A DNA stretch of 64,000 bases from Sinomonas sp. ASV486 (GTDB lineage Bacteria; Actinomycetota; Actinomycetes; Actinomycetales; Micrococcaceae): assembly GCF_030908215.1 (NCBI RefSeq), contig NZ_JAVFJK010000003.1, positions 185,883-249,882 on the forward strand, read 5' to 3'. A program made the position numbers and the translations under genes. The notes beneath the pieces were generated by a model. It was not told where the DNA came from. It did not search any database and saw nothing but the letters and a program-made list of their open reading frames with translations. How positions within the stretch are numbered: the stretch's first letter is position 1; every line of letters starts with the position of its first letter. Positions 1-64,000 of this stretch are shown here, in pieces.

Positions 1-18
1 CAGGGCCTTGTTCTCCAT
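1..18 (-). CDS. 5' end of an unidentified gene running off the left edge
   Basis: Only six codons are visible (M-E-N-K-A-L), reading leftward from an ATG. The start is supported by a TAGCCT box ending 6 nt upstream, the same geometry seen at many genes here. It lies downstream of the DUF3159 gene on the same strand. The product cannot be identified from six residues. Confidence 0.3.
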
Positions 19-24
19 GCGTCG

Positions 25-30
25 AGGCTA
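25..30 (-). promoter_or_regulatory. TAGCCT -10 box of a leaderless start
   Basis: TANNNT box ending 6 nt before the ATG at 18. There is no Shine-Dalgarno sequence between them, so transcription would begin at or next to the start codon. Confidence 0.4.
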
Positions 31-79
31 GGTGCGCCGAGGTGGACCGGATAGGGCCAACTGGCCCGACCTCGCCGGA

Positions 80-817
80 TCAGTCCCCTTCCGGCCCCGG
101 TGCTCCGATCGGACGCGTGACGAGCCAGGCGACCCAGAGGCCGAGCGCGTACAGTGGCACGCCCATGAGCAGGCGCGTCGCGCCGAGGGCCGTGAGGCCG
201 GCGTCGCCCATGAAGTACAGCGGCATCTGAACGATGAGCCGAAGGCCGAGCACGGCGACCATGATCCATGTCCCCAGCCGGTACTGCCGTGCCCGGACCG
301 GATTCTGACGCCAGTGGAGGCCCTCATTGCGGAGGAACCCGAAGATGACCCCCATGAGCGGCCACTTGAGCAGGACCGATGCGACAAGGGCAACGATGTA
401 CGCCCCGTTGGTGAAGAAGCCGTAGAGATAGAAATTCTCGGCGCGGCCGGTGAAGAGCGCGAGAGCCGCGGAGACACCGATGCCGATGATCCCGGCGAAC
501 GCCTGGGTCGGCGGTGTCCTGCCCACGAGGCGCACGACGACGAACACGGCCGCCACCACGAGCGACAGCACGACGGCGAGCACGAGGTCCTGCGCGAGGG
601 TGAAGTATGCGAGGAAAACGAGTCCTGGCAGGATGCTCTCGAGCATGCCCCGCACCCCTCCGGCGCTGCGGAGGACGTCGATCCGCCCATCGTGGTGCCG
701 GTGCAGCCCCGCCTTGGCGGCGTATGCACCCGCGAGGTCCGCCGCGCTCGGGGTGCGCTCGCCCTGCTTCTGGTCTTCGCCGTCTGGGGCCTCGTGGCCG
801 CCATAGGGTGCGGTCAT
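80..817 (-). CDS. DUF3159 family membrane protein
   Basis: A 245-aa integral membrane protein with a hydrophilic N-terminus of about 45 residues (Q/G-rich, HRHHDGRID), followed by about six hydrophobic segments starting at the GMLESILPGLVF stretch. The pattern matches the actinobacterial DUF3159 family, whose biochemical role is unknown. The ATG at 817 is chosen because the open frame further upstream lies inside the OB-fold gene. Its start is 1 nt from the stop of the OB-fold gene, so the two are almost certainly cotranscribed with DUF3710. The conserved neighbourhood dut-DUF3710-OB-DUF3159 is typical of Actinobacteria. The family call is confident; function is not known. Confidence 0.85.
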   Translation of the reverse strand: MTAPYGGHEAPDGEDQKQGERTPSAADLAGAYAAKAGLHRHHDGRIDVLRSAGGVRGMLESILPGLVFLAYFTLAQDLVLAVVLSLVVAAVFVVVRLVGRTPPTQAFAGIIGIGVSAALALFTGRAENFYLYGFFTNGAYIVALVASVLLKWPLMGVIFGFLRNEGLHWRQNPVRARQYRLGTWIMVAVLGLRLIVQMPLYFMGDAGLTALGATRLLMGVPLYALGLWVAWLVTRPIGAPGPEGD

Positions 818-818
818 G

Positions 819-1136
819 TCAGTCCTCCTGGGCCAGGATCTCGTAGCGCGGGTTGTAGATGGTAGGCGTGCCGTGGAAGTGGGCCAGCATCCCGGAGAAG
901 CGGAGTCGGGTGCCCGCATTGACGCCGCTGACCCTGCGGCGCCCGAGCCACACAAGGCACAGCGCAGGGCCCCGCCCCGGCAGTGCCGACTCGTCCTCGA
1001 TGACGGCCGTGAGGCGCGGCGCGTCTCCCGCGGGCACGAACGTGAGGGACCGGACCACGCCCTGGCCCGCCACGAGGCCACGCTCGGGAAGTCCGCCGAA
1101 GCCCTCGAGCCGTATCGCGCCCGTGCGCTCAGCCAA
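819..1136 (-). CDS. OB-fold nucleic-acid-binding domain protein
   Basis: A small protein of about 105 aa whose body (GAIRLEGFGG... LPGRGPALCLVWLGRR... GTRLRFSGMLAHFHGTPTIYNPRYEIL) resembles a single OB fold of the RecG wedge / tRNA-anticodon type. The best start is a TTG at 1136 that overlaps the DUF3710 stop codon by 8 nt, with GGAG about 10 nt upstream; the frame is open further upstream but only within DUF3710. It sits between DUF3710 and DUF3159 with overlaps or 1-nt gaps, so it is an operon member. Nucleic-acid binding is inferred from the fold; no catalytic residues are present. Confidence 0.75.
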   Translation of the reverse strand: MAERTGAIRLEGFGGLPERGLVAGQGVVRSLTFVPAGDAPRLTAVIEDESALPGRGPALCLVWLGRRRVSGVNAGTRLRFSGMLAHFHGTPTIYNPRYEILAQED

Positions 1137-1863
1137 GATGGGTGATCTCCGGTCCCCGCTCCGGCGCCTGCGGCTGCTGCTGCGCCTGGGCGGTGTGACC
1201 GCGGCCGTTCTCGTGCGGGGCAGCCTCAACGGGGATGCGCAGTGGCAGGAGCTCACGCGGAGGAAGCGGTGACTCGCCACGGTCCACCACGACGTGGCGG
1301 AAGAGGTCCTCGAGCTCGGCGGAGCCTTCGCGGCTCTCGGCCGCCCGCCCGCCGATGACGCCGCGGAGGAACCAGCGCGGACCGTCGACGCCCATGAATC
1401 GGGCCGCGCGGTAGCTGCGGCCCTCCCCCGAGGCGTCTGCGGGGAGCCGGGCTACGAGCTCGGGGCCGAAGCTGCCCTCGGTCTCCTCGACGGTGCCGCC
1501 CTGGCTCTCGACCGACTGCGCGATCTGGGCGCGGATCTCGCCCCAGAGGCCCTCAGAGCGGGGAGCCGCGAATGCCTGGAGCTGGAGGCTCGATCCTGAG
1601 AGGTCCATGGTGACAGCGACAACTCGCTGCGTGGCCTCCTCGAGCTCGAGGCGCAGCTGGAGGCCATCGGTAGGCCGCACGAGAATGGAGCCGAGGTCGA
1701 CATACCCGCTCTCGGTGCTGGCTTCGCTCGCGTCGAAAGGCCCCTTCTGCGCGCGCCCGTAGCCGCTCTTGTCCGGCTCGGGACGCTTCTGGGCCGGCGT
1801 GCTGAGCACCGAAGCGTCCTCGGCCGTCAGCTTGGCGTTCTTGCCGCGTCCGAACAGTGCCAC
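1129..1863 (-). CDS. DUF3710 domain protein
   Basis: A 244-aa soluble protein beginning MALFGRGKNAK from a GTG start with AAGGAG five bases upstream. The conserved core (GYVDLGSILVRPTDGLQLRLE..., then SLQLQAFAAPRSEGLWGEIR and GVDGPRWFLRGVIGG) matches the actinobacterial DUF3710 family. The C-terminal tail is Q/P-rich and disordered-looking. The family has no established activity; its fixed position beside dut and an OB-fold gene hints at a nucleotide or DNA-metabolism role, but that is inference. Its stop overlaps the start of the next gene. Confidence 0.87.
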   Translation of the reverse strand: MALFGRGKNAKLTAEDASVLSTPAQKRPEPDKSGYGRAQKGPFDASEASTESGYVDLGSILVRPTDGLQLRLELEEATQRVVAVTMDLSGSSLQLQAFAAPRSEGLWGEIRAQIAQSVESQGGTVEETEGSFGPELVARLPADASGEGRSYRAARFMGVDGPRWFLRGVIGGRAAESREGSAELEDLFRHVVVDRGESPLPPRELLPLRIPVEAAPHENGRGHTAQAQQQPQAPERGPEITHLG

Positions 1864-1962
1864 ACAAACTCCTTAGTCTTGCCGGCAGTCTGGCCGGCCC
1901 CAGTCGTTGCCCGCCGCGGCCGGGCACTTGGATGTGCCGGGCACCCGCGCAGGACGCACCGG

Positions 1963-2508
1963 CTACTGGGCAGTGAATCCGCCGGTCGAACCGAAGCCCC
2001 CCGAGCCGCGCACGGATTCGGACAGTTCTTCGACGGGGACGAAGCGCGCATGCTCGACGCGCTGGATCACCATCTGTGCGATTCTATCGCCACGCCGGAG
2101 GGTGAGCGTGTGCGCGGCGTCGGTGTTCAGCAGCGTCACCGCGAGCTCGCCGCGGTATCCGGCGTCCACGGTACCCGGGGCGTTGACCACGGTGAGGCCG
2201 TGCTTCGTGGCGAGACCCGAGCGTGGGTGGATGAGGGCGACGAAGCCGAACGGGAGGGCGATGCTCACACCGGTCGGCACGAGGGCCCGCTCTCCAGGGG
2301 CCAGGGTGACGTCGACTCGGGCCCTGAGATCCGCACCGGCATCGCCCGGGTGCGCGTAGGATGGCGGCTCGATCCCGTCGTCGAGCATCTTGAGCTGGAC
2401 CTCGAGGGTCGGCTCCCAGACCGACGCGTCGCCGGAAATCCCATTGGAACCAGAAATCCGATGGGAACCGGAAATCCCCTCGGACACTGTCTGCTGCTGC
2501 GCACTCAC
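1963..2508 (-). CDS. dut: dUTP diphosphatase (dUTPase)
   Basis: Hydrolyses dUTP to dUMP and PPi, keeping uracil out of DNA and feeding dTMP synthesis. All five trimeric dUTPase motifs are present in order: HPGDAGADLR, HPRSGLATKHGL, NAPGTVDAGYRGE (catalytic Asp and Tyr), RGDRIAQMVIQ and the C-terminal Gly-rich RGSGGFGSTG arm that closes over the substrate. At 181 aa it is about 25 residues longer than usual because of an N-terminal extension holding three hexapeptide copies (GISGS-type). The GTG start at 2508 has TACAGT 6 nt upstream and no Shine-Dalgarno, suggesting a leaderless message. It heads a same-strand group with DUF3710 and its neighbours. Confidence 0.96.
   Translation of the reverse strand: MSAQQQTVSEGISGSHRISGSNGISGDASVWEPTLEVQLKMLDDGIEPPSYAHPGDAGADLRARVDVTLAPGERALVPTGVSIALPFGFVALIHPRSGLATKHGLTVVNAPGTVDAGYRGELAVTLLNTDAAHTLTLRRGDRIAQMVIQRVEHARFVPVEELSESVRGSGGFGSTGGFTAQ
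2435..2488. repeat. Three 18-bp in-frame tandem repeats in the 5' end of dut
   Basis: Units begin GAAATCC at 2435, 2453 and 2471. Read on the minus strand they encode three hexapeptides of the form (N/R/G)-(G/I)-I-S-G-S in the dUTPase N-terminal extension. The unit length is a multiple of three, so copy-number change keeps the frame. Confidence 0.75.
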
Positions 2509-2514
2509 CCGTCA

Positions 2515-2520
2515 ACTGTA
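2515..2520 (-). promoter_or_regulatory. TACAGT -10 box of dut (leaderless)
   Basis: Ends 6 nt before the GTG start of dut, and no ribosome binding site fits between them. Confidence 0.5.
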
Positions 2521-2582
2521 GCGGCCCTGCGCGCGAGGCCCGGTTTTGTCGCCACACCGCGGGGGGTGGAAAGCTTGGGACT

Positions 2583-3083
2583 ATGCCTGAAGCCACGACG
2601 CCCGCCCCCGCCGCGGGCACCGCCGACCCCGTTGTCTATTCAGAGAAGCTGTGGCCCGCCTGGTGGGTCTGGCTCGTGACCATCGGCGTCTCGGCGGCGG
2701 GTATCCTCGTGTTCGCGCCGATCAGCCTTGCTGCCGGCTACACAGCCGCCATGGTGCTCTTCGTCATTCTCGCGGGCGCCCTGATCGCCTCGACCCCAGC
2801 AGTCGTGGTCACCGCGAAGTCCTTCCGCGCCGGACGTGCGACCCTCCCACTCGCCGTCGCCGGTGATGCTGAGGCGTTCACGGGAGACGAGGCAACCGCT
2901 GAACGCGGCGTACGGCTCCACGGGCTCGCGTACCTCTGCATCCGCGGCTGGATCTCGTCCGTGGTGCGCCTCGAGCTCAACGACCCGGACGACCGCACGC
3001 CATACTGGCTCGTCTCGACCCGCCATCCGGCCCAGCTCGTGGCTGCGCTCACCGACCATCCCGGGCCGGCCGAGTCCGTCTGA
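2583..3083 (+). CDS. DUF3093 family membrane protein
   Basis: A 166-aa protein with two adjacent hydrophobic helices (residues about 25-75: WWVWLVTIGVSAAGILVF and MVLFVILAGALIAS) followed by a soluble C-terminal domain ending in the family signature PYWLVSTRHPAQLVAAL. The order and spacing match DUF3093, an actinobacterial family of unknown function. It is transcribed divergently from dut and ends just before a strong hairpin terminator. No catalytic motif is visible. Confidence 0.87.
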   Translation: MPEATTPAPAAGTADPVVYSEKLWPAWWVWLVTIGVSAAGILVFAPISLAAGYTAAMVLFVILAGALIASTPAVVVTAKSFRAGRATLPLAVAGDAEAFTGDEATAERGVRLHGLAYLCIRGWISSVVRLELNDPDDRTPYWLVSTRHPAQLVAALTDHPGPAESV

Positions 3084-3140
3084 CAGGACAACGGGTTGGC
3101 GGACGAGACCGTCAGAGGTGAAACTCCGTTCTGGAATGCA

Positions 3141-3176
3141 CGGTGGCCCCGGCGCGCTGTCGCGCCGGGGCCACCG
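3141..3176 (+). terminator. Rho-independent terminator, 16-bp perfect stem
   Basis: Two perfect 16-nt arms (3141-3156 and 3161-3176) around a CTGT loop, followed by a T-rich run (ATCTTCTGTTTT). It lies between convergent DUF3093 and DUF4193 and may serve both. Confidence 0.9.
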
Positions 3177-3207
3177 ATCTTCTGTTTTCCTTGCGCGCGC
3201 CGAGGGC

Positions 3208-3507
3208 TCAGCCCTCGCACTCCTTGCAGTACAGCAGGCCGTTCTTCTCCCGTGCAATCTGGGAGCGGTGACGGACGAGGAAGCACGAGGCGCACGTGAA
3301 TTCATCGGCCTGTGCCGGCAGCACACGCACGAGGAGTTCCTCGCCGGAGAGATCGGCGCCGGGCAGCTCATAGCTGTCCGCGGCCTCCGCCTCGTCCTCG
3401 TCCACCGAAGCGGACTGCTTGTCGGTGCGGCGGGACTTCAGCTCCTCGATGGAATCCTCGTTGAGCTCTTCCTCGTTCTTGCGCGGCGCATCGTAGTCGG
3501 TCGCCAT
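3208..3507 (-). CDS. DUF4193 zinc-ribbon protein
   Basis: A 99-aa acidic protein (MATDYDAPRKNEEELNEDSI...) ending in a treble-clef or zinc-ribbon module: CASC around residue 76, then CKEC at the end, with RHRSQIAREK between. This is the small DUF4193 family ubiquitous in Actinobacteria, whose role is unknown. It resembles transcription-associated zinc ribbons, but no interaction can be read from sequence. The ATG has only a weak GAAGAA element upstream. It is divergent from sepH, with a 297-bp intergenic region. Confidence 0.88.
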   Translation of the reverse strand: MATDYDAPRKNEEELNEDSIEELKSRRTDKQSASVDEDEAEAADSYELPGADLSGEELLVRVLPAQADEFTCASCFLVRHRSQIAREKNGLLYCKECEG

Positions 3508-3804
3508 AGTTCTTCGTTCACGCTCCGTAAAGCTAGCTAGTCACGTGGCATCCCACGTAGTCCACTCCAACGCACTCGGCCCCCATTTTGTGCCCAGTGA
3601 CGGGGGAGATTGTTCCCGATGCAGCCTCAAAACGCCACTCCGGCCCGGAATATTCCGTCCAGAACCACCGCGATGGGCCACGGGCACCTGCCTATTGGGG
3701 TCGAACATGCTTGGAAATTCGCGGCGCACCGCGTGCGCAGCCCGTGTTTTCCCCCGGCAAATGGCACAGTTCTACTCAGACTAAAAGCTAGCTGGAGGGC
3801 CTCA
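3508..3804. promoter_or_regulatory. Intergenic region between divergent DUF4193 and sepH
   Basis: Relatively AT-rich for this genome. It contains a short inverted repeat ACGTGG-N4-CCACGT at 3543-3558 and a GCTAGCT element near each end (3530-3540 and 3787-3793). Promoters for both genes should lie here, but I cannot place convincing -35/-10 pairs. An open frame through part of it (from 3610) is in phase with sepH but lacks a ribosome binding site and is treated as leader. Confidence 0.5.
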
Positions 3805-5238
3805 ATGCGGGAGCGAGCGCAGGATCAAGCGCAGGAACTGCGGCTCGTGGGTGTCCACGAGGACGGAGCCCACCTCCTCGTGAGCGCGGCGAACGGAGAT
3901 GTCTTCCGGCTCCCGCTCGACGAGGCGCTGCGCCGCGCCGTCTCCAGGCCCGCACCCCAGCGTCCAGCGACCGGCGATGGCGCCGGTATGACACCACGAC
4001 AGATTCAGGCCGAGATCCGGGGCGGGGCAACTGCCGAGGAGGTTGCGGTCTCGTCCGGCATCCCGCTCGCGCGCGTGCAGCGCTTCGAGGGGCCCGTCCT
4101 GGCGGAGCGCGAGCACGTGGCACGGCGCGCCCAAGGCGTCGAGGTGCCAGGGCGGCTCCCCACGCACGATGCCCTGCGCGGCCCCCAGGCCGATCGGCCC
4201 GCAACGCTCGGAGAGATGGCCGCCTACCGGCTCTCCCTCCACGGCGTGTCTGCGGACAGCGTCGAGTGGGACTCGTGGCGACGTCCCGACGGCCAATGGA
4301 CCGTGGTCGCGCGCTTCGAGCTGCCCGACGGCGCGCCGTCGTCCATCGGAGAAGAGCCGCCCGCGATGTGGACCTACCACCCCATCCACCGCACGGTGGC
4401 CAACGCCAATCGGTGGGCGCAGCAGCTCAGCGAACTCGAGCCCCTCGACGGCCCGGCCCCTCGGCGCCGCCTCGCAGCCGTGTCCGACAGGCCCTTCGAT
4501 GTCGAGGCACCGGAGGCCATGCGCCGCGCGGAGGCAGCCCTCCCGACGCCCCTTGACCGTGAGGCCGAGCTGCTGGACATGCTGCGTGCCCGGCGCGGGC
4601 AACGGCTCGGCGTCGACGAGGACGGCGACGATGCGCTCGCGCTCCTCCTCACGCATGGCATCCCGGCTGCGCATCCACGACCCTCCGACGCTGACGCCGC
4701 GGATGCTGACGACGACGCCGAGGTCACAGACGGGGCCGAGCGTCACGATCGCCCCACCCGACCGGGGAGCGCGGCGGACGACGACCGCGTTGCCGCGCCG
4801 CGCGGCGGGATCACGTCGCTGCTCTCACGCCTGAACCCTCGCGTGCACGAGGGAGACGACAGCCTCGGTCTCAAGCCGGGCATCAGCACGGCCACGCACG
4901 AGATCACCCTGGTCCCCTCTGCACATCCGCCAGGGCCCGATCACCAGTCAGACGGTCAGGAGCACACCTCGGGGGTGACCTCTCAAGGGGGCAGCTCCCC
5001 GGAGGACGCCCCCTACGCCGGCGCGCCGTCGAACTCGGAGTCCCGGCCCACGGAGTCCCGCGGCCCAGAGATCGGCCGCCCGGAATCAACGCAGGTGGCG
5101 TCCGGCAGCGCCGACTCAGCGCGGCCGGAGCCACGCCAGTCCGGTCCGGGCACGGAGGCGCCGCGGCGGTCCGGAAGGCCCAAGCGCTCCTCCGTCCCGA
5201 GCTGGGACGAGATCGTCTTCGGGACTAAGGGCGACTGA
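3805..5238 (+). CDS. sepH: Septation protein SepH
   Basis: A 477-aa cell-division protein. In Streptomyces and mycobacteria, SepH binds FtsZ and stimulates its assembly. The N-terminal domain (residues about 1-100, formerly DUF3071) has the expected opening QELRLVGVHEDGAHLLV and a helix-turn-helix-like stretch MTPRQIQAEIRGGATAEEVA-SGIPLARVQRFEGPV. A conserved middle region (SWRRPDGQWTVVARF..., then ANRWAQQLSELEP) follows, then a long low-complexity acidic and Pro/Ser-rich linker and a short conserved C-terminus RRSGRPKRSSVPSWDEIVFG. The ATG at 3805 is chosen because GGAGGG lies 5 nt upstream. It converges on tdk. Confidence 0.93.
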   Translation: MRERAQDQAQELRLVGVHEDGAHLLVSAANGDVFRLPLDEALRRAVSRPAPQRPATGDGAGMTPRQIQAEIRGGATAEEVAVSSGIPLARVQRFEGPVLAEREHVARRAQGVEVPGRLPTHDALRGPQADRPATLGEMAAYRLSLHGVSADSVEWDSWRRPDGQWTVVARFELPDGAPSSIGEEPPAMWTYHPIHRTVANANRWAQQLSELEPLDGPAPRRRLAAVSDRPFDVEAPEAMRRAEAALPTPLDREAELLDMLRARRGQRLGVDEDGDDALALLLTHGIPAAHPRPSDADAADADDDAEVTDGAERHDRPTRPGSAADDDRVAAPRGGITSLLSRLNPRVHEGDDSLGLKPGISTATHEITLVPSAHPPGPDHQSDGQEHTSGVTSQGGSSPEDAPYAGAPSNSESRPTESRGPEIGRPESTQVASGSADSARPEPRQSGPGTEAPRRSGRPKRSSVPSWDEIVFGTKGD

Positions 5239-5276
5239 CCCCGGCCGCGCGGGAAGCACCTACCTCGAGCGATCTG

Positions 5277-5963
5277 CTATTCACCGAACGGCAGGAGTTG
5301 CTCCCCCTCGCCCATGACGTCCGCCGTCGCGGCGGTGCGCCCGGCCATGTAGTGCCGGCGGCACAGGGTCTCGTAGCCGACCTCGACGGGCTGGCCTTGA
5401 GCCATCACGCCTGCGGGCGGAAGAGTGCCTCGGCCGGTGATATCCGCGACCACGACCTGCTCCCCCGTCCGGACCATCGTCCCGCCGACGGTGCGCGCGT
5501 TGTGGGTTGCCCGCCGACCGCACCAGCACAGCGTCGGCACCTGGAGGCTCTCGATCCTGTCGGCGAGCTCCACGAGCCGCTGCGAACCCTCGAACAGGCG
5601 CGCGCGGAAGTCGGTCCCGATCCCGAAGGCGTACACGTCCACCTCCAGCTCGTCCACGACTCGGGCAAGGTCGTCGACCTGCTCCGCGCGGTAGAACTGG
5701 GCTTCGTCGCAGATGAGGTAGTCCACCTCCTCCCCATGGGTTCGACGCCGGACCACCTCGTCCCAGAAGCTCGACGACGACGTGACCTCGATCGCGGGTG
5801 TCCTGAGGCCGAGTCGGCTCGTGATGGCGGCTTCCCCCGAACGGTCATGGCGCGTGAAGAGGAGGCCCAGACGGCCTCCCGCACGGTGGTTATAGTCCAT
5901 CTGGAGGGCCAGGGTCGACTTGCCGCTGTCCATCGTGCCGGTGAAGAAGACGAGCTCAGCCAC
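5277..5963 (-). CDS. tdk: Thymidine kinase
   Basis: Type II thymidine kinase that phosphorylates thymidine to dTMP in the salvage pathway. The P-loop GTMDSGKST lies near residue 9, the Walker B-like ICDEAQFY around residue 85 (catalytic Glu in DEAQ), and a zinc-binding lasso is formed by CWCGRRATHNAR and the later CRRHY. A length of 228 aa is normal. The start is a GTG at 5963 overlapping the end of the upstream phosphodiesterase gene by 8 nt; the frame upstream lies inside that gene. Translational coupling with the phosphodiesterase and DUF5998 is likely. Confidence 0.93.
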   Translation of the reverse strand: MAELVFFTGTMDSGKSTLALQMDYNHRAGGRLGLLFTRHDRSGEAAITSRLGLRTPAIEVTSSSSFWDEVVRRRTHGEEVDYLICDEAQFYRAEQVDDLARVVDELEVDVYAFGIGTDFRARLFEGSQRLVELADRIESLQVPTLCWCGRRATHNARTVGGTMVRTGEQVVVADITGRGTLPPAGVMAQGQPVEVGYETLCRRHYMAGRTAATADVMGEGEQLLPFGE

Positions 5964-7275
5964 GGCCCGAGCGCTTCCCCTGGACCCGTCCCCGTGCGCG
6001 GAACGCGATGAGCGGGACGTGTCTCTCGGCCTTCGTCCACGACCCGTGCTGGCCGACCATCTCGAACGCCTGAGGACGCACCCGGCGGCCGTCGTACAGG
6101 GCCACATCGCCATGCACGGCCACGATGAGGTCGCCGATCCGCGCGTGCACGCTCTCGGTCACCACCGGCCCGAACAGGCCGTGGTCGATGGCCTCCCGGC
6201 GTGTGAGGATCCAGGTCTGGTTCCCGAGTCGCTCGCGCCAGCGGGCAGCGACCGCGGCCACCGCGGCGTCGTACGCCGCATCGTCTTCCGCGGGGTGACC
6301 CGCGCCGCGGCCGTTCCGCGGCGGCTCGACGTGGAGGTGAACCATGCGGGGTTCCCCAGCGGTGTGCCGGACGCCCTCGGTCAGGGAGGGATCGGCGCCG
6401 ATGTCGAGTCGCCGCGAGGGAGCGATGTCCACCATCCCATGGTCGCCCACGACGAGGATGAGGGTCCCTGCAGGAAGTTGGGCATCGAGGCGCCGCAGGG
6501 ACGAGTCCACCTCCTCGAGGGCCACCGTCCATTCGGCGGAGGTCCAGCCGTACTGGTGACCGGCCTTGTCGAGCTCGTTCAGATAGAAGTACGCCAGCAT
6601 CCGCGGGTGCGCTGCCATAGCCTCGGCAGCCGCCGTCGTGCGCGCGTGGAGGCTCACCGCACCGATGAATTCACCGCCGCGCAGGGCCGCACGTGTCATG
6701 GGCGAGCCCTCGAACTGCGGCAGGCTCACCGTCGCAACGTGGATATCGGGATGGATCCGCTCGAAGATGGTGGGGCACGGCTGCCAGCGCTGAGGGTCGA
6801 CGTCGGGATCCCAGCCGTTGAGCTGGTTCACGACGCGGTCGAGGTGCGGAGCGTAGACGTCGTACCCCACCATGCCGTGCTGGCCGGGCGGGACGCCCGT
6901 GCCGAGGCTTGCCAGCGACGCCGCCGTGGTGCTCGGGAATGCCGCGTCCAGCGTCTCGGGGATGGCGCCCTGGCCTGCCGAGAGCTTCTCGCGCAGGAAG
7001 GGAGTATGGGCCGTCCGCTTGGACAGGAGGTTGCGGCCGAGACCGTCGACCATCACGAGGCAGATGCGCGAGGACGCGGGGATGGCCAGGGGGTTGGGAA
7101 ACCCCTGGGCGCCGAGCGCTGCGGCGCAGGACGGGAGGACATCGGCGATGGATCGCGAGCCGAAGGCGGGTGGCGGCGGCAGGGGCACAGCGCCGCTGGC
7201 CGCAGAGCCGGCCGCAGAAGCGGTTGGTGTGCTGGACGGGGTGCGGCTGGGCATCGAGTCGGAGGCTGCCGTCAT
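5956..7275 (-). CDS. Nucleotide pyrophosphatase/phosphodiesterase, alkaline phosphatase superfamily
   Basis: A 439-aa member of the type I phosphodiesterase/nucleotide pyrophosphatase family. A metal-binding Asp occurs in CLVMVDGLGRNLL, the catalytic Thr in PSTTAASLASLGTG, and further metal ligands in YLNELDKAGHQYG (Asp/His), VVGDHGM (Asp-His) and the C-terminal GQHGS. The first 45 residues are Ser/Ala/Pro-rich and disordered-looking, with no clear signal peptide. It starts immediately after the DUF5998 stop codon and overlaps tdk. The substrate cannot be set from sequence. Confidence 0.88.
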   Translation of the reverse strand: MTAASDSMPSRTPSSTPTASAAGSAASGAVPLPPPPAFGSRSIADVLPSCAAALGAQGFPNPLAIPASSRICLVMVDGLGRNLLSKRTAHTPFLREKLSAGQGAIPETLDAAFPSTTAASLASLGTGVPPGQHGMVGYDVYAPHLDRVVNQLNGWDPDVDPQRWQPCPTIFERIHPDIHVATVSLPQFEGSPMTRAALRGGEFIGAVSLHARTTAAAEAMAAHPRMLAYFYLNELDKAGHQYGWTSAEWTVALEEVDSSLRRLDAQLPAGTLILVVGDHGMVDIAPSRRLDIGADPSLTEGVRHTAGEPRMVHLHVEPPRNGRGAGHPAEDDAAYDAAVAAVAARWRERLGNQTWILTRREAIDHGLFGPVVTESVHARIGDLIVAVHGDVALYDGRRVRPQAFEMVGQHGSWTKAERHVPLIAFRARGRVQGKRSGRG

Positions 7276-7977
7276 CTAGCGGCCACCGTGGCCGCGCAGC
7301 GTCCTCGAGGCCAGGCCGGCGAGGCGGGGCCTCGTGGGTGCGGGTGGAAGCGGCCGCGAGCCCGTGCTCAGGGCGCGCAGCAGTCGGGCGAAGTGCTTCG
7401 CGGTGCCGACGGCGCGTGGGCCGTCGGCATCGGCGCTGATCCTCAGCACGAGGTCCTCCTGGGCCACGGTGCCGGTGTACCCGTGGTCGGCCTCGCACTG
7501 GGGGTCGCCGCATCCGGCGGGCACCATGTCGACGCGCTGGCCGCCGCTCCATGCGATGGCCAGGGTCACTTCGCTCACCGGGTCTCCGGCCGTGTACTCG
7601 GCAGGATCGGCATACACGTAGGACAGCACCACGGTGGCGATCTGGGCGACGGGGACTGACTCGGTGGACACCTGGGCGGCGACGCGGCTCCCCTTCTCGT
7701 CGAGGGGCGACTCGTCGACATGGGTGACGACGAGCATGTCATCCGTGAGCACGAGGACAGTCACATGGCGGCGGACCTCGGCACGTTCGAAGTGGGTCTC
7801 GAGGTGGCTCAGGTGGGCGACCGGCGTACGGCCGTCGAGGGCGTCCTCGACCACGTGGCCGACGAGCAGCGGGTAGAAGCCCGTCCTCTCGAGCGCCGCG
7901 GTCAGGGTCTCCCCCTCCCCCTGACTGCCGTGCTGGCCTGTGGGTGCGCCGGACGGGAAGTGGCTCATGGGTGCCAT
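7276..7977 (-). CDS. DUF5998 family protein
   Basis: A 233-aa soluble protein with the characteristic motifs ERTGFYPLLVGHVVEDAL, LETHFERAEVRRHVTVLVLT and GCGDPQCEADHGYTGT, matching the actinobacterial DUF5998 family of unknown function. The cysteine pair in CGDPQC and nearby His could bind metal, but this is speculation. A second Met three codons in (7968) is an equally good start; a GGGAGA element sits directly before the first ATG. Its stop abuts the start of the phosphodiesterase, indicating one operon with it and tdk. Confidence 0.82.
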   Translation of the reverse strand: MAPMSHFPSGAPTGQHGSQGEGETLTAALERTGFYPLLVGHVVEDALDGRTPVAHLSHLETHFERAEVRRHVTVLVLTDDMLVVTHVDESPLDEKGSRVAAQVSTESVPVAQIATVVLSYVYADPAEYTAGDPVSEVTLAIAWSGGQRVDMVPAGCGDPQCEADHGYTGTVAQEDLVLRISADADGPRAVGTAKHFARLLRALSTGSRPLPPAPTRPRLAGLASRTLRGHGGR

Positions 7978-8019
7978 TCTCCCAGAACGTTGCGGAACAG
8001 CTCAAAAGGAGCTGTCACG

Positions 8020-10803
8020 TCACTGGGCGATCATGGCCCTGCGAGCGCTGTCCATGCGCTGGGCCGCGTTCCCCACCCACACCGAAGCAGCGAGCACCGT
8101 GAGGCCCTGCGCGCTCACGACGACGGGCTTGAGCTCGAGGAGTGATACCTCGGGGTGGCGGTCCTTGAGCAGCGAGACACGGCCCACGAGGTCCTCGAGC
8201 GCCGGCACGTCGAGGGCTGGGAGGCCTTCATGGCCGTACAGCTTGACGGCGGTCCGCGGCGCGCGGACGATCTCGTGGACGTCGCCCGTGGTGAGCGGCG
8301 TCATGCGGTGCGCCCAGTCGTCGAGGAGGGACACGGCGTCGCCCGCGAGCCCGAAGGAGAGGATCGGGCCGAGGAGCGGGTCCTCGATCGCCCTGATCAC
8401 GCAGGCCTGGCCGAGCGGGGCCATGCTCTGGACCTCGAAATGGGCTTCCCCGTAGGGGCCCAGCGCAGTGCGCATCTGGTCGAACTCGGCCCGGAGGTCT
8501 GCGGCGTCGCGCACGTCGAGCCGGACAGCTCCGAGGTCGAGGCGCGCCCGGAGGTTGTCCGCGGCGGACTTGATGGCTACGGGCCAGCCGAGCGCGTCGG
8601 CGGCCGCCACTGCCTCGTCCGCGGTCGCGATGCCCAGCGCGGGAAGGACGGCGATGCCGTAGCACGCCAGGAGCCGCGCAGCGTCCTCGGGGCCGAGCTG
8701 TCGCAGTTCGGTACCCTCGACTCCCGCGAGGGCGGAGCCGATGATCGCCTCGGCTGCGTCGTCGTCGAAGTCCGCCTCGAAGAGCGGACCCTGGTCGCGC
8801 GCGAGCCACTCGCTGTACCGTACGACGGCGGCGAGCGCGGCCACGGCGTCGCCCGCGCTCGCGTAGCTGGGCACCGTCGCGGGTGCTGCCGCCGGCACGG
8901 CCTCAGGCGCTGAACCTGCCGCCGCGGACGGTGCGGCGTCCTGCGGGGCCCCATCCGCCGCGGGCAGGAGTCCCTCGGTGTCCACCCGACGGTCAATCAC
9001 CCCGGGGAACGCTGCAACGACAGTCTTTCCGAGAGCCTCGGCGGCCTCGGCCAGGGTCTCGGCCAGCGCAGGCACGCGCACGCCGGGCGCTGGCAGGACC
9101 GCGACGACGACGGCATGGACGTCCTCGCGCGCCCCCATATCGGTCAGCCGACGATTCATTTCGGGAAGCGCGCGGGACTGGCCTTGGGAAAGGTCGAGGT
9201 CGCCGGCCACTGCGACGACGTTGAGCCCCTCGCCCTCAGCGCTGTCCGCGACCACTCGCGCGAGCCCGAGCGCGTTGCTCAGCACCGCGACGTTGGGACC
9301 TGTGGGCAGCCTCCCGACAGCGATCTGGGCGACGTCGATGAGCCCCTCAATAGTCCCGACGCGGATGACGCCGGATTGCCGGAGCACCGCGTCGAGCGCC
9401 CCGGGCGGCGCTTGCGTGGTCCGGACCGAATGGCCAGGCGGGAGCCGGAGCCCGGTGACGTCGCTCTTGGCGACGATGACCGGCTTGCTGCGCGCCAGAC
9501 GCCGCGAGATGCGGGAGAACTTGCGGGGGTTGCCGAACGATTCGAAGTACAGCCCCACCGCGCGCGTCGGTTCGTCGTCCTCCCAGTACTGCATGAGGTC
9601 GTTGCCGGACACGTCCGCCCTGTTGCCCGAGGAGAAGATCGCAGTGAAGCCGAGACGCCGTTGCTCGGCCGCGGCATACAGGGCCACCCCGATCGACGCC
9701 GACTGGCTGAACAGGCCCAGGCTGCCCCGACGCGGAAGCCGCGGGGCGAGCGAGGCATTGAGTCGCACTCGGGGGTCTGTGTTCACGACGCCGAGCGATT
9801 CGGGCCCGACGACGCGCATGCCGTGGGCGCGCGCGTGCCTCACGATCTCCCGCTGGCGCAGGAGGCCTCCCTCGCCCCGCTCGGCGAATCCGCCGGAGGC
9901 GATGACGACGCCCTTGACGCCTGCGGCGGCGCATTCGGCGACGACGCCGGGCACCTCGTCATAGGGGACCGCGACGAGGGCGAGGTCGACGGTCTCGGGG
10001 ACCTCGCCGATCCGCGCGTGCGCCATCATGCCGCCGAGCTCGAGCGCCTCGGGGTTCACCGCGTACACGCGCCCGGTGAAGCCCCCCTCGACGATGTGCT
10101 CGAGCAGCTGGTAGCCCAGCGTCCCCCACGTGCGGCTCGCGCCGATGACGGCAACGGAGGTCGGCGCGAGCAGCCCGAGGACGCTCTTGGACTCGGAACG
10201 GTGTTCACGGGATTCCATGACCGCGCGGGACTTCTCGGTTGGATCGATCTCGAACTCGACGCTCACGACGCCCTCGTCGAAATGCCGACTGACGGCGTAC
10301 CCGGCCTCGGCGAACACCGTGAGCATCTTGCGGTTCTCCGGCAGGACCTCGGCCGTGAAGCGCCGGATCTGGTTCTCCCGCGCCGCCGCGGCGAGGTGCT
10401 CGAGGAGGATCGAGCCGAGCCCGCGGCCCTGGTGGCGGTCCGCGATGTTGAACGCGACCTCTGCTTCGGTCGGGTCGGCGAGGCGGTCGTAGCGTCCGAC
10501 CCCCATGATCTCGTCGCCGAGGGTGATGACCAGGGCCACCCGGTTGCTGTAGTCGACCTCGGTGAAGCGCTTGAGCTCGGCACTCGTCAGGCGCGTCTTG
10601 TAGCTGAAGAACCGCAGGTAGGTCGAGCTCTCGGACTGGTGGATATGGAAGTCCTGGAGGGCCTGAGCATCCTGGGGGCGGATCGGTCGCAGGTGCGCCG
10701 TCCCGCCGTCGCGGAGCACGACGTCTGCCTCCCAGTGATGCGGATAGTGGCCCTCAGGTGCGCTGGGCTGGCCAAATGCGTCCGTCGATGCCGAGTCCGC
10801 CAT
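8020..10803 (-). CDS. GNAT acetyltransferase fused to ADP-forming acyl-CoA synthetase-like domains (Pat-type)
   Basis: A 927-aa protein. Residues about 25-190 form a GNAT N-acetyltransferase (acetyl-CoA loop in ADRHQGRGLGSILLEHL). Residues about 205-680 are CoA-binding and succinyl-CoA-ligase-like domains (SVAVIGASRTWGTLGYQLL, GLFSQSASIGVALY). Residues about 700-927 are an ATP-grasp-like domain (LLACYGIAVLPAL... GWPVAIKSAADNL... LLELKPVVV). The architecture is that of protein lysine acetyltransferases related to PatZ/Pka, which acetylate acyl-CoA synthetases. The phosphorylatable His of true ADP-forming synthetases (SHTG motif) is replaced by TTQAPPG near residue 464, so the ligase part is probably regulatory. 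The start has TAGGCT 6 nt upstream. It is divergent from parC. Confidence 0.88.
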   Translation of the reverse strand: MADSASTDAFGQPSAPEGHYPHHWEADVVLRDGGTAHLRPIRPQDAQALQDFHIHQSESSTYLRFFSYKTRLTSAELKRFTEVDYSNRVALVITLGDEIMGVGRYDRLADPTEAEVAFNIADRHQGRGLGSILLEHLAAAARENQIRRFTAEVLPENRKMLTVFAEAGYAVSRHFDEGVVSVEFEIDPTEKSRAVMESREHRSESKSVLGLLAPTSVAVIGASRTWGTLGYQLLEHIVEGGFTGRVYAVNPEALELGGMMAHARIGEVPETVDLALVAVPYDEVPGVVAECAAAGVKGVVIASGGFAERGEGGLLRQREIVRHARAHGMRVVGPESLGVVNTDPRVRLNASLAPRLPRRGSLGLFSQSASIGVALYAAAEQRRLGFTAIFSSGNRADVSGNDLMQYWEDDEPTRAVGLYFESFGNPRKFSRISRRLARSKPVIVAKSDVTGLRLPPGHSVRTTQAPPGALDAVLRQSGVIRVGTIEGLIDVAQIAVGRLPTGPNVAVLSNALGLARVVADSAEGEGLNVVAVAGDLDLSQGQSRALPEMNRRLTDMGAREDVHAVVVAVLPAPGVRVPALAETLAEAAEALGKTVVAAFPGVIDRRVDTEGLLPAADGAPQDAAPSAAAGSAPEAVPAAAPATVPSYASAGDAVAALAAVVRYSEWLARDQGPLFEADFDDDAAEAIIGSALAGVEGTELRQLGPEDAARLLACYGIAVLPALGIATADEAVAAADALGWPVAIKSAADNLRARLDLGAVRLDVRDAADLRAEFDQMRTALGPYGEAHFEVQSMAPLGQACVIRAIEDPLLGPILSFGLAGDAVSLLDDWAHRMTPLTTGDVHEIVRAPRTAVKLYGHEGLPALDVPALEDLVGRVSLLKDRHPEVSLLELKPVVVSAQGLTVLAASVWVGNAAQRMDSARRAMIAQ

Positions 10804-10809
10804 AGGCTT

Positions 10810-10815
10810 AGCCTA
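10810..10815 (-). promoter_or_regulatory. TAGGCT -10 box of the GNAT/CoA-ligase gene (leaderless)
   Basis: Ends 6 nt before the ATG at 10803, with no Shine-Dalgarno between. Confidence 0.5.
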
Positions 10816-10857
10816 GTTCAGCCTCCCTGCACCACCACATGAAGGATCTACCGAGTC

Positions 10858-13431
10858 TTGGCACGTCGACAGAACCCGCGCAGCAGCGCTGGACAGCTCT
10901 CCGGCACGGATGCTCTCCCCGGAACCGACAACTTCGCGGAGAACATCACCGACATCGACGTCGCCGAGGAGATGGAGACGTCCTTCCTCGAGTACGCCTA
11001 CTCCGTCATCTACTCCCGGGCGCTCCCCGATGCCCGCGACGGCCTCAAGCCGGTCCAGCGCCGCATCCTCTACATGATGAGCGACATGGGACTGCGCCCG
11101 GACCGCGCGCACGTGAAGAGCGCGCGGGTGGTCGGCGAGGTCATGGGCAAGCTGCACCCACACGGGGACACGGCCATCTACGACGCGATGGTGCGCATGG
11201 CACAGGGCTTCTCCCTGCGACTGCCGCTCATCGACGGGCACGGCAACTTCGGCTCGCTCGACGACGGTCCGGCCGCCCCGCGCTACACCGAGGCCCGCCT
11301 GGCCGCGGCCTCGCTCGCCCTCACTGGCGACCTCGACGAGGACGTCGTCGATTTCGTCCCGAACTACGACGGACAGCTGACCCAGCCCGAGGTCCTCCCC
11401 GCGGCGTTCCCCAACCTGCTCGTCAACGGCACCACGGGCATCGCGGTGGGCATGGCCACGAACATGGCGCCGCACAACCTCGTCGAGGTCATTGCTGCCG
11501 CCCAGCTCGTCATCGAGAACCCCGAGGCGACGCTCGAGGACGTCATGGACCTCGTGCCCGGCCCCGACCTGCCCTCCGGCGGGCGGATCGTGGGGCTTGA
11601 CGGCATCCGCGACGCGTACCGGACGGGCCGTGGCTCGTTCAAGACCCGTGCCAAGGTCGCGGTCGAGCAGATCTCGGCTCGCCGCACGGGCCTCGTCGTG
11701 ACCGAGCTGCCGTACACGGTGGGGCCTGAGAAGGTCATCGAGAAGATCAAGGACGCCGTCAACTCCAAGAAGCTCACGGGCATCTCCGACGTCACCGACC
11801 TCACCGACCGCCAGCACGGGCTGCGGCTCGTCATCGAGGTCAAGAACGGCTTCAATCCGCAGGCGGTCCTGCAGCAGCTCTACCGCTACACGCCGCTCGA
11901 GGATTCATTCGGCATCAACAACGTCACGCTGGTGGACGGCCAGCCGCAGACGCTGGGGCTGCTCGAGCTCCTGCGCGTGTACGTGGGCCACCGGCTCGAC
12001 GTCGTGCGGCGCCGCACCGCGTTCCGGCTCGGCAAGCGCAAGGACCGCCTGCACCTTGTCGAGGGCCTTCTCGTGGCCATCATGGACATCGACGAGGTCA
12101 TCCAGATCATCCGCACCTCCGACGAGGTCGCGGCCGCACGCGAACGCCTCATGATGGTCTACGACCTCACCGAGATCCAGGCCAACTACATCCTCGAGCT
12201 GCGTCTCCGCCAGCTCACCAAGTACTCGCGGATCGAGCTCGAGAAGGAGCAGGACGAGCTGCGCCGGGAGATCGAGGAGCTCGAGGCGATCCTCGGCTCG
12301 GACACCCTCCTGCGCGAACTCGTCTCGCGCGAGCTCGGCGAAGTCGCCGCCACGTACGGCACGCCGCGCCGCACGGTACTCCTCGAGCACGACGACGCGC
12401 CCGCCCTCGGGAGCCGGGCCTCGGCCGGTGGTGCAATCGGAGCTGCCGCTGGCGCTGCGGCAGCCGGGACCTCGGCCGCCGCGAAGGCCGCGCCGCTGCA
12501 GCTGGAGATCGCCGACGACCCCTGCTGGGCGATCCTGTCCGCCTCGGGCATGGTGGCGCGCACCGCCCACGACGAACCGCTTGTCGAGTCGGGGCCACGG
12601 GTGCGTCACGACGTGTTCCGCTCGGTCGTGCACACGACGGCGCGCGGCGAGGTGGGCGCCCTGACCTCGGCGGGCCGGATGCTGCGCCTTCAGACCGTCG
12701 ACCTCCCGATGCTGGCCGCCTCGACCGGGCTTCCCAATCTGGCCGGAGGGGTGCCGATGAAGGACTTCGTCCCGCTCGCCAAGGGCGAGACGCTCGTGGC
12801 ACTCGTGCCGCTGGACACCGTGATCGCGATCGGCACCGCCCAGGGCGTGGTCAAGCGCGTCACATCGGACTACCCCCTCAACCGCGAGGACTGGGAGTCG
12901 ATCACGCTCAGGCCGGGCGACGCCGTGATCGGAGCCGCGCCGGCGGCGGACGCCGACACCCTCGTGTTCGTCACGGCGCAGGCGCAGCTGCTGCGCTACG
13001 ACGCGTCGGTGGTGCGTCCACAGGGCCGCACCGCCGCCGGCATGGCCGGGATCAAGCTCGCCGAGGGCGATACGGCTATCTTCTTCGGCGTGGTGTCCGC
13101 CGGTGACGCAGGCGACGCTACTGGACACAGCGCCGTCGTCGTCACGATTGCGAACGGCGACGCCGCCCTGCCGGGGACCACCGCCGGGACCGCGAAGGTG
13201 ACTCCGTTCGACGAGTACCCTGCGAAGGGCCGTGCGACCGGCGGCGTGCGCTCGCATCGGTTCCTCAAGGGGGAGGATCGGCTGACGCTCGCGTGGGTGG
13301 GCCGAGGTCCCGCGAAGGCCTCGTCGGCGGCAGGCGTGGCGCGCTCGCTGCCGAGCGAACACGGCCGCCGCGACGGCTCGGGTGTGCCGCTGAGCCAGTC
13401 GGTGGACGAGATCGGACCCAGCCTCACGTGA
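10858..13431 (+). CDS. parC: DNA topoisomerase (ATP-hydrolysing) subunit A, ParC/GyrA family
   Basis: The breakage-reunion subunit of a type IIA topoisomerase. The quinolone-resistance region [18 protein letters not shown] and the active-site Tyr143 in APRYTEARL are intact. A coiled-coil ([30 protein letters not shown], given here as a span near residues 440-480) and a degenerate beta-pinwheel C-terminal domain follow an Ala/Gly linker near residues 520-545. The length of 857 aa fits. A TTG start at 10858 is chosen, with GAAGGA about 11 nt upstream. The partner parE-like gene is in this window, and this second pair beside the usual gyrAB near oriC supports topoisomerase IV rather than gyrase; that choice is inference. 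Confidence 0.92.
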
Positions 13432-13466
13432 TGCACCGGCGGGTCGGGCCCTTCCGGACCGCGGGC

Positions 13467-13472
13467 TAGACT
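13467..13472 (+). promoter_or_regulatory. TAGACT -10 box of the DinB-family gene (leaderless)
   Basis: Ends 6 nt before the ATG at 13479. Confidence 0.5.
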
Positions 13473-13478
13473 GCCGCC

Positions 13479-13997
13479 ATGGCCATCACCCCTGACACCA
13501 AGGACTGGACCTGGGTCCTCGACCGTCCTTGCCCCGAGTGCGGATTCGACCCCGACTCGCTGACCCCGCAGGACGTCGCGCGGCGCGTGGAAGCGACCCT
13601 GCCGCGCTGGGATGCGGCGCTGATCCGCGAGGACGTGCGGGTGCGCCCGGACGAGTCGACCTGGTCTGCGCTCGAGTACGCGTGCCACGTGCGTGATGTC
13701 TTCGAGCTATTCCGCCGGCGTCTGGACCTCATCCTCGCCGAGGACGGGGCGCGGTTCGCGGACTGGGACCAGGATGCGACTGCCCGCGAGAAGGATTATG
13801 CCGGCGCAGATCCCCGGACCGTCCGCTCCGAACTGGCCGAGCAGGGCGCCCTGGCCCGGGACGCGTTCGCGGGCGTCCCCGACGAGGCGTTCGGCCGGCG
13901 CGGCCTGCGCAGCAACGGGAGCGAATTCACGGTCGTGACGCTCGCGCGGTACTTCCTCCACGACGTCGAGCACCACCTGCACGACGTCAAGGCCTGA
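13479..13997 (+). CDS. DinB-like (DfsB family) metalloenzyme
   Basis: A 172-aa four-helix-bundle protein of the DinB/YfiT superfamily. Putative metal-binding histidines are in YACHVRDVFELFRRR (around residue 70) and in the C-terminal FLHDVEHHLHDV. Relatives include thiol-dependent transferases (maleylpyruvate isomerase, bacillithiol/mycothiol S-transferases), so a mycothiol-linked role is possible here but unproven. It follows parC after 47 nt and has its own -10 box. A hairpin downstream separates it from convergent cydDC. Confidence 0.83.
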   Translation: MAITPDTKDWTWVLDRPCPECGFDPDSLTPQDVARRVEATLPRWDAALIREDVRVRPDESTWSALEYACHVRDVFELFRRRLDLILAEDGARFADWDQDATAREKDYAGADPRTVRSELAEQGALARDAFAGVPDEAFGRRGLRSNGSEFTVVTLARYFLHDVEHHLHDVKA

Positions 13998-14037
13998 ACG
14001 GGCGCACAGACCCCCTCGGCCTTCCACGGCGGACTGT

Positions 14038-14065
14038 CCCCGGCGAACTGTGCCCGCCGCCGGGG
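14038..14065. terminator. Hairpin between convergent DinB and cydDC
   Basis: 8-bp perfect GC stem (CCCCGGCG and CGCCGGGG) with a 12-nt loop immediately beyond the cydDC stop. There is no U tract, so termination is plausible but moderate. Confidence 0.45.
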
Positions 14066-14066
14066 C

Positions 14067-17000
14067 TCAGCGGGCCAGCTGCGCCGACAGGCCGGCGTCG
14101 TGCGCGGAGTCCGCGCGCCGCGCTCCGAGTTCCACGAGCAGGTCCCCGGGCATGAGCTCCGAGGCGTGATGTGTGACCATGATGACGGTCCGGTCGGCGA
14201 GCGCCTCGTGCAGCGCGGTGACGAGCTCGAGGCCGGCCTCCGCGTCGAGGTGGGCGGTCGGCTCGTCGAGGAGCACCGTCTCGGCCCCCGCGAGCAGAGT
14301 GCGCGCCACGGCGAGCCGCTGCCGCTGGCCGCCCGAGAGGAAGGACCCACGGCTGCCGATGCGCGCGTCAAGGCCGTACGGGAGGGTCTGCACATGGGCG
14401 AGCAGGCCGACCCTCGCGAGGACCTCTTCGAGTTCGGCGTCCGACGGCGCGTGGTCGCGGTCGCGGGCGATTGCGAGGTTTCCGCGGACGGTCGAGTCGA
14501 AGAGGTGCGACTCCTGAGGGCACCAGGCCACGGGTCCGGTGACCTCGACAGTCCCCCGGCGCGGTCTGAGGAACCCCGTGAGGAGCGCGAGCACGGTGGA
14601 CTTGCCGGCTCCGGATGGACCCGCAACGATGACCCAGTCCCCCGGCCCCGCCGCGAGGTCCAGCCCAGTGACGACGTCGGAGCCACCGGGCCACCCGACG
14701 CCCACGTCGCGGAGGCAGACACCCGTAGGTCCGGCCGCGGACACCCGTGGGTCGGGCCGCAACAGAGCCGCCCCGGCTGTCGTCGGCTGGGCTGTCTGCG
14801 GCCGGGCAGTGTTCGGCCGGGCAGTGTTCGCCTGTGCTGCGGTCGCCTCGGCTCCGTTCGGGTGGGCAGTGTTCGGCTGGACTGCGTTCGGCCGGGCAGT
14901 GGTCGTGTGGGCCGCCTCCGTGTGGGCCGCGTCTCGGCCCGGCATCGCCCGCGGGGCCCCCACCGACTCCTCCGCCGCGACGCGCGTGAGCGCCGATCGG
15001 AGTGCCGGTAGCTGTTGGACGGCCGTGCTCGCGGCTGCGAGCGGCTCGGCGAGCGCGAGCTGGAGCAGCAGGACGGCGGCGACCGTGGTTGCCGGGGCGC
15101 CCGCCGCGTGGGCGGTGACGAGGGTCAAGACGGCCGCGATGCCGGTCGCGGCAATGACGATCCCCTGCGCGAGGCCCTCGGCCGCCGCCCCGCGGCGCTC
15201 GAGGCGGGTGAGCGCTCCGTCCTCCGACCGGAGGCGGGCAAGGACGGCACCGGTACGGGAGTTCGCCGCGAGGTCACCGGCTGCGGCGAGTGCCTGCCCC
15301 ATCCGGGCCAGGAAGCGTGCACGGCCGCTCTGGAGGCGCACGGCCGAGCGCCGGTCCGCTGCCAGGGCTGCCGCCGGCGCGGCGATGAGCGACACCACGA
15401 GGGCTGCCGCGAGCACGGGCAGCTGGCCGGGCAGCAGGATCCCGACGGCGACGGCGCCGCCGGCGCCCACGAGGACCGCGGTCGCGAGGGGATGCAGCAC
15501 CCGCGGGAGCTGGTCGCGCACCGCCTCGACGTCCCCGACGAGGGATTCAAGTGCCGCACCCGGGACCAGGAGCCGGCGCGCAGCGAGCCCACGGCTCGAC
15601 AACGCACCCCAGAGCCGGTCGCGCAGAACGGTGAGCGTTGACAGGACCGCCGAGTGCAGCACCAGGCGCTCCCGGTACCGCAGCACGGCCCGCGCGATGC
15701 CGAAGAACCGCACCCCCGTGATCGCCGTCAGCAGGTACAGGATCGGAGGCTGTTCGGCAGCGCGCACGATGAGCCAGCCGGACAGCGTCGAGAGGGCCAC
15801 TGCGGCTGCGGCAGATCCGAGGCCGGCAAGGGCCGCGCGGGCGTATTTCCAAACGTCCGGGCGGATCAGGGAGACGAGCACGCGTAGCCACGTGCCGCGA
15901 GGCGCGGTGGTGACCGCCGGCGCATCGCGTGTCGGGGCGGGCGTCTCCGGCGTCGCGGAGCGGAACCTCTCGGATGCGGTGCCAGCGGAAGGTGCGAGCT
16001 CGACGACGTGGTCAGCGAGGGCCGCCGTTCGGGTCTCGTGGGAGACGAGCAGGACCGTCGCGCGGCCGGAGAGTGCGCCGATGGCCCGCTCAACGAGGTC
16101 CGCGGAGGCGCCATCGAGATGCGCGGTGGGCTCGTCGAGCAGCACGAGGCCCGCCCCGTCCGCGACGCGGGCCAGGCCGCGGCCCACCGCGACGCGGCGC
16201 TGCTGTCCGGGGCTCAGCTCGCTCGGGTCGGCGTCGGCGAGCCCGGCGAGGCCGAGCCTGCGGAGAATGGCGTCCGTGAGCGTCGCATCCCGATCGACCG
16301 CACTCCCCGCGTACAGCGCGAGCTCGGCCGCGACGGTGCGCTGCGTGAACTGCGGGTGTTGCGGGACCCATGCGATCCCGGAAGGATCCGAGCCCTGCAC
16401 CGTCCCCGAGACAGCCGCCCCTGCGCCGTCGCGCACGAGCCCGGCGATCGCGGCCAGGATGGTGGTCTTGCCTGAGCCGCTGGGGCCGGCCAGCACGGTC
16501 ACGCGCCCGGCCGGAGCGGTGAAGGTGAGCGGTCCTGCGGCGTCGTGGGGCGCGCCGTCGTACCTCACGGAGAGCCGCTCCACGCTCAGCTGCGGGACGC
16601 CGCCGTCGCGACCCGGTTCACGGCCGGGCCGCTCTGCTGCCGAGAGGAGCCGTGCGCCGTGCGGCACAGCCAACCGCTCACGCGTGCGCCGCAGGGCCTC
16701 CGTGCCGTCCTCGCTCGCATGGTGGGCGCTGCCGAGATCGCGCAGCGGCTGGAAGCATTCCGGAGCGAGGATGAGGGCGAGGAGCCCTGCCTCGAGGGTC
16801 ATCTCGCCATACACGAGACGGACGCCGATGAACACCGCCACCACGGCCACAGAGATCGTGGAGATGAGCTCGAGGGCCAGTGAGGACAGGAAGGCGACCC
16901 TGAGCGTGGCCATCGTCCGGCCCTTGTAGGCACGGGACAGCTCACCGAGGGCCACGCGCTGCTCGCGTGCGCGGCCGAGGCCGACGAGCACGGGCAGGCC

Positions 17001-17630
17001 CTGCGCAAGCTCGACCAGGTGTGAGCCGAGCCGCAGGAGCGCCTGTTGGGCCTCCGACACCGCACCGACGGTGTGGCGCCCGATAAGGATCATGAACAGG
17101 GGCACGAGCGGGAGCGTGAGCACGAGGATGAGCGCGCTCACCCAGTCCGCGCCGAGGATCCGGGCCCCGAGCAGCACCGGCACGGTGGCGGTCCCGACCA
17201 TCGCGGGAAGGTACTGCGTGTACAGCGAGTCGAGGGCGTCGAGGCCCCGGCCGGCGAGCACGGCGGTCGCTGCGGGCGACGACGCGACGCGGTCCGCGCC
17301 GTCGTCCGCGGAAGGGCCTTCGGTGCCACCGGCGTCCATCCCCGCCTCGATCAGCTCGGCGCGGAGCTCCTCCTTCACCCCAACGGCGGCCCACCGGCCC
17401 ACCGCGGACGTTCCCCACTGTGCGACGCCCCGGACCAGAACACCTGCGGCTGCCCACAGGGCCGCATCGCGGACGGTCCCCGTGCCGGGGGTCCCGGACG
17501 CGAGCCCCGCGATACCCGCGGCGATCCCCTGGGCCATGAGGATGAGCCCCACAGCCTTGGCCACGGCGAGGAGGCCGAGGCCCAGGAGCGCCCGGCGGGT
17601 CGAGGGTCCTAGGGGAATCTCCGGTCGCAT
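14067..17630 (-). CDS. cydDC: Fused CydD-CydC thiol reductant ABC exporter
   Basis: A single 1187-aa polypeptide containing both halves of the heterodimeric CydDC exporter, which exports glutathione/cysteine-type thiols and is needed to assemble cytochrome bd. The CydD half (residues about 1-560) has a transmembrane domain and an ATPase with Walker A PSGSGKTT near residue 385, signature LSPGQQRR and Walker B LVLLDEPTAHLDG. The CydC half (about 570-1187) has a second transmembrane domain and an ATPase with PSGAGKST near residue 1005, LSGGQRQR and TVLLDEPTAHLD. Between the second membrane domain and its ATPase (residues about 895-955) lies a repetitive T-A-x-P-N linker. It starts 6 nt after the cydB stop. 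Confidence 0.94.
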   Translation of the reverse strand: MRPEIPLGPSTRRALLGLGLLAVAKAVGLILMAQGIAAGIAGLASGTPGTGTVRDAALWAAAGVLVRGVAQWGTSAVGRWAAVGVKEELRAELIEAGMDAGGTEGPSADDGADRVASSPAATAVLAGRGLDALDSLYTQYLPAMVGTATVPVLLGARILGADWVSALILVLTLPLVPLFMILIGRHTVGAVSEAQQALLRLGSHLVELAQGLPVLVGLGRAREQRVALGELSRAYKGRTMATLRVAFLSSLALELISTISVAVVAVFIGVRLVYGEMTLEAGLLALILAPECFQPLRDLGSAHHASEDGTEALRRTRERLAVPHGARLLSAAERPGREPGRDGGVPQLSVERLSVRYDGAPHDAAGPLTFTAPAGRVTVLAGPSGSGKTTILAAIAGLVRDGAGAAVSGTVQGSDPSGIAWVPQHPQFTQRTVAAELALYAGSAVDRDATLTDAILRRLGLAGLADADPSELSPGQQRRVAVGRGLARVADGAGLVLLDEPTAHLDGASADLVERAIGALSGRATVLLVSHETRTAALADHVVELAPSAGTASERFRSATPETPAPTRDAPAVTTAPRGTWLRVLVSLIRPDVWKYARAALAGLGSAAAAVALSTLSGWLIVRAAEQPPILYLLTAITGVRFFGIARAVLRYRERLVLHSAVLSTLTVLRDRLWGALSSRGLAARRLLVPGAALESLVGDVEAVRDQLPRVLHPLATAVLVGAGGAVAVGILLPGQLPVLAAALVVSLIAAPAAALAADRRSAVRLQSGRARFLARMGQALAAAGDLAANSRTGAVLARLRSEDGALTRLERRGAAAEGLAQGIVIAATGIAAVLTLVTAHAAGAPATTVAAVLLLQLALAEPLAAASTAVQQLPALRSALTRVAAEESVGAPRAMPGRDAAHTEAAHTTTARPNAVQPNTAHPNGAEATAAQANTARPNTARPQTAQPTTAGAALLRPDPRVSAAGPTGVCLRDVGVGWPGGSDVVTGLDLAAGPGDWVIVAGPSGAGKSTVLALLTGFLRPRRGTVEVTGPVAWCPQESHLFDSTVRGNLAIARDRDHAPSDAELEEVLARVGLLAHVQTLPYGLDARIGSRGSFLSGGQRQRLAVARTLLAGAETVLLDEPTAHLDAEAGLELVTALHEALADRTVIMVTHHASELMPGDLLVELGARRADSAHDAGLSAQLAR
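14774..14938. repeat. Degenerate 15-bp tandem repeats encoding the CydC linker
   Basis: Successive units resembling GGGCAGTGTTCGGCC encode pentapeptides of the form T-A-(R/H/Q)-P-N on the minus strand. The array is in frame within cydDC and is unlike the surrounding conserved sequence. Confidence 0.75.
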
Positions 17631-17636
17631 GGGGCC

Positions 17637-18701
17637 CTAGGCCGACTTGCCCGTGACGAGTCGGACCACGATCGCCGGAACCACCGAGTGCGCCGCGGGG
17701 ATGCTGTCCACCGTGAGGCGGCGACGGAACACCCAGTAGGTCCAGACCTGGTAGGCGAGCACGAGCGGGAGCCCGATGAGCGCAACCACCGTCATGAGGC
17801 CCAGCGTGTAGTCGGACGACGACGCGCTGCCCACCGTGAGGCTGTTGGCCGCATCGAGGGTCGAGGGCAGCACCACGGGGTAGACGGCGGAGAAGATCGC
17901 CGCAGCGCCGGCCACGAGGAATGCGGCGAGGCCGATGAATGCGCGGCCCTCCGAGCCCCGCCGCCCCAGGAGCCACGCGGTGACGGCTGCGGCCGCCGCG
18001 ACAACCGTCAGAGCCCAGCTCCACCAGGCACCCGTGCGGACCTGCACTGCGAGGACCCAGACGACGAGCGGGAGCACTGCGAGGGGAAGCCAGCGGACGA
18101 ACGCGCCATGGGCGCGCGTGCGGATCTCGCCGTCCGTCTTGAGCGCGAGGAATGCGAGCCCGTGGACGAGGGCGAACGCGACGACCGCGAGGCCGCCAAG
18201 CACCGCGTACCCGTTGAGCCACACGAACGGCCCGCCCACGCGGTCGCCGTTCGCGTCAAGCGGCAGGCCCGTCGTCGTGAGTGCGAGCATCGCTCCGACG
18301 CAGAACGCGGCCACGCCCGAGCCGAGTGCAAGCGCCCAGTCCCACGCCGTGCGCCAGCGGTCGGAGTGGACCTTGCCCCGGTACTCGATCGCGACGGCCC
18401 GGAAGATCAGCGCGACGAGGGCGAGGGTGAGTGGCAGGTACAGCGCGGAGAAGAGCGAGGCGTACCAGCGCGGGAAGGCCGCGAACGTTGCCCCGCCCGC
18501 AGTCAGGAGCCACACCTCGTTGCCGTCCCAGACGGGGCCGATCGTATTGAGCAGCACGCGCCGCTCACGCTCACCGCGGGCGAAGAGCTTCATGTGCATG
18601 CCGACGCCGAGGTCGAAGCCCTCGAGGAAGAGGTAGCCGAGCCACAGGACGGCGATCGCGCAGAACCATGTCGTGCCCAGGGCTGTGGGAAGGGTTTCCA
18701 T
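17637..18701 (-). CDS. cydB: Cytochrome bd ubiquinol/menaquinol oxidase subunit II
   Basis: A 354-aa integral membrane subunit of the bd-type terminal oxidase, which reduces O2 with quinol electrons at low oxygen. It opens METLPTALGTTWFCAIAVLWLGYLFLEGFDLGVGM (positions 1-35), the standard CydB N-terminus, and carries WDGNEVWLLTAGGATFAAFPRWYA in pieces near residues 55-78, with eight to nine helices in all. The ATG at 18701 has AGGAGG 9 nt upstream. It follows cydA by 13 nt and is 6 nt from cydDC, giving a cydA-cydB-cydDC operon. Confidence 0.95.
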   Translation of the reverse strand: METLPTALGTTWFCAIAVLWLGYLFLEGFDLGVGMHMKLFARGERERRVLLNTIGPVWDGNEVWLLTAGGATFAAFPRWYASLFSALYLPLTLALVALIFRAVAIEYRGKVHSDRWRTAWDWALALGSGVAAFCVGAMLALTTTGLPLDANGDRVGGPFVWLNGYAVLGGLAVVAFALVHGLAFLALKTDGEIRTRAHGAFVRWLPLAVLPLVVWVLAVQVRTGAWWSWALTVVAAAAAVTAWLLGRRGSEGRAFIGLAAFLVAGAAAIFSAVYPVVLPSTLDAANSLTVGSASSSDYTLGLMTVVALIGLPLVLAYQVWTYWVFRRRLTVDSIPAAHSVVPAIVVRLVTGKSA

Positions 18702-18714
18702 CAGTCGTTTCCTC

Positions 18715-20361
18715 CTAGTAGGCGAAGGCCAGGACGTCGTCGGCGGGCTTTTCGGCCCCGCCGCCGCCGGTGCCATCACCGCCGTCGTGCGGGCCGCCGT
18801 CGTGCTTCTGCGCGGTCTCGGCGAGTTCAGGCATGGCGGACGCGACGCCGCCGCGGATGTAGGTCACGAGGAGACGGACCTCGACCACCATGAGGGCCGC
18901 GTACAGGAGGGTCAGGACGATGAGCGACGTGAGGATCTCCCCCGCCGTCACGCCCGGAGACACTGCGGCCGCTGTGAACATGAACACCTGGTCGACGCTG
19001 CCTGCCATGGCGGGGTTGGGCGCGACGACGAAGGGCTGGCGCCCCATCTCGGTGAAGATCCACCCCGCTGCGTTCGCGCCGAACGGTGCGAAGATGCCGA
19101 GGACAGCCAGCCGCATGAGCCAGCGGGACTCGGGCACGGTGCCCTTGCGCGTGATGACGAGCGCGATGAGGGCAGCAAGCGCAGCGAGACCGCCGAACCC
19201 GATCATCGCCCGGAAGCCCCAGTAGGTGACCTCCATCACGGGCACGTAGTTGATGGCCTGCCCGGCGCGGTCGCCGTAGATGGGGTTGTCCGGGACCGCG
19301 GTGCCATAGGCCTTCCTGTACTGGTCCTGGAGGCTGTTGACGCCCTGGATGTTCGTGGTGAAGTCGTTGTGGGCGAGGAAGGAGAGCAGGCCCGGGATCT
19401 CGATGACCGCTGCGACGTCCGAGCAGTCCTTCGACCCGAGGTTGCCCACGGAAAGGACCGAGAAGCTGGTGCCGTCGTGGCACGCCGCCTCGGCGGCTGC
19501 CATCTTCATGGGCTGCTGCTCGAACATGAGCTTGCCCTGGAGGTCGCCTGTGATGGCGGTCCCGGCAAAGGAGATCATGGCGACGACGGCGCCGATCCGG
19601 AGGGACTTGAGCCAGACGGCATGGTCCGTGCGGTCGCGTCCAGCCACACCGACGGCCTCGCCGACGACGACGCGCTGCTTGCCGCGCGCCGTGCCCTCTT
19701 GGGCGACTTCGACAGTGTCGATGCCATCATGGCGCCGGCGCCACAGGTGGTACCAGGCGATGCCGAGGAGGAACCCGCCGGCCACGCCGAGGGCACCCAA
19801 GATGGTGTGCGGTACGGCGACGAGCGCGGTGTTGTTGGTGAAGACGGCCCACGCGTCCGTCATGACGGGCCTTCCGTCCACGACCTTGACGCCCACCGGA
19901 TGCTGCATCCAGCTGTTGGCAACGATGATGAAGTAGGCCGAGACCGCCGAGCCGATCACCGCGATCCACAGGGCGGCGAGATGCAGCCCCGGCCGCAGGA
20001 GCTTCCAGCTGAAGATCCACAGGCCGAGGAACGTCGACTCGACGAAGAATGCGAGCAGCGCCTCCATGGCCAGCGGGGCGCCGAACACGTCGCCGACGAA
20101 CCGGCTGTACTCGCTCCAGGCCATGCCGAACTGGAACTCCTGCACGATTCCGGTGGCCACGCCCATGATGAAGTTGATGAGGAAGAGCTTGCCCCAGAAC
20201 TTGGTCATCCTCAGGAACTCGACCTTGCCCGTGCGGACCCACACAGTCTCCAGGACCGCCACGACGAGTCCCAGGCCGATGGTCAGCGGCACCATCATGA
20301 AGTGGTAGACCGTGGTGATTCCGAACTGCCAGCGTGCTATCTCCAAAGCGTCCACGCACAT
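18715..20361 (-). CDS. cydA: Cytochrome bd oxidase subunit I
   Basis: A 548-aa subunit carrying hemes b558, b595 and d. The conserved start (M-C-V-D-A-L-E-I-A-R-W-Q-F-G) leads into the heme-ligand region TTVYHFMMVPLTIGLG; the ESTFLGLWIFSW and GWIFTEMGRQPFVV motifs typical of the family are present. It has a short Q-loop of the long/short divergent kind around residues 270-370 and a Gly/Asp-rich tail. The ATG at 20361 is chosen because the longer open frame runs through the operator region. It is first gene of cydA-cydB-cydDC; operators at 20385-20426 lie 24-65 nt upstream, implying repression by the divergently encoded BlaI-family regulator. Confidence 0.95.
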   Translation of the reverse strand: MCVDALEIARWQFGITTVYHFMMVPLTIGLGLVVAVLETVWVRTGKVEFLRMTKFWGKLFLINFIMGVATGIVQEFQFGMAWSEYSRFVGDVFGAPLAMEALLAFFVESTFLGLWIFSWKLLRPGLHLAALWIAVIGSAVSAYFIIVANSWMQHPVGVKVVDGRPVMTDAWAVFTNNTALVAVPHTILGALGVAGGFLLGIAWYHLWRRRHDGIDTVEVAQEGTARGKQRVVVGEAVGVAGRDRTDHAVWLKSLRIGAVVAMISFAGTAITGDLQGKLMFEQQPMKMAAAEAACHDGTSFSVLSVGNLGSKDCSDVAAVIEIPGLLSFLAHNDFTTNIQGVNSLQDQYRKAYGTAVPDNPIYGDRAGQAINYVPVMEVTYWGFRAMIGFGGLAALAALIALVITRKGTVPESRWLMRLAVLGIFAPFGANAAGWIFTEMGRQPFVVAPNPAMAGSVDQVFMFTAAAVSPGVTAGEILTSLIVLTLLYAALMVVEVRLLVTYIRGGVASAMPELAETAQKHDGGPHDGGDGTGGGGAEKPADDVLAFAY

Positions 20362-20384
20362 GCTCCCGGTTCTGCCGACTAAAC

Positions 20385-20401
20385 TTCTACGTTGCGTAGA
20401 A
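20385..20401. promoter_or_regulatory. BlaI-type operator 1 (TTCTAC-N5-GTAGAA)
   Basis: 17-bp perfect-arm palindrome with spacer GTTGC, starting 24 nt upstream of cydA. TAC/GTA dyads are typical of BlaI/MecI operators. The centre is 25 bp from operator 2. Confidence 0.8.
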
Positions 20402-20409
20402 AGATTGAC

Positions 20410-20426
20410 TTCTACAGAGTGTAGAA
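20410..20426. promoter_or_regulatory. BlaI-type operator 2 (TTCTAC-N5-GTAGAA)
   Basis: 17-bp palindrome with spacer AGAGT and the same arms as operator 1. A TACACT hexamer on the minus strand (20419-20424) inside it could be the cydA -10 element. Confidence 0.8.
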
Positions 20427-20516
20427 CATTGCTAGGTGCCGGATCTCTCGCGCAAGGTCGAGGTTGTCCCGATCGCGCTGTGAGCGAACGGCTCGCGCCG
20501 TAGCACCACGAAACTG

Positions 20517-20533
20517 TTCTACCGTGCGTAGAA
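20517..20533. promoter_or_regulatory. BlaI-type operator 3 (TTCTAC-N5-GTAGAA)
   Basis: 17-bp palindrome with spacer CGTGC, 61 bp upstream of blaI. Its right arm overlaps a TAGAAT hexamer (20529-20534) that could be the blaI -10 box, which would fit autorepression. Confidence 0.8.
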
Positions 20534-20593
20534 TGGAGTAGACGTGTCAAGGGTTGGCTGCGTCGGAACTGCATCTAAGGACTGGGAAGAAAC

Positions 20594-20965
20594 ATGGCAA
20601 GCCTGGGTGAACTCGAGCGTTCGGTGATGGACCTCCTGTGGACCGCCCCGGAGGCCTCCACCGCGAATGACCTCCGTGATCGCTTGGCCCAGACCGCGAG
20701 CCACGGGCAGGAAGGCAAGGATCTGGCAGTGACCACGGTCCTCACCGTCCTGTCCCGGCTCGAGAAGAAGGGCCTCGTGGAGCGCGAGCGCGGCACACGG
20801 CCCCACCGCTACCGTTCCATCTCGACCCGCGAGGATCACACAGCGCGCCTCATGCACGAGGCGCTCGGTACCGCACCCGACCGTGAGGCCGTGCTCGCAC
20901 GGTTCATCGGCTCTGTGACCGAGGCCGAGGCGGCGACCCTCCGCAAGCTCCTGGCGCGCGGCTGA
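20594..20965 (+). CDS. BlaI/MecI/CopY family transcriptional repressor
   Basis: A 123-aa winged-helix repressor. The N-terminus SLGELERSVMDLLWTAPEAST, recognition region VTTVLTVLSRLEKKGLVERE and wing RPHRYRSI are characteristic, and the C-terminal helical part is the dimerization arm that includes the site cleaved in BlaI/MecI. It binds as a dimer to TAC/GTA palindromes; three such sites lie between it and cydA. It is followed after 22 nt by an M56 metallopeptidase, the usual partner. Control of cydABDC is inferred from operator placement. Confidence 0.92.
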   Translation: MASLGELERSVMDLLWTAPEASTANDLRDRLAQTASHGQEGKDLAVTTVLTVLSRLEKKGLVERERGTRPHRYRSISTREDHTARLMHEALGTAPDREAVLARFIGSVTEAEAATLRKLLARG

Positions 20966-20987
20966 TCCGCACCGCCGGAGTGGGCGC

Positions 20988-21995
20988 GTGCTCGTAGCCT
21001 CCTACCTCCTCGCGCTGCTGGCACTGGTCCTCGCGTGGCCGGTGCCGGTGGCGCTCTCGCGCGCCCGCTGGCCCGCCCGCTCCCCCTTCGCCGCGATGGT
21101 CCTGTGGCAGTCGATCGCGCTCGCCGGAGGGCTCTCGATGATCGGCGCGATGCTCGTCTACGGGCTGTCTCCGCTCGGCGACAGCCTCGTGGCAGCCGTG
21201 CGCCGCGCGGTGACGATCGTCGTCGCCAACCAGACCACCGCCGAGCTCCACTTCTGGCACCTCTTCGCGCTCAGCGCGGCGGCCCTCCTGAGCCTGCACC
21301 TTGTCTTCACGCTCCTCCTGACCTACGCGCGGATCGTGGCCCAGCGGCACCGGCACCGCGAGCTGCTCTTCCTCCTGAGCGCGCCCTCCGGCGCGCTAGA
21401 GCGCACGTGGGTGATCAGCCATCCTGCCCCCGTCGCCTACTGCCTGCCCGGCGGGTCCCGGTCCGTGACCGTCCTGTCCGACGGACTCATGGAGACCCTC
21501 GCGCCCGAAGAGCTCGACGCTGTCGTGAGCCACGAGCGGGCCCACCTCACCCAGCGCCATCACCTGCTCCTCTGGGCCTTCGAGGCCTGGCGATCAGCCT
21601 TGCCGTGGCTGCCGACGAGCCGCCTCGCGCGGCAGTCCGTCAACTCGCTCATTGAGATGCTCGCCGACGACGTCGCGCGGCGCACAGCCCCGGACGACGT
21701 CCTCATCCGCGCGATTGCCCTCGTTGCAGTGGGCGATGCCGAGCATTCGGCGTCCGCGTCCGCGTCCGACGGCGCCCGGCGGGCACGGGGCGCTCCCTCC
21801 CCGCAGACGGAAGCGGACTCGGGCCTCGCGGCCGGTGCCTTCGACACGAACGGCGTCGACATCGCCGGGCGCCTCAGCAGGCTCCTGTCGCCGCGGCCCC
21901 CGCTCGGGAGGGGCGCCACCGCGATCGTCCTCACCGCGAGCCTGATGCTCATCGCCGTTCCGACGGTCCTGCTCCTCGCACCGGGCCTCGTCTGA
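20988..21995 (+). CDS. M56 family (BlaR1/MecR1-like) membrane metallopeptidase
   Basis: A 335-aa integral membrane protease. It has three N-terminal helices, a zinc motif HERAH (HExxH, residues 182-186) in the cytoplasmic loop and a final helix near residue 315-335. True BlaR1/MecR1 carry an extra C-terminal penicillin-binding sensor of about 250 residues; it is absent here, so the trigger is not evidently a beta-lactam. In the family the protease inactivates the cognate BlaI repressor. The GTG start has GGAG about 10 nt upstream, and the gene is cotranscribed with blaI. A Ser/Ala/Gln-rich segment (residues about 250-285) precedes the last helix. Confidence 0.88.
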   Translation: MLVASYLLALLALVLAWPVPVALSRARWPARSPFAAMVLWQSIALAGGLSMIGAMLVYGLSPLGDSLVAAVRRAVTIVVANQTTAELHFWHLFALSAAALLSLHLVFTLLLTYARIVAQRHRHRELLFLLSAPSGALERTWVISHPAPVAYCLPGGSRSVTVLSDGLMETLAPEELDAVVSHERAHLTQRHHLLLWAFEAWRSALPWLPTSRLARQSVNSLIEMLADDVARRTAPDDVLIRAIALVAVGDAEHSASASASDGARRARGAPSPQTEADSGLAAGAFDTNGVDIAGRLSRLLSPRPPLGRGATAIVLTASLMLIAVPTVLLLAPGLV

Positions 21996-22000
21996 CGCCC

Positions 22001-22027
22001 CGTCGCGCGAGGTCCTCAGGCGCGACG
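22001..22027. terminator. Hairpin between convergent M56 gene and parE
   Basis: 8-bp perfect stem CGTCGCGC / GCGCGACG with an 11-nt loop just after the M56 stop. There is no U tract. Confidence 0.45.
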
Positions 22028-22049
22028 CACTCAGGCGAGGCCCGTCGCG

Positions 22050-24155
22050 CTACGCGTCGATCCGCTCACGATCGAGCTGGCCGCTGCCGGTCACGATGAA
22101 GTCCTTGCGCGGGGCCACGTCCGAGCCCATGAGCAGTTCGAACACCTCCTCGGCGCGCTGGGCACTCTCGATCGTCACGCGCCGCAGGCTGCGATGCCGG
22201 GGGTCCATCGTGGTCTCCGCGAGCTGGTCCGCATCCATCTCCCCGAGGCCCTTGTAGCGCTGCGGGGGCTCCTTGTGCTTGCGCCCCTCGGCCTCGAGAC
22301 GCGCCAGAACACGGTGGAGCTCGGCGTCCGAGTACGTGTAGACCATCTCGTTCGGCTTCGACCCGGGGTTAACGACCTCGACGCGGTGCAGCGGGGGGAC
22401 GGCGGCGAACACGCGCCCGGCCTCGACCATGGGACGCATGTACCGGAAGAACAGGGTGAGCAGCAGCGTGCGGATATGCGCGCCGTCAACGTCGGCATCG
22501 GTCATGAGGATCACGCGGCCGTATCGGGCCACGTCGATGTCGAAGCTCCGCCCGGAGCCGGCGCCGACCACCTGGATGAGCGCAGCGCACTCGGCGTTGG
22601 AGAGCATGTCCCCCACCGATGCCTTCTGGACGTTGAGGATCTTGCCCCGGATCGGCAGGAGGGCCTGGAACTCGCTCGAGCGCGCGTGCCGGGCGGTACC
22701 GAGCGCCGAGTCGCCCTCTACGATGAACAGCTCGGAGCGGGCCGTGTCGTCGGTGCGGCAATCGATGAGCTTCGCCGGCAGCGTCGAGGTCTCGAGCGCC
22801 GTCTTGCGCCGCTGCGTCTCCTTGTGGACCCGCGCGGTGATGCGCGACTTCATCTCGTTGACGACCTTCTCCAGGAGCACGGCGCTCTGGTTCTTGTCGC
22901 CGCGCGCGGTCGAGGAAAGCTTGGCGCCAAGCTCCTTCTCGACCACGCGTGAGACGATCTGGCGGACCGCGGGCGTGCCCAGGATCTCCTTCGTCTGGCC
23001 CTCGAACTGGGGCTCGGCGAGCCGCACGGTGAGAACGGCCGTCATGCCGGCGAGGACGTCGTCCTTCTCGATCTTGTCGTTGCCCACCTTGAGCTTGCGC
23101 GCGTTGGCCTCGACGGACTTGCGGAACACCTTCAGGATCGCGGCCTCGAAGCCGGCCTGGTGGGTGCCCCCCTTGGGGGTCGCGATGATGTTGACGAACG
23201 TGCGCAGCGCCGTGTCGTACCCAACCCCCCAGCGCAGGGCGACGTCGACCTCGCACGAGCGTTCGACCTCGGCGATGCGCGAGTGCCCCTGCTCGTCGAG
23301 CACGGGAACCGTCTCGGAGAACGTCCCGGTGCCATGGAGCCGCCAGACGTCAGTGACCGGCGCGTCGATGGCAAGGTATTCGACGAACTCGGAGATGCCG
23401 CCATCATGGTGGAACACCTCCTCATGCGGCCCCTCGGCGCCCGGCGTTCCCGGCAGCCCGCGCTCGTCGCGGACGGTGATCCGCAGGCCGGGCACGAGGA
23501 ACGAGGTCTGGCGGGCGCGGTTCGCCAGGTCGTCGTAGGAGAACTTCGCATCCGGTGTGAAGATCTGACGATCCGCCCAGTACCGCACACGGGTGCCCGT
23601 CACGCCCCGCTTCGCCTTGCCGACCACGTCGAGCACGGAGTCGTTGACGAACGGCTCGAAGGGCGAGTCCGGGCCGGGCCGGGCCGCGTCCTTGAACCGG
23701 CCGGGCTCGCCGCGCCGGAACGACATTTGGTACGTCTTCCCGCCGCGGTCCACCTGGACGTCGAGCCGGGCCGACAGCGCGTTGACGACCGAGGCCCCCA
23801 CGCCGTGGAGACCGCCCGACGCCGTGTAGGAGCCGCCGCCGAACTTTCCACCGGCGTGCAGCTTCGTGTACACGACCTCGACGCCGCTCAGGCCGGTCTT
23901 GGGTTCGATGTCGACTGGGATGCCGCGGCCGTCGTCGTGCACCTCAACCGAGCCGTCCGCATGGAGGATGACGGCAATCTCGTGGCCGAACCCGGCGAGA
24001 GCCTCGTCGACCGAGTTGTCGATGACCTCCCACAGGCAGTGCATGAGGCCGCGCGAGTCGGTGGAACCGATGTACATCCCTGGCCGCTTGCGAACGGCCT
24101 CGAGTCCCTCGAGGACGGACAGGTGCCGGGCGGTGTATTCAGAACTCGGTGTCAC
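22050..24155 (-). CDS. parE: DNA topoisomerase subunit B, ParE/GyrB family
   Basis: The ATPase subunit of a type IIA topoisomerase, 701 aa. The GHKL ATP site shows EVIDNSVDEALAG, DDGRGIPV and GGLHGVGASVVNALS; the TOPRIM domain has EGDSALGTARHARS and DADVDGAHI; the tail ends RKDFIVTGSGQLDRERIDA. The signature is EGDSALG rather than EGDSAGG of most GyrB/ParE. The GTG at 24155 has AAGGAG 10 nt upstream; earlier codons belong to leader. A TAATCT -10 candidate lies at 24250-24255 on this strand. parC is 8.6 kb away on the other strand. Confidence 0.93.
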   Translation of the reverse strand: MTPSSEYTARHLSVLEGLEAVRKRPGMYIGSTDSRGLMHCLWEVIDNSVDEALAGFGHEIAVILHADGSVEVHDDGRGIPVDIEPKTGLSGVEVVYTKLHAGGKFGGGSYTASGGLHGVGASVVNALSARLDVQVDRGGKTYQMSFRRGEPGRFKDAARPGPDSPFEPFVNDSVLDVVGKAKRGVTGTRVRYWADRQIFTPDAKFSYDDLANRARQTSFLVPGLRITVRDERGLPGTPGAEGPHEEVFHHDGGISEFVEYLAIDAPVTDVWRLHGTGTFSETVPVLDEQGHSRIAEVERSCEVDVALRWGVGYDTALRTFVNIIATPKGGTHQAGFEAAILKVFRKSVEANARKLKVGNDKIEKDDVLAGMTAVLTVRLAEPQFEGQTKEILGTPAVRQIVSRVVEKELGAKLSSTARGDKNQSAVLLEKVVNEMKSRITARVHKETQRRKTALETSTLPAKLIDCRTDDTARSELFIVEGDSALGTARHARSSEFQALLPIRGKILNVQKASVGDMLSNAECAALIQVVGAGSGRSFDIDVARYGRVILMTDADVDGAHIRTLLLTLFFRYMRPMVEAGRVFAAVPPLHRVEVVNPGSKPNEMVYTYSDAELHRVLARLEAEGRKHKEPPQRYKGLGEMDADQLAETTMDPRHRSLRRVTIESAQRAEEVFELLMGSDVAPRKDFIVTGSGQLDRERIDA

Positions 24156-24448
24156 GCGCGCGGGACTCCTTCGGGTGGTGCTGTTGCGGGCTGGCGGGCA
24201 GCGCTGTGCTGTGCGGGCCGGCCCAGTGGTCTTGACAGGGTACAGAGCAAGATTAGTCCGCCGCCCGCCAGTTATCGGCAGCGGCGCTCGGTGTGCATGG
24301 AACCGTGGCCGACGTCGCCCAGGCTGTGTCCGAACTGCAATACGCCGCGAGCGAAAGTTGCGAATCCTTGGCAGAAAACCGCGGTGTGCCGGTGTTAGAT
24401 GTAATGAACCGTGTACCAGCACCCGGTGAAAGAGCTAAGGAGGCTGAG
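24156..24448. promoter_or_regulatory. Divergent intergenic region parE / DUF7455 gene
   Basis: 293 bp. A TAATCT hexamer at 24250-24255 (minus) is a candidate parE -10, giving a leader of about 90 nt. On the plus strand the AT-richer stretch around 24390-24412 (TTAGAT, TAATGA) is the likely promoter of the small gene. No conserved hairpin is evident. Confidence 0.4.
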
Positions 24449-24670
24449 ATGACTGCAGCACTCGCGGATCCCACCCTGACCGCCATTGACCGCTGCGACC
24501 GCTGTGGCGCCCAAGCCTATGTGCGGGTGGTCCTGGAAGCGTCGGGTGGAGCACTCCAGTTCTGCGCCCACCACGCCCGCGCCGTCGAGCCGACCCTGCG
24601 TCCGCTGGCATCGATGTGGCACGACGAGTCGAGCCGGCTGACCGACAAGGTCGCGCTTGCCGAGGACTGA
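24449..24670 (+). CDS. Small zinc-ribbon-like protein (DUF7455)
   Basis: A 73-aa protein with CDRCGAQAYVRVVL at residues about 17-30 and CAHHARAVEPTL about 40-51, so two Cys and a C-x-H-H set can bind one zinc ion. This is a small actinobacterial family found next to the primary sigma factor gene; function is unknown. The ATG at 24449 has AAGGAGG five nt upstream, which decides it over an upstream in-frame ATG at 24293. It converges on sigA and ends at a strong bidirectional terminator. Confidence 0.85.
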   Translation: MTAALADPTLTAIDRCDRCGAQAYVRVVLEASGGALQFCAHHARAVEPTLRPLASMWHDESSRLTDKVALAED

Positions 24671-24720
24671 TTGAGCAGAGAGGGCCGAACTCGCCGCGGG
24701 CGAGCGTCCCGCTGAAGCAT

Positions 24721-24768
24721 CACGTGAGAGGGCCCGGACACCCGAAGGTGTCCGGGCCCTCTCACGTG
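24721..24768. terminator. Bidirectional terminator, 22-bp perfect stem
   Basis: Arms 24721-24742 and 24747-24768 pair perfectly around CGAA. It lies between convergent DUF7455 and sigA genes and ends 7 nt from the sigA stop. It is the longest hairpin in the window. Confidence 0.92.
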
Positions 24769-24774
24769 CCTGAC

Positions 24775-26055
24775 TCAGTCCAGGTAGTCCCGCAGAACCT
24801 GCGAGCGTGACGGATGACGCAGCTTCGACATCGTCTTCGATTCGATCTGACGGATGCGCTCGCGCGTGACGCCGTAGACCTTGCCGATCTCATCGAGGGT
24901 CTTGGGCTGGCCGTCCGTGAGGCCGAACCTCATCGCGACGACGCCGGCCTCCCGCTCGGAGAGGGTGTCGAGGACCGAGTGGAGCTGCTCCTGGAGCAGC
25001 GTGAAGCTCACGGCGTCCGCGGGGACCACGGCCTCCGAGTCCTCGATCAGGTCGCCGAACTCCGAGTCGCCGTCCTCGCCGAGCGGCGTATGGAGCGAAA
25101 TCGGCTCGCGGCCGTACTTCTGCACCTCGACGACCTTCTCGGGCGTCATGTCGAGCTCAGTGGCGAGCTCCTCGGGGGTGGGCTCACGTCCGAGGTCCTG
25201 GAGCATCTGCCGCTGGACGCGGGCGAGCTTGTTGATGACCTCCACCATGTGGACCGGGATACGGATCGTACGGGCCTGATCCGCCATGGCACGGGTGATG
25301 GCCTGACGGATCCACCACGTGGCGTAGGTCGAGAACTTGAAGCCCTTCGTGTAGTCGAACTTCTCGACCGCGCGGATCAGGCCCAGATTGCCTTCCTGGA
25401 TGAGGTCGAGGAACAGCATGCCGCGGCCGGTGTACCGCTTGGCCAGCGAGACGACGAGGCGCAGGTTTGCCTCGAGCAGGTGGTTCTTGGCCCGCTCGCC
25501 GTCGTGCACGATGCGTTCGAGGTCATGGAGGTGCTGGGCGTCGTAGGTCGCGCCCTCTTCGTCGATCTTGTGCTTGGCGAACAGTCCCGCCTCGATCCGC
25601 AGTGCGAGGTCGACTTCCTGCTCGGCGTTGAGGAGGGCCACCTTGCCGATCTGCTTGAGGTAGTCCTTGACCGGATCGGCCGTCGCACCGGCGCTCGTGA
25701 CCTGCTGGACCGGAGCGTCGTCATCGTCGGCATCTGAGATGACGATGGCAGAGCCCGATGCCTTCTCGGCCTCGCTCTCCGCGGCAATCTCGCCCTCATC
25801 GGGCGTGACCGCCTCGAGGTCCTCCACGACGGCGTCCTCGGTCGGCGCTGCCGCTGGGGCCGCCGTCTCTGCGGTCTTTGCGCTCGCCCGGCCCTTCGGG
25901 GCGGCCTTCACCGCCGGCTTGCGTGCGGGCGCCTTCGCCTTAGGTGCAGCCGTCTTGGCCACAGACCGCTTGGCCGCGGTGCGCGCGGGAGCGCTCACCG
26001 AGGCGTTCTCCTCGAGCGCCGTCTCGGCGGTCTCATTCTCCGTGGGGGGCGTCAC
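24775..26055 (-). CDS. sigA: Primary RNA polymerase sigma factor (RpoD/SigA/HrdB)
   Basis: A 426-aa group 1 sigma-70 factor directing housekeeping transcription. The Lys/Ala-rich, weakly conserved region 1 covers residues about 1-115. Region 1.2 begins at [16 protein letters not shown]. Regions 2.1-2.4 include [22 protein letters not shown] and [21 protein letters not shown] (-10 recognition). Region 3 has [13 protein letters not shown], and region 4.2 ends with [19 protein letters not shown]. The GTG start has GGAAGG 8-12 nt upstream. Ala/Lys repeats in the N-terminus are normal for actinobacterial HrdB/SigA. Confidence 0.96.
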
Positions 26056-26273
26056 GATTACCTTCCTGCCGCAGTGCCGGTGATTGCCCTGAGGGCAACA
26101 CCACTATGACCCTGTCAAGTCCGATCGGCTGCTCACGCTGCCGCTCCGGTCCGAAGGGTCTGTATTCCTACAACCCCTCGGCCACTGGATTCGTTCCCGC
26201 ACGCGCGGATTCAAAACCCGAACGAGAACATCCAGCCGAAGTTCGGACCCAACCGGGTCTGCCGACTATTCTC

Positions 26274-27602
26274 TCATGAAGGCGCCGCTCCTTCATCCCC
26301 GGCACGCAGGCACCGGCCCACCTCTTCCTCAGCGGCCTCCGCCGCACGGTGCCAGGCTGTCTCCCTGTTGAGCGCCCACCCGGCAAGCTGGCCATGCTGG
26401 ACGAAGTCCCAGAGGAGCTGCGCGAGCCGGTAGTCCGGGTCCGCGGAGAGCGCCCGTTCGAGGAACTTGAGACTCCGGCCGCCCCGGCCCCTCGCCCACT
26501 GGACCCAGGCCAGCATGGACAGCGCCGGGGCGCGGACCTCGGGCTCCTCCATCTGGGCCAGGCTCAAGGCGATGCGTTCGAGCCGGGCAATCCGATCCCA
26601 TGCGGGCGCTGATCCGGTCGAGCCCAGCAGGACCGGGCCGAATTCGAAGCCCGGAGGGCTCGCAGACCAGAGGTCAAGCGCGGCCGACGCAGTGGCCACC
26701 GACACGCCGCCGGGCAGACCTGGGGGCTGTCCCTCGGGCTGCGCAGCCCGCAGCACTGCCGTGGCGGAAGAGCCCTGCCATGCCGTCGCGGCATCCGAAG
26801 CCGAAGCGACCAGGACGGCGTCCCTCAGCGCTGGCCGCATGACGGTCGCCGCCAGGAGCCGCAGGCGGGACGGATCAGGCACCGCCTGCCCGGAGAGCAC
26901 GTCCTCCCAGGCCGCGAGCGCCGCGGTGAAGACGAGGGGGTCCCACCACCGTTCTGGGTCCTGCAGGCAGGCTTCGATCGCAGCGGCCACGGCTGCCGGT
27001 GGCGCCACGGGAATCCCCACGGGCTCAAGAAGGTCACGTGTCCCGTAGGAGCTCCCCCGGTAGACCATCTCGGCCTCGATCCGGCTTGCCCGAAGCGATT
27101 CCACGCTGGTCCCGGGCCACGGGCAGCAGAGGATGTCGGTGCAGGTCGCGGTGCGCCAATGCTTCTCACCCACTACCCACACCTCCCCCACCTGGACCTC
27201 TTCCTCGGCGAGCCTCGCCACGACGGCGTCCACGACCTCGCGGTGCGGCGGACGCTGTGGATCCGACCACGCTCGGTGTGTGTAGAGGGCCAGCACGGCG
27301 GCTGCTGGCCCGCCATGGGCAACGTACTCGGCCACTGTGTCGGTGAACCGGCGCAGGGCCGACGGCCCGCGGCGGCCGGGAAGGTCAATTCTCAGCGTGG
27401 ACCCCAGCTGCCCACCGGCGAGGCGCACCACGACGAGGCTCTCGTGGGGCCACTCGCCGAGGGCGTGGGGGATGTACGCAAGGATGTCCTCGGCGGTGCG
27501 GATGGCAAGGGGTTCGTCTGCAGGGGAGAGCGCCGCAAGCTCTTTTGGTGCGGCCGCGTCCGTAGGCGCTGGGTGGGGTGCGGAATGCTGGGTTTCGTCC
27601 AT
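26274..27602 (-). CDS. DUF4192 domain protein
   Basis: A 442-aa soluble protein. The conserved DUF4192 opening (IRTAEDILAYIPHALGEWPHESLVVVRL) is near residue 35, followed by RIDLPGR, a conserved TCTDILCCPWPGT motif with two adjacent Cys around residue 165, and a helical TPR-like C-terminus (ALSMLAWVQWARGRGGRSLKFLERALSADPDYRLAQLL). The family is common in Actinobacteria and uncharacterised. The ATG at 27602 is chosen; an upstream extension of 46 codons lacks family similarity. It lies 218 bp upstream of sigA on the same strand. Confidence 0.85.
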   Translation of the reverse strand: MDETQHSAPHPAPTDAAAPKELAALSPADEPLAIRTAEDILAYIPHALGEWPHESLVVVRLAGGQLGSTLRIDLPGRRGPSALRRFTDTVAEYVAHGGPAAAVLALYTHRAWSDPQRPPHREVVDAVVARLAEEEVQVGEVWVVGEKHWRTATCTDILCCPWPGTSVESLRASRIEAEMVYRGSSYGTRDLLEPVGIPVAPPAAVAAAIEACLQDPERWWDPLVFTAALAAWEDVLSGQAVPDPSRLRLLAATVMRPALRDAVLVASASDAATAWQGSSATAVLRAAQPEGQPPGLPGGVSVATASAALDLWSASPPGFEFGPVLLGSTGSAPAWDRIARLERIALSLAQMEEPEVRAPALSMLAWVQWARGRGGRSLKFLERALSADPDYRLAQLLWDFVQHGQLAGWALNRETAWHRAAEAAEEEVGRCLRAGDEGAAPS

Positions 27603-27752
27603 GGAGCCAGTCTTCTGACCACGTGGCCCGCTGGACACCGAGGGCCTCGCTATGTGGACAACGCGCCCGGAAGGTTTGTGTGGAGGAGAATCCAGCACCG
27701 GCCAGACCCGACGCAGACCAAGAGCAGGCGTCCGAACCAACGATGGCGGGAC

Positions 27753-27860
27753 TCACCAGCAGCGGACTCAGCAGCACCGGGGCTCAGCGGCAGTGGCCGA
27801 ATTCAGCGGCGTCTAGGCTCAGCGGCGTCTAGGCTCAGCGGCGTCTGGGCTCAGCGGCGG
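27753..27860. repeat. 16-bp tandem repeat spanning the MFS gene stop codon
   Basis: Two identical units TCAGCGGCGTCTAGGC (27803, 27819), one variant (27835) and a partial fourth that begins with the gene's own stop (27851). Degenerate units of 15, 16 and 19 bp extend to 27753. Each unit begins TCA, i.e. TGA on the coding strand. Confidence 0.85.
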
Positions 27861-29161
27861 CGGGCCCGGTAGTCGGCCCACACCTCGCGCAGGGGGGCTA
27901 CGCGAACGTTCTGGGCCGCGAGATTGCGCCGCACCTTGCGCCGAACCCGGATCAGGGCCAGTGCGCCGCCGCCGAGGACGAGCAGTTGGACCGAGAGGGC
28001 CACGCGGAACGCGTCGAGACTGTACAGCCCTTGGGGCGAGAGACCGAGTGCGTGCTGGAGGTCGAGGAGGTATCCAACGAGGAACATCGTCAGGAGCGCC
28101 GCGACGAACCCCCCGATGTTGACGATTCCGGTGGCCGTTCCGAGGCGGTGGGACGGATTGAACGTGCGCGCGAAGTCGAAGCCGATCATCGAACTCGGGC
28201 CCCCGAGGGCGAGGACGGCCACGAGCACGGCCATGAGCCACACCGGCGCGTGTCCCGGCACGAGGAGCACAGCGATCCAGACGGCGGCCGTCAGCGCGCA
28301 GATGGCAAGCACGAGCGTCGATCTGCGCAGCGGATACCGGGCAACGAATCGCCCCATCGGAGGCCCGGCAATGATGGCCACGACGACGAAAAAGGACATG
28401 AGCCCCGCCGCCGTCTGCGCGTCGTACCCCTGCCCCGCGACCATGAACGGGAAACCCCACATGAGCGCGAAGACGTTCCCACTGAACTGGACGGTGAAAT
28501 GGCTCCACATTCCGAGCCGTGTCCCTGGCTGGCGCCACGCAGCGGCGAGCACGGCGCGGGTGCCCTCGGGCTCACCCTCCGGCTCGACTTTCGTTCCCGG
28601 TGGCGCGTTGCGCAGGAGGGTGAGGACGAGCACGACCACGAGGACCGAGAGGGCTGCGAGGCTCATGAAGGCCTGCGACCACCCGGTGGCCCGCAGGAGC
28701 GCAAGGAACGGTATGACACTCACGAGCTGGCCGAGCTGGCCGATGACGCCCGTGAGCTGGCTCATGAGCGGCGATCTGCGGCCCGAGAACCAAAGCGGAA
28801 CGAGCCTGAGGACCGAGACGAACGTCATGGCGTCACCCATGCCGACGAGCATGCGCCCGATGATGCCCGTCACCACGGACTCCGCCTCGGCGATCTGCAG
28901 CTGGCCGAGGGCCATGAAGACCGCGCCAGCCGCGACCATGACGCGGCTGCCGAAACGGTCCACCAGGATGCCCACCGGGATCTGCAGCGAGGCGTACACC
29001 ACGAGCTGCAGAACGGTGAACGCCGAGAGCGCGGCACCGCCGGCATGGAACCTGTCGGCCGCCTCGAGTCCCACCACGCCGAAGGACGTGCGCTGGAGCA
29101 CCGCCACCAGATAGGCAAAGACTCCGATTCCCCAGACCGTATAGGCGCGCCAGCTGTTCAC
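27851..29161 (-). CDS. Major facilitator superfamily transporter
   Basis: A 436-aa membrane protein with twelve predicted helices, opening SWRAYTVWGIGVFAYLVAVLQRTSFGV. The loop 2-3 MFS motif appears as GILVDRFGSRVMV near residue 65. The domain resembles nitrate/sulphate-type or hexuronate-type MFS exporters, but no substrate can be assigned. The GTG start has TAGGAT 6 nt upstream and no ribosome binding site, implying a leaderless mRNA. The C-terminal RARRR and stop lie in a 16-bp tandem array. Confidence 0.87.
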   Translation of the reverse strand: MNSWRAYTVWGIGVFAYLVAVLQRTSFGVVGLEAADRFHAGGAALSAFTVLQLVVYASLQIPVGILVDRFGSRVMVAAGAVFMALGQLQIAEAESVVTGIIGRMLVGMGDAMTFVSVLRLVPLWFSGRRSPLMSQLTGVIGQLGQLVSVIPFLALLRATGWSQAFMSLAALSVLVVVLVLTLLRNAPPGTKVEPEGEPEGTRAVLAAAWRQPGTRLGMWSHFTVQFSGNVFALMWGFPFMVAGQGYDAQTAAGLMSFFVVVAIIAGPPMGRFVARYPLRRSTLVLAICALTAAVWIAVLLVPGHAPVWLMAVLVAVLALGGPSSMIGFDFARTFNPSHRLGTATGIVNIGGFVAALLTMFLVGYLLDLQHALGLSPQGLYSLDAFRVALSVQLLVLGGGALALIRVRRKVRRNLAAQNVRVAPLREVWADYRARRR

Positions 29162-29167
29162 CCCACG

Positions 29168-29173
29168 ATCCTA
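29168..29173 (-). promoter_or_regulatory. TAGGAT -10 box of the MFS gene (leaderless)
   Basis: Ends 6 nt before the GTG at 29161. Confidence 0.5.
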
Positions 29174-30217
29174 TTTCGGCGGGTTGTCCCGGGGCGCTCC
29201 TCCCGCGTCATCCGGCCCGTGCGGTGCGTCACCATCGCGGGGCGAGCCCGCGCCGTCGCCCGTCTCGGTGTCCCGCGCCGCGTCCGCCTCGCCGTGCGAT
29301 GCGAGGTACGCCTCGACCGCCGCGCCGAGGTCCTCGGCGGAGGGGAGCTCGTCTGCAGAGCCCGCCAGGAGCGACCTGCGCGGCACCTCCGCGCTGCGGT
29401 CGTCGAAGCGCTCCTCGAGCCCAGAGATCACCTCGCGGATGTCCTCGGATGCGGCCACCTGGTCCGCCACCTGCCGTTCGACCTCGCGCGCGGCCTCCCG
29501 GAGACGATCGCTCGGAAGCATGAGAGACGCAGCCGCGCCGAGGTGCTCGAGGCCGGTCACGGCCGCGGCAGGATACTCGGCCTCGGCGAGATAGTGCGGG
29601 ACGTGGACAACGAATCCGGTCACGTCATGGCCTGCCTCAATAAGCCGGAGCTCGATCAGGTGCCCCACCGCGGCGGGGAACTCGACGACGGGCTTCCATC
29701 GCGAGATCCCCTCGACGAGCTCGGGCCGGTTGCCGTGGACCGTGACCCCGAGGGGCCGCGTGTGCGGAACAGGCATGGGGATCGCATGGACCCACAGCGT
29801 CTGGCTCACCTCGAGCTCTTCGACGAGGCCGACGACGGCCCGCGCGAACCGCTCCCACTGCAGGTCTGGTTCGGGTCCGGACAGCAGGAGGTACGGCCTC
29901 CCGAGCCCGTCTTCGAGGCGGTAGAGCGCGAGCTTCGGGGTGTCGTAGTCCTCGAGGTGGTCTTCGACGAAACGGATGCGGGGCCGGCGCGAGCGGTAGT
30001 CGAGCAGCTGGTCGACGTCGAACGCCACGAGGGCGCCATCGGCCTGGACGCTGATCAACTCCTCGCTGATCTGGCGCACGGCATGGCCGGCGTCCGCGAA
30101 CCCGGTGAAGCCCATGATGAGCGGCAAGCCACGCACACCCTCGTCACGGCTGAGCTCGAGGGCTGCTGTGTAGAGGCCGGCGGGATCCTGCAGTGGCCCG
30201 GAGGCGGGGTCGATCAC
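29171..30217 (-). CDS. PAC2 family protein (proteasome assembly chaperone-like)
   Basis: A protein of about 348 aa. The PAC2 domain spans residues about 30-260: PLIMGFTGFADAGHAVRQI, LVAFDVDQLLDYRSRRPRI, LLLSGPEPDLQWERF and GFVVHVPHYLAEAEYP. The C-terminal 60 residues are Asp/Gly/Pro-rich and disordered. Actinobacteria carry 20S proteasomes and PAC2 proteins are thought to assist their assembly, but direct evidence for this branch is thin. The GTG at 30217 has GAGAGGA 8 nt upstream; an in-frame GTG at 30244 is the alternative. It is divergent from pepA. Confidence 0.85.
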   Translation of the reverse strand: MIDPASGPLQDPAGLYTAALELSRDEGVRGLPLIMGFTGFADAGHAVRQISEELISVQADGALVAFDVDQLLDYRSRRPRIRFVEDHLEDYDTPKLALYRLEDGLGRPYLLLSGPEPDLQWERFARAVVGLVEELEVSQTLWVHAIPMPVPHTRPLGVTVHGNRPELVEGISRWKPVVEFPAAVGHLIELRLIEAGHDVTGFVVHVPHYLAEAEYPAAAVTGLEHLGAAASLMLPSDRLREAAREVERQVADQVAASEDIREVISGLEERFDDRSAEVPRRSLLAGSADELPSAEDLGAAVEAYLASHGEADAARDTETGDGAGSPRDGDAPHGPDDAGGAPRDNPPK

Positions 30218-30403
30218 GGCATCTGTCCTCTCTTGACTCTGCACGCTCCAACAGTCATTGGCCCTCTATCATTCCATCCGCACCCGCCCTGCCGCCCGGC
30301 GTCCGGCTACGATCGGGAAGACGTGACCCTTTCCACCACAGTTCCCCCGCACGGGCGAGGCCGGCGCACTGCACCGCAGCCCCTGCAGAATCGAGGCGCC
30401 GCA

Positions 30404-31951
30404 GTGTTCAGCAACCGTGAAGTCACCCTGAGGGCAGTGTCGAAGGACCTGCGCAAGACCCCGAGCGATGTGCTCGTCATCGGCGTCGCGCAAGGGGCGG
30501 ACGGACCTGTGCTCCTCGAAACCCCACTGAGCGAGCGAAATGCCGAGGCCGTCGCCTCGACACTCGCGGCACTCGGCGTCACGGGCGCTCAGGACCAGCT
30601 GCACCGGCTCCCCGGGCTCCCCGAGCTGGGAGCGCATGTCCTTGCGCTCGTGGGTATCGGCAAGCTCGACGGCGGCGCCGCGCCGAGCGCCGAACAGCTG
30701 CGGCGCGCGTCCGGATCCGCCATCCGCCAGCTCGCGGGCAACGACACGGTGGTCCTCGCCCTGCCTTCCTCGACGGCGGAGGACATCGCAGCCGTCGCGG
30801 AGGGCGCCGCACTGGGCGCCTACTCCTATACAGAGCACAAATCGGCCGACGCGGTTGCCCTTGACGCCGGCACCGGCATCAAGGGCAACGTGGGCAGCGC
30901 AATCGTCTACGCGCCGGCAGTGGCCGCGGCCGATGCTGAGGCTGCGCTCTCCCGCGCGTCGATTGTCGGCGCGGCCGTGAACGCGACCCGCACGCTCGTC
31001 AACATGCCGCCGAGCCAGCTCTACCCCGAAACGTTCGCCGAAGCTGCACGGGACCTCGCGAAGGCCCTGCCTGTGAAGGTCACGGTGTTCGACGAGAAGA
31101 GGCTCGCCAAAGAGGGCTTCGGGGGAATCCTCGCCGTCGGCCAGGGCTCCTCCCGCCCGCCCCGACTGGTCAAGGTCGAGTACGTCCCGGCGAAGGCGGC
31201 ATCCGCCAAGAACATCCATCTGGTGGGCAAAGGCATCACGTTCGATTCGGGCGGCATCTCGATCAAGCCGGCCGCCAACATGGAACAGATGAAGAGTGAC
31301 ATGGCAGGGGCGGCAACCGTGCTCAATGCGGCACTCGCAGCCGCCCGGCTGGGGCTCCCCGTCAAGGTCACGGCCTGGCTCTGCATTGCCGAGAACATGC
31401 CGTCGGGCAGCGCCCAGCGACCGTCCGACGTGATCACCGTCCGTGGCGGCCGCACGGTCGAGGTCCTCAACACCGACGCTGAGGGGCGCCTCGTGATGGC
31501 GGACGGGCTCGCGGCGGCGAGTGAGGAGAACCCGGACGCGCTGATCGACGTCGCGACGCTCACCGGTGCGGCGCTCATCGCGCTCGGCACCCGCACGGCG
31601 GGTGTCATGGGAGACGACGCCGTGACCCGCCCGCTGCTCGACGCCGCCGCGGACGCGGGCGAGGCGGCCTGGCCCATGCCTCTCCCCGAGGAACTGCGCG
31701 TGGGGCTCGACTCGGCCACGGCAGACATCGCGAACGTGGGCGAACGGCCCGGAGGCATGCTCACCGCCGCGATCTTCCTCAAGGAGTTCGTCGGCGAGCG
31801 TCCCGACGGCAGCTCGGTCCCGTGGGCCCACCTGGATATCGCCGGGCCGGCGTTCAACACGGGTTCGGCCTATGGACACACTCCCAAGCAGGGCACGGGA
31901 TCGACCGTCCGGACCCTCATCGGCTACCTCGAACGCGTCGCCAGCGCCTGA
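30404..31951 (+). CDS. pepA: Leucyl aminopeptidase (M17)
   Basis: A cytosolic dinuclear-zinc aminopeptidase of 515 aa that trims N-terminal residues from peptides. The N-terminal domain covers residues about 1-170; the catalytic domain contains the lysine and metal ligands in LVGKGITFDSGGISIKP, SDMAGAATV and the family signature NTDAEGRLVMADGL. The GTG at 30404 is preceded by GAGG about 8 nt upstream. An in-frame GTG at 30323 (after TACGAT and GGGAAG) would add 27 poorly conserved residues. It is divergent from the PAC2 gene, so peptidase and proteasome-chaperone genes share the region. Confidence 0.92.
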   Translation: MFSNREVTLRAVSKDLRKTPSDVLVIGVAQGADGPVLLETPLSERNAEAVASTLAALGVTGAQDQLHRLPGLPELGAHVLALVGIGKLDGGAAPSAEQLRRASGSAIRQLAGNDTVVLALPSSTAEDIAAVAEGAALGAYSYTEHKSADAVALDAGTGIKGNVGSAIVYAPAVAAADAEAALSRASIVGAAVNATRTLVNMPPSQLYPETFAEAARDLAKALPVKVTVFDEKRLAKEGFGGILAVGQGSSRPPRLVKVEYVPAKAASAKNIHLVGKGITFDSGGISIKPAANMEQMKSDMAGAATVLNAALAAARLGLPVKVTAWLCIAENMPSGSAQRPSDVITVRGGRTVEVLNTDAEGRLVMADGLAAASEENPDALIDVATLTGAALIALGTRTAGVMGDDAVTRPLLDAAADAGEAAWPMPLPEELRVGLDSATADIANVGERPGGMLTAAIFLKEFVGERPDGSSVPWAHLDIAGPAFNTGSAYGHTPKQGTGSTVRTLIGYLERVASA

Positions 31952-32223
31952 CGTCCGAGGCCCCAGCCTGCCACCCGGCCACTGCCACCCTTCGTCGGCC
32001 AACAGACAGTTTCCATAATTCGAAATTTAAAATCCATCTGTTGAGAAGTGATAAAGTTCCGTGAGTCTGGACACAAGGCAGCGACTTTCGTTCGGCGAAG
32101 GTGGAGCATAGTCAGTCGGGGGGATAGGGTTTCCCTGAATACCCGGCCGGCGCGCTACAGCCGCAGGCCAACTGTCACATCCGACGGCGGAACACGCCGT
32201 CCTCAAGGCGAGGGAGCGTACAC
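31952..32223. other. Intergenic region pepA-lpdA with an AT-rich patch
   Basis: 272 bp. Positions 32000-32060 are markedly AT-rich for this genome and include CAACAGA (32000-32006) and its inverse TCTGTTG (32037-32043) flanking a 30-nt core with TTCGAA. The lpdA promoter should lie downstream; TAGGGT at 32128-32133 is a candidate -10. No gene is seen. Confidence 0.4.
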
Positions 32224-33606
32224 GTGGCCGAAGAGGCAACTGCGCACGAATTCGACATCTTGATCCTCGGCGCAGGAAGCGGCGGCTACGCTGCCGCAAT
32301 CCGCGCCTCCGAGCTGGGGTTCAGCGTCGGGCTCGTAGAGAAGGGCAAGCTCGGCGGCACGTGCCTGCACACCGGCTGCATCCCGACCAAGGCGCTCCTC
32401 CACTCGGCCGAGCTCGTGGACCACGCCCGCGACGCCGCCAAGTACGGCATCAACGTCACTCTCGACAGCATCGACATGCCCGCTGTCAATGCCTACAAAG
32501 ACGGCATCATCTCCAAGAAGTGGAAGGGCCTCACGGGCCTGATCAAGGCCAAGGGCATCACGGTCATCGAGGGCGAAGGGCGGCTTACCGCCCAGGACAC
32601 CGTCACCGTCGACGGCACTGCCTACAAGGGCAAGAACATCATCCTCGCGACCGGTTCCTTCTCTAAGAGCCTGCCCGGCCTCGAGATCGGCGGCCGCGTG
32701 ATCACCTCCGAGCAGGCGCTCACCCTCGACTACGTGCCCAAGAGTGCGATCGTGCTCGGCGGAGGCGTCATCGGCGTCGAGTTCGCGTCGGTCTGGAACT
32801 CGTTCGGCGTGGACGTCACGATCGTCGAAGGCCTTCCCTCGCTCGTCCCGAACGAGGACGCCACGATCGTCAAGCAGCTCGAGCGCGCCTTCAAGAAGCG
32901 CGGCATCAAGTTCAGCACAGGAACGTTCTTCCAGGGCGTCGAGCAGGATGAGAACGGCGTCAAGGTGACGCTCGTGGACGGCAAGACGTTCGAGGCCGAG
33001 CTCCTCCTCGTCGCGGTCGGCCGTGGCCCGCTCACTGCCAACCTCGGGTACGAGGAGGCGGGCATCACCATGGACCGCGGCTTCGTCATCCCCAACGAGC
33101 GCCTCCACACGGGCGTCGGCAACATCTACGCCGTCGGCGACATCGTTCCCGGCGTCCAGCTGGCCCACCGCGGGTTCCAGCAGGGCATCTTCGTGGCTGA
33201 GGAGATCGCCGGGCTCAACCCCGTCGTCGTCGAGGACATCAACATCCCCAAGGTCACTTACTGCGATCCCGAGATCGCCACGGTCGGATACTCCGAGAAG
33301 GCCGCGAAGGCCAAGTTCGGCGACGACCAGGTCGAAACCGCCGAGTACAACCTCGCGGGAAATGGCAAGAGCTCGATCATCGGCACGTCAGGCCTCATCA
33401 AGATTGTCCGTCAGAAGGATGGCCCCGTGGTGGGCATCCACATGATCGGCGCCCGCATGGGCGAGCAGATCGGCGAGGCGCAGCTGATCGTCAACTGGGA
33501 GGCGTACCCCGAGGACGTCGCCCAGTTCATCCACGCCCACCCGACGCAGAACGAGAGCCTCGGCGAGGCGCATCTCGTACTGGCCGGCAAGCCCCTCCAC
33601 GGCTGA
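32224..33606 (+). CDS. lpdA: Dihydrolipoyl dehydrogenase (E3)
   Basis: A 460-aa FAD flavoprotein that reoxidises dihydrolipoyl groups of 2-oxo-acid dehydrogenases with NAD+. The FAD fold is at residues about 10-30 (LILGAGSGGYAAAIRASELG), the redox disulfide in GGTCLHTGCIPTKALL (Cys pair near 44/49), the NAD fold in VLGGGVIGVEFASVW, a second FAD motif NIYAVGDIVPG, and the C-terminal His-Glu dyad in HAHPTQNES. The GTG start has GGGAG 8 nt upstream. sucB follows after 51 nt, so E3 and E2 are made together. Confidence 0.96.
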   Translation: MAEEATAHEFDILILGAGSGGYAAAIRASELGFSVGLVEKGKLGGTCLHTGCIPTKALLHSAELVDHARDAAKYGINVTLDSIDMPAVNAYKDGIISKKWKGLTGLIKAKGITVIEGEGRLTAQDTVTVDGTAYKGKNIILATGSFSKSLPGLEIGGRVITSEQALTLDYVPKSAIVLGGGVIGVEFASVWNSFGVDVTIVEGLPSLVPNEDATIVKQLERAFKKRGIKFSTGTFFQGVEQDENGVKVTLVDGKTFEAELLLVAVGRGPLTANLGYEEAGITMDRGFVIPNERLHTGVGNIYAVGDIVPGVQLAHRGFQQGIFVAEEIAGLNPVVVEDINIPKVTYCDPEIATVGYSEKAAKAKFGDDQVETAEYNLAGNGKSSIIGTSGLIKIVRQKDGPVVGIHMIGARMGEQIGEAQLIVNWEAYPEDVAQFIHAHPTQNESLGEAHLVLAGKPLHG

Positions 33607-33657
33607 ACCGACGCAGACACCATTCGCACAGAGAAGAATCTAGGAGCACGGGCACCC

Positions 33658-35403
33658 ATGTCTGAATCCGTTACCCTTCCGGCCCTCGGTGAAAGCGTCA
33701 CCGAAGGAACCGTCACCCGCTGGCTCAAGCAGGTCGGCGACCGAGTCGAGGTCGACGAGCCCCTCGTCGAGGTCTCCACCGACAAGGTCGACACCGAGAT
33801 CCCCTCCCCCGTCGCGGGTATCCTCGAGCAGATCCTCGTCGCCGAAGATGAGACTGCCGAGGTCGGCGCACCCCTGGCCATCATCGGCGACGGCGCATCG
33901 GCGCCTGACGCCCCTGCGGCACCCGCCGCCGAGCAGGCCCCCGCGGCGCCCGAGGCTCCGGCTGCTGCTCCCGCGCCAGCCGCTGCTCCCGCGCCGGCCG
34001 CTGCTCCCGAGCCCACCACCGAAGCTGCCTCCACCGCCCCGGCCGAGGGGCACGAAGTGAAGCTCCCCGCCCTCGGTGAGAGTGTCACGGAAGGCACCGT
34101 GACCCGCTGGCTCAAGGCCGTGGGCGAGACCGTCGAGGTCGACGAGCCGCTCCTCGAGGTCTCCACCGACAAGGTCGACACCGAGGTCCCCTCGCCGGTC
34201 GCCGGTACCCTGCTCGAGATCAGGGTCGCAGAGGACGAGACCGCAGAGGTCGGCGCCGTGCTCGCCGTCGTCGGCTCCGGTGCTCCGGCAGCCCCGGCTC
34301 CCGCTCCCGCCGCCGCACCGGCACCCGAGCCCGCCGCCGCACCGGCACCCGCTGCGGTCCCGGCACCGGCCACCCCGGCTGCACCGGCTGCTCCTGCTGC
34401 ACCGGCTCCGGCCGCCGCGCCTGCGCCGGTCGCAGCGGCGCCTGCCGCGCCTGCCGCTCAGGGCACCGAGTCGGGCTACGTCACACCTCTCGTGCGCAAG
34501 CTGGCCAACCAGAACGGCATCGACGTCACGAGCCTCACCGGCACCGGCGTCGGCGGCCGTATCCGCAAGCAGGATGTCCTGGCTGCGGTCGAGGCAAAGA
34601 AGGCGGCTGCAGCTCCGGCTGCCACGCCCGCCCCGGCCGCGGCTGCGTCCAAGGAGGCCTCCGCGGCTCCTGCGTCATCGCTGCGCGGCACCACGGAGAA
34701 GGCGCCCCGCATCCGCCAGGTCATCGCACGGCGCATGCGCGAGTCCCTCGACATCTCGACGCAGCTCACGCAGGTGCACGAAGTCGACATGACCAAGATC
34801 GCGAAGCTCCGCGACCGTTCCAAGGCGAAGTTCCTCGCCCAGAACGGCGTGAAGCTCACGTTCCTGCCGTTCATCGCGAAGGCCGTTGCCGAGGCGCTCA
34901 AGCAGCACCCGAAGCTGAACGCGGAGTACAACGAGGAAACCCAGCAGATCACGTACCACAACGCGGAGCACCTGGCGATCGCGGTGGACACGGACAAGGG
35001 CCTCCTCGTCCCGGTCATCAACAACGCGGGCAACCTGAACCTTGCCGGGCTCGCGGGCCACATCGCCGACGTGGCTGCGCGCACGCGCAACAACAAGATC
35101 GGTCCCGATGAGCTCTCCGGCGGCACGTTCAGCATCACGAACATCGGCTCGGTCGGCGCGCTGTTCGATACGCCGATCATCAACCAGCCGCAGGTCGCCA
35201 TCCTCGGCACCGGCGCGATCGTCAAGCGCCCCTGGGTCTCCCAGAACGCCGAGGGCGACGACGTGATCTCGGTCCGCTCGATGATGTACCTCTCGCTGAC
35301 CTACGACCACCGCCTCGTTGACGGTGCGGACGCCGGACGCTTCCTCCAGACGCTCCGCGCACGCCTCGAGGAGGGCGCGTTCGAGGCCGATCTGGGACTC
35401 TGA
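33658..35403 (+). CDS. sucB: Dihydrolipoamide succinyltransferase (2-oxoglutarate dehydrogenase E2)
   Basis: A 581-aa E2 core protein. It has two lipoyl domains with lipoylated lysines K43 and K172 in identical STDKVDTE contexts, separated and followed by Ala/Pro-rich swinging linkers (residues about 82-125 and 205-265). A peripheral-subunit-binding domain follows at about 275-315 ([16 protein letters not shown]... [15 protein letters not shown]). The catalytic acyltransferase domain ends with the active-site motif [16 protein letters not shown]. Two lipoyl domains plus a core is the usual actinobacterial SucB design. Its substrate specificity (succinyl rather than acetyl) is inferred. A strong terminator follows. 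Confidence 0.94.
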
Positions 35404-35439
35404 TGCGTCTCTGACGCTATAGATCCAGCCAGACGAACG

Positions 35440-35474
35440 ACGGCGCCCGCCCCCTTTCCCGGGGCGGGCGCCGT
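35440..35474 (+). terminator. Terminator of lpdA-sucB
   Basis: 14-bp perfect GC stem (35440-35453 with 35461-35474) and a 7-nt loop, 37 bp after the sucB stop. Confidence 0.85.
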
Positions 35475-35556
35475 TGCGTCGTGGCGCCCCGACATTCGTT
35501 ACGCACTTGGAACGCGCTCGCCGCCGGTTTCGACGGGGGCCCGCTCGGCCCACCAC

Positions 35557-35562
35557 TAAACT
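35557..35562 (+). promoter_or_regulatory. TAAACT -10 box of the small membrane protein gene (leaderless)
   Basis: Ends 7 nt before the ATG at 35570. Confidence 0.5.
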
Positions 35563-35569
35563 CGGGACC

Positions 35570-35950
35570 ATGACTGTCGTCCTGAACATTGTGATTTTCC
35601 TGCACGTGGTGGGTGCGGCGATGATCGTCGGCCCATGGATCGCCAACATGAAGAGCCCCACGGTCGGCCCGCGTCAGTTCGACGGTGCCATGACGCAGCT
35701 CGTCACGGGCATCATCCTCGTGGGACTCGTGACCGTGCTCTCGAAGCAGGCAGACAGCGGCGTCGAACCCCTCACCACGAGCCTGTACATCAAGCTCACC
35801 GTGAAGTTCATCATCGCGGTAGTGGTCGGCGCGCTCGCGTTCGTGGGCAACCGACGGCGCAAGGCCGGCGAGACCGTGTCCCCTGGACTCGCGCACGGCG
35901 TCGGCGGTCTCGCGCTGCTCAACATCGCGATCGCCACGATCTGGCAGTAA
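35570..35950 (+). CDS. Small integral membrane protein of unknown function
   Basis: A 126-aa protein with four hydrophobic helices: LNIVIFLHVVGAAMIVGPWI (residues 4-23), MTQLVTGIILVGLVTVLS, LTVKFIIAVVVGALAFVG and a last one ending NIAIATIWQ. A His in helix 1 (FLHVVGA) and the overall size recall small DUF2269-like or copper-resistance-type membrane proteins, but I do not assign a family. The start at 35570 is supported by the -10 box 7 nt upstream. It stands alone between the sucB terminator and osmC. Confidence 0.75.
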   Translation: MTVVLNIVIFLHVVGAAMIVGPWIANMKSPTVGPRQFDGAMTQLVTGIILVGLVTVLSKQADSGVEPLTTSLYIKLTVKFIIAVVVGALAFVGNRRRKAGETVSPGLAHGVGGLALLNIAIATIWQ

Positions 35951-36116
35951 CGGCCATCTGTCGCTGATGCAGAGGCGCGCACCGAAGCGCCCCGATCGAA
36001 GGCCCCGTCCGCCGGCTTAATGCTCAGCGTGCGGGGCCTCGCTGTGCCTACGATGGGCCAAGACGGCGCGGTCGTTCCGTCCGCGCCGCACAACAACGAT
36101 TTCGCGAGGAGCACGC

Positions 36117-36542
36117 GTGCCTACGATCCGCAAAGCGCACACCGTCTGGCAGGGCAATCTGTTCGAGGGCTCCGGCCAGACGACCCTCGACACGTCAGGG
36201 CTCGGCACCTACGACGTCACATGGAAGGCCCGCACCGAGGAGGCCAACGGCAAGACGAGCCCAGAGGAGCTGCTCGCCGCGGCCCATGCCTCGTGCTTCT
36301 CGATGGCGTTCAGCAACGAGCTCGACGGCGCGGGCTACAAGGCCGAGCGCATCGAGACGTCCGCAGAGGTCGGCTTCAAGGCCGGCGAGGGCATCACCGG
36401 CAGCCAGCTCACGGTCACCGCGCAGGTCCCCGGCATCGCCCAGGACGAGTTCCAGCAGATCGCCGAGAAGGCCAAGGCCGGCTGTCCGGTCAGCTCGGCC
36501 CTCTCGATCCCGATCACGCTCAAGGCCACCCTCGAGTCCTGA
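36117..36542 (+). CDS. osmC: OsmC family peroxiredoxin
   Basis: A 141-aa thiol peroxidase of the OsmC/Ohr group, which reduces organic hydroperoxides. The two redox cysteines are in AAAHASCFSMAFS (peroxidatic, near residue 60) and KAGCPVSSAL (near residue 124), and TSPEELLAAAH is conserved. The VPGIAQDEFQQIAEKAKAGC arrangement favours OsmC over Ohr. The GTG start at 36117 is preceded by GAGGAG 6-11 nt upstream. TACGAT about 65 nt upstream may be the -10 box. Confidence 0.92.
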   Translation: MPTIRKAHTVWQGNLFEGSGQTTLDTSGLGTYDVTWKARTEEANGKTSPEELLAAAHASCFSMAFSNELDGAGYKAERIETSAEVGFKAGEGITGSQLTVTAQVPGIAQDEFQQIAEKAKAGCPVSSALSIPITLKATLES

Positions 36543-36596
36543 GCCTGGGCCAACGGCCACACCGACCCAGAACTGACACTCCTGCGGCATTGACAA

Positions 36597-36626
36597 GAGA
36601 GGTCCCTCCCGGAGGAGGGGCCTCTC
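36597..36626. terminator. Hairpin between convergent osmC and tricorn protease genes
   Basis: 12-bp stem (one U-G pair), GAGAGGTCCCTC with GAGGGGCCTCTC, 6-nt loop. Confidence 0.75.
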
Positions 36627-36734
36627 GCCGTCTGAATCGCGCCACGTGACGGGTTCCGCCGTCACGAACGGGCTCCGCCCACGCGAGGACCGGACCCCGC
36701 CCGTGCTGGCAAGGCAAGGCCCCGCCAGCCGGGC

Positions 36735-39700
36735 TCAGCCCTCGTAGGCGGGCACCGCCTCGGCCTCCGCGAGGTCCTGCGGGCGCGGAGGGAGGGCCGT
36801 GGGATGCACCGAACGGTACCCCTCGCGCGCCGGGGGGCGCTGGGTCGGGATCTCGACGAGCATCTCCTTGAGCACGCCGATGCCGTGCTCAAGCTGCGGG
36901 TCGATCCCCGCGGCGTAGGCCTGCGGCGGGTACGGCACCTCGATGTCCGGCTCGACGCCGAAGTTCTCGACACCCCAGCCGATCCCTCCCTCGAACCACG
37001 TCGCGTAGCGCGGCTGGGTCACGGACGTGCCGTCGGCGAGCTTGAACCGGTTGTCGATCCCAATGACGCCGCCCCAGGTTCGAGTGCCCACCACAGGGCC
37101 GATCCCCCGCAGCTTGCCCACCTGGGTGATGATGTCGCCGTCGGATCCGGCGAACTCGTCGGCGAGGATCACGACGGGTCCGCGCGGGGCGTGCCGCGGG
37201 TACGTCCTGGGCTGCTCTCCACGCGGCATGGTCCAGCCGATCACGCGGCGGCCGATGAGCTCCGCGACGAGCTGGGACGTGTGCCCCCCGCGATTGCGGC
37301 GCACGTCGACGACGAGCGCGTCGAGCGCGGTCTCCGTGTCCAGGTCACGGTGGAGCTGAGCCCAGCCGCGAGCGCCCATGTCCGGTACATGCAGGTAGCC
37401 GAAGCGCCCCTCGGACGCCTCGCGCACGAGCCGCCGGTTGGCCTGCACCCATTCCTGATAGCGCAGTCGCTCCTCATCGCGGATGGGCACGACGGCGATC
37501 CGCCGGGTCGCCCCAGCGCGGTCGCCATGCTCGGAGCCGTTGAGCATCGTGAGTTCGACGACCTTCCCAGCCGCGCCCGCGAGCGCGATGGCGGGGCCGA
37601 AGTCGGAGGTGAGTGGCACGCCGTCCACGGCGAGAAGGCGGTCACCCGGGCGGACCCCGGCACCGGAGGAGGCGAGCGGCGACGAGGCGAGCGGGTCCGA
37701 GGATTCGCTGGCCAGGACCCTCCGCACCACCCAGCCGCCGTCGAAGTCGAACTCGCCGCCGAGACGGCCCTGTCCCCCCGCACCGGGCTCCGTCACGAGA
37801 GTCGGCGTGACGTAGGCGTGCGATGTGCCCAGCTCGCCATGCATCTCCCAGAGCAGGTCGACCAGGTCGTCGTGCGAGCCGAGCCGGGGCACGAGGGGAC
37901 GGTACCGATCTCGGACCTCGTCCCAATCGGCGCCGGCCATGTCGTCGGTCCAGTAGAAATCGCGCTGGAGGCGCCAGGCCTCGTCGAAGGCCTGCGCCCA
38001 AACGGCGATCGGGTCCAGTCGGACCCGGATGCGGTCCAGGTCCACACTCACGTGCTCGCCGTGTCCGTCCTCTGCCGGCTTGTCGCTCGGCACGCTGTGG
38101 ACTGAGCGTTCGCGCACGTACACGACCCGGCTGCCGTCGGCGCTGACCCTGTAGCGTTCGAGCGCGCTGACGATCGTCGTCTCGGCGCCGGTCGCGAGGT
38201 CGAGGCGGTGGAGCGTCGGAGCGGCATCCTTGTCGCTGGGCTTGGCCTTTCCCTCGCCCGTGGCGCCGGTGAGGTCCTGGGACATCCAGAGGAGGGCGTC
38301 CTTGGTAGCCGTGAGCCGAGAATAGTTGCCCTGGCGTACGGGCAGCGACGTGATGCGGTGCTGGATGCCCTCCAGATCGACCGTCACCTCGATGTGGTCC
38401 ACGTGCTGCCCGGCAGGCGTGAATCCCTCGGACGCGTCGGTGCCCTCCGACGGCTCGGTGAGATAAGACTGCGCGTCGTCATGCGTGGCGGGATCGGAAT
38501 CGGTGGCGGCGTCCTCGGGGGCGGACTCCGAGGTGAACTCTGCGACCCGCGGGCCGAAGGGGCTCGAGGTCGTCGCCGCGAGCGGCACAATGTACGGCTT
38601 GATGGGACTCGGGAATGAAAGATCGAATGAGTGGCCGTCGTAGACCGGATCGAAGCTGCGCCCCGAGAGGAAGGCGAGGTACTTCCCATCCGGGGTGAAG
38701 GCGGGCCATGCGTCCCAGAAGCGTCCGTCGGTCACGTCCGCGACCCGGCCCGTCTCGCGCTCGGCCAGACGCACTTTCGAACGCGCGCCGAATGCCGTCA
38801 CGGGCTCGCTCCACGAGAGCCACCGCGAATCGGGGCTCCATGCGAGCTGCTCGATCGTGCCCTCCTCGACGGTGCTGAGGGTCGTCGCTGTGCCGTGCTC
38901 TGCGTCCACGAGGTAGACGTCGCCGAACGAGGTTCCGACGGCGATGAACTTCGCGTCGGGGCTCGGGACGAGCTCGGCCGGCCGGTGCGGGGACGGCAGG
39001 GCGATGCGGCGCAGGCTCGGAAGCGTGTCCGCCTCGTCCGCCGCCGGAACAGCGGTCCGCGCAGGCACGGAGTAGGACCGCAGGCTTCGCTGGCCCCCGG
39101 CGGACCCCGGCATATCCGGCGTGCGCCGAGCCGGCTCGGTCGCGTTGCCGGCCCCCTCTGCGGGGCCGCCCACGGAAACGTCGCTGCCCGCCGCAGCCCC
39201 GTCAGCGGCGCCGGCGGCGCCCTGCGCGTCGAACCCTCCGCGTCCGCGCGCCGAGACAGGCAGCGGAAGGCTGTGTGCGGTGACGTCACCGCCACCGGCC
39301 GGGGCGCCGTCGTGCGTCGTGGGCACAGTGTGTGGGGCTTCGTGGGGGGCAGCCGCGGGGTCGGCGGCGAGGCGCCGGATGAAGAGCCCTTCTTCGCCGT
39401 CGTGGTCGGCGATGAACACGACGGAGTCCGCCCCGAGGGGCCGCGCCAGGCGCGCGCGAACGCCGGGGGTCGCCTCGACGACCCGGGACGGGCCGTCGCG
39501 GTGCGTGAGCCAGTGCACGGTGCCGTGGGATTCGACCACGCTCGCGCGGCCGTCAGGAGTCGGGACAACCTCGCCGAGGTGACGGCCGACGGCGAGCGGA
39601 ACCGTGCGTCGGGACGTGGAGGCCGAGGCGAGTGCCACTTCAAGACGGCGGGGCTCCGCGTCGAGGCCGTCGAGCATCCAGAGCTCCCCCGCGCTCTCGA

Positions 39701-40448
39701 AGACGACGCGGCGACCGTCAGTGCTCGCATGCCGCGCGTAGAAGCGGTCCAGGTCGGTGTGGCGCGCGAGATCGCCGCCGGTGCGGTCGACCGAGTAGAG
39801 GTTGCCGACTCCCTCATGGTCAGAGAGGAAGGCGATGCGCCCTCCCGCCCACATCGGGTCGGCGAGGTTCCCGTCCAGACCGGTGGCGAGACGGCGGAAC
39901 TCTCCGCCGCCGTCCGGATCGATCCACAGCTTGCCCTCGGCCCCTCCGCGGTACCGCTTCCAGTGCGCAGGGTCTCGGGTCAGGACGCTCCCGACAACGA
40001 CCGGACGATCGTCTCCCACGCTCGGCCCGAAGGCCACCGAGTCCACCGGTCCGTACGGGAGCTCCTCGAGCCACCCGCCGTCCACAGGGATCGAGTACGC
40101 GTGGGTGTGCCGGCCGTCCGGCTGGTTGTGCGCGCTCGTGACGACCACGCGTCCGTCCGGTGTGAACCCCTTGACGCGTGTGGTCGAGTGGCCGAACCAG
40201 CTCAGCTGGCGGAACCCGCCGCCGTCCACGTCGGCCGAGACCACCTCGGGCGCACTGCCCTGCACCACGGTCCACACAACCTTGCTGCCGTCGGGGGCGA
40301 AGCGCGGGTTGCGCGCGGGGAGGCCGAGCGACGAGAGCCGCCAGGCGCGGCCACCGGCAACCGGCGCAAGCCAGACGTCATCCTCGGCGACGAACGCCAC
40401 GAGGTCCCCGTGGACGTGGGGATAGCGGAAGTAGCTGGAGCCAGTCAT
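36735..40448 (-). CDS. Tricorn-type S41 serine protease
   Basis: A 1237-aa cytosolic protease homologous to archaeal/actinobacterial Tricorn, which degrades peptides released by the proteasome. It has two beta-propellers (residues about 1-350 and 480-730), a C1 helical region, a PDZ domain (about 930-1010, GVRPGDRLLAVDGVPL) and an S41 catalytic domain. Catalytic elements are intact: Ser-His in GTSHAY near residue 874, the nucleophile in EFAGSDGDI near 1100 and Glu in GVENFGVEPD near 1157. It is longer than the 1071-aa archaeal enzyme owing to a low-complexity insert at about 360-472 and another at about 636-683. The start has TATGAT 6 nt upstream. Confidence 0.93.
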   Translation of the reverse strand: MTGSSYFRYPHVHGDLVAFVAEDDVWLAPVAGGRAWRLSSLGLPARNPRFAPDGSKVVWTVVQGSAPEVVSADVDGGGFRQLSWFGHSTTRVKGFTPDGRVVVTSAHNQPDGRHTHAYSIPVDGGWLEELPYGPVDSVAFGPSVGDDRPVVVGSVLTRDPAHWKRYRGGAEGKLWIDPDGGGEFRRLATGLDGNLADPMWAGGRIAFLSDHEGVGNLYSVDRTGGDLARHTDLDRFYARHASTDGRRVVFESAGELWMLDGLDAEPRRLEVALASASTSRRTVPLAVGRHLGEVVPTPDGRASVVESHGTVHWLTHRDGPSRVVEATPGVRARLARPLGADSVVFIADHDGEEGLFIRRLAADPAAAPHEAPHTVPTTHDGAPAGGGDVTAHSLPLPVSARGRGGFDAQGAAGAADGAAAGSDVSVGGPAEGAGNATEPARRTPDMPGSAGGQRSLRSYSVPARTAVPAADEADTLPSLRRIALPSPHRPAELVPSPDAKFIAVGTSFGDVYLVDAEHGTATTLSTVEEGTIEQLAWSPDSRWLSWSEPVTAFGARSKVRLAERETGRVADVTDGRFWDAWPAFTPDGKYLAFLSGRSFDPVYDGHSFDLSFPSPIKPYIVPLAATTSSPFGPRVAEFTSESAPEDAATDSDPATHDDAQSYLTEPSEGTDASEGFTPAGQHVDHIEVTVDLEGIQHRITSLPVRQGNYSRLTATKDALLWMSQDLTGATGEGKAKPSDKDAAPTLHRLDLATGAETTIVSALERYRVSADGSRVVYVRERSVHSVPSDKPAEDGHGEHVSVDLDRIRVRLDPIAVWAQAFDEAWRLQRDFYWTDDMAGADWDEVRDRYRPLVPRLGSHDDLVDLLWEMHGELGTSHAYVTPTLVTEPGAGGQGRLGGEFDFDGGWVVRRVLASESSDPLASSPLASSGAGVRPGDRLLAVDGVPLTSDFGPAIALAGAAGKVVELTMLNGSEHGDRAGATRRIAVVPIRDEERLRYQEWVQANRRLVREASEGRFGYLHVPDMGARGWAQLHRDLDTETALDALVVDVRRNRGGHTSQLVAELIGRRVIGWTMPRGEQPRTYPRHAPRGPVVILADEFAGSDGDIITQVGKLRGIGPVVGTRTWGGVIGIDNRFKLADGTSVTQPRYATWFEGGIGWGVENFGVEPDIEVPYPPQAYAAGIDPQLEHGIGVLKEMLVEIPTQRPPAREGYRSVHPTALPPRPQDLAEAEAVPAYEG

Positions 40449-40454
40449 TCTCCG

Positions 40455-40460
40455 ATCATA
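40455..40460 (-). promoter_or_regulatory. TATGAT -10 box of the tricorn protease gene (leaderless)
   Basis: Near-consensus -10 hexamer ending 6 nt before the ATG at 40448. The intervening CGGAGA is too close to act as a ribosome binding site. Confidence 0.55.
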
Positions 40461-40555
40461 GGCAGGGCAGCGCCCCCCGCCGGGTCCGTCGGTGGCCGCC
40501 ACGGCGAGTGTGACCTACATTGCATCGGAACAGTCCGTGACGCGGGTGCGGGAGG

Positions 40556-42430
40556 CTAGGCGGCGGCGATGCGCGCGACCTTCCAGCCCTGCTCGTCGCG
40601 CTCGAGGATGATCCTCAGCTCCTGGTCGAGGCCCGCCGGCCGCTCCCCCACCGTCACGCCGTCGCTGTTCTTGACGGTGTAGCCGCTCGTCACGATCCGC
40701 ACGCGCACGACGGCGGTCTCCGCGCCCGGGGTGGGCGGCCCTGCGGACGGCAGGGAGGCCTGGCCCGTCTCCCCCCTTTCGAGGTCGGCGGAGAGGACCC
40801 GGGCGGCGAAGCCTTCGAGCCTCTGGCCGTCGGCGATGAGCCGGTCGAGGAGGGCCGCATCTGCCGATGCCGCGTAGGAGCCCTTCGCATTGACTGAATC
40901 GAGGAGCTCACGCTCGTGTCCCGCGATCGCCCGGGCGCGGATCTCGGACAATGCTTGGACGGCCTGCACGGGGTCGGCCGCGTCTGCGCCACGGCGCAGG
41001 GCCTCGGGGAGCACCGACCAGGCTGCGGGCCGCGGATAGCCGGCCTGCGCTGCGGTGCTGGCACTTCGGCCCTCGGCGCGGCTCATGCCAGGCCCGAAGG
41101 ACCCGATCCACCACGCGCCGGCGAGCACCGCAGCCCCGAGAACGGCCGACCACAGCAGCCCGACCCGCAGTCGGGCACGCGAGTCGCTCCGAGGCGACGT
41201 CCGTGGGCGGCGGCGGGCTGCGGCAGCGTGCCTGCGTCCGGCACCCTGCAGACCGGAGCTCCCGGGTCCCAGACCGCCAGAACCGCTGGCCCGGGGGCGC
41301 TGGATGCCGGAGCGCTGGACGCCTGACCGCCCCATGCCTGAGCGCCCCATGCCGGGGCGCAGGAGACCGCGGGGCCAATGCCCGGCAGACAGTGGACCCC
41401 GCCTCCCGGACGGCGGCTCCCTCCGCCGCGTCTGCAGCTCCGGGAGGACGCTCGCGTCCACCGCTGGCGCGAGGTCCACGCTTGCCGGGCGCGCACTGCG
41501 CAGCACCGAACGCGCAAGCTCCTCTGCGGACGGCCGCTGCCGGGCGTCATCGCGCAGCGCTGCCTCGATGGCCGCGGCCAGCTCGGCCGGCACGTCCTCG
41601 ATGATGAGCGAGAGGGGTGGTCTCTGGTCCGTCGGGGCAGGCGGCTCGCCGGTGAGGATGAACCAGGCCACCGCACCGAGTGAGAAAACGTCGCCCGCCG
41701 CGGCGAGCGTGGCGGGTCCGAGCCCGCGTGCGCGACCGGGCCGGGCGGCGTCGTGCGTGAACGGGTCCGCTCCGCCGGCCGGCCCGGCGCCTGCCGCAAC
41801 CGGGTCGGAGAAGCCCGGCGTTCCGCCGCGGTTCGAAGCGGCGTCCCCGACCATTCGGCCGAGGCCGAAGTCCGCGAGCATCGGCATGCCGTCCACCGTG
41901 AAGAGGATGTTGCCCGGGGAGACGTCTCCGTGCGCGGTGCCCTCGGCGTGGAGCGCCGCGAGGGCCTGCGCGATCGGTGCCACCACGGTGATGCACTCGC
42001 CGATCGGGAGTCGGCCCCGCACCCGCAGGAGATGGCCGAGCGAACCTCCGGGGGCATAGTCGCTGAGGATCGCGATGGCATCCCGCCCCGTTCCGCCGGC
42101 GGCCTGCGCCGACATGGCCCGATGGACCGGAAGGACGTGGTCGTGCGGGCGCGCACGGGCGATCCTCACTTCCTTCTGGGCCCGGGCGAGGGCGTCGTCC
42201 AGATCGGCGCCCTCGGCACCCGCGAGCAGGACCTTCGCCGCGAACTGGCGGCCGCTCGCTGCCTCACGCACCAGCCACACCGTCCCCGCACTGCCCACGC
42301 CGAGGGGACGCACTACCTCGTGTCCGGCGAGCACCGGAATCCCGTCGGCGGGGCCCGCGGCGCCGCCCCTGGCGGGGACCTCGGCCGGATCCCCGCCCGC
42401 ACCACCATGACCAGCGCTGAAAGCGTCCAT
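40556..42430 (-). CDS. Membrane-anchored serine/threonine protein kinase
   Basis: A 624-aa Hanks-type kinase. The kinase domain covers residues about 34-310: glycine loop GVGSAGTV, ATP lysine K66, helix-C Glu87, catalytic loop HGDVSPGN at 167-174 and DFG at 187-189. The usual HRD is HGD, so it is a non-RD kinase that probably does not need activation-loop phosphorylation. A Pro/Arg/Ser-rich linker with GMGRS-type pentapeptide repeats follows (about 350-380), then one transmembrane helix (about 425-447) and an extracytoplasmic domain of about 175 residues resembling no PASTA repeat. It is divergent from lipB. The sensed ligand is unknown. Confidence 0.87.
   Translation of the reverse strand: MDAFSAGHGGAGGDPAEVPARGGAAGPADGIPVLAGHEVVRPLGVGSAGTVWLVREAASGRQFAAKVLLAGAEGADLDDALARAQKEVRIARARPHDHVLPVHRAMSAQAAGGTGRDAIAILSDYAPGGSLGHLLRVRGRLPIGECITVVAPIAQALAALHAEGTAHGDVSPGNILFTVDGMPMLADFGLGRMVGDAASNRGGTPGFSDPVAAGAGPAGGADPFTHDAARPGRARGLGPATLAAAGDVFSLGAVAWFILTGEPPAPTDQRPPLSLIIEDVPAELAAAIEAALRDDARQRPSAEELARSVLRSARPASVDLAPAVDASVLPELQTRRREPPSGRRGPLSAGHWPRGLLRPGMGRSGMGRSGVQRSGIQRPRASGSGGLGPGSSGLQGAGRRHAAAARRRPRTSPRSDSRARLRVGLLWSAVLGAAVLAGAWWIGSFGPGMSRAEGRSASTAAQAGYPRPAAWSVLPEALRRGADAADPVQAVQALSEIRARAIAGHERELLDSVNAKGSYAASADAALLDRLIADGQRLEGFAARVLSADLERGETGQASLPSAGPPTPGAETAVVRVRIVTSGYTVKNSDGVTVGERPAGLDQELRIILERDEQGWKVARIAAA
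41306..41356. repeat. 15-bp repeats in the kinase linker
   Basis: Units near GCGCCCCATGCCTGA encode pentapeptides GMGRS, GMGRS, GVQRS, GIQRP on the minus strand. The array is in frame, in the juxtamembrane linker. Confidence 0.65.
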
Positions 42431-42533
42431 GGCTCATGTCTACCCCAGATCGGGAAAGTGCCTCGGAAGTTATCCACAGGCGCCCCGGATGCGAGGCTCG
42501 TCACACTCTTCGGGAAGCTTCCGGGCCGAGGAC

Positions 42534-42539
42534 TAAGCT
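42534..42539 (+). promoter_or_regulatory. TAAGCT -10 box of lipB (leaderless)
   Basis: Ends 7 nt before the ATG at 42547, with no Shine-Dalgarno. Confidence 0.5.
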
Positions 42540-42546
42540 TGTCCGC

Positions 42547-43215
42547 ATGACTCTTGCGTTCACCCGGCTGGGGTTCGCGCCTGACTACGTCGAATACACC
42601 GATGGTCTGGCCGCCCAGCTCAAGCTCCACGAGGACGTGGCGGCGGGAACCGCCCCCAGCACTGTCCTCCTCCTCGAGCATTCCCCGGTGTACACCGCCG
42701 GGAAGCGCACCGAGGACCACGAGCGTCCTCTCGACGGCACCCCCGTAGTGCCCGTGGACCGAGGAGGCAAGCTCACCTGGCACGGCCCGGGCCAGCTCGT
42801 GGGCTACCCTATCGTCAGGCTCGCCGAGCCGCGCGGCGTCCGCGCCTACGTCGAGCTCCTCGAGAACGTCATGATCACCGTCATCTCGGAGTACGGGGTC
42901 AAGGCCGAGCACGTCGACGGACGCTCAGGGGTCTGGGTCCGCGCGGACGAGCGCGGCGGTGACCGGAAGATCGCCGCCATCGGCATCAGTGTGCATGAAG
43001 GGATCACGGGCCACGGCTTCGCGATCAACTGCAGCAACACCCTTGAGCCCTACGAGCAGATCATCGCGTGCGGCATCACCGATGCCGGGACCACCACGAT
43101 CTCCGCCGAGTGCGGCCGGGAAGTCGGCCCGCTGGACATCGTCGGCCGGATCACGGAGGAGCTCTCCCGCCGTGCCGGCGAGTTCGTCGCCCAGACCGAA
43201 GGAGTTCCCGCGTGA
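42547..43215 (+). CDS. lipB: Octanoyl-[acyl-carrier-protein]:protein octanoyltransferase
   Basis: A 222-aa enzyme that moves octanoate from acyl carrier protein to lipoyl-domain lysines, the first step of lipoyl cofactor assembly. Family motifs are [33 protein letters not shown] (substrate tunnel), the catalytic Lys in [10 protein letters not shown] and the acyl-accepting Cys in AINCSNTL. Its stop overlaps the lipA GTG start by 4 nt (GTGA), so the two are translationally coupled. Target E2 proteins such as SucB are encoded 7 kb upstream. Confidence 0.96.
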
Positions 43216-44222
43216 CCCTCGCACCCGAAGGCCGCCGCATGCTGCGCATCGAGCAGCGCAACGCCGCCGTCCCCGTTGAGCGCAAGCCGGAGTGGATCAA
43301 GGCCAAGGTCCAGATGGGGCCCGAGTTCATCCAGCTCAAGAATCAGGTCAAGAAGGAGGGGCTCCACACCGTCTGCGAAGAGGCAGGCTGCCCCAACATC
43401 TTCGAATGCTGGGAGGACAAGGAAGCCACCTTCCTCATCGGCGGCTCGGAGTGCACACGTCGCTGCGACTTCTGCCAGATCGACACGGGCAAGCCCTCCC
43501 CGCTGGACCGCTTCGAACCCACCAAGGTGGCCCGTTCGGTCCAGTCCATGGCGCTGCGCTACGCGACCGTCACGGGTGTTGCCCGCGACGACCTCGAAGA
43601 CGAGGGCGTGTGGCTGTACGCCGAGACCGTCCGCAAGATCCACGAGCTCAATCCGGGCACCGGCGTCGAGATCCTCATCCCCGACTTCTCCGGCAAGCCT
43701 GAGCACATCACCGCGATCTGCGAGTCCAGGCCCGAAGTGTTCGCGCACAACGTCGAGACCGTGCCGCGCCTGTTCAAGAGCATCCGGCCCGCGTTCCGAT
43801 ACGAGCGTTCCCTGGACGTCATCACCCAGGGCCGCAATCAGGGCATGGTCACGAAGTCGAACCTCATCCTCGGCATGGGCGAGACCCGTGAGGAGATCTC
43901 CCAGGCGCTGCGGGACCTGCACGACGCCGGGACCGACCTCATCACGATCACGCAGTACCTGCGCCCGTCGGAGCGCCACCACCCCGTGGATCGCTGGGTC
44001 AAGCCCCAGGAGTTCGTCGAGCTCTCCCAGGAAGCCGAGGAGATCGGCTTCCTCGGCGTCATGAGCGGGCCTCTCGTGCGGTCCTCGTACCGGGCCGGCC
44101 GCCTGTGGGCCACCGCCATGCGCAAGAAGGGCTGGGAGATCCCTGCCCAGCTGGCCCACATCGAGTCCTCCGGCACCACGCGCCAGGAGGCCGCAACACT
44201 GGTCGCCGCCCACCTCGGCTGA
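43212..44222 (+). CDS. lipA: Lipoyl synthase
   Basis: A 336-aa radical-SAM enzyme inserting two sulfurs into protein-bound octanoate. The auxiliary [4Fe-4S] cluster motif (C-x4-C-x5-C) is [12 protein letters not shown] near residue 57-68, and the radical-SAM cluster motif is CTRRCDFC near 85. The C-terminal RSSY serine that ligates the auxiliary cluster is present near residue 294. The [12 protein letters not shown] segment differs slightly from the common TSVDRDDLPDGG. GTG start at 43212 within lipB stop. A hairpin terminator follows, ending the lipB-lipA operon. Confidence 0.97.
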
Positions 44223-44240
44223 GGCCGCGCACATCCACCG

Positions 44241-44271
44241 GAACGCCCGTTCTCGCTGAGAGCGGGCGTTC
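44241..44271 (+). terminator. Terminator of lipB-lipA
   Basis: 14-bp stem with one U-G pair (44241-44254 with 44258-44271) and a 3-nt GCT loop, 19 bp after lipA. Confidence 0.75.
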
Positions 44272-44313
44272 GGGCGTCCCGCGAGGCCGCCGGTGACTTA
44301 GAATTGAGGCACT

Positions 44314-45033
44314 ATGGCGAAGAGCACCGACACCACGCCCTCGGACAAGGCTCCGAAGAAGGCGAAGAAGCCCAACGGCTTCCAGCAGTTCATCCAGGTC
44401 TTCCAGATGACTCGGAAGGCCGATCCCAACTCCGTGTGGCTCATGCTGCTCGTGTTCCTCGGGGTCACGGCCGTGAGCCTGCTGATCGGATTCCTCCTCG
44501 ACAACTGGATCACTGGCCTCATCATCGGCGTCCTCCTGGGCGTCCTGGGTGCGGTCTTCATCCTCAGCCGGCGCGCCGAACGCGCCGCCTACTCGCAGAT
44601 CGAAGGTCAGCCCGGCGCGGCCGGCGCCGCCCTCAACTCGCTTCGCCGCGGCTGGATCGTCGAGGAGCAGCCAGTGGCCGTGAACCCGCGCACGCAGGAC
44701 GTCGTGTTCCGTGCGGTCGGCCGCCCCGGCGTCGTCCTCGTGTCCGAGGGCCCGAGCTCCCGCGTCCGTCCGCTCGTGGAAAGCGAGCGCAAGCGCCTCG
44801 CCCGCATCCTCCCCAACGTTCCGATCCACGTGATCGAGACAGGCCGCGACGAGGGTCAGACCCAGCTCCGCAACGTTGCCGGCGCCATGAACAAGCTCAA
44901 GCCCCAGTTGACCAAGGTCGAGGTCACCGCGGTGAACAAGCGCATCGGGTCCCTCGGCAGCAAGCTGCCCATCCCGAAGGGCATCGACCCGAACAGGGTC
45001 CGCCCCGACCGTCGCGCGATGCGCGGTCGCTGA
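44314..45033 (+). CDS. DUF4191 family membrane protein
   Basis: A 239-aa protein with a Lys-rich N-terminus, two adjacent helices (residues about 43-65 and 68-90: WLMLLVFLGVTAVSLLIGFLL; WITGLIIGVLLGVLGAVFIL) and a soluble domain (RRGWIVEEQPVAVNPRTQDVVFRAVGRPGVVLV, then GKL-type C-terminus KLPIPKGIDPNRVRPDRRAM). DUF4191 is an actinobacterial family that sits next to lipA and is uncharacterised. The ATG has TAGAAT 9 nt upstream and GAGG 4 nt upstream. It converges on the RDD gene at a perfect hairpin. Confidence 0.88.
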   Translation: MAKSTDTTPSDKAPKKAKKPNGFQQFIQVFQMTRKADPNSVWLMLLVFLGVTAVSLLIGFLLDNWITGLIIGVLLGVLGAVFILSRRAERAAYSQIEGQPGAAGAALNSLRRGWIVEEQPVAVNPRTQDVVFRAVGRPGVVLVSEGPSSRVRPLVESERKRLARILPNVPIHVIETGRDEGQTQLRNVAGAMNKLKPQLTKVEVTAVNKRIGSLGSKLPIPKGIDPNRVRPDRRAMRGR

Positions 45034-45061
45034 GAAAGGCACGGAATAGCCGCACTCTGAA

Positions 45062-45097
45062 GCGAAAGGCCCCGGCAGGACTGCCGGGGCCTTTCGC
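45062..45097. terminator. Perfect 17-bp hairpin between DUF4191 and RDD genes
   Basis: Arms 45062-45078 and 45081-45097. On the plus strand the right arm contains TTT; on the minus strand the same holds, so it can work in both directions. Confidence 0.85.
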
Positions 45098-45184
45098 ATG
45101 CCGGGTCGCAGCCGGATCACTCTCAGCCCGATCACTTTCAGGGGGCTCGGACCGGTGACCTCAGAGGTGCGTGCAGGTGGGCTT

Positions 45185-45619
45185 CTAGAGGCGCGTGACG
45201 ACGGTCCCCGCGGCCTTGTCGTGGATGCCGCGCTGGTCCGGGTCGAAGATCACCGCGGGGATCACGAGGCACAGCAGGAGCGTACGCAGAGCCGCCCGCG
45301 GAATCCCGACCGACCCGCCGTCGAGGCGACGCACCTTGAGGCCCGCGAGCCGGTGGCCGAGGCCGAAGCCCGCCAACCCGACGAGAAGCACCTGTTCGAA
45401 GGCGAACACGAGGAGGATCGACATCTGGCTTCCGCCGAAGAACGCGGCGGCGATCGCGTAGGACGCTGCCCAGTCAATGCATAGGGCCAGGACGCGGCGC
45501 CCCGGCCGGCCGACAGAGCCCGGTCCCGTGCGCGGCATGCCCAGCCGCCTCCCCGGGAAGTCCCCTTCAGCGAGCTGGGGGCCACTGATCCAGGATCCGA
45601 TGTCTCTGCGGTCGATCAT
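45185..45619 (-). CDS. RDD family membrane protein
   Basis: A 144-aa protein with the RDD signature: R-R-x-x-A-x-x-x-D in GRRVLALCIDWAASYAIA near residue 40, a second helix around FAFEQVLLVGLAGFGLGHRLAGLKV and a third ending FDPDQRGIHDKAAGT, including the conserved Asp-x-x-x-x-Gly-x-x-Asp. RDD proteins are small membrane proteins often linked to ion or osmolyte transport; no role is proven here. The ATG has TAGAAT 6 nt upstream. It is divergent from glnA, with 267 bp between. Confidence 0.87.
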   Translation of the reverse strand: MIDRRDIGSWISGPQLAEGDFPGRRLGMPRTGPGSVGRPGRRVLALCIDWAASYAIAAAFFGGSQMSILLVFAFEQVLLVGLAGFGLGHRLAGLKVRRLDGGSVGIPRAALRTLLLCLVIPAVIFDPDQRGIHDKAAGTVVTRL

Positions 45620-45625
45620 CCATCC

Positions 45626-45631
45626 ATTCTA
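45626..45631 (-). promoter_or_regulatory. TAGAAT -10 box of the RDD gene (leaderless)
   Basis: Ends 6 nt before the ATG at 45619. Confidence 0.55.
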
Positions 45632-45735
45632 AGAGCGTCAGAACCCCCGACCTGCCCGGGGTCAGCGGACGACTTCTGGGCGCGGGCTGGCCCTCGGGAT
45701 CACGTGCCGCTAGCGTTTACACGGGGTCGGGCCGC

Positions 45736-45773
45736 GTAACCTCGCCGAAACAATGCCGACATGGACGGGAAAC
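45736..45773 (+). promoter_or_regulatory. GlnR-type box upstream of glnA
   Basis: Reads GTAAC-N6-GAAAC-N6-GACAT-N6-GAAAC, matching the actinobacterial GlnR pattern gTnAC-n6-GaAAC repeated with 6-nt spacing; only the third element deviates. A TAGTGT hexamer at 45784-45789 is a fitting -10 box, placing the box over the -35 position, about 114 bp before the glnA ATG. Confidence 0.65.
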
Positions 45774-45886
45774 CCCCTGTTCGTAGTGTGGTACCAGTTG
45801 CAGCGAGGCGTTCGGCGCCGCGCAGTGCATGCGCGTGCGATGATCGCGCCGGCCCGACTGTTACCACCGACGCATTAGGAGTACAG

Positions 45887-47311
45887 ATGTTCAAATCTGC
45901 GGATGAAGTCCTCACATACATCAAGGATGAGGACGTCAAGTTCGTCGATATCCGTTTCACCGATCTCCCGGGCGTCCAGCAGCACTTCAACATCCCGGCC
46001 AAGACGGTCGACGACGACTTCTTCAAGAACGGCCAGCTGTTCGACGGTTCCTCGATCCGCGGATTCCAGGGCATCGCCGAGTCTGATATGCAGCTCATCC
46101 CGGATGTCACAACGGCGTTCCTCGACCCGTTCCGCGTCGAGAAGACCCTCGCGCTGAACTTCTCGATCGTGAACCCCCGCACGGGCGAGCCATACCACCG
46201 CGATCCGCGCGGCGTAGCAGAGCGCGCCGAGGCATACCTCGCCTCCACTGGTATCGCAGACACGGCGTTCTTCGCCCCCGAGGCCGAGTTCTTCGTCTTC
46301 GACAACGTCCAGTTCGAGTCCTCCCCGCAGGGTTCCTTCTACAAGGTCGACTCGATCGAGGCCCCGTGGAACTCGGGCCGCGAGGAAGAGGGCGGCAACC
46401 TCGGCAACAAGACGCCGTTCAAGAGCGGGTACTTCCCGGTGGCCCCCGTGGACCACCAGGCGGACCTCCGCGACGCCATGTGCCTCGCCCTCGACGCCGC
46501 AGGCCTCGAGGTCGAGCGCTCCCACCACGAGGTCGGCGCCGCTGGCCAGGCCGAGATCAACTACCGCTTCTCGACGCTCGTGCGTGCTGCGGACGATCTT
46601 CAGAAGTTCAAGTACATCATCAAGAACACGGCGCTCGAGTGGGGCAAGACCGTAACCTTCATGCCGAAGCCCATCTTCGGCGACAACGGTTCGGGCATGC
46701 ACTGCCACCAGTCCCTGTGGAATGGCAGCGAGCCGCTCTTCTACGACGAGAAGGGCTACGCCAACCTCTCGGACCTCGCCCGCTGGTACATCGGCGGCCT
46801 CCTGAAGCACTCCTCCGCGGTGCTTGCGTTCACGAACCCGACGGTGAACTCGTACAAGCGCCTCGTCAAGGGCTTCGAGGCCCCGGTCAACATGGTGTAC
46901 TCGCAGGGCAACCGCTCCGCCGGCATCCGGATCCCGATCACGGGCTCGAACCCGAAGGCGAAGCGCATCGAGTTCCGCGCGCCGGACCCGTCGTCGAACC
47001 CGTACCTCGCGTTCTCGGCCCAGCTCATGGCCGGCATCGACGGCATCCGCAACCGCATCGAGCCGCCGGCTCCGATCGACAAGGACCTCTACGAGCTTCC
47101 GGTCGAGGAGGCCCGCGACATCCCGAAGGCTCCGGGTTCCCTCGAGGAGGCCCTCGAGGCCCTCGAAGCCGACAACGAGTTCCTCCAGGCAGGTGGCGTC
47201 TTCACCCAGGACCTCATCGAGACGTGGGTTGCCTACAAGCGGGAGAAGGAGATCATGCCGCTCTCGCTGCGCCCGAACCCCTACGAGTTCGAGCTCTACT
47301 TCGGGGTCTGA
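45887..47311 (+). CDS. glnA: Glutamine synthetase type I (beta)
   Basis: A 474-aa dodecameric enzyme making glutamine from glutamate, ammonia and ATP. Family elements include [10 protein letters not shown], the metal and glutamate-binding [19 protein letters not shown] motif [16 protein letters not shown] and NRSAGIRIP. Tyr402 in KDLYELP is the adenylylation site of the GSI-beta class, so activity is switched off by GlnE, encoded 2 kb downstream. The ATG at 45887 has AGGAG 6 nt upstream; an open frame further upstream is leader. A GlnR-type box precedes it and a 19-bp hairpin follows it. Confidence 0.97.
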
Positions 47312-47342
47312 TCCTCGCACTCCCGGCGCGGCCTGTCCGCGC

Positions 47343-47399
47343 ACGACGGCGCCCCTCGCCTCCTGCTGCCAGCCGGCGGAAGGCGAGGGGCGCCGTCGT
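47343..47399 (+). terminator. Terminator of glnA
   Basis: 19-bp perfect stem (47343-47361 with 47381-47399) and a 19-nt loop, starting about 30 bp after the glnA stop. The convergent cupin gene ends beyond it. Confidence 0.8.
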
Positions 47400-47451
47400 C
47401 ATCCCTGGCTTCACAGTGCCACTGCAAACGCAGACGTGTGCGGCGCCCGGG

Positions 47452-47778
47452 CTATCCAGCGAGGGTCGTGAGGATTCCGGCCGAGTCGCCCTCCGCGGTC
47501 ACGTCGTGGCGTGGACCCGGGAGCACAGCGAGCTGGCCGGCGCTGAGGCGCAGCTCGGCGTCTCCCCCGCGCACCACGAACGTGCCCGAGAGCACCTGGA
47601 GGGTCGCGGCGACCGGCTTGGCGTGGTCGCCGAGCACTTGGCCGTCGAGAATCGCCAGGAGTGTGTGCCTCAAGTGCCCGTCGTGCAGGAGTGCCCGGGC
47701 GCTGCGGCCATGTGGGCTCTGGCGCGCCTTCTCCAGCTCGTCCGCTGCCGCGCGGCCGAGGTCGATCGTCTCATCCAT
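47452..47778 (-). CDS. Cupin domain protein
   Basis: A 108-aa single-domain beta-barrel. Its cupin part spans about 35-105 (LAILDGQVLGDHAKPVAATLQVLSGTFVVRGG..., then LRLSAGQLAVLPGPRHDV). The His of motif 1 (GDHAKP) and His of motif 2 (PGPRHDV) are present, but other metal ligands are partly missing, so metal binding is uncertain. The N-terminus has a helical LGRAAADELEKARQSPHGRSA segment. It lies 37 nt after glnE on the same strand with GAAGGG before the ATG. Function is unknown. Confidence 0.82.
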   Translation of the reverse strand: MDETIDLGRAAADELEKARQSPHGRSARALLHDGHLRHTLLAILDGQVLGDHAKPVAATLQVLSGTFVVRGGDAELRLSAGQLAVLPGPRHDVTAEGDSAGILTTLAG

Positions 47779-47815
47779 CAGTCATTCCCTTCATCCGTCC
47801 GGTGCGCCGTGGGGA

Positions 47816-50800
47816 TCACGGCTCTGCCGCGTAGAAGCGTCGCTCGAACACCTGCCGAGCCCGGCGGGTGACATTGAGATAGTGCTGCTCGAGTGCACTC
47901 GCCTGGTCCTGGGGATAACCGCACCACCGCGCCACGGCCTCGAGATCCCGGCGCGAGGACGGCAGGAGATCCGACGCCCGCCCGCTCCAGGCTACGTTCG
48001 CGCTCCGGATGCGGCTCGCGAGCCGCCACGCCTCGGCGAGGAGTTCCGCCTCGTCCGCCGGGATGAGGCCCAGCGTCGAGGCGGCCGAGAGCGCTTCCAT
48101 CGTGCCGGTGCTCCGCAGCTCGGGATGCCTAGCTCCGTGCTGGAGCTGGAGCAGCTGCACGAGCCATTCGACGTCGCTCAGCCCACCGCGTCCGAGCTTC
48201 ACGTGGCGGGACGGGTCCGCGCCCCGCGGCAGCCGCTCGGACTCGACCCGGGCCTTGATCCGCCGGATCTCCCGGATATCGGCGGCCGAGAGGTCCTCGG
48301 GGTACCGCACGGTATCGACGAGAGCCATGAAGTCGTGGGCCAGGCCGTCGTCGCCCGCCATGGGCCGGGCCCGCAGGAGTGCCTGGGCCTCCCACACGAG
48401 CGCCCAGCGCCGGTAGTACTCGGCGAAGGAGTCGATCGAGCGGACCAGCGCTCCATTCTTCCCTTCGGGCCGCAGATCGGCGTCAAGGGCGAGGACGCGC
48501 TCGGCCAGGACCGGAGGCTTGAGCGGCTGGGTCAGGAGAGCGGACAGGGTGCCCACGATGGACAGCGCCTGGCGCTGCGCCGCCTCGGGCTCGGCACCTG
48601 GCAGTGGCCGATGCACGTAGATGACGTCGGCGTCCGACCCATAGCCGATCTCGCGGCCTCCCTGACGCCCCATGGCGACGACGAGAACGTGGGTGAGCAG
48701 CGCGCCGTCGGCCTCCTCCGCCGCGGCCTCGGCGATCCTGAGCGCCCCGAGGACCGCGGCCTGGTCCGCGTCAGAGAGCGCGCGGCCGACCGCGTCCGGG
48801 TCGATCACCCCTGAACTGTCGGCCAGGGCGATCCGCAGGATCTCGCGCCGCCTGATAAGCCGGACAAGGCGCATGGCCGCCTCACGCTCCGTGTGACGGG
48901 AGAGCTTGGACTTGATCTCCTGCCACTGGGACTCGAGGGTCAACGGCTCGAGGTCCGCATCGCTGCCGAGCCATTTGACCGACTCCGGCGAAACCTCGAG
49001 GAGATCTGCGATGAGTCGGGAATCGGCGAGCACGTGGGAGAGGCGCTCCGCCGCAGCGGCGGAGTCCCGCAGGAGTCCCAGATACCAATGGGTCGTGCCC
49101 AAGGCCTCGCTCACACGCCGGAAGGCGAGCAGGCCGCCGTCGGGGTCCGCGCCCTCGGCGATCCAACCGAGCAGCACGGGCAGGAGCTGCCGCTGGAGCG
49201 CTGCACGCCGGCTTACGCCCGCCGTGAGGGCCTCGATGTGCCGCATGGCGCCCACGGGGTCCCTATAGCCCAGAGCAGCGAGCCGAGCCTGGGCCGCCTC
49301 CGGGGTGAGCCTCGCCTCGTCGGGGCTCAAGTTCGCCACGGTGTTGAGCAGCGGTCGGTAGAAGATGCGCTCGTGGAGCTCGCGCACACGGCGCTTGGTC
49401 CTGTGCCACGCGTCGAGGAGCTGTTCGGGGGACGGGCGTCCCGTCTCGAGGACGCCCTGCACCGAGCGCGCGAGCGCCCGCAGCGCGTCATCGGAAGTGG
49501 GCATGAGGTGGGTCCTGCGGAGCTTGGTCAGCTGCACGCGGTGCTCGAGGAGCCGGAGATACCGGTACGAGGAGTCGAACTCCACCGCGGCCGCGCGCCC
49601 GATGTAACCGCCTGCCGCGAGCGCAGCGATGGCCGACGTCGTGTCGCGGACCCTCAGCGACTCGTCGGCGCGGCCGTGCACGAGCTGGAGCAGCTGGACC
49701 GTGAACTCGACGTCGCGCAGGCCCCCCGCGCCTAGCTTGATCTGCCGGTCGGCCTCGGCCGCGGGAATGTTGTCCGTGACCCTGCGACGCATCGCCTGCA
49801 CCGATTCGACGAAGCCGTCCCGGCCCGCGGACGCCCACACGAGCGGGCTCACGGCGGCCTCGTACCTCGAGCCGAGGTCGCGGTCGCCGGCAATGCAGCG
49901 GGCCTTGAGGAGCGCCTGGAATTCCCAGCTCTCGGCCCAGCGCGCATAGTAGGCCAGATGTGAATCGAGGGTCCGCACCAGGGGCCCGTCACGGCCCTCG
50001 GGCCTGAGATTCGCGTCGACCTGCCACAGCGCGGGCTCCCGCCCGGGGGACCACACCGCGCGGGCCAGGCCGCTCGCGAGCGCGGTCCCGATCGTGGCCG
50101 CACGCGTCGCGTCGACAGACGCCGAGCCAATGGACCCTGCACCGTCCGGCGAACCTTCAGCCTCGATGACGTATACGACGTCTACGTCCGAGATGTAGTT
50201 GAGTTCGCGCGCACCGCACTTGCCCATGCCGATCACGGCGAGGGCGACGGCGGCCACCTCCTCGCGCCCGAAGCTCGCCTCCGCCTCTGCTCGCGAAACC
50301 GCCAGGGCCGCCTCGAGTGCGGCGCCCGCCAGATCGGAGAGTTCCGCGGCAGCGGCCGGCAGGAAGTCCGTGGGAGATGCGGCGCCGAGGTCACGCAGGG
50401 CGAGCTCGCAGAGATGGCGCCGGTAGGCGATGCGCAGCGCCGCGTACGCCTGGGGACCCGTCGACGATGCGACGGGACGCGACGACCCGGGGTCTGCGCC
50501 CACGGAGCGCAGCAGGGACTCCCGCAGGAGCGCCGGGTCCGCCCCGACCGGTTCCGCGGAGAGGTGCGTCTTGAACACGTCGGTGTGCTCGGGGTGGCGG
50601 ATGAGGAACTCGCCGAGGGCCTCGGAGGCGCCGAGCAGCCTGAAGAGCGGCTCGCTCCGGCCGATCCCAGCCTCGACGAGCTGGCGGATGTCCGGCCGGC
50701 GTTCAATAAGCCTCACGAGACCCAGGAGGGCGCCGTCCGGGTCGGGGGCTGTCGCGAGGCCCTCGAGGAGCGCCTCACCGTCAAGGCCTTCGAGCTCGCG

Positions 50801-50878
50801 GGCCGCGAGGAACCGCTCCGCCCTCTCCGGATCAGCCGATCCAATCGAGATGAGCCGGCGCGTCAGACTCGGGGCCAC
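47816..50878 (-). CDS. glnE: Glutamine synthetase adenylyltransferase/deadenylylase
   Basis: A 1020-aa bifunctional enzyme with two nucleotidyltransferase domains. The N-terminal deadenylylase shows GMGKCGARELNYISDVDVVYV near residue 215-235, with both Asp in SDVD. The C-terminal adenylylase shows GRQGGREIGYGSDADVIYVH near residue 735-755. Regulatory helical segments lie between and after. It attaches AMP to Tyr402 of GlnA in nitrogen excess. The GTG start has AGGAG 6-10 nt upstream and lies 9 nt after the glnA2 stop, so glnA2-glnE-cupin form one transcription unit. Confidence 0.96.
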   Translation of the reverse strand: MAPSLTRRLISIGSADPERAERFLAARELEGLDGEALLEGLATAPDPDGALLGLVRLIERRPDIRQLVEAGIGRSEPLFRLLGASEALGEFLIRHPEHTDVFKTHLSAEPVGADPALLRESLLRSVGADPGSSRPVASSTGPQAYAALRIAYRRHLCELALRDLGAASPTDFLPAAAAELSDLAGAALEAALAVSRAEAEASFGREEVAAVALAVIGMGKCGARELNYISDVDVVYVIEAEGSPDGAGSIGSASVDATRAATIGTALASGLARAVWSPGREPALWQVDANLRPEGRDGPLVRTLDSHLAYYARWAESWEFQALLKARCIAGDRDLGSRYEAAVSPLVWASAGRDGFVESVQAMRRRVTDNIPAAEADRQIKLGAGGLRDVEFTVQLLQLVHGRADESLRVRDTTSAIAALAAGGYIGRAAAVEFDSSYRYLRLLEHRVQLTKLRRTHLMPTSDDALRALARSVQGVLETGRPSPEQLLDAWHRTKRRVRELHERIFYRPLLNTVANLSPDEARLTPEAAQARLAALGYRDPVGAMRHIEALTAGVSRRAALQRQLLPVLLGWIAEGADPDGGLLAFRRVSEALGTTHWYLGLLRDSAAAAERLSHVLADSRLIADLLEVSPESVKWLGSDADLEPLTLESQWQEIKSKLSRHTEREAAMRLVRLIRRREILRIALADSSGVIDPDAVGRALSDADQAAVLGALRIAEAAAEEADGALLTHVLVVAMGRQGGREIGYGSDADVIYVHRPLPGAEPEAAQRQALSIVGTLSALLTQPLKPPVLAERVLALDADLRPEGKNGALVRSIDSFAEYYRRWALVWEAQALLRARPMAGDDGLAHDFMALVDTVRYPEDLSAADIREIRRIKARVESERLPRGADPSRHVKLGRGGLSDVEWLVQLLQLQHGARHPELRSTGTMEALSAASTLGLIPADEAELLAEAWRLASRIRSANVAWSGRASDLLPSSRRDLEAVARWCGYPQDQASALEQHYLNVTRRARQVFERRFYAAEP

Positions 50879-50887
50879 CCTGTGCTC

Positions 50888-52228
50888 CTAGAGGATCCCG
50901 AGGTTGCGGTGCAGCTCGTAGGGGGTGACCTCGAGCCGGTACTCGTTCCATTCCTGCCGCTTGTTCCTCAGGAAGTACTCGAAGACCTGCTCGCCCAGGA
51001 TCTCGGCCATGAGCTCCGATTCCTCCATGGCGTTGACCGCGTCGTGGAGGCTCGCGGGCAGGGGCGCGTGCCCCAGCGCACGGCGCTCCGCTGAGGTCAG
51101 GGCCGAGATGTCGTCCTCGGCGGCGGCGGGAAGCTCGTATTCCTCCTCGATGCCCTTCAGACCCGCCCCGAGGAGCACCGCGTAGGAGAGGTACGGGTTG
51201 GTTGCCGAGTCGATGCCGCGGTATTCGACCCGGGCACTCGTCCCCTTGCCCGGCTTGTAGAGGGGCACGCGGACCAGGGCCGAGCGATTGTTGTGGCCCC
51301 AGCTGAGGTAGCTCGGAGCCTCTCCCCCACCCCACAGGCGCTTGTAGGAGTTCACGAACTGGTTGGTGACGGCGGTGAACTCGGTGGCATGCCGCAGGAG
51401 CCCCGCCATGAAGTGGCGTGCCGTCTTGGACAGCTGGTACTCCGCCCCAGGCTCGTGGAACGCATTGCTGTCGCCTTCGAAGAGGGAGAAGTGCGTGTGC
51501 ATCCCGGAGCCCGGATGAGCCGAGAACGGCTTGGGCATGAACGTCGCGTAGCCGTTCTGCTGGATCGCGACCTCCTTCACGACGGTGCGGAACGTCATGA
51601 TGTTGTCCGCCGTCTGGAGCGCGTCGGCGTACCGCAGGTCGATCTCGTTCTGGCCGGGGCCGCCCTCATGGTGGGAGAACTCGACCGAGATGCCGACGGA
51701 TTCGAGCATGTTCACGACCGTGCGGCGGAAGTCCTGCGCGACGCCGCCGGGGACGTGGTCGAAGTAGCCGCCCTGGTCCGCGGGAACCGGCGAACCGTCG
51801 GGGCCGAGCTGGTCCGACTCGAGCAGGTAGAACTCGATCTCAGGGTGGGTATAGCACGTGAAGCCCATCTCGGCGGCCTTCGCGAGCGTGCGCCGCAGGA
51901 CGTTGCGCGGATCGGCAAGCGAGGGTTCGCCGTCCGGTGTGAGGATGTCGCAGAACATGCGGGACGTCGGCTCGGTCTCACCGCGCCACGGAAGGATCTG
52001 GAAGGTCGAGGGGTCCGGCTGCAGCAGCATGTCCGATTCGGACACGCGCGCGAGGCCCTCGATCGAAGACCCGTCGAAGCCCAGACCCTCCTCGAAGGCC
52101 CCCTCCACCTCGGCCGGGGCGAGCGCCACCGATTTGAGCGCCCCGACCACGTCCGTGAACCAGAGACGGACAAAGCGCACGTCGCGTTCCTCGATAGTCC
52201 GGAGGACGAACTCCTGCTGACGATTCAT
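50888..52228 (-). CDS. glnA2: Glutamine synthetase-like protein GlnA2
   Basis: A 446-aa type I glutamine synthetase. Core motifs are conserved: [50 protein letters not shown] and [10 protein letters not shown]. The tyrosine-containing adenylylation loop of GlnA is absent, as is usual for GlnA2 in mycobacteria and Streptomyces, so GlnE should not control it. In M. tuberculosis glnA2 likewise adjoins glnE. Some actinobacterial paralogs are polyamine ligases, so the substrate needs testing. AAGGA 12 nt upstream is a weak ribosome binding site. Confidence 0.93.
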
Positions 52229-52291
52229 GGGGTCTTCGCATCCTTACCGTCTGGGCCCTGCACGCTTCCCCCACTCTACTGAAGCATCGAC

Positions 52292-52297
52292 TACTCT
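52292..52297 (+). promoter_or_regulatory. TACTCT -10 box of panB (leaderless)
   Basis: Ends 7 nt before the ATG at 52305, with no Shine-Dalgarno upstream. Confidence 0.45.
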
Positions 52298-52304
52298 CGT
52301 GCGT

Positions 52305-53189
52305 ATGGCCCCCACGAGTTCTGATGAGCAGCGCCCTGACGAGGCGGTTGCGCCCTACGGAACCGGCTCGGCCTCGACGCCGCGTACCGCACGCATCCGG
52401 GTCCACCATCTGGCCCAGGCCAAGGAACGTGGCGAACACTTCGCCATGCTCACCGCCTATGACCAATACACGGCCCGGATCTTCGACGAGGCCGGCATCG
52501 AGGTGCTCCTCATCGGCGATTCCGCTGCGAACAACGTCTACGGCCACGAGACGTCGCTGCCGGTCACAGTCGACGAACTCATCCCGCTCGTCCGCGCCGT
52601 CGCAACCTCGGCCCCGCACGCCCTCATCGTCGCCGACTTCCCTTTCGGCAGTTACGAGGCCTCCCCTGCCCAGGCCATCGCGACGGGCGTCCGTTTCCTC
52701 AAGGAGGGGCTCGCCCACGCCGTGAAGCTCGAAGGCGGGGCCTACTACGCGGACACGGTCCGCGCCATGGTCCAGGCGGGCATTCCCGTCATGGCCCATA
52801 TCGGCTTCACTCCCCAGAGCGAGCACGCGCTCGGCGGGTACCGCGTGCAGGGCCGCGGCGACGACGCAGCTCGCCTCATCGAGGACGCGAAGGCCCTCGA
52901 GTCGGCCGGGGCGTTCTGCGTGCTCATGGAGATGGTGCCCGCCGCAACGGCGGCCGCGGTCGACGCCGCGCTGACGGTCCCGACGATCGGCATCGGCGCC
53001 GGCAACGCGACGACCGGCCAGGTACTCGTGTGGCAGGACATGGCCGGCCTGCGGGGCGGTCCGGGCGTCAAGGTCGCGAAGTTCGTCAAGCAGTACGCGG
53101 ACCTGCGGACGGCACTCCTCGACGCCGCACGCCAGTACCATGACGAGGTGCGCACGGGGCAGTTCCCCGGACCCGAACACTCGTTCTGA
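52305..53189 (+). CDS. panB: 3-methyl-2-oxobutanoate hydroxymethyltransferase
   Basis: A 294-aa TIM-barrel enzyme forming ketopantoate from 2-oxoisovalerate and methylene-tetrahydrofolate, the first committed step of pantothenate and CoA synthesis. Motifs are [34 protein letters not shown] (Mg-binding Asp), [25 protein letters not shown] and [18 protein letters not shown]. The first 35 residues are a Thr/Ser/Asp-rich extension. No panC or panD is in the window, so the pathway is not clustered here. The ATG is set by the -10 box. Confidence 0.95.
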
Positions 53190-53202
53190 GCGGGCCTATG
53201 GG

Positions 53203-53391
53203 TCAGTCCTTGTCGCTCCAGCCATCGCCATCGACATCTGCGGGATCCCACGCGCGGTTGCGCTCCTTGACCTTCTCGAGGGCCTTCTCGGCCTCCTCGC
53301 GCGTCGCGTAGGGTCCGATCAGCTGGGTCCAGTCGCTCTGTGCGTCCTCCTCGACCTCGTGCGTACGGACGTTGTACCAGTACTCGGCCAT
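53203..53391 (-). CDS. Small SPOR-like protein with a DxDxDG loop
   Basis: A 62-aa protein opening MAEYWYNVRTHEVEEDAQSD, then WTQLIGPYATREEAEKALEKV, which is the SPOR-type beta-alpha pattern (GPYATREEAEKAL). It ends ADVDGDGWSDKD, a loop matching EF-hand or thrombospondin-type-3 calcium ligands. There is no signal peptide, so peptidoglycan binding as in true SPOR proteins is doubtful. The ATG at 53391 is set by GGAGG 9-13 nt upstream. It converges on panB and is divergent from map. Confidence 0.75.
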   Translation of the reverse strand: MAEYWYNVRTHEVEEDAQSDWTQLIGPYATREEAEKALEKVKERNRAWDPADVDGDGWSDKD

Positions 53392-53476
53392 CTCCGCGCC
53401 CTCCTCAAGCGATGTCATCCAGCAATTTCCATCGGGTCCGGCTTGATTCTGAACCCGGATCAAACCACTCGACCAG

Positions 53477-53482
53477 TAGAAT
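53477..53482 (+). promoter_or_regulatory. TAGAAT -10 box of map (leaderless)
   Basis: Ends 6 nt before the ATG at 53489; no ribosome binding site. Confidence 0.55.
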
Positions 53483-53488
53483 CACCCT

Positions 53489-54367
53489 ATGCCTTCAGCC
53501 CCCTCCACGGCACCCGTCGGCACGCTTGTGCGTGGCACGGTGAGCCCTGTCCTGCCCGTCCCCGTTTCGATCCCACGGCCCGAGTACGCGTGGAAGAAGG
53601 CACCCGCGAAGTACACCGGGTCCAACGTCCTCACGGCGGAGAAGGTCGAGAAGGTGCGCGCCGCCAGCAAGATCGCCGCGCAGGCCATTCTCGAGGTCGG
53701 CCGGCACATCCGTGCCGGGGTGACGACTGACGAGCTGGACCGGGTGGGCCACGAGTTCCTCATAGCGCACGGTGCATACCCGTCGACGCTCGGCTACCGC
53801 GACTTCCCGAAGTCACTGTGCACCTCGGTCAACGAGGTCATCTGCCACGGCATCCCGGACTCGACCGTGCTCGCCGACGGAGACATCATCAACATCGACA
53901 TCACCGCGTACAAGGACGGCGTGCACGGCGACACCAACTACACGTTCCTCGTGGGGGATGTCGACGAGGAGTCGAGGCTGCTCGTGGAGCGGACGCAGGA
54001 GTCCTTGCGCCGGGGCATCAAGGCAGTTGCCCCGGGGCGCGAGATCAACGTGATCGGCCGCGCCATCGCCGCCTACGCCAAGCGCTTCGGGTACGGCGTG
54101 GTGCGGGACTTCACCGGGCATGGCGTGGGCGAGGCCTTCCACACCGGCCTGATCATTCCGCACTACGATGCCGCGCCCGCCTACAGCACCGTGATGGAGC
54201 CGGGCATGGTCTTCACGATCGAGCCGATGCTCACACTCGGCGGCATCGAGTGGGACATGTGGGAGGACGAATGGACGGTCGTCACCCGCGACCGCAAGCG
54301 CACCGCCCAGTTCGAGCACACCCTCGTCGTCACCGACACCGGCGCCGAGGTCCTCACGGTTCCGTAG
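53489..54367 (+). CDS. map: Type I methionine aminopeptidase
   Basis: A 292-aa dinuclear-metal enzyme removing initiator Met from nascent proteins. Metal ligands are in order: Asp in [10 protein letters not shown], Asp in HGDTNYTF, His in [11 protein letters not shown], Glu in FTIEPML and Glu in QFEHTLVV; the substrate His of CHGIPD is present. The N-terminal 40 residues ([16 protein letters not shown]) form the extension with a P-x-x-x-W motif found in many actinobacterial type Ic enzymes. It is followed after 72 nt by ppgK. Confidence 0.95.
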
Positions 54368-54439
54368 ACGAACCGCCCAGCTTCACCTGCCTCACCCCAG
54401 AACCGCCTCACCCACCCTTACCCCGCGAGAGGGCAACGC

Positions 54440-55243
54440 ATGGCCAAGAGCGAGAAGAAGAGCAAGTCCCCGCAGACCGTCATCGGCATCGACATCGGCG
54501 GCACCGGGATCAAGGGAGGCATCGTCGACCTGAAGAAGGGCAAGCTCGTCGGCGAGCGGTACCGCATCGACACGCCGCAGCCATCGACCCCCGAGGCCGT
54601 GGCGGACGTCGTGGCCGAGATCGTCGAGGAACTCAGCGGCCGTGAGGGCGCGCCCGACGCCGATACCCCAGTCGGCGTGACGTTCCCCGCGATCATCCTG
54701 CACGGCGTGGCGCGCTCCGCGGCGAACGTGGACAAGTCCTGGATCGACTACGAGGTGGACAAGCACTTCACCGAGCGCCTCGGCCGCCCTGTCGAGGTGA
54801 TCAACGACGCAGACGCCGCAGGCCTCGCGGAAGTGCGCTACGGCGCCGGCGAGGGCGTGGACGGGACCGTCCTCGTCATCACGCTCGGCACGGGCATCGG
54901 CTCGGCCTTCGTGTTCGACGGCAAGCTCGTGCCGAACGCCGAACTGGGGCACATCGAGATCGACGGGCACGACGCCGAGACGAAGGCCTCGGCCGTCGCG
55001 CGGGAACGCGATGGGCTCAGCTGGGAGGAGTACGCCGTGCTGCTGCAGCGCTACTTCTCGCACGTCGAGTTCCTCTTCTCCCCCGAGCTCTTCATCGTAG
55101 GCGGCGGAATCTCCAAGCGGTCAGACGAGTATCTGCCGCTGCTCAAGCTGCGCACACCGATCGTGCCGGCGAAGCTCAAGAACGAGGCCGGGATCGTGGG
55201 GGCCGCGCTTCAGGTGGCCATCCACTACAAGCTCGCGGAGTAG
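54440..55243 (+). CDS. ppgK: Polyphosphate glucokinase (ROK family)
   Basis: A 267-aa kinase phosphorylating glucose using polyphosphate and usually ATP. The N-terminal phosphate loop is [17 protein letters not shown]; sugar-binding elements are [17 protein letters not shown] and the ELGHIEI motif with catalytic Asp in [14 protein letters not shown] is the second phosphate motif. The conserved [17 protein letters not shown] and [13 protein letters not shown] segments are typical of PPGK rather than of ATP glucokinases, and the zinc-cluster Cys motif of other ROK kinases is missing, as expected. GAGAGG precedes the ATG. It ends at a terminator facing nrdR. Confidence 0.93.
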
Positions 55244-55259
55244 CCGCTTGTGACGCACG

Positions 55260-55303
55260 ACGCCGCGGGGCCCGGCCACGCTGTCCGGGCCCCCCGGCGG
55301 CGT
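55260..55303. terminator. Terminator between convergent ppgK and nrdR
   Basis: Inner 9-bp stem GGGGCCCGG / CCGGGCCCC with a 9-nt loop, extended by a CGCCGC / GCGGCG outer stem after a 3-nt bulge. Confidence 0.6.
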
Positions 55304-55378
55304 GCTCATGCCCCAAGGCCTGCGTGAGCGGGCCCGGGGCCTAGCGCGGCCATTCCCCGGAATCTGTCTCTGGACGCG

Positions 55379-55840
55379 TTAGGCCGAGGCCGCCGCCTGC
55401 TCGGCCCGAAGGACACCGATCGCGTCCTCGAAGTCGGAAAGCGACTCGAAGTCCTGGTAGACGCTCGCGAACCGCAGGTAGGCGACCTGGTCCAGTTTCT
55501 TGAGGGGGCCGAGGATCGCGAGGCCGATCTCTTGGGCCCGGATCTCGGCGGAGCCGGCGGCCCGGATGGCCTCCTCGACCTCCTGGGCGAGCAGCGCAAG
55601 GTCGTCGTCGGTCACGGGGCGGCCCTTGCAGGCCTTCCGGACACCAGTGATCACCTTGGAGCGGCTGAACGGCTCGCCTGCGCCCGAACGCTTGAGCACC
55701 GTGAGGCTCGTGGTCTCCATCGTCGTGAAACGCCGGCCGCACTCGGGGCACTGCCGACGGCGCCGGATCGCCGAGCCGTCATCTTGGAGGCGGCTGTCGA
55801 CGACGCGGGAATCGGGATTGCGGCAGAACGGGCAGTACAC
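55379..55840 (-). CDS. nrdR: Transcriptional repressor NrdR
   Basis: A 153-aa repressor of ribonucleotide reductase genes that senses dATP/ATP. The zinc ribbon is at the extreme N-terminus (CPFC at residues 3-6 and CPEC about 31-34), followed by an ATP-cone domain ([24 protein letters not shown]... to [22 protein letters not shown]). The GTG at 55840 gives the invariant M-Y-C-P-F-C start and has TACCAT 7 nt upstream. No nrd genes are in the window. Candidate NrdR boxes lie upstream, suggesting self-control. Confidence 0.95.
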
Positions 55841-55847
55841 GGCCTCA

Positions 55848-55853
55848 ATGGTA
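55848..55853 (-). promoter_or_regulatory. TACCAT -10 box of nrdR (leaderless)
   Basis: Ends 7 nt before the GTG. A TTGTGG hexamer at 55872-55877 with an 18-bp spacer is a fair -35. Confidence 0.5.
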
Positions 55854-55887
55854 CTGACACGGTGGCCCGGACCACAAGGGCAGACCA

Positions 55888-55919
55888 CAAGATGTAGTGC
55901 AGCCCCCCACTATGTGTAG
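55888..55919. promoter_or_regulatory. Two candidate NrdR boxes
   Basis: CACTATGTGTAG at 55908-55919 matches 10 of 12 positions of the NrdR core CACTATATATAG; a weaker copy on the minus strand (55888-55899) matches 8 of 12. Centres are 20 bp apart, shorter than the usual 31-32 bp. Confidence 0.35.
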
Positions 55920-55950
55920 GGGTCAGTCGTTGTCTGCGGTCCAGAGATCC

Positions 55951-57348
55951 TCAGAGAGCCGGAGGGCCAGAGAGCCGGAGAGCGTCGGCGAACCGGACCT
56001 CGACGGCGTCGCCGTGCGCCGGAAGGTCCTCGGCGTCGGAGAGGCTGCGGATGTGCCGCGCGACGCCGGAGAGGGCCGGCTCCGAATAGTCGATGATCTG
56101 GATCGCGCGCAGGAACGTCGTGACGTTCAGGCCCGAAGAGAACGCGGCGGTTCCCGAGGTCGGCAGCACATGGTTGGAGCCGGCACAGTAGTCGCCGAGG
56201 CTCACCGGGCTGTAGTCGCCGACGAAGATCGCGCCTGCGTTGCGGATGCGTGCGGCGATGGCCGGCGCGTCTGCCGTCATGATCTCAAGGTGCTCGGCGG
56301 CGTAGGCATCGCACACCGCAATGCCGGCGTCCAGGGTGTCCACGAGCACGACGCCGGACTGCTCCCCGGACAGCGCCTCGACCACGCGCTCCCGGTGCTT
56401 CGTCCGGGCAGCGAGAATGGCAAGCTGTTCGCGGACACGGTCCGCCAGCTCCGGCGAATCGGTCACGAGAACGCTGCCCGCGCGGGGATCGTGCTCGGCC
56501 TGGCTGATGAGGTCCGCCGCGACGAACTCGGGCCGGGCGCCGGCATCGGCGAGGATCGCGATCTCGGTCGGGCCGGCCTCGGCGTCGATGCCGACGACCC
56601 CCTTGACGAGCCTCTTGGCCGTCGCGACGAAGATGTTCCCCGGTCCGGTCACGACGTCCACCGGGGCAATCGCGGGAAGCTCGCCCGCGTCGTCGTGTGC
56701 TGCCGGAATCCCGTAGGCGAAGGTCACGATCGCCTGGGCGCCGCCGATCGCGTAGACCTCGTCGATGCCCAGCAGGGCGGCGGCGGCGAGGATCGTGGGG
56801 TGCGGGAGCCCGTCGTTGTCCTTCTGCGGCGGCGAGGCCAGCGCGATGGAGGCGACACCCGCGGCCTGTGCGGGGACGACGTTCATGACGACGCTCGAGG
56901 GGTATACCGCGAGCCCGCCGGGGACGTACAGGCCCACACGGCCGACCGGCACCCACCGCTGGGTGACCGAGGCGCCCTGAGCGGGGTGGACGGTGACGTC
57001 AGCCGGGACCTGGGCCGCGGCGAAGATCCGCGCCCTCGCAATGGATTCCTCGAGGGCGGCGCGGACCTCGGGATCGAGCCCCGCAAGAGCACCGGAGATG
57101 GCCTCGGCGGGGACGCGTGGGTGGCGCTGCCGGACGCCGTCGAACTTCGCGGCCAGCGCGGTGAGAGCGGAGAAGCCGCTCCCCCGGACCTGCGAGATGA
57201 TGCCCCGGACGGCCTCCTCCACGCTCGCCCCATCGCCCGCCGTGAGGCGTGGAACCGCCGCGCGCAGTTCGGCGAGGCCGAGGGCGTGGCCCCGCAGGTC
57301 GATCGTGCGGAAGGCAGGCGAGGAAGCGGTGGTAGCGGCGGAAGTCAC
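55951..57348 (-). CDS. hisD: Histidinol dehydrogenase
   Basis: A 465-aa zinc enzyme catalysing the last two steps of histidine synthesis, histidinol to histidine with two NAD+. Motifs are [54 protein letters not shown], the zinc ligands in SQAEHDP and the catalytic EHLEIM region (HisD Glu/His), and [18 protein letters not shown]. The GTG start has TAGACT 6 nt upstream, so it is transcribed separately from the preceding membrane-protein gene. Other his genes are not in the window. Confidence 0.96.
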
Positions 57349-57354
57349 CGGTCC

Positions 57355-57360
57355 AGTCTA
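57355..57360 (-). promoter_or_regulatory. TAGACT -10 box of hisD (leaderless)
   Basis: Ends 6 nt before the GTG at 57348. Confidence 0.5.
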
Positions 57361-57375
57361 CCGGCGCCAGCGCCG

Positions 57376-58044
57376 TCACTCGCGGGGCGGCGCCCACCAG
57401 AGGGTCGTGAGGGCCAGCACCATGAGGGCCACGACGCACGGCCACACGGCGAGCGAACTCACGGCCTGCAGGCCGAACGCCGACTCGGCCACGGACGCGC
57501 TCACCCCACGTGCCCCGAGGACTCGCCCGAGCCCGAGTCCCGTGCCCCACGCCGCAAGGGATCCGAGGACGCTCCCCGCGAGGGCGGCAAGGCCGCGATT
57601 CGGCAGGCCGGTGCGGCGGCGCGTCACGGCGAGCACGACGGCGATCGCGAGTCCCGCGATCAGGCCGAGCCCCGCGAACACGAGATCCCGCTCATCCCAC
57701 GTGGCGTACTCGGTTCCCAAGCCGTAGAGGAGGCCACCGGGTGCGGCGACTGCCCAGACGGTCCCGAGGACGAGCCCAGCGAGGACCGGGAACACCGTCC
57801 ACCTCAGGAGAGAACGGCGTTCATCTCTGGAGCCGCCCTGCCGGGGGTCGGGTGCGGCGCCGGGCACGAGGCCGGGCACGGGCCCGGACAGGGTATCGGG
57901 CACGAGAACCCGCGCGGCAGCGGACTCAGAGGCGCCCTCGGGCTGCGGAGTCGCATCAGGAACCGGAGTCGCATCCGGCCCACCTGCATCGGGCCCAGCT
58001 GCATCGGGACCGGCCGCATCCGGCACTGGGGTCGCCTCAGGCAT
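57376..58044 (-). CDS. Four-helix membrane protein (possibly DUF2567)
   Basis: A 222-aa protein with a Pro/Asp/Ala-rich N-terminal 80 residues containing PDAAG-type repeats, then four hydrophobic segments (about 82-105, 118-140, 150-172 and 192-215). The layout and the short loop TEYATWDERDLVFAGLG recall DUF2567 proteins, but the match is tentative. The ATG at 58044 overlaps the dnaE stop by 8 nt (ATGCCTGA), indicating translational coupling to dnaE. Function is unknown. Confidence 0.72.
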   Translation of the reverse strand: MPEATPVPDAAGPDAAGPDAGGPDATPVPDATPQPEGASESAAARVLVPDTLSGPVPGLVPGAAPDPRQGGSRDERRSLLRWTVFPVLAGLVLGTVWAVAAPGGLLYGLGTEYATWDERDLVFAGLGLIAGLAIAVVLAVTRRRTGLPNRGLAALAGSVLGSLAAWGTGLGLGRVLGARGVSASVAESAFGLQAVSSLAVWPCVVALMVLALTTLWWAPPRE

Positions 58045-61000
58045 CGAGGCACGCTGGGCCGAGGAGGACCTTGAGGTCACCGAACAGCGCCGGGTTGGGG
58101 TTGACGCGCAGGTGCACGCCGAGCCGCATGACCTCGATGCTGCGCGTCCCCTGGAGCCTCAGCTGTACCTCGTTGTGGCCGGGGTGGGTCTTCAGGACAT
58201 CCCCGAGCTGGGTGACCACACGCTCGGTGGCCTTGTGGGTGGGCATGCTGATGACCACGGGGCCGCCGGTCGCGTCCGAGAGGTCGGGGACGGTCAGTTC
58301 CATCGCATTGAGGGTCACCGCGCCGTCATCCCGCCGCTGGAGCCGCCCCTTGACCACCACGATGAGGTCCTCGGCGAGGATCGCGGAGATCGGGCCGTAC
58401 ACCTGGCCGAAGAACATGACCTCGATCGACGCTCCGAGGTCTTCGATCTCCGCCCGCGCGTAGGCGTTGCCGCTGGACTTGGCGATGCGCCGGGAAAGCG
58501 ACGTGATCATACCCGCGATGGTGACGATCGCGCCGTCGCCCGGACCCTCATCCGCGATGAGCGTGTTGATCCCGGCCTCCGCGTGCTGCGAGAGCACGCC
58601 CTCGAGCCCTTGAAGCGGGTGGTCCGAGACGTAGAGGCCCAGCATGTCCCGCTCGAAGGCGAGTTTGTCCTTCTTCTCCCACTCGGGGAGGTCCGGGACC
58701 TCCACCGCGAGACCGGCGCCGGGGTCGCCCGCCGCGTCCCCGAAAGCGCTGAAGAGGTCGAACTGGTTGTTGGCCTCGTTGCGTTTGAGGGTGATGACGG
58801 CGTCGACGGCCTCCTCATGGATCATCGCGAGGGACCGGCGCGCGTGGCCGAGGGAATCGAAGGCGCCGGCCTTGACCAGCGACTCGATGGTGCGCTTGTT
58901 GCAGACGACGGCCGGGACCTTCGTGAGGAAGTCGGAGAACCCCGCGAAGGCGCCCTTCTCCTCGCGTGCACCAACCATCGCGTGCACCACGTTCGCCCCC
59001 ACGTTGCGGATGGCACCCATGCCGAAGCGGATGTCCTTCCCGACCGGGGTGAAGTTGAGGGAGGACTCGTTGACGTCCGGCGGGAGGACCGTGATGCCCA
59101 TGTGCCGGCACTCGTTGAGGTACATCGCCGACTTGTCCTTGTCGTCGCCCACCGACGTGAGCAGTGCCGCCATGTACTCGGCCGGGAAGTGCGCCTTGAG
59201 GTACGCCGTCCAGTACGAGACCACACCGTAGGCCGCCGAGTGGGCCTTGTTGAACGCGTAGTCGGAGAACGGCAGGAGGATGTCCCACAGGGCCTTGACC
59301 GCGGCGTCGGAATAGCCGCGGTCGCGCATGCCGCCCGAGAAGCCCTCGAACTGCTTGTCCAGCTCCGACTTCTTCTTCTTGCCCATCGCGCGGCGCAGGA
59401 TGTCTGCCTGGCCGAGCGAGTAGCCCGCGACCTTCTGTGCGATGGCCATGACCTGCTCCTGGTACACGATCAGGCCGTAGGTCGTGTTGAGGATGTCCCG
59501 CAGGGGCTCCTCGAGCTCGGGGTGGATCGGGGTGATCTCCTGCTGCTTGGTCTTGCGCAGCGCATAGTTGGTGTGGGCGTTCGCGCCCATCGGACCCGGG
59601 CGGTAGAGCGCCAGGACGGCGGAGATGTCCTCGAAGTTGTCGGGGCGCATGAGCTTCAGGAGTGAGCGCATAGGGCCGCCGTCGAGCTGGAAGACGCCCA
59701 GGGTGTCGCCACGGGCCAGCAGCTCATACGAGGCGGCGTCGTCGAGCTCGAGCCGCTCGAGGTCCAGGTCGATGCCCTGGTTGGCCTTGATGTTGTCGAG
59801 GGCATCCGTGATGATCGTCAGGTTCCTCAGGCCGAGGAAGTCCATCTTGATCAGGCCGAGGCCCTCGCAGGTCGGGTAGTCGAACTGCGTGATGACCTGG
59901 CCGTCCTGCTCTCGGCGCATGATCGGCACGATGTCGATGAGCGGGTGCGAGGACATGATGACGCCGGCCGCGTGCACGCCCCACTGGCGCTTGAGGCCCT
60001 CGAGCCCGGTGGCCGTCTCGAAGACGCGCTGCGAGTCGGCGTCCGTGCGCAGAAGCTCCCGCATCTCCTCGGCCTCGCCGTACCGCTTCGCCTCGGGATT
60101 GTGGATGTCGGCAAGCGGCATGCCCTTGCCCATGACGTCCGGCGGCATGGCCTTCGTGAGCCGCTCCCCCACGGAGAACGGATAGCCGAGCACGCGCGAG
60201 GAGTCCTTGAGCGCCTGCTTGGCCTTGATGGTGCCGTAGGTGACGATCATGGCCACGCGGTCGTCGCCGTACTTCTCGGTCACATACTTGATGACCTCGG
60301 AGCGGCGGCGATCATCGAAGTCGACGTCGAAGTCCGGCATCGAGACGCGGTCCGGATTGAGGAAGCGCTCGAAGATGAGCCCATGGGCGAGCGGGTTGAG
60401 GTCGGTGATGCGCATCGCGTAGGCGGCCATCGACCCAGCGCCCGAGCCACGGCCCGGCCCCACGCGGATGCCGTTGTCCTTGGCCCAGTTGATGAAGTCC
60501 GCGACCACGAGGAAGTACCCGGGGAAGCCCATCTGGGTGATGATGCCGATCTCGTATTCGGCCTGCTTGCGGACCTCGTCCGGAATGCCCGCGGGGAACC
60601 GGTAGTGCAGTCCGCGCTCGACCTCCTTGACGAACCACGACTCCTCGTTCTCCCCCTCGGGGCAGGGGAAGCGGGGCATATAGCTGGCCTTGGTGTTGAA
60701 CCCCACGTCGCAACGCTCCGCGATGAGCAGGGTGTTGTCGCAGGCGTCGGGGTGGTCGCCGAAGATCGCGCGCATCTCGGCCGGAGACTTGAGGTAGAAC
60801 TCGTCCGCGTCGAATTTGAAGCGCTTCGGATCCGCGAGGGCCGAGCCGGACTGGACGCACAGAAGCGCCGCGTGGCTCGAGGCGTCCTCGGCATGCGTGT
60901 AGTGGAGGTCATTGGTCGCGACAAGCGGGAGGCCGACGTCCTTCGCGAGCTTGATGAGGTCCGCCTGCACGTTCCGCTCGATGTCCAGGCCGTGATCCAT

Positions 61001-61570
61001 GAGCTCGCAGAAGAAGTTGCCCTCGCCGAAAATGTCCCGGAACTCCGCGGCGGCCTCGCGGGCCTCCCTGTACAGGCCCAGGCGCAGCTTCGTCTGGACC
61101 TCGCCTGAGGGGCAGCCGGTCGTCGCGATGAGACCCTTGCCGTAGGTCTGCAGGAGATCCCGGTCCATGCGGGGCTTGTAGAGGTACCCCTCGAGCGAGG
61201 CGAGTGAGGACATGCGGAAGAGGTTGTGCATGCCCTCGGTGGTCTCGGCCCACATCGTCATGTGCGTGTAAGCACCGGCACCGGAGACGTCGTCGCGACC
61301 GCCCTCGCCCCACCGCACGCGGGTCTTGTCCTGGCGTGCGGTGCCCGGCGTCAGATAGGCCTCGACCCCGACGATCGGCTTGATGCCGGCGTTGTTGGCC
61401 TTGTTCCAGAAGTCGAACGCCCCGAACACGAACCCGTGGTCGGTGGTCGCTAGGGCGTTCATGCCCAGCTCCTCGGCGTGGCTGAACAGGTCCCCGAGCC
61501 TCGCCGCGCCGTCGAGCATCGAGTACTCGGTGTGGTTGTGGAGGTGGACGAAGGAACCGCTGGAAGTCAC
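58037..61570 (-). CDS. dnaE: DNA polymerase III subunit alpha
   Basis: The 1177-aa replicative polymerase. The PHP domain opens FVHLHNHTEYSMLDG and includes ATTDHGFV; in actinobacterial DnaE it carries proofreading exonuclease activity. Catalytic Asp residues of the palm are in PDFDVDFDDRRR (near residue 405) and the following conserved RVAMIVTYGT region. HhH and OB-fold (ITSLSRRIAKSSGNAYARAEIEDL) domains follow. Length is standard for DnaE1. The GTG start has TAAACT 6 nt upstream. The next gene starts within its stop codon. Confidence 0.97.
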   Translation of the reverse strand: MTSSGSFVHLHNHTEYSMLDGAARLGDLFSHAEELGMNALATTDHGFVFGAFDFWNKANNAGIKPIVGVEAYLTPGTARQDKTRVRWGEGGRDDVSGAGAYTHMTMWAETTEGMHNLFRMSSLASLEGYLYKPRMDRDLLQTYGKGLIATTGCPSGEVQTKLRLGLYREAREAAAEFRDIFGEGNFFCELMDHGLDIERNVQADLIKLAKDVGLPLVATNDLHYTHAEDASSHAALLCVQSGSALADPKRFKFDADEFYLKSPAEMRAIFGDHPDACDNTLLIAERCDVGFNTKASYMPRFPCPEGENEESWFVKEVERGLHYRFPAGIPDEVRKQAEYEIGIITQMGFPGYFLVVADFINWAKDNGIRVGPGRGSGAGSMAAYAMRITDLNPLAHGLIFERFLNPDRVSMPDFDVDFDDRRRSEVIKYVTEKYGDDRVAMIVTYGTIKAKQALKDSSRVLGYPFSVGERLTKAMPPDVMGKGMPLADIHNPEAKRYGEAEEMRELLRTDADSQRVFETATGLEGLKRQWGVHAAGVIMSSHPLIDIVPIMRREQDGQVITQFDYPTCEGLGLIKMDFLGLRNLTIITDALDNIKANQGIDLDLERLELDDAASYELLARGDTLGVFQLDGGPMRSLLKLMRPDNFEDISAVLALYRPGPMGANAHTNYALRKTKQQEITPIHPELEEPLRDILNTTYGLIVYQEQVMAIAQKVAGYSLGQADILRRAMGKKKKSELDKQFEGFSGGMRDRGYSDAAVKALWDILLPFSDYAFNKAHSAAYGVVSYWTAYLKAHFPAEYMAALLTSVGDDKDKSAMYLNECRHMGITVLPPDVNESSLNFTPVGKDIRFGMGAIRNVGANVVHAMVGAREEKGAFAGFSDFLTKVPAVVCNKRTIESLVKAGAFDSLGHARRSLAMIHEEAVDAVITLKRNEANNQFDLFSAFGDAAGDPGAGLAVEVPDLPEWEKKDKLAFERDMLGLYVSDHPLQGLEGVLSQHAEAGINTLIADEGPGDGAIVTIAGMITSLSRRIAKSSGNAYARAEIEDLGASIEVMFFGQVYGPISAILAEDLIVVVKGRLQRRDDGAVTLNAMELTVPDLSDATGGPVVISMPTHKATERVVTQLGDVLKTHPGHNEVQLRLQGTRSIEVMRLGVHLRVNPNPALFGDLKVLLGPACLDA

Positions 61571-61576
61571 CGCACC

Positions 61577-61582
61577 AGTTTA
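61577..61582 (-). promoter_or_regulatory. TAAACT -10 box of dnaE (leaderless)
   Basis: Ends 6 nt before the GTG at 61570. Confidence 0.5.
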
Positions 61583-61638
61583 GGCGCCGCCCCACGAGGG
61601 TGCGGGGAGACACGACGGCGGCCCGCGCCGTCGCGCCT

Positions 61639-61686
61639 TCAGCCCGCCTTGTGCTCAACCCGCCGTGCGCTCAACCCGCCTTGCGC
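61639..61686. repeat. Three 16-bp tandem repeats spanning a stop codon
   Basis: Units start at 61639, 61655 and 61671, each beginning TCA and close to TCAACCCGCCTTGCGC. The last TCA (61671-61673) is the stop codon of the gene that ends there, so TGA recurs 16 and 32 nt beyond it. Confidence 0.85.
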
Positions 61687-62288
61687 CTGAGCAGGCTCGC
61701 CGCGGCGATCTGCTCGCCGAGATAGAACACGGCGGGCACCACGTCGCCGGTGCGTGCGAGCACGGCTCCCGTCCCGGTCGCGAGGAGTCCGACGGCGGCC
61801 GCCTCCCTCCGGTGGCCCCGCATCGACCAGAGGGCTCCCGCGAGCGAGCCGAGGGCCACGACGTGGAGCCACGCATACGTTCTGAAGGGCCACAGGGCGC
61901 CCCTGCGGGCCGCGAACCACTCAATGTCGGAGGTCCGCGTGGCGATCTCCGAGACGAAGAGCGGCGCTCCCGCGAGGAGGGCGCTCGCTGCGACCGCGAC
62001 GAGCTTCTTGGCGCGTCCGGCCGGGAGCGCGAGCGCCAAGCGCGCGAAGGCGGCTGGGACTGCGGCCGTGCCCGCCGCCGCCAGATGTTCGCCGAGCACC
62101 CACTGGACCCGGCCCGCCTTCAGCAGTTCGAGCCGTTTGGCGGCGTCGGGCTCGGTGTAGACGCGGGGAATCGGAGCGATGCCGATCAGCCAGACCCCTG
62201 CGGCGCCTATGGCTGTCTTGGCCGCTCGGCGCACCGATGGGTCCTCCTGACCCAGCGGGCTGGCCACGTCTGAGGCGCGTCCCATCAT
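61671..62288 (-). CDS. Membrane protein of unknown function
   Basis: A 205-aa protein with about five hydrophobic segments, including TAIGAAGVWLIGIAP near residue 25, LGEHLAAAGTAAVPAAFARLAL, VAVAASALLAGAPLFVSEIA and AAVGLLATGTGAVLARTG-VVPAVFYLGEQI near the end. I do not recognise the family. The ATG at 62288 is chosen for GGAGGGAG directly upstream (ATGATG tandem). The final codons R-K-A-G and stop lie in a 16-bp repeat array. It sits between rluA-type and dnaE genes on the same strand. Confidence 0.7.
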   Translation of the reverse strand: MMGRASDVASPLGQEDPSVRRAAKTAIGAAGVWLIGIAPIPRVYTEPDAAKRLELLKAGRVQWVLGEHLAAAGTAAVPAAFARLALALPAGRAKKLVAVAASALLAGAPLFVSEIATRTSDIEWFAARRGALWPFRTYAWLHVVALGSLAGALWSMRGHRREAAAVGLLATGTGAVLARTGDVVPAVFYLGEQIAAASLLRRKAG

Positions 62289-62347
62289 GCTCCCTCCGCC
62301 GTCAGCGTAGGGCCCGGCGCCCGGAGCGGTCAACGCGCCGAGCAGAC

Positions 62348-63280
62348 CTACACGCGCCCCTCGCGCAGAGCATCGAGGGCGTACTCGAGGTCCGCCGGGT
62401 AAGGACTCACAGCCTCAACGCGCTCCCCCGTGCGCGGGTGCGCAAAGGCGAGCCGGTAGGCGTGGAGCCACTGGCGCGTGAGGCCCAGATCCGCAGCGAG
62501 GCGCGGATCCGCGCCGTAGGTGAGGTCCCCGGCGCACGGATGGTGCAAGGCTGAGAAGTGGACGCGGATCTGATGGGTCCGGCCGGTCTCAAGGTGGACC
62601 TCGACCAGGCTTGCCCGCCCGAAGGCTTCGAGGACCTCGTAGTGCGTCACGGAGGGGCGGCCGTCCTCGACCACGGCGAAGCGCCAGTCGTAGCCCGGGT
62701 GACGGCCGATCGGGGCGTCGATCGTCCCCTCGAGCGGGTCGGGGATCCCCTGGACCACCGCGTGGTAGACCTTCTCGACCGTGCGCTCCTTGAACGCCTG
62801 CTTGAGCAGCGTGTAGGCGTGCTCGGTCTTGGCCACGACCATTGCCCCGGAAGTACCCACGTCCAACCGGTGCACGATCCCCGCCCGTTCGGGGGCCCCG
62901 GACGTGGAGATGCGGTAGCCGGCTGCTGCGAGACCCCCGACCACCGTGGGGCCGACCCAGCCGGGTGACGGGTGGGCGGCGACGCCTACCGGCTTGTCGA
63001 CGACAACGAAGTCCTCGTCGTCGATGAGGATCTCGAGTCCGTCCACTGTCTCCACCACTACTTCCAGAGGGTCACGCGTCTCCGGCCGCTCGACGACGAG
63101 CTCATCCCCGGCGCCCAGCTTGGCCGACTTGGCCACGGCCTTGCCGCCGAGCTGCACGTGCCCGCCGGACAACAGTGCCGCCGCTGCGGAGCGTGAGAGC
63201 CCGAGGAGCTCCGCGAGCACGGCATCCGCCCGGGCCCCGGTCAACGCTTCCGGGACGAGCAGGTGCTCGGATTCAGTCAT
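62348..63280 (-). CDS. RluA family rRNA pseudouridine synthase (RluD-like)
   Basis: A 310-aa enzyme isomerising uridines in large-subunit rRNA. An N-terminal S4 domain ([31 protein letters not shown]) is followed by the catalytic domain, with the active-site Asp in [18 protein letters not shown] near residue 140. The [24 protein letters not shown] motif is characteristic of the RluA/RluC/RluD group; the gene position downstream of lspA supports RluD. The ATG at 63280 overlaps the lspA stop by 8 nt (ATGACTGA). Confidence 0.94.
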
Positions 63281-63860
63281 GCTCGCCTTCGGTGGATGCC
63301 CCATCCTGCGGCGCGCCGTCGGGCGGCGTGCTCTCGCGCCTTTGGCGCGTGCCATCCGGCGAGAGTCCCATCAAGGTGAGAAGGCACACGAGCACGACGC
63401 CGCACACGACGGCGGAGTCGGCGACATTGAAGATCGCGAAATTCGGCAGGGAGATGAAGTCCACGACGTGGCCCATGCCGAAGGAAGGTTCACGGAGCAG
63501 CCGGTCCGTCAGGTTCCCGAGGGCTCCGCCGAGCACGAGCCCGAGCGCGACGCCCCACCACAGCGAGCGAACCTTCCGGGAGTAGATGACGATGCCCACG
63601 GACACGACGGTCATGACGATCGTGAAGACCCAGGTCACACCCTCGCCGATGGAGAACGCAGCGCCCGAGTTACGGATGTAGTACCACTGCAGCAGCGGCG
63701 GGAGAACGGGGATCCGCTCTCCCTCGACCATGGTGCTCGTGACCCACAGCTTGGTCAGCTGGTCGCCGATGTAGGCGACAACCGCGATGAGGGCCAGGAG
63801 CACGACGGCGCGTCGTCGCCGCCCGGGACTGGCCTCGGGGGCGTCAGGCGTAGTGTCCAT
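63273..63860 (-). CDS. lspA: Lipoprotein signal peptidase (signal peptidase II)
   Basis: A 195-aa four-helix membrane aspartic protease cutting prolipoprotein signal peptides. The catalytic dyad is in [12 protein letters not shown] and [19 protein letters not shown] and [11 protein letters not shown] are other family motifs. The C-terminal tail ([21 protein letters not shown]) is unusually long and hydrophilic. The ATG at 63860 is chosen with GGAAAGAAG upstream; six more codons are open. It precedes the pseudouridine synthase with an 8-nt overlap. Confidence 0.95.
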
Positions 63861-63879
63861 ACTTCTTTCCGGTGGCAAC

Positions 63880-63918
63880 GCAGGACCGGCGGCCGCCTGA
63901 GGCAGCCGCCGGTCCTGC
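63880..63918 (-). terminator. Terminator after divIVA
   Basis: 14-bp perfect stem (63880-63893 with 63905-63918) and an 11-nt loop between the divIVA stop and lspA. Confidence 0.75.
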
Positions 63919-63931
63919 GGACTGAGGGTGA

Positions 63932-64000
63932 TCAGACCTCGGCGTTGTCGGAGATATCGGCCGTGGCGACGGAGCCCCGGGCCTCGAGGTCGCGGAGCTG
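63932..64000 (-). CDS. divIVA: C-terminus of a DivIVA/Wag31 family protein (partial)
   Basis: The last 22 codons of a minus-strand gene that enters from the right edge. The end reads QLRDLEARGSVATADISDNA-EV, where QLRDLE-x-x-GS matches the C-terminal end of actinobacterial DivIVA (Wag31) coiled-coil proteins that direct polar growth. In Actinobacteria, divIVA lies directly upstream of lspA, as here. The call rests on a short tail and synteny. Confidence 0.6.
   Translation of the reverse strand, partial: QLRDLEARGSVATADISDNAEV

What the first reader, a model, noticed from the sequence alone, without database searches (positions are those of the whole stretch)
20361..21995. BlaI repressor plus truncated M56 protease wired to the cytochrome bd operon through three identical operators
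Between cydA (-) and a BlaI-family repressor (+) there are three 17-bp palindromes with invariant arms TTCTAC/GTAGAA and variable 5-bp centres (20385-20401, 20410-20426, 20517-20533). Two sit 24-65 nt before cydA and one before blaI. The downstream M56 metallopeptidase keeps HERAH but lacks the penicillin-sensor domain of BlaR1. M. tuberculosis BlaI is known to touch respiratory genes, but direct divergent control of cydABDC by a protease-gated repressor is not something I recognise. The inferred system is a protease-triggered derepression of bd oxidase by an unknown membrane or respiratory stress.
Basis: partly seen in the sequence, partly recalled or inferred. Interest (0 to 1): 0.75.

Follow-up and report, generated by a model that had tools for sequence, protein, structure and literature searches.

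The report
BlaI repressor of respiration and heme genes
A repressor best known from penicillin resistance, paired with a membrane protease that has no penicillin sensor, sits next to the genes for a back-up respiratory oxidase, and identical DNA sites suggest that it controls that oxidase together with heme, cytochrome and energy genes in many actinobacteria.

Summary
Observation confirmed. Three exact TTCTAC-N5-GTAGAA palindromes separate cydA from blaI. Their 36 arm bases are invariant in nine same-genus genomes, against 16 of 197 other columns. Sites track the repressor: 127 family genomes with a close BlaI average 5.4 sites (reversed control 0.46); 18 without BlaI average 0.11. In 80 titled relatives a BlaR-like protease follows blaI in 80 and cydA is divergent in 74; the six without adjacent cydA keep one site.

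The same operator precedes hemQ (10 of 14 genomes), flavohemoglobin, cytochrome c and aa3-oxidase assembly, sdhC and ATP-synthase genes, so it looks like a respiratory and heme regulon. Divergent cydA-blaI-protease clusters recur in seven further families.

The core is not new: a paper states that M. tuberculosis BlaI binds the bd-oxidase and ATP-synthase promoters and that mycobacterial BlaR lacks the sensor (PMC5473688, passage). What I did not find in print is the shared-operator architecture, the breadth and the depth. Binding, protease gating and the signal are inferred.

The parts
20385..20401 (.). operator 1 (cydA-proximal), TTCTAC-GTTGC-GTAGAA
   Evidence: exact match; arms invariant in 9 of 9 same-genus genomes
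20410..20426 (.). operator 2 of the cydA pair, 25 bp from operator 1
   Evidence: exact match; invariant arms; first-to-second site spacing 23-26 bp in 71 of 73 titled loci with two or more exact sites
20517..20533 (.). operator 3, in front of blaI; its right arm runs into TAGAAT, which resembles a -10 hexamer
   Evidence: exact match; one site is kept in each of the 6 of 80 titled loci that lack an adjacent cydA. The -10 reading is by eye: the T after the arm is kept in 9 of 9 same-genus genomes, but other letters are commoner in the wider set, and the sigma-70 scan found no promoter
20594..20965 (+). blaI, BlaI/MecI-family repressor, 123 aa
   Evidence: PF03965 E 6e-20; closest solved chain 2g9w, E 2e-16
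20988..21995 (+). BlaR-like membrane metalloprotease without sensor domain, 335 aa, HERAH, E223 and one invariant Cys152
18715..20361 (-). cydA, cytochrome bd oxidase subunit I
   Evidence: PF01654 E 1e-145
17637..18704 (-). cydB, cytochrome bd oxidase subunit II
   Evidence: PF02322 E 5e-96; TIGR00203
14067..17630 (-). cydD and cydC as one 1187-aa frame
   Evidence: TIGR02857 and TIGR02868 both above cut-off on one frame

Best explanation
BlaI dimers bind TTCTAC-N5-GTAGAA and repress the divergent cydABDC promoter through sites 1 and 2, and their own blaI-protease operon through site 3. The same repressor holds down a wider set of unlinked respiratory genes in this and related genomes: heme synthesis, cytochrome c maturation, aa3-oxidase assembly, ATP synthase and NO detoxification. 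The neighbouring BlaR-like protease most likely ends repression by cleaving or otherwise inactivating BlaI when electron flow to oxygen is disturbed. Because it has no extracellular sensor, it would sense through its membrane or catalytic domain. Shown by sequence: operators, gene order, conservation and co-occurrence with BlaI. Inferred: binding, direction (repression), cleavage and the signal.
For: Exact sites and footprint-like conservation. Site number tracks BlaI presence in 149 family genomes; in family f4 the 9 sampled genomes with a BlaI match have sites and the 4 without have none. Upstream of cydA a site occurs in 12 of 12 genomes with BlaI and 0 of 12 without, both states occurring within genera g6 and g14. 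When cydA lies on another contig than blaI (G004), both keep their own sites. Six of six titled loci without adjacent cydA keep one site. The protease follows blaI in 80 of 80. Other families have cydA next to blaI, some with TACTAC-type sites, and three genomes with no cydA near blaI have a TACTAC-N5-GTAGTA site 29-51 bp before cydA. Recurrent respiratory targets. BlaR1-like fold. In Mtb, BlaI is reported to bind the cyd and atp promoters (PMC5473688, passage) and Rv1303 (PMC12565901, passages).
Against: No binding, expression or cleavage data exist here. Genomes are related, so counts are not independent. In 8 of the 12 'with BlaI' genomes blaI is adjacent, so a site there may serve blaI rather than cydA; only the four g11 genomes are unlinked. 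Ten of the 66 fetched sites have no assigned target. With one mismatch allowed, G000 sites are not above control. For TACTAC-N5-GTAGTA the excess in 15 genomes is modest, 23 sites against 9 reversed controls. One f6 locus has cydA divergent to blaI but no site within 1 mismatch. Titled locus L216 has cydA but a single site. G000 also carries a Rex-type domain, a rival regulator of such genes.
Confidence: 0.72

Rival explanations
1. BlaI is the repressor of these operators, but the signal is sensed by BlaI itself or by a second regulator (redox, copper, heme or a WhiB-type protein). The membrane protease has another substrate or only turns BlaI over.
For: No sensor domain in the protease. Copper-related targets occur (CopC, CopD/CtaG). 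Genus g11 has only a diverged BlaI, not next to cydA, yet a cydA site in 4 of 4. In Mtb, WhiB4 acts on blaR and blaC (PMC5473688, passages).
Against: The protease directly follows blaI in 80 of 80 titled loci and in 20 of 20 further loci chosen across the class; its active-site residues are invariant in 33 of 33.
Confidence: 0.25
2. The palindromes belong to another respiratory regulator, such as Rex, and BlaI is a bystander.
For: G000 encodes a Rex-type DNA-binding domain, and several targets resemble those I recall for Rex in Streptomyces.
Against: Sites fall to background in genomes without BlaI (2 sites against 3 controls in 18 genomes). Of the 13 family-f4 genomes sampled, 10 have no Rex-domain match and 3 match weakly (E 7e-5 to 7e-4), yet 9 of the 13 have the sites. 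Sites sit at blaI itself.
Confidence: 0.04
3. An ordinary beta-lactam resistance switch (blaI-blaR1) that happens to lie beside cydA.
For: Family membership of BlaI and fold of the protease.
Against: No penicillin-sensor domain. Operators face respiratory genes, and none of the 56 assigned sites precedes a gene that I recognised as a beta-lactamase; no beta-lactamase family search was run, and 10 sites are unassigned.
Confidence: 0.03

Closest known systems
Mycobacterium tuberculosis BlaI (Rv1846c) with BlaR (Rv1845c)
   Same: Closest solved chain is 2g9w, which I recall as Rv1846c. Sensor-less BlaR partner and reported binding at cytochrome bd and ATP synthase promoters (PMC5473688, passage); Rv1303-atp control (PMC12565901, passages).
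   Different: In six genomes that I take for mycobacteria cydA and blaI lie apart, and the cydA site reads TACTAC-N5-GTCGTA. Here the genes are divergent, share three TTCTAC-N5-GTAGAA sites, and the apparent regulon adds heme, cytochrome c, aa3 and flavohemoglobin genes. Mtb BlaI also controls blaC according to passages of PMC5473688 and PMC8265638.
Staphylococcus BlaI-BlaR1 and MecI-MecR1
   Different: No penicillin-sensor domain, no beta-lactamase target recognised, and a different operator spacing from the TACA-N2-TGTA that I recall for that family.
Rex regulon of actinobacteria (recalled)
   Same: Overlapping kinds of target: cyd, hem, atp.
   Different: Different protein family and operator; a Rex-type domain is also present in this genome.

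Membership tests
BlaI/MecI repressor family | Penicillinase_R winged-helix domain over most of the protein | tested here: met
   PF03965 E 6e-20, residues 4-121; 2g9w E 2e-16
BlaI/MecI repressor family | binds palindromic operators at its own promoter | tested here: inconclusive
   Conserved palindromes upstream and co-occurrence; no binding assay
BlaR1/MecR1 signal transducer | transmembrane metalloprotease domain with HExxH and downstream Glu | tested here: met
BlaR1/MecR1 signal transducer | extracellular penicillin-sensor domain | tested here: not met
   Protein ends with its last predicted helix, 308-334; 36 frames of 231-404 aa; only M48, M56 and one SprT-like match in 33 scanned members
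BlaR1/MecR1 signal transducer | cleaves or inactivates its BlaI partner | not testable with these tools
   needs a protein assay
mycobacterial BlaI-BlaR respiratory regulator | operators at the cyd and atp promoters | tested here: met
   cydA: exact pair. atp: one-mismatch site 63 bp before the first gene of the atp operon in G000, and an exact site before a Cg1360-like gene in G008; the one-mismatch class as a whole is not above control
Rex-regulated system | operators belong to Rex | not tested
   Rex-type domain present in G000; no Rex-operator search was made

The most novel reading that the evidence does not exclude
BlaI with its sensor-less BlaR-type protease is an ancestral regulator of respiratory-chain make-up and heme supply in the class that includes Micrococcaceae, mycobacteria and other actinobacterial families, and beta-lactamase control is a later, derived use. 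The protease may sense respiratory, NO or redox stress through its one invariant cysteine (Cys152, motif AYCLPG), which lies on a predicted strand (150-153) ahead of the catalytic helix (173-188). Ancestry was not tested with a tree, and the cysteine switch is a speculation.
Probability: 0.45. Interest if true: 0.75.

Novelty: new variant of a known kind. Interest (0 to 1): 0.6.

Why it matters
It recasts a family named for penicillin resistance as a respiration and heme regulator in free-living actinobacteria, and offers a comparative explanation for why the mycobacterial protein touches cytochrome bd and ATP synthase. It gives a compact, testable model, in non-pathogenic soil species, of how such bacteria might switch to bd oxidase when respiration is inhibited.

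Tried and rejected
Idea: BlaI replaces Rex where Rex is absent. Rejected for this genome, because a Rex-type domain is present.

Idea: BlaI presence simply follows cydA. Rejected: 12 of the 18 family genomes without BlaI still gave a cydA match (one of them, G033, partial), and G012 has BlaI and 15 sites with no cydA match.

One-mismatch sites in G000: 5 besides the 7 exact, with 11 matches in the control, so as a class they are not above background. I kept only two whose place recurs elsewhere: before the atp operon (L045) and between SufR and the ABC-ctaA operon (L042). The one inside a glmU-like coding frame (L044) was set aside as chance; those near sucC (L046) and at L043 are undecided.

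The promoter scan of 20300-20640 found no sigma-70 match, so promoter overlap rests on reading by eye.

The target assignment is partly circular, since references were taken from the same loci; only repeats across genomes count. The first ORF pick chose wrong frames in places (for example L093, L096, L097, L141), corrected. Not all sites were fetched: one of G012, two of G077 that were not listed, the seven of G104, and the blaI-proximal sites were left out.

Literature searches, seen as listings unless a passage is cited: BlaI+cytochrome bd+M56, 0 papers; Rv1846c+BlaI+regulon, 22; BlaI+cydA+heme, 11; BlaI+cydABDC, 1; BlaI+regulon+Arthrobacter, 20; BlaI+cytochrome bd+Sala, 20; broader searches. 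None of the titles or abstract beginnings listed describes a BlaI respiratory regulon in Micrococcaceae. The library lacks most subscription journals; Sala et al. 2009 was not seen.
Full report
Observation. The three palindromes are exact and at the stated places; with up to 2 mismatches the window has 5 matches against 0.15 expected. The genome holds 7 exact sites, and the reversed-pattern control 0. In nine genomes of the same genus (seven by handle, plus Sinomonas albida and S. gamaensis) the 36 arm positions are invariant, against 16 of 197 other columns, gapped columns counted as not invariant. The closest titled relatives are Sinomonas, 86-87% identical in BlaI.

Anatomy. cydA, cydB and a fused cydDC frame run left; blaI and the protease run right. 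In 80 titled relatives (the best 80 kept of 568 confirmed) the protease follows blaI in 80, cydA is divergent in 74, and 64 have exactly three exact sites. The six without adjacent cydA keep exactly one site; a seventh locus, L216, has cydA but one site. So the pair most likely belongs to cydA and the single site to blaI. In G004 cydA lies on another contig than blaI and still carries a pair.

Does the operator belong to BlaI? In 149 family genomes, 127 with a close BlaI carry 683 sites (mean 5.4; 126 of 127 have at least one; control mean 0.46). Eighteen with no BlaI match carry 2 (control 3), and four with only a diverged BlaI carry one each. In family f4, 9 of 9 sampled genomes with a BlaI match have sites and 0 of 4 without. 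I picked 31 genomes for a cydA search; 24 gave a match. Upstream of cydA a site with at most one arm mismatch occurs in 12 of 12 with a BlaI and 0 of 12 without. In 8 of those 12 blaI is adjacent, so the site may serve blaI; the other four, genus g11, have a diverged BlaI elsewhere. One of the 12 without, G033, is a short partial cydA match. Genera g6 and g14 contain both states. Fisher p is 7e-7, but relatives are not independent.

Depth. Of 57 loci checked for linkage, the protease follows in 57. cydA is divergent in 28 of 30 of family f1; in f4 in 9 of 9, each with at least one exact site; in f6 in 1 of 1 but with no site; in f24 a distant cydA-like match is present in 13 of 17. Of 20 further loci that I chose across the class, the protease follows in 20 and cydA is divergent in 10, two of these again f24 and the rest in f23, f26, f33 and f45. 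Some have TACTAC-N5-GTAGTA sites; others show related but different repeats. In 15 genomes the exact TACTAC form totals 23 against 9 controls, a modest excess. Yet in G276, G413 and G379, where no cydA was found near blaI, a site lies 29-51 bp before a gene that I read as cydA. Six genomes that I take for mycobacteria (the BlaI of one, G196, matches chain 2g9w over 115 residues at E 8e-60) have cydA and blaI apart. Each has TACTAC-N5-GTCGTA 41-59 bp before the cydA match. These are the only six positions that score 11 of 12 against TWCTAC-N5-GTAGWA among 21,693 scanned, and none scores higher. The exact TTCTAC form is limited: 41 of 296 class genomes, 37 of them in f1, f4 and f24.

Regulon. 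I fetched 66 sites not next to blaI from 14 genomes of 13 genera, not the full set. Of these, 56 have an assigned gene start within 350 bp. Recurrent: hemQ in 10 of 14 genomes; flavohemoglobin 6; an uncharacterised 132-aa membrane protein 6; a pyridoxamine-oxidase-like protein 5; a 117-aa membrane protein 4; SufR and/or its divergent ABC operon 4; CopC 3; hemA-hemE, ctaC, YceI-ccs and Usp 2 each. Once each: ctaB, SURF1, sdhC, an atp-operon gene, LDH, CopD-CtaG, DsbA, a 229-aa membrane protein and the unlinked cydA. Identities come from Pfam or NCBIfam for hemQ, Hmp domains, PPOX, CopC, SURF1, SdhC, COX2, UbiA, GlutR, URO-D, LDH, Usp, YceI, CtaA, CtaG, Cytochrom_C_asm and DSBA. The atp-operon protein matches NCBIfam Cg1360 below cut-off, and its neighbours were read by eye. 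In G000 the exact sites serve cyd-blaI, the YceI | gpm-TlpA-CcdA-CcsA cytochrome c cluster, hemQ-hemH, DsbA and the 132-aa protein; the atp and ctaA sites there have one mismatch.

Mechanism. Sites close before the coding starts fit repression by occlusion, but this was not tested. That one repressor would cover bd oxidase, heme supply, aa3 assembly and NO detoxification is best explained by a signal from failing electron flow to oxygen, with the protease as the release. That step is inferred from the BlaR1 paradigm.

Known. PMC5473688 (passages) reports, citing Sala et al. 2009 (not seen), BlaI binding at the cytochrome bd and ATP synthase promoters in Mtb, sensor-less mycobacterial BlaR, and higher expression of blaR, cytochrome bd and ATP synthase genes without WhiB4. 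PMC12565901 (passages) shows BlaI binding upstream of Rv1303 of the atp operon. PMC5874750, PMC7924339 and PMC8265638 (passages) add context. So the core wiring is known in one genus; the breadth and depth shown here were not found in the searches listed under Tried and rejected.

Noticed in passing
window 14067-17630 (-): CydD and CydC are one continuous 1187-aa frame with a low-complexity Ala/Thr/Pro-rich linker between the CydC membrane part and its ATPase.
   Followed up: no
G012 (loci L136-L148): A genome without a detectable cydA has the most operators of the 149 (15), including ctaC, ctaB, SURF1, sdhC and CtaG, as if the regulon had shifted to the aa3 branch.
   Followed up: partly
L005:3775-4173, L095, L115, L131, L137, L149: A 132-aa membrane protein (G000 copy without a Pfam or NCBIfam match) is a recurrent operator target in 6 of 14 genomes.
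   Followed up: partly
L098, L125, L130, L151, L295: A 111-117-aa membrane protein (no family match for the two copies scanned) is a recurrent target, also behind a TACTAC-type site in another family.
   Followed up: partly
L284, L291: In two mycobacteria-like genomes a TACTAC-N5-GTAGTA site lies 36 bp before a 144-aa membrane protein; the copy in L284 matches DUF4383.
   Followed up: no
G000:C14:156711-156863 (L010): A second, weaker Penicillinase_R domain match in a larger open frame.
   Followed up: no
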